Shown here: one piece after another, positions 1 to 12,464 of the stretch
Position numbering within the stretch: the stretch's first letter is position 1
How the letters are laid out: each line of letters opens with the position of its first letter
Source: Xanthomonas translucens pv. translucens DSM 18974
Lineage (GTDB): Bacteria; Pseudomonadota; Gammaproteobacteria; Xanthomonadales; Xanthomonadaceae
Direction: 5' to 3'
Length of the DNA: 12,464 nt
Assembly: GCF_000331775.1 (NCBI RefSeq)
Contig: NZ_CAPJ01000244.1
Coordinates: forward strand, 1-12,464
Program-made: the position numbers and the translations under genes
The notes under the pieces: generated by a model
The model's input: the letters and a program-made list of their open reading frames with translations, nothing else
The model's database searches: none
What the model was told of the DNA's origin: nothing

Positions 1-265
1 ATCGTGCTGCCACGCACACGCCGCGCGGCCTGCTGACGCGCCGCCAGTGCTGGCGCCGACCGGCGTGTGTACCTCTCTGCACAGTCCCGTGCACCCGGTC
101 GGCCGCGCATTCATATCCCTGCGCGTATCGCAAGGCAGCGCACGCCTCACGCGGTTGCGCCCGGCAACGCGCCGCGCTGCACGCACTTGCCTGCAGCACG
201 CGGCGAGGTGCGCAGCGGCAACGGCGCGTCCATCGCCGAGCGCGCCATTTGCGCAACGCCGACGC

Positions 266-279
266 TGATAACGATTACA
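266..279. promoter_or_regulatory. Weak LacI-type operator-like box
   Basis: The sequence TGATAACGATTACA is 14 bases long with a central CG, the layout of LacI-family operators. Its left half TGATAAC resembles the half-site TGATAGC of the perfect palindrome at 377-390. Its right half GATTACA is identical to that of the box at 10291-10304. The two halves match each other at only 4 of 7 positions, so it may be a weak auxiliary site or chance. It lies 111 bases upstream of the strong palindrome. Confidence 0.3.
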
Positions 280-362
280 TCGTGGTCTGCATCCCACCAG
301 ATGCCAGCACCACGTAGCTTTGTTGCGCCGCATGGTGACAAACCTTGGCACACGGGATTAGG

Positions 363-391
363 TTTGCGGCGTTGGGTGATAGCGCTATCAC
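363..391 (+). promoter_or_regulatory. Possible sigma-70-like promoter for the receptor operon
   Basis: A TTTGCG/TTGCGG hexamer (363-369) lies 16-17 bases before TATCAC (386-391). The match to the -35 and -10 consensus is only partial. What makes it plausible is that the -10-like hexamer falls inside the perfect palindrome at 376-391, so a bound repressor would block polymerase. It would give a leader of roughly 310 bases before the receptor start. Other promoter positions are possible. Confidence 0.25.
376..391. promoter_or_regulatory. Perfect 16-bp palindrome, probable LacI-family operator
   Basis: GTGATAGCGCTATCAC is a perfect inverted repeat with no spacer and a central CG. The core TGATAGCGCTATCA has the shape of LacI-family operators, and it resembles the xyl-box type motif (TGGTAGCGCTAACA) described for Xanthomonas xylan-uptake receptors, as I recall it. 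It lies 320 bases upstream of the receptor start in otherwise non-coding DNA. The inferred role is binding of a LacI-type repressor that responds to the sugar or other compound imported by the receptor. No LacI gene is in the window, so the regulator must be elsewhere. Confidence 0.6.
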
Positions 392-542
392 TCTCGGCCA
401 TGCGCCGGGATCTGCGGCCTTCGCCTCACGCACCGCGGCGGCAGCGCCGCACGCATTTCGATTCGGGTTCGAGTATCGGCATTCGCTGTAGCGGTCGGCT
501 TGGTCAGCGTCCGGGTTGGAAACGGGCATGCGATGGTGCCCG

Positions 543-563
543 GCGCCCTTCGGGGGAAGGCGC
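543..563 (+). other. GC-rich hairpin in the receptor leader
   Basis: GCGCC (543-547) pairs with GGCGC (559-563), and TTC (549-551) pairs with GAA (556-558). There is one bulged C at 548 and a GGGG loop. No run of T follows, so it is not a standard intrinsic terminator. It may only be a leader structure or chance folding in GC-rich DNA. Confidence 0.3.
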
Positions 564-600
564 GATCCATCCATCGATCGAGACGTAGGGATCACATGCA

Positions 601-620
601 GACATGCAGCGATGCATGTC
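601..620 (+). other. Perfect 8-bp stem with GCGA tetraloop in the receptor leader
   Basis: GACATGCA (601-608) and TGCATGTC (613-620) are exact reverse complements separated by GCGA, a GNRA-type tetraloop that is especially stable in RNA. A near copy of the left arm, CACATGCA, sits directly upstream at 593-600 and could compete for the right arm with 7 of 8 matches, giving a possible two-state switch. The hairpin ends 91 bases before the receptor start codon. A role in mRNA stability or translation is inference. Confidence 0.4.
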
Positions 621-711
621 ACCCACCAGGGACAGCTTCGACGTCGGCATGCGCCGCGTCGCACGCCGCAGACGGCGTTGTCCGTCCGACTCCAGCACCG
701 AGGACATTCTG

Positions 712-3700
712 ATGCGTCAGCAGTTGAAGAAGTTCCGCTCCAAGGCCATGTTCACCTTCGTCGGTGGAGTGCTGGTGATCAATCCGGCGTTCGCCCAGCA
801 GGCGCCGCCGGCCCAGGCGCAAACCCAGGCCCAGACCCGCCAGCAGCAATCCTCTGCCGACGCCAAAACGCTGGACACGGTCAGCGTCACCGGCATCCGC
901 AACAGCCTCAACCAGTCGATGGGGATCAAGCGCGACAATGCCGGCGTGGTCGATGCGATCAGCGCCGAGGACATCGGCAAGTTTCCCGACACCAACCTGG
1001 CCGAGTCGCTGCAGCGCATCACCGGCATCTCGATCGAGCGCCGCGACGGCGAAGGCGCGCAGGTCACCGCGCGCGGTTTTGGCCCGCAGTTCAACGCGGT
1101 CACCCTCAACGGCCGCGTGATCCCCGGCGCCGATGCGTTCGGCGCGCCGGGCGCGGTGCCGATCGGCGGCGTCGACGGCGGTACCCGCGCGTTCAACTTC
1201 GCCCAGCTCGCCTCCGAGGCGATCACCGGCCTGGAGGTGTACAAGACCAGCCGCGCCAATGCGCCCAGCGGCGGCATCGGCGCCACCATCAACATCCTCA
1301 CCGACCGCCCGTTCAACCACAAAGGCCTGGTCGCCAGCGCCGGCGCCAAGGCCGCGTACGACGACTCGCAGCCGTTCGACAACAAGCTCACGCCGGAAGT
1401 GTCCGGCATCTTCAGCTACACCAACCCGGACAAGACCTGGGGCATCGGCCTGAGCGGCAGCTACCAGAAGCGCCGCGGCGGTTCGGTGCAGGCGACCGAG
1501 AACGGCTGGAACATCCAGCGCTGGACCGGGACCGATCCGGCGCTGCGCCCGGACGCCAACGTGCAGAACGCGCCGGCGATCGGCCAGCTCTACGGCATGC
1601 CCAACGACCTGCGCTACGCCTTCGCCGACTTCGAACGCGAGCGGCTCAACGGCCAGGCGGTGGTGCAGTTCGCGCCGACCGACAGCCTGACCCTGACCCT
1701 GGACTACACCTACTCCAGCAACGAGATCCGCGAGGACCGCGGCGAGCAGGGCATCTGGCTGCAGCGCGCCAACAGCTTCACCGACCTGGTGTTCGACACC
1801 GGGCAGGCAGTGGCCACGCCGGTGTACCTGCGCGACGTACCCAACGGTGCCAAGGACTTCGGCATGGAGCAGCAGCGCAACATGCAGAAGTACAAGCTCG
1901 GCTCGCTCGGCTTCAATGCCGACTGGCAGGCCACCGACCGCCTGCGCCTGACCTTCGACGCGCACAACTCCAAGACCCAGAGCCTGCCCAACGATCCGGT
2001 CACCGGCGGCAGCGCCACTTATTTCAGCTATGCCGGCACCAACAACTGCACAGGCGGCACCCAGTGCGGCGGCCAGTGGGCGCAGGAACTGTTCTTCAAC
2101 AACAGCCTGCCGATCGGCGCGCGTACCTGGTACCCGACCGCGGCCGATTCGGTCGCCGGCACCAACGGCCTGCGCAACCAGAATTTCTCCCCGGCCGAAA
2201 TCGGCTCGCAGGTGCTGCGCATCTACTACCAGAGCCAGGTGACGGAGGTGAAGGAAGGGCGCGTCGATGGCCAGTTCGACTTCGACAACGGCCGCTTCCA
2301 GTTCGGCGTGGACAGTGCCAAGACCACCATGCACCGGCGCATCAGCGACACCAATTCGCCGCTGGGCGACTGGAGCGTGGCCAATGCCGGCAACGAGCCG
2401 GGCATGATCGATCTGCTGCAGCCGGTCGGCATCACCGGCATGTTCAACGACTTCAACGCTTCCGGCGCCGCGCCGGGCGCCTGGCGCGGCAATGCCGACC
2501 AGCTGGCGCTGTGGGGCGGCAATACCTACGGCGCGACCACGCGCTACAACCCGCAGTTCAGCTCCGACAACCAGGTTCAGGAGAAGACGCGCGCCGCCTA
2601 CATGCAGCTGGAGTTCGACGGCGAGCTCGGCGGCATGACCACCAATACCCGCATCGGCGTGCGCTACGAGAAGACCGATGTGGTCTCCACCTCGCAGGTG
2701 GCGACCCCGACCGCGCTGGAGTGGCAGGCCAACAACGATTTCCTGTTGCTGCGCTCGGCCGAACTGCAACCGTTCAGCGAAAAGCACAGCTACAGCCATG
2801 TGCTGCCGAACCTGGATTTCAGCATCAACCTCACCGACACGCTGAAAGGCCGGGCCTCGTTCGGGCAGAGCATCGCGCGGGCGCCGTACACCAACCTGAT
2901 CGCCGGACCGAATCCGGGCACGCCGACCGGCTCGATCCTGATCAACCCGTCCACCCGCGCGTCCGGCGCTGCGGAGAACCCGAGCCTGGATCCGCTGGAA
3001 TCGAACAACCTGGACCTGGCGCTGGAGTGGTACTTCGCCGACGCCAGCTATGTCTCGCTGACGTTCTGGGACAAGCGCGTGTCCAACTTCATCGGCACCA
3101 GCGTCACCCGCGAAAACCTGTACGGCCTGCGCGATCCCACCTCCGGACCGGACGCGCAGACGGCGCTGGCGTTCCTGCAGAGCGGGGCTTGCGCCGCGCA
3201 GGTCGGCGCTGCCGGCAACGACGTGGCGGGGGCATGCTCGGCCAACGACACCTCCCTGTTCTCGGCGATGGCGCTGCTGCGCAACGCCGCGGCCACCGGC
3301 GGGCTGGGCGCCTACAACGGCAGCTCGGCGCAGACCCTGGCGCTGGAAAACGCCTACGACCTGGTCGGCGCGGCGAACGATCCGCTGTACCAGTTCGACG
3401 TGTCGCGCCCGATCAACCAGAACAAGGCCAAGATTCACGGTTGGGAACTGGGCGGTCAGTACTTCCTCGGCGATACCGGCCTCGGCGTGTACGCCAACTA
3501 CACCCTTGTCAAGGGCGACGTCGGCTTCGACAACACGGTGCTGGACCGCGACCAGTTCGCGCTGCTCGGCCTCAGCGACACCGCCAATGTCATGCTGATG
3601 TACGAGAAGTACGGCTGGAGCGCGCGCCTGGCCTGGAACTGGCGCGACCAATACCTGATCGCGGCCAACCAGAACGGGTCCAGCCGCAACCCATACTACG

Positions 3701-3885
3701 TCGAGCCGTACCAGCAGCTGGACCTGAGCGTCAGCTACGCCATCACCGACAACCTGTCCGTAGGCTTCGAGGCGATCAACCTCACCAGCGAGGACGTGCG
3801 CTGGCACGGGCGCTCGGAGAAGCAGGTGATCAAGGTGATCGACCAGAGTCCGCGCTACACGCTGGGCGTGCGCTACAACTTCTGA
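712..3885 (+). CDS. TonB-dependent receptor, Xanthomonas/Caulobacter type
   Basis: An outer-membrane active transporter of 1057 residues, expected to import a large or scarce nutrient using energy from TonB-ExbBD. The ATG at 712 is chosen because GAGGA (700-704) lies 7 bases upstream and the protein then begins with a good signal peptide: a basic start, a hydrophobic stretch at about 12-24 and cleavage after AFA at 28. Upstream in-frame ATGs would add an Arg-rich tail that spoils it. A Gln/Ala-rich linker follows, then a TonB-box-like TLDTVSVTG (53-61), a plug domain (about 75-200, with LAESLQRITGISIERRDGEG and VTARGF) and a long beta-barrel ending in RYNF with C-terminal Phe. Close Cys pairs (446/452 and 827/842) probably form disulfides in outer loops. 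The substrate cannot be read from the sequence; a glycan is plausible from the LacI-type operator upstream. Confidence 0.95.
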   Translation: MRQQLKKFRSKAMFTFVGGVLVINPAFAQQAPPAQAQTQAQTRQQQSSADAKTLDTVSVTGIRNSLNQSMGIKRDNAGVVDAISAEDIGKFPDTNLAESLQRITGISIERRDGEGAQVTARGFGPQFNAVTLNGRVIPGADAFGAPGAVPIGGVDGGTRAFNFAQLASEAITGLEVYKTSRANAPSGGIGATINILTDRPFNHKGLVASAGAKAAYDDSQPFDNKLTPEVSGIFSYTNPDKTWGIGLSGSYQKRRGGSVQATENGWNIQRWTGTDPALRPDANVQNAPAIGQLYGMPNDLRYAFADFERERLNGQAVVQFAPTDSLTLTLDYTYSSNEIREDRGEQGIWLQRANSFTDLVFDTGQAVATPVYLRDVPNGAKDFGMEQQRNMQKYKLGSLGFNADWQATDRLRLTFDAHNSKTQSLPNDPVTGGSATYFSYAGTNNCTGGTQCGGQWAQELFFNNSLPIGARTWYPTAADSVAGTNGLRNQNFSPAEIGSQVLRIYYQSQVTEVKEGRVDGQFDFDNGRFQFGVDSAKTTMHRRISDTNSPLGDWSVANAGNEPGMIDLLQPVGITGMFNDFNASGAAPGAWRGNADQLALWGGNTYGATTRYNPQFSSDNQVQEKTRAAYMQLEFDGELGGMTTNTRIGVRYEKTDVVSTSQVATPTALEWQANNDFLLLRSAELQPFSEKHSYSHVLPNLDFSINLTDTLKGRASFGQSIARAPYTNLIAGPNPGTPTGSILINPSTRASGAAENPSLDPLESNNLDLALEWYFADASYVSLTFWDKRVSNFIGTSVTRENLYGLRDPTSGPDAQTALAFLQSGACAAQVGAAGNDVAGACSANDTSLFSAMALLRNAAATGGLGAYNGSSAQTLALENAYDLVGAANDPLYQFDVSRPINQNKAKIHGWELGGQYFLGDTGLGVYANYTLVKGDVGFDNTVLDRDQFALLGLSDTANVMLMYEKYGWSARLAWNWRDQYLIAANQNGSSRNPYYVEPYQQLDLSVSYAITDNLSVGFEAINLTSEDVRWHGRSEKQVIKVIDQSPRYTLGVRYNF

Positions 3886-3932
3886 GCAAGGCAGGCCGCG
3901 CGCGGCGATGGCCGCGTGCGGCAACGGCGCCC

Positions 3933-3962
3933 GCGCCGCAGCGCGTCTTGCGGGCGCGGCGC
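3933..3962 (+). terminator. GC-rich intercistronic hairpin after the receptor gene
   Basis: GCGCCGC (3933-3939) can pair with GCGGCGC (3956-3962), followed by only TTT. An alternative fold pairs GCGCCCGC (3927-3934) with GCGGGCGC (3950-3957). The weak T run argues against full termination. A leaky terminator or 3' stabiliser is plausible, so that the receptor is made in much larger amounts than the three enzymes behind it. Confidence 0.35.
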
Positions 3963-4026
3963 TTTGCTGCAATGGTCGCGTGGCGCGGCGCGCGTCCCGT
4001 TCCGCCACCGACCCGCTGGAGTCCAG

Positions 4027-4788
4027 ATGGCCCGCTACGAATTGCTCAACAACGTCGCCCACCAGGACCTGCGGGTGATCCTGCGCTTCGGCCCGGCATT
4101 CGGCGACGCCACCGGCGTGGTGCAGGCGTTCCCGACCGAATACGCCGAGTTGCAGCGCGAGTATCCGATCCTGCTGCGCAAGGACGCAGACGGGGGCTTC
4201 CAGTCGGTGGCGCTGCTGGGCTTCGAACAGCAGGAGAACCTGTTCCTGCAGGACGCGCGCTGGAATGCGGCATACCTGCCGGGCATCGTCGCCAAGGGGC
4301 CGTTCCTGATCGGCTTCCAGGAACAGCACGAGGACGGCGTGCTGCGCCGCGAGCCGGTGATCCACGTCGATCTGGACCACCCGCGGGTCAGTTTCAGCGA
4401 AGGCGAGCGGGTGTTCCTGCCGCAGGGCGGACACAGCCCGTATCTTGAGCACATCATCACCGTGTTGCGCGGCATCCGCGATGGCGTGGAAGGCGGCAAT
4501 GCCATGTTCGCCGCGTTCGCCGCGCTTGGCCTGATCCAGCCGCTGCGCATCGACGTGCAGCTCGGCCAGGCGCATAACGTGCACCTGGCCGGGCTCTACG
4601 GCATCGACCGCGAGCGGCTGGCGGCGCTAGATGCGCCGTCGTTGCATGGGCTGCACCGCGCCGGCTATCTGGAAGGCGCTTACCTGCTGCTGGCGTCGCT
4701 GCACAACCTGCGCCGGCTGATGGCCGAGAAGCAGCGCCGGCTGCAGCATGCCTGTGCGGACGCGGTCGCCTCCGGGCAGGCGGCCTGA
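4027..4788 (+). CDS. SapC family protein
   Basis: A 253-residue protein of the SapC family (named after a Campylobacter surface-layer locus; unrelated to the peptide ABC permease also called SapC). The family is recognised from an N-terminal block with PTEYAELQREYPILLRKD (36-53), the block ARWNAAYLPGIVAKGPFLIG (77-96) with its Trp/Tyr/Pro/Phe pattern, and the C-terminal part with IDVQL and the helix YLLLASLHNLRRLMAEKQRR. The ATG at 4027 is preferred over the in-frame ATG at 3916 because TGGAG (4016-4020) lies 6 bases upstream and family similarity starts here. There is no signal peptide or membrane segment, so it is probably cytoplasmic. Its biochemical role is not established. It sits 141 bases after the receptor and 5 bases before the cupin gene, as is usual for this cassette in xanthomonads and Caulobacter relatives. 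Confidence 0.88.
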   Translation: MARYELLNNVAHQDLRVILRFGPAFGDATGVVQAFPTEYAELQREYPILLRKDADGGFQSVALLGFEQQENLFLQDARWNAAYLPGIVAKGPFLIGFQEQHEDGVLRREPVIHVDLDHPRVSFSEGERVFLPQGGHSPYLEHIITVLRGIRDGVEGGNAMFAAFAALGLIQPLRIDVQLGQAHNVHLAGLYGIDRERLAALDAPSLHGLHRAGYLEGAYLLLASLHNLRRLMAEKQRRLQHACADAVASGQAA

Positions 4789-4793
4789 GCGTC

Positions 4794-5813
4794 GTGGCGG
4801 CGCTGGCGCCGATGGCCGAGCGCAGCGATTGCCAGGCCGGCGCGTTGCCGCTGGCCGACCTGCTCGCCGCCGGCGAGCCGCTGGTATTGCGTGGCCTGGT
4901 GCGCGACTGGGCGCTGGTCCAGGCCGGCGTGCGCGGCACCGGTGCGGCGATGGACCTGCTGCGCGGCCACAGCAACGGCCGCCCGCTGCAATACTCCTAC
5001 GGCGCGCCGGAGATCGCCGGCCGTCCGTTCTACAACGACGATTTCACCGCGTTGAACTTCGAGGTGCGGCGCGGCGACCTGCACGGCCTGCTGGACGCCA
5101 TCGCCGCGCACCTGGACGACCCGCGGCCGCCGGCCTACTACCTGGCCTCGCAGCCGGTGGACGACAGCCTGCCGGGGTTCCGCGACGGCAACGACGTGGA
5201 CTTCGCCGCGCATGGCATTCCCGCACGGCCCAGCATCTGGATCGGCAACCGCATCACCGCGTCCTGCCATTACGACGCGCCGAACAACCTGGCCTGCTGC
5301 GCGGTCGGCCGGCGCCGCTTCACCGTATTCCCGCCAGAGCAGATCGGCAATCTTTACCCCGGTCCGCTGGAGCCGACGCCGGGCGGGCAGGCGATCAGCG
5401 TGGTGGATTTCGCCGCGCCGGACTTCGCCTGCTATCCGCGCTTTCGCGCCGCGCTGGCGCACGGCCGCAGCGCGGTGCTGGAACCCGGCGATGCGCTGTT
5501 CCTGCCCGGCCTGTGGTGGCACCACGTGCAAGGGCTGGAGCCGTTCAACGTGCTGGTCAACTACTGGTGGAGCAGCGCCCCGGCGTACCTGCCGGCGCCG
5601 ATGCAGGCGCTGTACCACGCGCTGTGGGCGATCCGCGACCGGCCCGAGGCGGAGAAGGCGGCGTGGCGGGCCATCTTCGACTACTACGTGTTCGGCCCGG
5701 CCGAGCGCGCCGGCGCGCACCTGCCGGCGCCGGCGCGGCACCTGCTCGGACCGATCGACGACACGCAGGCGCGGCAGCTGCGCGCGATGCTGCTGGCCAA
5801 GCTCAACCGCTGA
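4794..5813 (+). CDS. FIH-like cupin/JmjC protein (cupin_8 family), putative Fe(II)/2-oxoglutarate oxygenase
   Basis: A 339-residue cytoplasmic protein of the cupin_8/JmjC-like fold. The iron-binding HxD is H159-Y160-D161 and the distal His is in WWHH (H243/H244), so a complete facial triad is present. The stretch HYDAPNN...GRRRFTVFPPEQ...LYP and the later FLPGLWWHHV...VNYWW parallel the asparaginyl hydroxylase FIH closely. N165 aligns with FIH Asn205. FIH Lys214, which holds 2-oxoglutarate, is replaced by Arg (R174). The start is uncertain: GTG at 4794 follows the SapC stop by 5 bases with no clear ribosome site, and ATG at 4812 in the same frame would remove six residues. Translational coupling to SapC is likely. 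The expected activity is hydroxylation of a protein or small molecule; the substrate is unknown and this is inference from the fold. Confidence 0.85.
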   Translation: MAALAPMAERSDCQAGALPLADLLAAGEPLVLRGLVRDWALVQAGVRGTGAAMDLLRGHSNGRPLQYSYGAPEIAGRPFYNDDFTALNFEVRRGDLHGLLDAIAAHLDDPRPPAYYLASQPVDDSLPGFRDGNDVDFAAHGIPARPSIWIGNRITASCHYDAPNNLACCAVGRRRFTVFPPEQIGNLYPGPLEPTPGGQAISVVDFAAPDFACYPRFRAALAHGRSAVLEPGDALFLPGLWWHHVQGLEPFNVLVNYWWSSAPAYLPAPMQALYHALWAIRDRPEAEKAAWRAIFDYYVFGPAERAGAHLPAPARHLLGPIDDTQARQLRAMLLAKLNR

Positions 5814-5847
5814 CGCTGCCATTCACGACTGCAGGAGAGACGACGCA

Positions 5848-7365
5848 ATGGCCCAGATACGCAAGGTGGTGATCGCAGGCGGCGGCACGGCGGGCTGGAT
5901 CGCCGCCTGCGCGCTGGCGCACCAGTTCCGCGACCTGCTGGACATCACCCTGATCGAGTCCGAGCAGATCGGCACGGTCGGCGTCGGCGAATCCACGGTG
6001 CCGCCGATCCGCAGCTTCCACCGTTTCCTGCAGATCGACGAGCAGGAATTCCTGCGCGCCGTGGCCGGCACCTTCAAGCTCTCCATTTCCTTCGAGAACT
6101 GGCGCCGGCCCGGCGAGCGCTACATTCACCCGTTCGGCCTCACCGGACACAGCACCCTGGTCTGCGCGTTCCACCATTTCTGGCTGGAGGCGCAGCGGCG
6201 CGGGATGCTCTCCGAGCTGGGCGACTACTGCCTGGAAACGGTGGCTTCGCGCCTGGACCGTTTCGCGCTGCAGCAGTCGCCGCCGGTCAACTACGCCTAC
6301 CATCTCGATGCCGGGCTGTACGCGCGGCTGCTGCGCGGCCACGCCGAGCGCCACGGCCTCAAGCGCGTGGAGGGCAAGATCCAGCAGGTCCGGCAGCACG
6401 CCGAGAGCGGCTGCGTCGAAGCGCTGCTGCTGGAAGACGGTACGCTGGTCGAAGGCGATCTGTTCATCGACTGCACCGGTTTCCGCGGCCTGCTGATCGA
6501 ACAGACCCTGCACACCGGCTACGAGGACTGGACGCAGTGGCTGCCCTGCGATCGCGCGGTGGCGGTGCAGACCGAGGCGGTGGCGGCGCCGGTGCCGTAC
6601 ACCCGCGCCATCGCCCACGCCGCCGGCTGGCGCTGGCATATCCCGCTGCAGCACCGCGTCGGTTGCGGGCTGGTGTTTTCCAGCGCGCACCTGTCCGACG
6701 ACGAAGCACGCGCCAAGCTGCTGCACGACGCGGCCGCGCCGCCGATCAAGGAGCCGTGGCTGGTGCCGTTCCGCACCGGCCGCCGGCGCAAGGCCTGGAA
6801 CAAGAACGTGGTCGCGCTGGGCCTGGCCAGCGGCTTCATCGAGCCGCTGGAATCCACCAGCATCCATCTGACCATCGCCGCGGTGATGCGGCTGCTCACG
6901 CTGTTCCCGAGCGAGGGCATCGCGCCGGCGATGGTGGACCTGTACAACGCTGTCAGCCGCGCCGAGATGGAGCACGTGCGCGATTTCATCATCCTGCACT
7001 ACCACGCCAACCAGCGCGACGAACCGATGTGGCAGGCCTGCCGCGAGATGGCGCTGCCCGATTCGCTGCAGCAGCGGCTGCGCGCCTGGCGCGAGCGCGC
7101 GCACGCCTGGCAGGGCGCCGACGAACTGTTCCGGGTGGATTCGTGGATCCACGTGCTGCTCGGCCAGGGCATCGTGCCGGCGCAGCACCACCCGCTGGCG
7201 CGCGCGCTGCCGGACCAGCAGCTGCAGCAGTTCCTCGACGCGATCCGCCAGCCCATCGACCGCGCGGTGGCGCAGATGCCGTCGCAGCAGGACTTCATCG
7301 CCCGCTATTGCAAGGCCGGGCCGGAGGTCTGGGCAGGGCGGGCTCCTGTTGCGGCGCCGGCATGA
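5848..7365 (+). CDS. Flavin-dependent halogenase (tryptophan halogenase family)
   Basis: A 505-residue enzyme that should use FADH2, O2 and halide to halogenate an electron-rich aromatic ring. The FAD-binding GGGTAG is at 11-16, followed by VGVGESTVP (44-52). The Lys that carries the active halogen species (PrnA/RebH K79) is K77 in GTFKLS. The flavin monooxygenase-suppressing motif WxWxIP is W261-R-W-H-I-P266. The catalytic Glu (PrnA E346) is E335 in EPLESTS. Ser338 replaces the Gly usual after EST in free-tryptophan halogenases, as in the receptor-linked subgroup. AGGAG (5833-5837) lies 10 bases before ATG 5848, and the gap from the cupin gene is 34 bases. Characterised relatives from Xanthomonas and Brevundimonas act on free indole in vitro with a preference for bromide, but their natural substrates are unknown. 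It needs a flavin reductase, which is not encoded nearby. Confidence 0.93.
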   Translation: MAQIRKVVIAGGGTAGWIAACALAHQFRDLLDITLIESEQIGTVGVGESTVPPIRSFHRFLQIDEQEFLRAVAGTFKLSISFENWRRPGERYIHPFGLTGHSTLVCAFHHFWLEAQRRGMLSELGDYCLETVASRLDRFALQQSPPVNYAYHLDAGLYARLLRGHAERHGLKRVEGKIQQVRQHAESGCVEALLLEDGTLVEGDLFIDCTGFRGLLIEQTLHTGYEDWTQWLPCDRAVAVQTEAVAAPVPYTRAIAHAAGWRWHIPLQHRVGCGLVFSSAHLSDDEARAKLLHDAAAPPIKEPWLVPFRTGRRRKAWNKNVVALGLASGFIEPLESTSIHLTIAAVMRLLTLFPSEGIAPAMVDLYNAVSRAEMEHVRDFIILHYHANQRDEPMWQACREMALPDSLQQRLRAWRERAHAWQGADELFRVDSWIHVLLGQGIVPAQHHPLARALPDQQLQQFLDAIRQPIDRAVAQMPSQQDFIARYCKAGPEVWAGRAPVAAPA

Positions 7366-7389
7366 GGGGCAGTGCGATGGGAGCCCGCC
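7337..7389 (+). terminator. Perfect 10-bp inverted repeat across the halogenase stop codon
   Basis: GGCGGGCTCC (7337-7346) and GGAGCCCGCC (7380-7389) are exact reverse complements with a 33-base loop that contains the TGA at 7363-7365. No T run follows. It could be a 3'-end structure or Rho-dependent stop for the four-gene operon. It also codes for the last residues of the halogenase, so the left arm is constrained by coding. Confidence 0.35.
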
Positions 7390-7593
7390 GTGCAGGCAGG
7401 AGCCGTGTTGCAGCGCCCGGTGCAGCAGGCACGCCGCATGCGTCTGGCTGACCGGCATCGCCCGCAGCAGTCCGGACCGATCCAAGCGGACGGCGAGCGC
7501 TACCCCGATGCGCGCAGCTACCCGTCGTGTCGGGTCGCGGCGGGCGCGGCATGGCGATGATCGAACCACCGCCCTCTTCGAGGATTGCTGCGC

Positions 7594-8844
7594 ATGAATC
7601 TGCACGCCTTGGGTCTTTCCGTAGCGTTGGCGCTGGCCGTGGCGCTGCCGGCGCATGCCGTCGACTTCACGAAAGCGGAACTGGCGCGCGCCACCGCACT
7701 GCAGCAGCGCCTGCTGACGCTGGATTCGCATCTGGACACGCCGGCCAATTTCGCGCGCGGCGACTTCGACATGATGGCCGCGCATGCCGGCAATCGCCTG
7801 GCGCAGGTAGACTATCCGCGCATGCTCGCCGGCGCGCTGGACGGCGGCTTCTGGGCGATCTACACCGGCCAGGGCGAGCGGAGTAGGCAAGCGCATCTGG
7901 ACGATCGCGACGCCGGGCTGCAGCGCCTGATGGCGATCCACGCACTGCTCGCGGCCTATCCAACGCAGTTCGGCATGGCCACCACGCCGGCTGATGCGGT
8001 GCGGATCAAGGCCGCCGGCAAGCGCGTGGTGTACCTGAGCATGGAGAACGCCAGCCCGCTGGTCGCCGATCCCACGCTGCTGCGCTTCTACCACGCGCAA
8101 GGCTTGCGGCTGATGAGCACTGTGCATTTCCTCAACAACGAATTCGCCGATTCGGCCACCGACCCGAAGGGGCCGGAATGGCAGGGCCTGAGTCCCGCCG
8201 GACGGGCGCTGGTGCAGCAGGCGCAGAAACTCGGCATCGTCATCGACCAGTCGCATGCCTCCGATGCGGTCTTCGATCAGTTGATCGCGTTGTCGCCGGT
8301 GCCGATCCTGCTCTCGCACAGCGGCGCGCGCGCAGTGCATGCGCATCCGCGCAACATCGACGATGCGCGGTTGAAGGTATTGGCCGCGCACGGCGGGGTG
8401 ATCCAGATGAACTCCTACGGCGGTTACCTGATCGACACCGGCGCCGGCTCCGAGCGCAAGGCCGCCGAGCAGGCGCTGATCGACGGATACGGCGGCTGGG
8501 AGCATCTGTCACTGGCCGATGGGCCCAAGCTCGGCGACGCCATGAAGGCGCTGGATGCCAATCATCCGGTGCGCCAGGCGACGCTCGACGACTTCTTCGC
8601 GCACTTGCAACACGTGCTGGCGCTGATCGGCCCCGAGCACGTGGGCATCGGCATGGACTGGGACGGCGGCGGCGGCGTGGTCGGCATGGAGGACGTCGGC
8701 GACCTGCCCAAGATCACCGCCTGGTTGCTGCGCAAGGGCTATAGCGAGCAGCAGATCGCCGCCATCTGGGGCGGCAACGTGTTGCGGGTGATGCAGCAGG
8801 CGCAGGACTGGGCCGCCACGCAGGCGCGTGCCGGTGCTTCCTGA
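7594..8844 (+). CDS. Membrane dipeptidase (peptidase M19), exported
   Basis: A 416-residue zinc dipeptidase of the renal dipeptidase family, which cleaves dipeptides including those with a D-residue at the C-terminal side. A signal peptide is clear (MNLHALGLSVALALAVALPAHA, cut after 22), and no lipobox is seen, so it should be periplasmic. Metal ligands by family alignment are H46 and D48 in DSHLDTP, the bridging E151 in SMENAS, H221 in DQSHAS and H242 in LSHSGARAV. R253 (HPRN) and the Asp in GMDWDGG (355/357) complete the active site. GAGGA (7580-7584) is 9 bases before ATG 7594, which fits the signal peptide; a TTG at 7585 is less likely. A gap of 228 bases from the halogenase suggests its own promoter. 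A role in peptide scavenging or peptidoglycan turnover is inferred. Confidence 0.93.
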   Translation: MNLHALGLSVALALAVALPAHAVDFTKAELARATALQQRLLTLDSHLDTPANFARGDFDMMAAHAGNRLAQVDYPRMLAGALDGGFWAIYTGQGERSRQAHLDDRDAGLQRLMAIHALLAAYPTQFGMATTPADAVRIKAAGKRVVYLSMENASPLVADPTLLRFYHAQGLRLMSTVHFLNNEFADSATDPKGPEWQGLSPAGRALVQQAQKLGIVIDQSHASDAVFDQLIALSPVPILLSHSGARAVHAHPRNIDDARLKVLAAHGGVIQMNSYGGYLIDTGAGSERKAAEQALIDGYGGWEHLSLADGPKLGDAMKALDANHPVRQATLDDFFAHLQHVLALIGPEHVGIGMDWDGGGGVVGMEDVGDLPKITAWLLRKGYSEQQIAAIWGGNVLRVMQQAQDWAATQARAGAS

Positions 8845-8854
8845 GGCCATCGCC

Positions 8855-8874
8855 GGCGCGCGGTTCAGCGCGCC
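8855..8874 (+). terminator. Hairpin just after the dipeptidase gene
   Basis: GGCGCGC (8855-8861) pairs perfectly with GCGCGCC (8868-8874) around the loop GGTTCA, 10 bases after the dipeptidase stop. No T run follows. It overlaps the left arm of the longer inverted repeat 8861-8873/8973-8985, so the two folds exclude each other. Confidence 0.35.
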
Positions 8875-8985
8875 TATCGCGCCTGCTGATCGGATGGACA
8901 GCGCGGCGCGCGGCCTGGCGCCGGGCGATGGCGAACAGACGCCAGCCAACGCGTCGAACGGCGCAGTGCTGCGCGCGCTGAACCG
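8861..8985. repeat. 13-bp perfect inverted repeat bounding the dipeptidase-kinase gap
   Basis: CGGTTCAGCGCGC (8861-8873) and GCGCGCTGAACCG (8973-8985) are exact reverse complements separated by 99 bases. Inside, CTGGCG and CGCCAG can form a further stem. There is no flanking target-site duplication, so a mobile element is not supported. The right arm lies where a -35 element for the kinase gene would be expected (TAGCAT at 9002-9007 as a possible -10). Confidence 0.45.
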
Positions 8986-9017
8986 ACGCTGCGGCATCGG
9001 CTAGCATCGGGGCCGCC

Positions 9018-10169
9018 ATGAAGATCGTCATCGCCCCGGATTCGTTCAAGGAAAGCGTGTCCGCGCTGGAGGCGGCCACGCAGATCGAGGCGGGCTTTCG
9101 CGACGTGTTCCCAGCGTGGACCTATCTCAAGGTGCCGGTTGCCGACGGCGGCGAGGGCACGGTCGCGGTGCTGGTCGCGGCCAGCGGCGGGCGCATCGTC
9201 GGCCGCACGGTGACCGGGCCGCTGGGCGTGCCGGTCGCGGCCTTCTTCGGCCTCACCGGCGATGGCCGCACCGGCATCGTCGAGATGGCCGCGGCGAGCG
9301 GACTGGCGCTGCTGCCGCCGGCGCAGCGCGATCCACTCGCCGCCACCAGCTACGGCGTCGGCGAGCTGATCCTGGCCGCGCTGGATGCCGGCGCACGCCA
9401 CCTCATCGTCGGCATCGGCGGCAGCGCCAGCAACGATGGCGGCGCCGGCATGGCGCAGGCGCTGGGCGTGCGCCTGTTCGATGCGCAGGGCCGTGCGCTG
9501 GACGCCGGCGTGGGCGGCGGCGCGCTGGCGGCGCTGGCGCGGATCGATGCCAGTGCGCTGGACCCGCGGCTGCGCGAGTGCAGGTTCGAGGTCGCCTGCG
9601 ATGTCGACAATCCGCTGACCGGGCCGGCCGGCGCCTCGGCGGTGTTCGGGCCGCAGAAGGGCGCCACGCCGGCCCTGGTCGCCCGGCTCGACGCCACCCT
9701 GTGCCACTACGCCAAGGTCATCGAACGCGACCTCGGGATCGCGCTTGCCGGCTTGCGTGGCGGCGGCGCCGGCGGCGGTTTGGGCGCTGCGCTGGTCGCG
9801 TTTCTGGGCGCGCAATTGCGCCCAGGCGCGGACATCGTCGCCGAAGCGCTGGGGCTGGATGCGTTGGTGGCCGACGCCGACCTGGTGATCACCGGCGAGG
9901 GCCGCCTCGACGGCCAAAGCGTGCACGGCAAGACCCCGCTCGGCGTGGCCCGCATCGCCAGACGCCACGGCAAGCCGGTGGTGGCGATCGGCGGCGGCCT
10001 GGGCGCCGGCGCCGAACTGCTGCACGCGCACGGCATCGACGCGATGTTCGGTGCGGTGCAACGCGCCTGCCCCCTGGAGCAGGCATTGGCCGAGGCAGCG
10101 GCGAACCTGCGCACGACGGCCAGGAACGTGGCCGAGGCGATCAGGATCGGACGCAGCCTGCGGCGCTGA
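9018..10169 (+). CDS. glxK: Glycerate 2-kinase (GlxK/GarK family)
   Basis: A 383-residue cytoplasmic kinase that phosphorylates D-glycerate with ATP, giving 2-phosphoglycerate for glycolysis. The usual family length and all blocks are present: APDSFKESVSA (6-16), PVADGGEGT (40-48), GIGGSASNDGGAG (132-144), CDVDNPLTGPAGAS (194-207), GAGGGLGA (250-257) and ITGEGRLDGQS (291-301). GlxK and GarK are not distinguishable by sequence alone, so the symbol marks the family. The start at 9018 matches the conserved MKIVIAPDSFK; the ribosome site is weak (GGGG at 9009-9012). No tartronate semialdehyde reductase or glyoxylate carboligase is adjacent, so the source of glycerate (photorespiratory, sugar-acid or serine-derived) is not shown by context. 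Confidence 0.93.
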   Translation: MKIVIAPDSFKESVSALEAATQIEAGFRDVFPAWTYLKVPVADGGEGTVAVLVAASGGRIVGRTVTGPLGVPVAAFFGLTGDGRTGIVEMAAASGLALLPPAQRDPLAATSYGVGELILAALDAGARHLIVGIGGSASNDGGAGMAQALGVRLFDAQGRALDAGVGGGALAALARIDASALDPRLRECRFEVACDVDNPLTGPAGASAVFGPQKGATPALVARLDATLCHYAKVIERDLGIALAGLRGGGAGGGLGAALVAFLGAQLRPGADIVAEALGLDALVADADLVITGEGRLDGQSVHGKTPLGVARIARRHGKPVVAIGGGLGAGAELLHAHGIDAMFGAVQRACPLEQALAEAAANLRTTARNVAEAIRIGRSLRR

Positions 10170-10230
10170 GCGGCTCCCAAGCCGCGCATGCCCGCCGCGT
10201 GCGAGCTGGCGTTCGGCCGCCGGGAGGCGC

Positions 10231-10267
10231 GCACCACATTGGTGCCAAGCTGGGCCGTATATGGTGC
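10231..10267. promoter_or_regulatory. NtrC-like site plus second half-site upstream of the DUF2628 gene
   Basis: GCACCA-CAT-TGGTGC (10231-10245) is a perfect 6+6 inverted repeat that fits the GCAC-N7-GTGC pattern of enterobacterial NtrC sites. A second TGGTGC lies at 10262-10267, exactly 22 bases after the first (10240-10245), two helical turns on the same face. The second site has only one good half. I see no sigma-54 -24/-12 element downstream, so another regulator with a similar site is possible. Confidence 0.35.
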
Positions 10268-10285
10268 ATAGCGCGCCTGTTCAGC

Positions 10286-10304
10286 TACAATGTAACCGAT
10301 TACA
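10286..10304 (+). promoter_or_regulatory. Possible -10 box and LacI-type operator before the DUF2628 gene
   Basis: TACAAT (10286-10291) is a good -10 hexamer, although no clear -35 is seen. It overlaps TGTAACCGATTACA (10291-10304), a 14-base near-palindrome (halves match at 6 of 7) with central CG, the layout of LacI/CcpA-family operators. A protein bound here would cover the likely transcription start. The ribosome site AAGGA (10308-10312) follows. Confidence 0.4.
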
Positions 10305-10323
10305 AAAAAGGAATTGCCTCCCC

Positions 10324-10728
10324 ATGATTACCCAGAACCTCCCCGAGCGCGCGCCGCTCAGCCCGAAGTGGCAGTTCCGCTTCGATTTCTTCGACCGCCA
10401 CGGCGGGCCGGCCTCGCCCGACTTCAAGGCCGCGTTCAAGGCACTGCCGTCGTTCGGCGACCGCCTCAAGATCAACATGAACTTTTTCGCGTTCTTCTTC
10501 GGCTGGATCTACTTCTTCATCCTCGGCCTGTGGCGCAAGGCGATTGTGCTGATCGGCATCTCGCTGCTGATCGGCGTGCTGTCGTTCTTCCTGCCCAAGA
10601 TGGTCGTCAACGGGCTGGGCGTGGGCTATTCGGTGCTGGTCGGCATGATCGCCAACTACGCCTACTACCTGGAAGTGAAGAAGGGCAGCACCAGTTGGAA
10701 CCCGTTCGAAGGCATGCGCTGGTGGTAA
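10324..10728 (+). CDS. DUF2628 family membrane protein
   Basis: A 134-residue small inner-membrane protein. The N-terminal 50 residues are soluble, with FRFDFFDRHG (18-27) and a segment PDFKAAFKALPSFGDRLKINMNFFAFFFG (32-60) typical of DUF2628 proteins. About three membrane helices follow: roughly 53-70, 73-90 and 95-114. The end is soluble and Trp-rich (SWNPFEGMRWW). The function of the family is unknown. ATG 10324 has AAGGA 11 bases upstream and a likely promoter, so the gene is probably expressed alone. Base use is less GC-rich in the promoter than in the neighbours. It is followed by a repeat-rich convergent region. Confidence 0.85.
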   Translation: MITQNLPERAPLSPKWQFRFDFFDRHGGPASPDFKAAFKALPSFGDRLKINMNFFAFFFGWIYFFILGLWRKAIVLIGISLLIGVLSFFLPKMVVNGLGVGYSVLVGMIANYAYYLEVKKGSTSWNPFEGMRWW

Positions 10729-10742
10729 GCGGGGTGTAACCG

Positions 10743-10777
10743 GGGACGCGGGACGCGGGACTCGGGACTCGGGACTC
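10743..10777 (+). repeat. Tandem heptamer repeat GGGACKC, five copies
   Basis: Five head-to-tail 7-base units: two of GGGACGC then three of GGGACTC, with a partial GG following. Short repeats of this kind are common beyond gene ends in xanthomonads, from general knowledge. The two variants in blocks suggest expansion by slippage. The repeat starts 14 bases after the DUF2628 stop and lies between converging genes. Confidence 0.85.
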
Positions 10778-10840
10778 GGAAAAGCGGTGCGGCGGCGGGT
10801 TGGGCTTCTGCTTTTCGCTCTTCCGGGTCCCTGGTCCCGG
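10764..10840. terminator. Possible bidirectional terminator between convergent genes
   Basis: GAAAAGC (10779-10785) pairs with GCTTTTC (10810-10816). Outside it, CGGGAC units of the heptamer repeat can pair with GTCCCG (10834-10839) and nearby GGTCCC. T runs of four occur on both strands at the inner stem. The fold is long and imperfect, so the exact end points are uncertain, but its place between two converging genes fits termination of both. Confidence 0.4.
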
Positions 10841-10932
10841 CTTCAAGCTCCCATATCCAGCACGTCAACCGATGGCCGTCGAGGAAGCGCTCGGTCATCG
10901 CGCGGTTGTCGAGCGGGAACTGCGCGACCAGG
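10841..10932. other. Gap between hairpin region and permease stop, nothing recognised
   Basis: On the minus strand a frame continues past the permease stop region (including MTERFLDGHRL) into the heptamer repeat. It has no ribosome site and mostly overlaps the permease in another frame. I see no supported gene here. Confidence 0.5.
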
Positions 10933-12360
10933 TCACGGCCGCTGTTCCCCGCGCTGCAGCAGGCTGTGGCGGCGCCCGTAGAGCAGGTAGGCGACCACGC
11001 CGATCGCGTTCCACAGCGCGAACCACCGCTGCGTGGTGTATGGCAGGCTCCAGAACAGATACAGGCAGCCAATGATCGCCAGTGGCCCAACCACCCAGGC
11101 CAGCGGCGTGCGGAACTTGCGCACCCGATGCGGCTCGCGCACGCGCAGCACCAGCAGGCAGGCGGCCACCGCGATGAACGCGGCCAGGGTGCCGGCGTTG
11201 GCCAGTGCGGCGATCTCGTCCAGCCGCGCCACGCCGGCCAGCGCCGCCACCAGCAGCGCAGTGAACAGCGTGGTCGCCACCGGCGTGCCGGTGCGCGCGC
11301 TGACCTTGGACAGGCCACGCGGCAGCAGCCCGTCGCGCGACATCACGAAGAAGATCCGGCTCTGCCCGTACAGGAACGCCAACAGCACCGTCGGCAGTGC
11401 GATCACCGCGGCCGCGGCGATCACCGTCGCCGCCTTGCCATGGCCGAGTTCGCGCAGGATCAGCGCCAGCGGTTCGGCACTCTGGCCGAACACGGTGTAG
11501 CGCATCGCGCCGACCGCGGACAGCGCCACCAGCACGTAGATCAGCGTGCAGCCGACCATCGAGCCGAGGATGCCGATCGCCAGGTCGCGCTCGGGCTTCT
11601 TGGTTTCCTCGGCCGCGGTGGAAATCGCGTCGAAGCCGTAGAAGGCGAAGAAGATGATCGCCGCGGCGGCCATCACCCCCCGCTCGACGCCGTCGGCGCC
11701 CATCGATTTGGCGAAGCCGAACGGCATGAACGGCTCCATCCGCGCGCTGTCGAAATGCGGCAGCGCGATCACCACGAACACGGTCAGGGCGACGATCTTC
11801 AGCGCCACCAGCACCGCGTTGACCGTGGCGCTGGCCTGGGTGCCGAGCATCAGCATGCCGGCGACGACGAAAGTGATCAGAACCGCCGGCAGGTTGACGA
11901 ACCCGCCCGGCACATGCGGCCCGGCGGTCAGCCACAGCGGCAGATCCACGCCAACGCCCTTGAGGAAGCCGACCGCATAGCCCGACCACCCGACCGCCAC
12001 CGTGCTGACCACCAGCGAGTACTCCAGGATCAGGCTCCAGCCCACCACCCAGGCGATGCTCTCGCCGAGCGCGATGTAGCTGTAGGTGTAGGCGCTGCCG
12101 GCGGCCGGCATCAGCGTGGCCATCTCCGCGTAGGCCAGCGCGGCGCAGGCGCAGATCGCCCCGGCCACCGCGAACGACAGCAGCACCGCCGGGCCGGCCT
12201 TGTCGGCGCCGACCCCGATCAGGGTGTAGATGCCGGTGCCGACGATCGCGCCGATGCCCAGCGCCACCAGGTGCGGCCAGCTCAGCGTGGGCAGCAGCCG
12301 GCGCCCGGCTTCGTGGACGGTGACCAGATCGAGCGACTTGCGCCGGAACAGGAACGACAT
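10933..12360 (-). CDS. APC-superfamily amino acid permease
   Basis: A 475-residue inner-membrane amino acid transporter with about 12 hydrophobic segments. The broken first helix GIGAIVGTGIYTLIGV (35-50) is the APC substrate-binding motif. YAEMATLMPAAGSAYTY (77-93) and FFAFYGFDAISTAAEETKKPERDL (237-260) place it near the YfnA/cationic amino acid transporter branch; the exact substrate cannot be read from sequence. The start at 12360 is chosen because CGAGG (minus strand, ending at 12366) is 5 bases upstream; the in-frame ATG at 12405 would add 15 residues without a good ribosome site. It is transcribed toward the DUF2628 gene. Its promoter should lie at or beyond the right edge of the window, and I see no convincing one in 12361-12464. 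Confidence 0.93.
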   Translation of the reverse strand: MSFLFRRKSLDLVTVHEAGRRLLPTLSWPHLVALGIGAIVGTGIYTLIGVGADKAGPAVLLSFAVAGAICACAALAYAEMATLMPAAGSAYTYSYIALGESIAWVVGWSLILEYSLVVSTVAVGWSGYAVGFLKGVGVDLPLWLTAGPHVPGGFVNLPAVLITFVVAGMLMLGTQASATVNAVLVALKIVALTVFVVIALPHFDSARMEPFMPFGFAKSMGADGVERGVMAAAAIIFFAFYGFDAISTAAEETKKPERDLAIGILGSMVGCTLIYVLVALSAVGAMRYTVFGQSAEPLALILRELGHGKAATVIAAAAVIALPTVLLAFLYGQSRIFFVMSRDGLLPRGLSKVSARTGTPVATTLFTALLVAALAGVARLDEIAALANAGTLAAFIAVAACLLVLRVREPHRVRKFRTPLAWVVGPLAIIGCLYLFWSLPYTTQRWFALWNAIGVVAYLLYGRRHSLLQRGEQRP

Positions 12361-12464
12361 GCGGGCCTCGGAGAGCGACAGGACACGCCCGCGAGTGTGG
12401 CCCAATGCGGTGCAGCAAAGCTATGCCTGGCGGCCCGAGCCGCCGGGCGCGCCGCCGCGGCAGC

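Follow-up and report, generated by a model that had tools for sequence, protein, structure and literature searches.

The genes for a TonB-dependent receptor, a SapC protein, an FIH-like cupin and a flavin-dependent halogenase that follow one another in Xanthomonas translucens pv. translucens DSM 18974 almost certainly constitute a conserved functional unit. The window, by which we mean the whole stretch of 12,464 nucleotides that was analyzed, had been described in a sequence-only reading as carrying these four genes co-directionally with intergenic gaps of 141, 5 and 34 bases; the coordinates were re-derived and all of them were correct. The features are as follows:

376..391, no strand assigned: candidate LacI-type operator, a perfect 16-bp palindrome (GTGATAGCGCTATCAC), 320 bp upstream of the receptor start
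712-3885, plus strand: TonB-dependent receptor, TIGR01782, by family scan, with an N-terminus that looks signal-peptide-like by eye
4027-4788, plus strand: SapC protein (PF07277), by family scan, with no signal peptide by eye
4794-5813, plus strand: Cupin_8, FIH-like 2OG-Fe(II) oxygenase, with a GTG taken as the start and the triad H159, D161 and H243
5848-7365, plus strand: predicted flavin-dependent halogenase of the Xcc/BrvH class and canonical WxWxIP type (halogenase 2), by family scan and motifs

The receptor scored 861.5 bits against TIGR01782 (cut-off 310), with Plug and barrel domains present; SapC scored 213 bits against PF07277 (cut-off 28.9), covering positions 1–220 of the 220-position profile, and the cupin and halogenase scored 225 bits against Cupin_8 and 648 bits against Trp_halogenase, respectively. 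The iron triad of the cupin, earlier called complete, is so and is kept in 30 of 30 related cupins. The Lys/Glu/WxWxIP set claimed for the halogenase is likewise present, as K77, E335 and WRWHIP (residues 261–266), together with an FAD motif (GxGxxG) that reads GGGTAG. Position 77 is Lys in 103 of 112 homologues, and Glu335, which we take from PrnA and RebH to be the catalytic Glu, is kept in 92% of homologues. The same reading had spoken of three enzymes, a count better given as two enzymes, the cupin and the halogenase, plus SapC. Downstream of the cassette lie an M19 dipeptidase gene, a glycerate kinase gene and then an amino-acid permease gene on the opposite strand. In L047, from the nearest genome compared, open frames with matching starts were found in the same downstream order, with a Pfam scan only for the dipeptidase; the nearest named relative found was Xanthomonas bonasiae, with 94% identity in SapC. 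A scan for promoters gave no sigma-70-like site in positions 1–7700 and therefore speaks neither for nor against separate promoters.

We surveyed 299 genomes of the phylum, counting a halogenase at 250 bits or more against Trp_halogenase, with no more than about five candidates scored in each genome. SapC was present in 104 genomes and a halogenase in 36, of which 35 also carried SapC (both, halogenase alone, SapC alone and neither: 35, 1, 69 and 194; Fisher values for this table ignore relatedness). Two of the 36, G144 and G272, have only a divergent halogenase homologue with Arg in place of the catalytic Lys, and without them the pairing is 33 of 34. At the family level, 12 of the 13 halogenase-bearing families also had SapC in the same genome. 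Independent occurrence in most genomes, named earlier as an observation that would speak against a cassette, was thus found for SapC, since 69 of its 104 genomes lacked a halogenase at this threshold, and not for the halogenase. Seven genomes with a halogenase and no clear Cupin_8 protein were tested, four giving no match and one a strong match. Separately, the control genome of Caulobacter vibrioides matched all three enzyme families, the match to PF04820 being unspecific (E. coli matches too).

Gene neighborhoods were examined at 106 SapC loci plus the window (107 loci), 100 of them from among the matches listed in the SapC survey; the locus counts rest on HMM passes because the gene caller often picked antisense frames. 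A same-strand chain included the halogenase in at least 28 of the 107 loci, a recurrence that far exceeds chance and is a lower bound because many SapC loci lie on short contigs. SapC alone was found in 78 loci and SapC with only DUF6445, an additional cassette protein, in one. The receptor came first in 26 of the 28 halogenase-bearing chains, and the cupin was present in 21 and absent in seven. The order was near-constant: receptor, (halogenase 1), SapC, (cupin), halogenase 2, (DUF6445). Departures were seen in L079, with an additional halogenase and cupin, in L078, where a gene of the halogenase-1 type is placed after SapC, and in the short locus L176, where the halogenase immediately follows SapC. 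The recurrence of similar gene sets in xanthomonads, stated in the sequence-only reading, was confirmed at L001, L047, L048, L049, L051, L053 and L054. A Pseudoxanthomonas koreensis contig carries a SapC 73% identical to that of the window without other cassette genes. The SapC loci without a halogenase, 1366 kb in all, contained at least two receptors, a lower bound because the narrow receptor HMM missed seven receptors visible by eye.

Forty halogenase-centred loci were taken from the best part of the halogenase match list, two of them with SapC. A receptor lay within 0.5 kb of the halogenase in 37 of the 40 loci: 30 were detected by HMM (20 on the same strand, 10 divergent), and seven more by eye (L108, L116, L122 and L142, confirmed by Pfam; L109, L111 and L139, by eye only). 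The distance was 2.2 kb in L121 and 7.4 kb in L126, and no receptor was found in L130. Genomes carry 12 to 29 receptors of the TIGR01782 type, the only type counted (17 halogenase genomes, at most about 27 candidates scored), so that chance adjacency of receptor and halogenase is estimated at a few per cent. Among 21 complete cassettes, pairwise distances were correlated for all pairs of cassette genes (r 0.62–0.88; observed values reached in none of 2000 permutations), with r = 0.88 for receptor and halogenase (none of 2000 as high). Paired cassettes in one genome (L048/L049, L053/L054 and L079/L092) differ about as much as cassettes from different families, and the co-divergence is therefore not merely a matter of species relatedness.

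The 14-bp core of the candidate operator upstream of the receptor, TGATAGCGCTATCA at 377–390, gave one match at two or fewer mismatches against 0.01 expected, and the same palindrome lies upstream of the L001 and L047 receptors. In the window its distance to the start codon exceeds that of most LacI sites, over 75% of which lie 30–140 bp upstream of the start according to the accessible text of PMC4052901. CG-centred palindromes within 850 bp upstream of the receptor were found in 19 of 28 receptor-first cassettes (the 26 receptor-first SapC chains plus L129 and L133, with the near-identical loci L003/L004 and window/L001/L047 counted separately), versus 65 of 1400 control windows, which are mostly coding. 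Sites resembling TGAAAGCGCTTACA occur in eight cassettes, six of which lie beside GH1, GH3 and MFS cluster members; sites resembling TGACAACGCTGTCA occur in four, two of them beside GH20, BadF-type kinase and amidohydrolase genes; and the palindrome upstream in L084 is TGGAAACGTTTCCA. The sugar surroundings thus vary, comprising GH1/GH3/MFS/LacI, GH20/sugar kinase/amidohydrolase, FecR and GH68 settings, and the cassette receptors are of two build types with the same enzymes alongside. Among the window genes scanned, in a stretch with only 711 bases upstream of the receptor, no sugar-catabolic enzyme or inner-membrane sugar permease was found; several relatives do have such genes. As in the carbohydrate-utilization (CUT) receptor loci of Xanthomonas and the LacI-regulated sugar loci of Shewanella, the window joins a TIGR01782-type receptor to a putative LacI-type operator, and to these it adds SapC, an oxygenase and a halogenase. 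The beta-glucoside and amino-sugar settings of its relatives resemble those in the accessible part of PMC2996990; a term search of the accessible parts of PMC1790865 and PMC2996990 gave no occurrence of 'halogenase' or 'SapC'.

The best solved matches of the halogenase were Xcc4156 (6y1w), 9luq and BrvH (6frl), at 555, 544 and 468 bits, respectively. Its FAD, Lys and WxWxIP motifs are the same as in Xcc/BrvH-type halogenases, and its STVPPI is the motif given for Xcc-b100-1333 in the available text of PMC8269204. Xcc4156 and BrvH are characterized enzymes whose native substrate is unknown and for which a peptide substrate has been proposed, and related halogenases accept free indole, not free tryptophan (PMC7336383, PMC5945002, available portions). 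Publications on these enzymes treat them singly, and the available portions of PMC7336383, PMC5945002 and PMC8269204 make no mention of a TonB receptor, a SapC protein or a cupin.

For the cupin, the closest solved sequences were FIH and JMJD5, over a match of 111 residues that spans the metal-binding core, with the HxD and H of these JmjC 2OG hydroxylases in register with the window triad. At the position aligned with Lys214, the 2OG-binding lysine of FIH, the window cupin has an Arg, so that the basic charge is retained and the protein is filed as FIH-like and not as FIH. FIH and JMJD5 are protein hydroxylases. The motif and predicted fold of DUF6445, last in the gene order, suggest another 2OG-Fe(II) oxygenase; the predicted fold resembles OGFOD1, lysyl hydroxylase, PHD2 and a bacterial prolyl hydroxylase whose structure was determined with EF-Tu, and small-molecule oxygenases are matched as well (HygX, Foldseek E 2.3e-5). 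One cassette that includes DUF6445, at locus L003, belongs to the non-pathogenic strain Paraglaciecola mesophila KMM 241. It was present in 15 of the 299 genomes, all 15 among the 36 halogenase genomes, with two weak instances (G214, 52 bits; G217, 39 bits with stops).

We tentatively favor the explanation that the cassette is a tailoring unit for a protein, with the receptor or some other protein of the envelope as the likeliest target. A LacI-type sugar switch would drive an operon that pairs the outer-membrane receptor with a cytosolic oxidative tailoring unit, in which SapC may act as an adaptor or scaffold presenting the target polypeptide, for which a freshly synthesized receptor or else a different envelope protein is the best candidate. 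Before export, the halogenase would brominate or chlorinate an indole side chain and the FIH-like oxygenase would hydroxylate a side chain, and the resulting mark might tune the receptor or receptor assembly while sugar is present. This explanation is supported by the receptor-first order, the proximity of receptors, the two receptor build types, the varied sugar contexts and operators, the co-divergence of receptor and halogenase, the resemblance of DUF6445 to OGFOD1, lysyl hydroxylase, PHD2 and the bacterial prolyl hydroxylase, and the peptide suggestion for related halogenases. Of the possible targets, the receptor is the one that recurs constantly. A protein target is further suggested because the cassette enzymes have no visible signal peptides, free tryptophan is ignored by the studied members of the halogenase class, the cupin is FIH/JMJD5-like, and some halogenase-free SapC loci adjoin very large, apparently exported proteins together with HlyD, M50, SecA-like and OEP genes. 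The sequence-only reading had the enzymes acting jointly on either the imported compound or a protein partner; a conserved, co-diverging unit, with several cassettes in sugar loci, is borne out, and as to the substrate the evidence leans to protein, given that the enzymes remain the same where the sugar genes and operators differ.

Receptor residues were compared in an alignment of 74 receptors (30 SapC-linked, 29 halogenase-linked and 15 without a visible link), statements on clades being based on the tree and leaf order. No tryptophan column was common to all 59 linked receptors, and a single target tryptophan for all of them was accordingly rejected; the best column, W977, was occupied in 73% of the 59 linked versus 27% of the 15 unlinked receptors. 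The 25 full-cassette receptors group together, with W671 and D382 in 25 of 25 and P370 in 24 of 25, whereas W671 was found in one of a related group of seven receptors that have reduced cassettes (L006, L072, L077) or no visible link. W554 and W977 occurred together in all 25 full-cassette receptors and in 14 halogenase-only receptors that belong to one group, and not in other linked receptors. L172 falls within the full-cassette group and has W671 too, yet 1.5 kb upstream and about 8 kb downstream of it contain no cassette gene. The residue pattern is compatible with receptor modification and does not show it. Modification of a protein is made less likely by the lack of a common tryptophan, the clade-bound distribution of W671 (L172), the likeness of DUF6445 to HygX and the absence of a sugar-catabolic gene among the window genes scanned, and a cytosolic enzyme would need to catch the receptor before Sec export. 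We know of no modified receptor.

A different explanation, which we regard as unlikely, is that the enzymes process an imported compound in the cytoplasm, such as an aromatic moiety of plant or algal glycosides, in detoxification or catabolism. The cassette does sit behind an uptake receptor with sugar-type operators, several cassettes have sugar-catabolic neighbors, and free indole is accepted by Xcc/BrvH halogenases (PMC5945002, available portion); however, the same enzymes are found in beta-glucoside, amino-sugar, levan/sucrose-type and FecR settings, none of them with an aromatic substrate, an aromatic-breakdown enzyme was not present among the subset of neighbors scanned, and halogenation would be an odd opening step for catabolism. 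The constancy of the enzymes across changing sugars speaks most strongly against the imported sugar being their substrate.

The combination of a halogenase, 2OG oxygenases and a TonB receptor also resembles a tailoring set, and with the peptide hypothesis for BrvH and Xcc4156 (PMC7336383, PMC5945002, available portions) it could be envisaged that the cassette turns a precursor whose gene lies elsewhere into a halogenated and hydroxylated peptide or small metabolite, the receptor re-importing or sensing the product as a signal or siderophore-like compound. This we regard as rather unlikely, as no assembly-line gene was found among the neighbors scanned and the putative operators are of the LacI sugar type, not those of iron or quorum control. 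A hidden precursor peptide was rejected as well, since 258 small ORFs located between the genes of 26 cassettes or in their 700-bp flanks contained no widely shared cross-genus family: strong matches were within Xanthomonas (window/L001) or inside a LacI gene (L062/L076), an upstream pair in L078/L085 (E about 2e-6) lies beside an opposite-strand LacI-cluster gene, and a cross-genus pair, L054/L084, was weaker (3e-4). That the genes are merely co-regulated neighbors with separate roles in sugar-replete cells, placed in one operon as a matter of convenience, would accord with SapC lacking the halogenase in most of its genomes and standing alone in P. koreensis, and with the missing cupins (four of the seven genomes tested, seven of the 28 chains), but is improbable given a gene order that hardly varies between families and holds in more than one class, the correlated divergence of all four genes and the presence of SapC in all but one halogenase genome.

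A 'tryptophan halogenase' has been mentioned in passing in polysaccharide loci of marine bacteria; in the accessible parts of the literature searched, we found no description of the receptor–SapC–halogenase linkage. We rate the sugar-receptor locus as of a known kind and the halogenase-bearing cassette as a new form of such a locus, and the protein-modification mechanism would be new if proven. It is doubtful, though conceivable, that in sugar-grown bacteria a receptor-linked SapC–halogenase–2OG oxygenase machine adds halogen and hydroxyl groups to the cell's own outer-membrane receptors or to some other envelope protein, and that this is the native job of the Xcc/BrvH halogenases; to our knowledge, no such protein modification is known in bacteria. 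Halogenases of this class have been studied as biocatalysts, with native substrates unknown, and the receptor cassette, its sugar operators, SapC and DUF6445 narrow the search for those substrates down to a single inducible operon with a small number of candidate targets.

Among the loci compared with the window, two kinds of halogenase differ from the window's own, which is of the WxWxIP type. WxWDI[GAS] replaces WxWxIP in all 13 halogenases located ahead of SapC (L029, L072, L075, L077, L080, L084, L085, L098 and others), so the pre-SapC halogenase may be an altered flavin enzyme, for example one that hydroxylates its substrate. The second kind lacks the catalytic lysine (Lys77 in the window protein). 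Where two to four halogenases lie in tandem or face each other beside a receptor, one divergent copy without this residue is among them (L107, L115, L117, L118, L119, L130 and L132; a search near the L130 cluster found no receptor), and the lysine-less copy is perhaps a non-catalytic partner.

The following genes bear on the surroundings of SapC:
Window 7594-8844, M19 dipeptidase gene, downstream of the cassette
L002 8402-9124, SapC gene of Pseudoxanthomonas koreensis, product 73% identical to the window SapC

The M19 dipeptidase gene is also downstream of the cassette in L047, the locus from the nearest genome compared, and in four further loci (L068, L070, L071 and L081) it directly adjoins SapC on the opposite strand, near an mraZ/mraW cell-wall cluster. 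No receptor, cupin or halogenase gene was found in the 10.9-kb P. koreensis contig carrying the L002 SapC, which may be a stray copy or reflect an odd contig.

Cassette-free SapC often adjoins very large open frames and/or genes for HlyD, M50/HlyD, SecA-like and outer-membrane efflux proteins (L014, L018, L021, L032, L046, L055, L101, L067, L044 and L059). L044 and L059 additionally carry a divergent halogenase homologue with the catalytic lysine changed to arginine. The large frames span 2000-3200 aa, some truncated by the locus edge, and these loci perhaps encode a distinct machinery that exports giant surface proteins.
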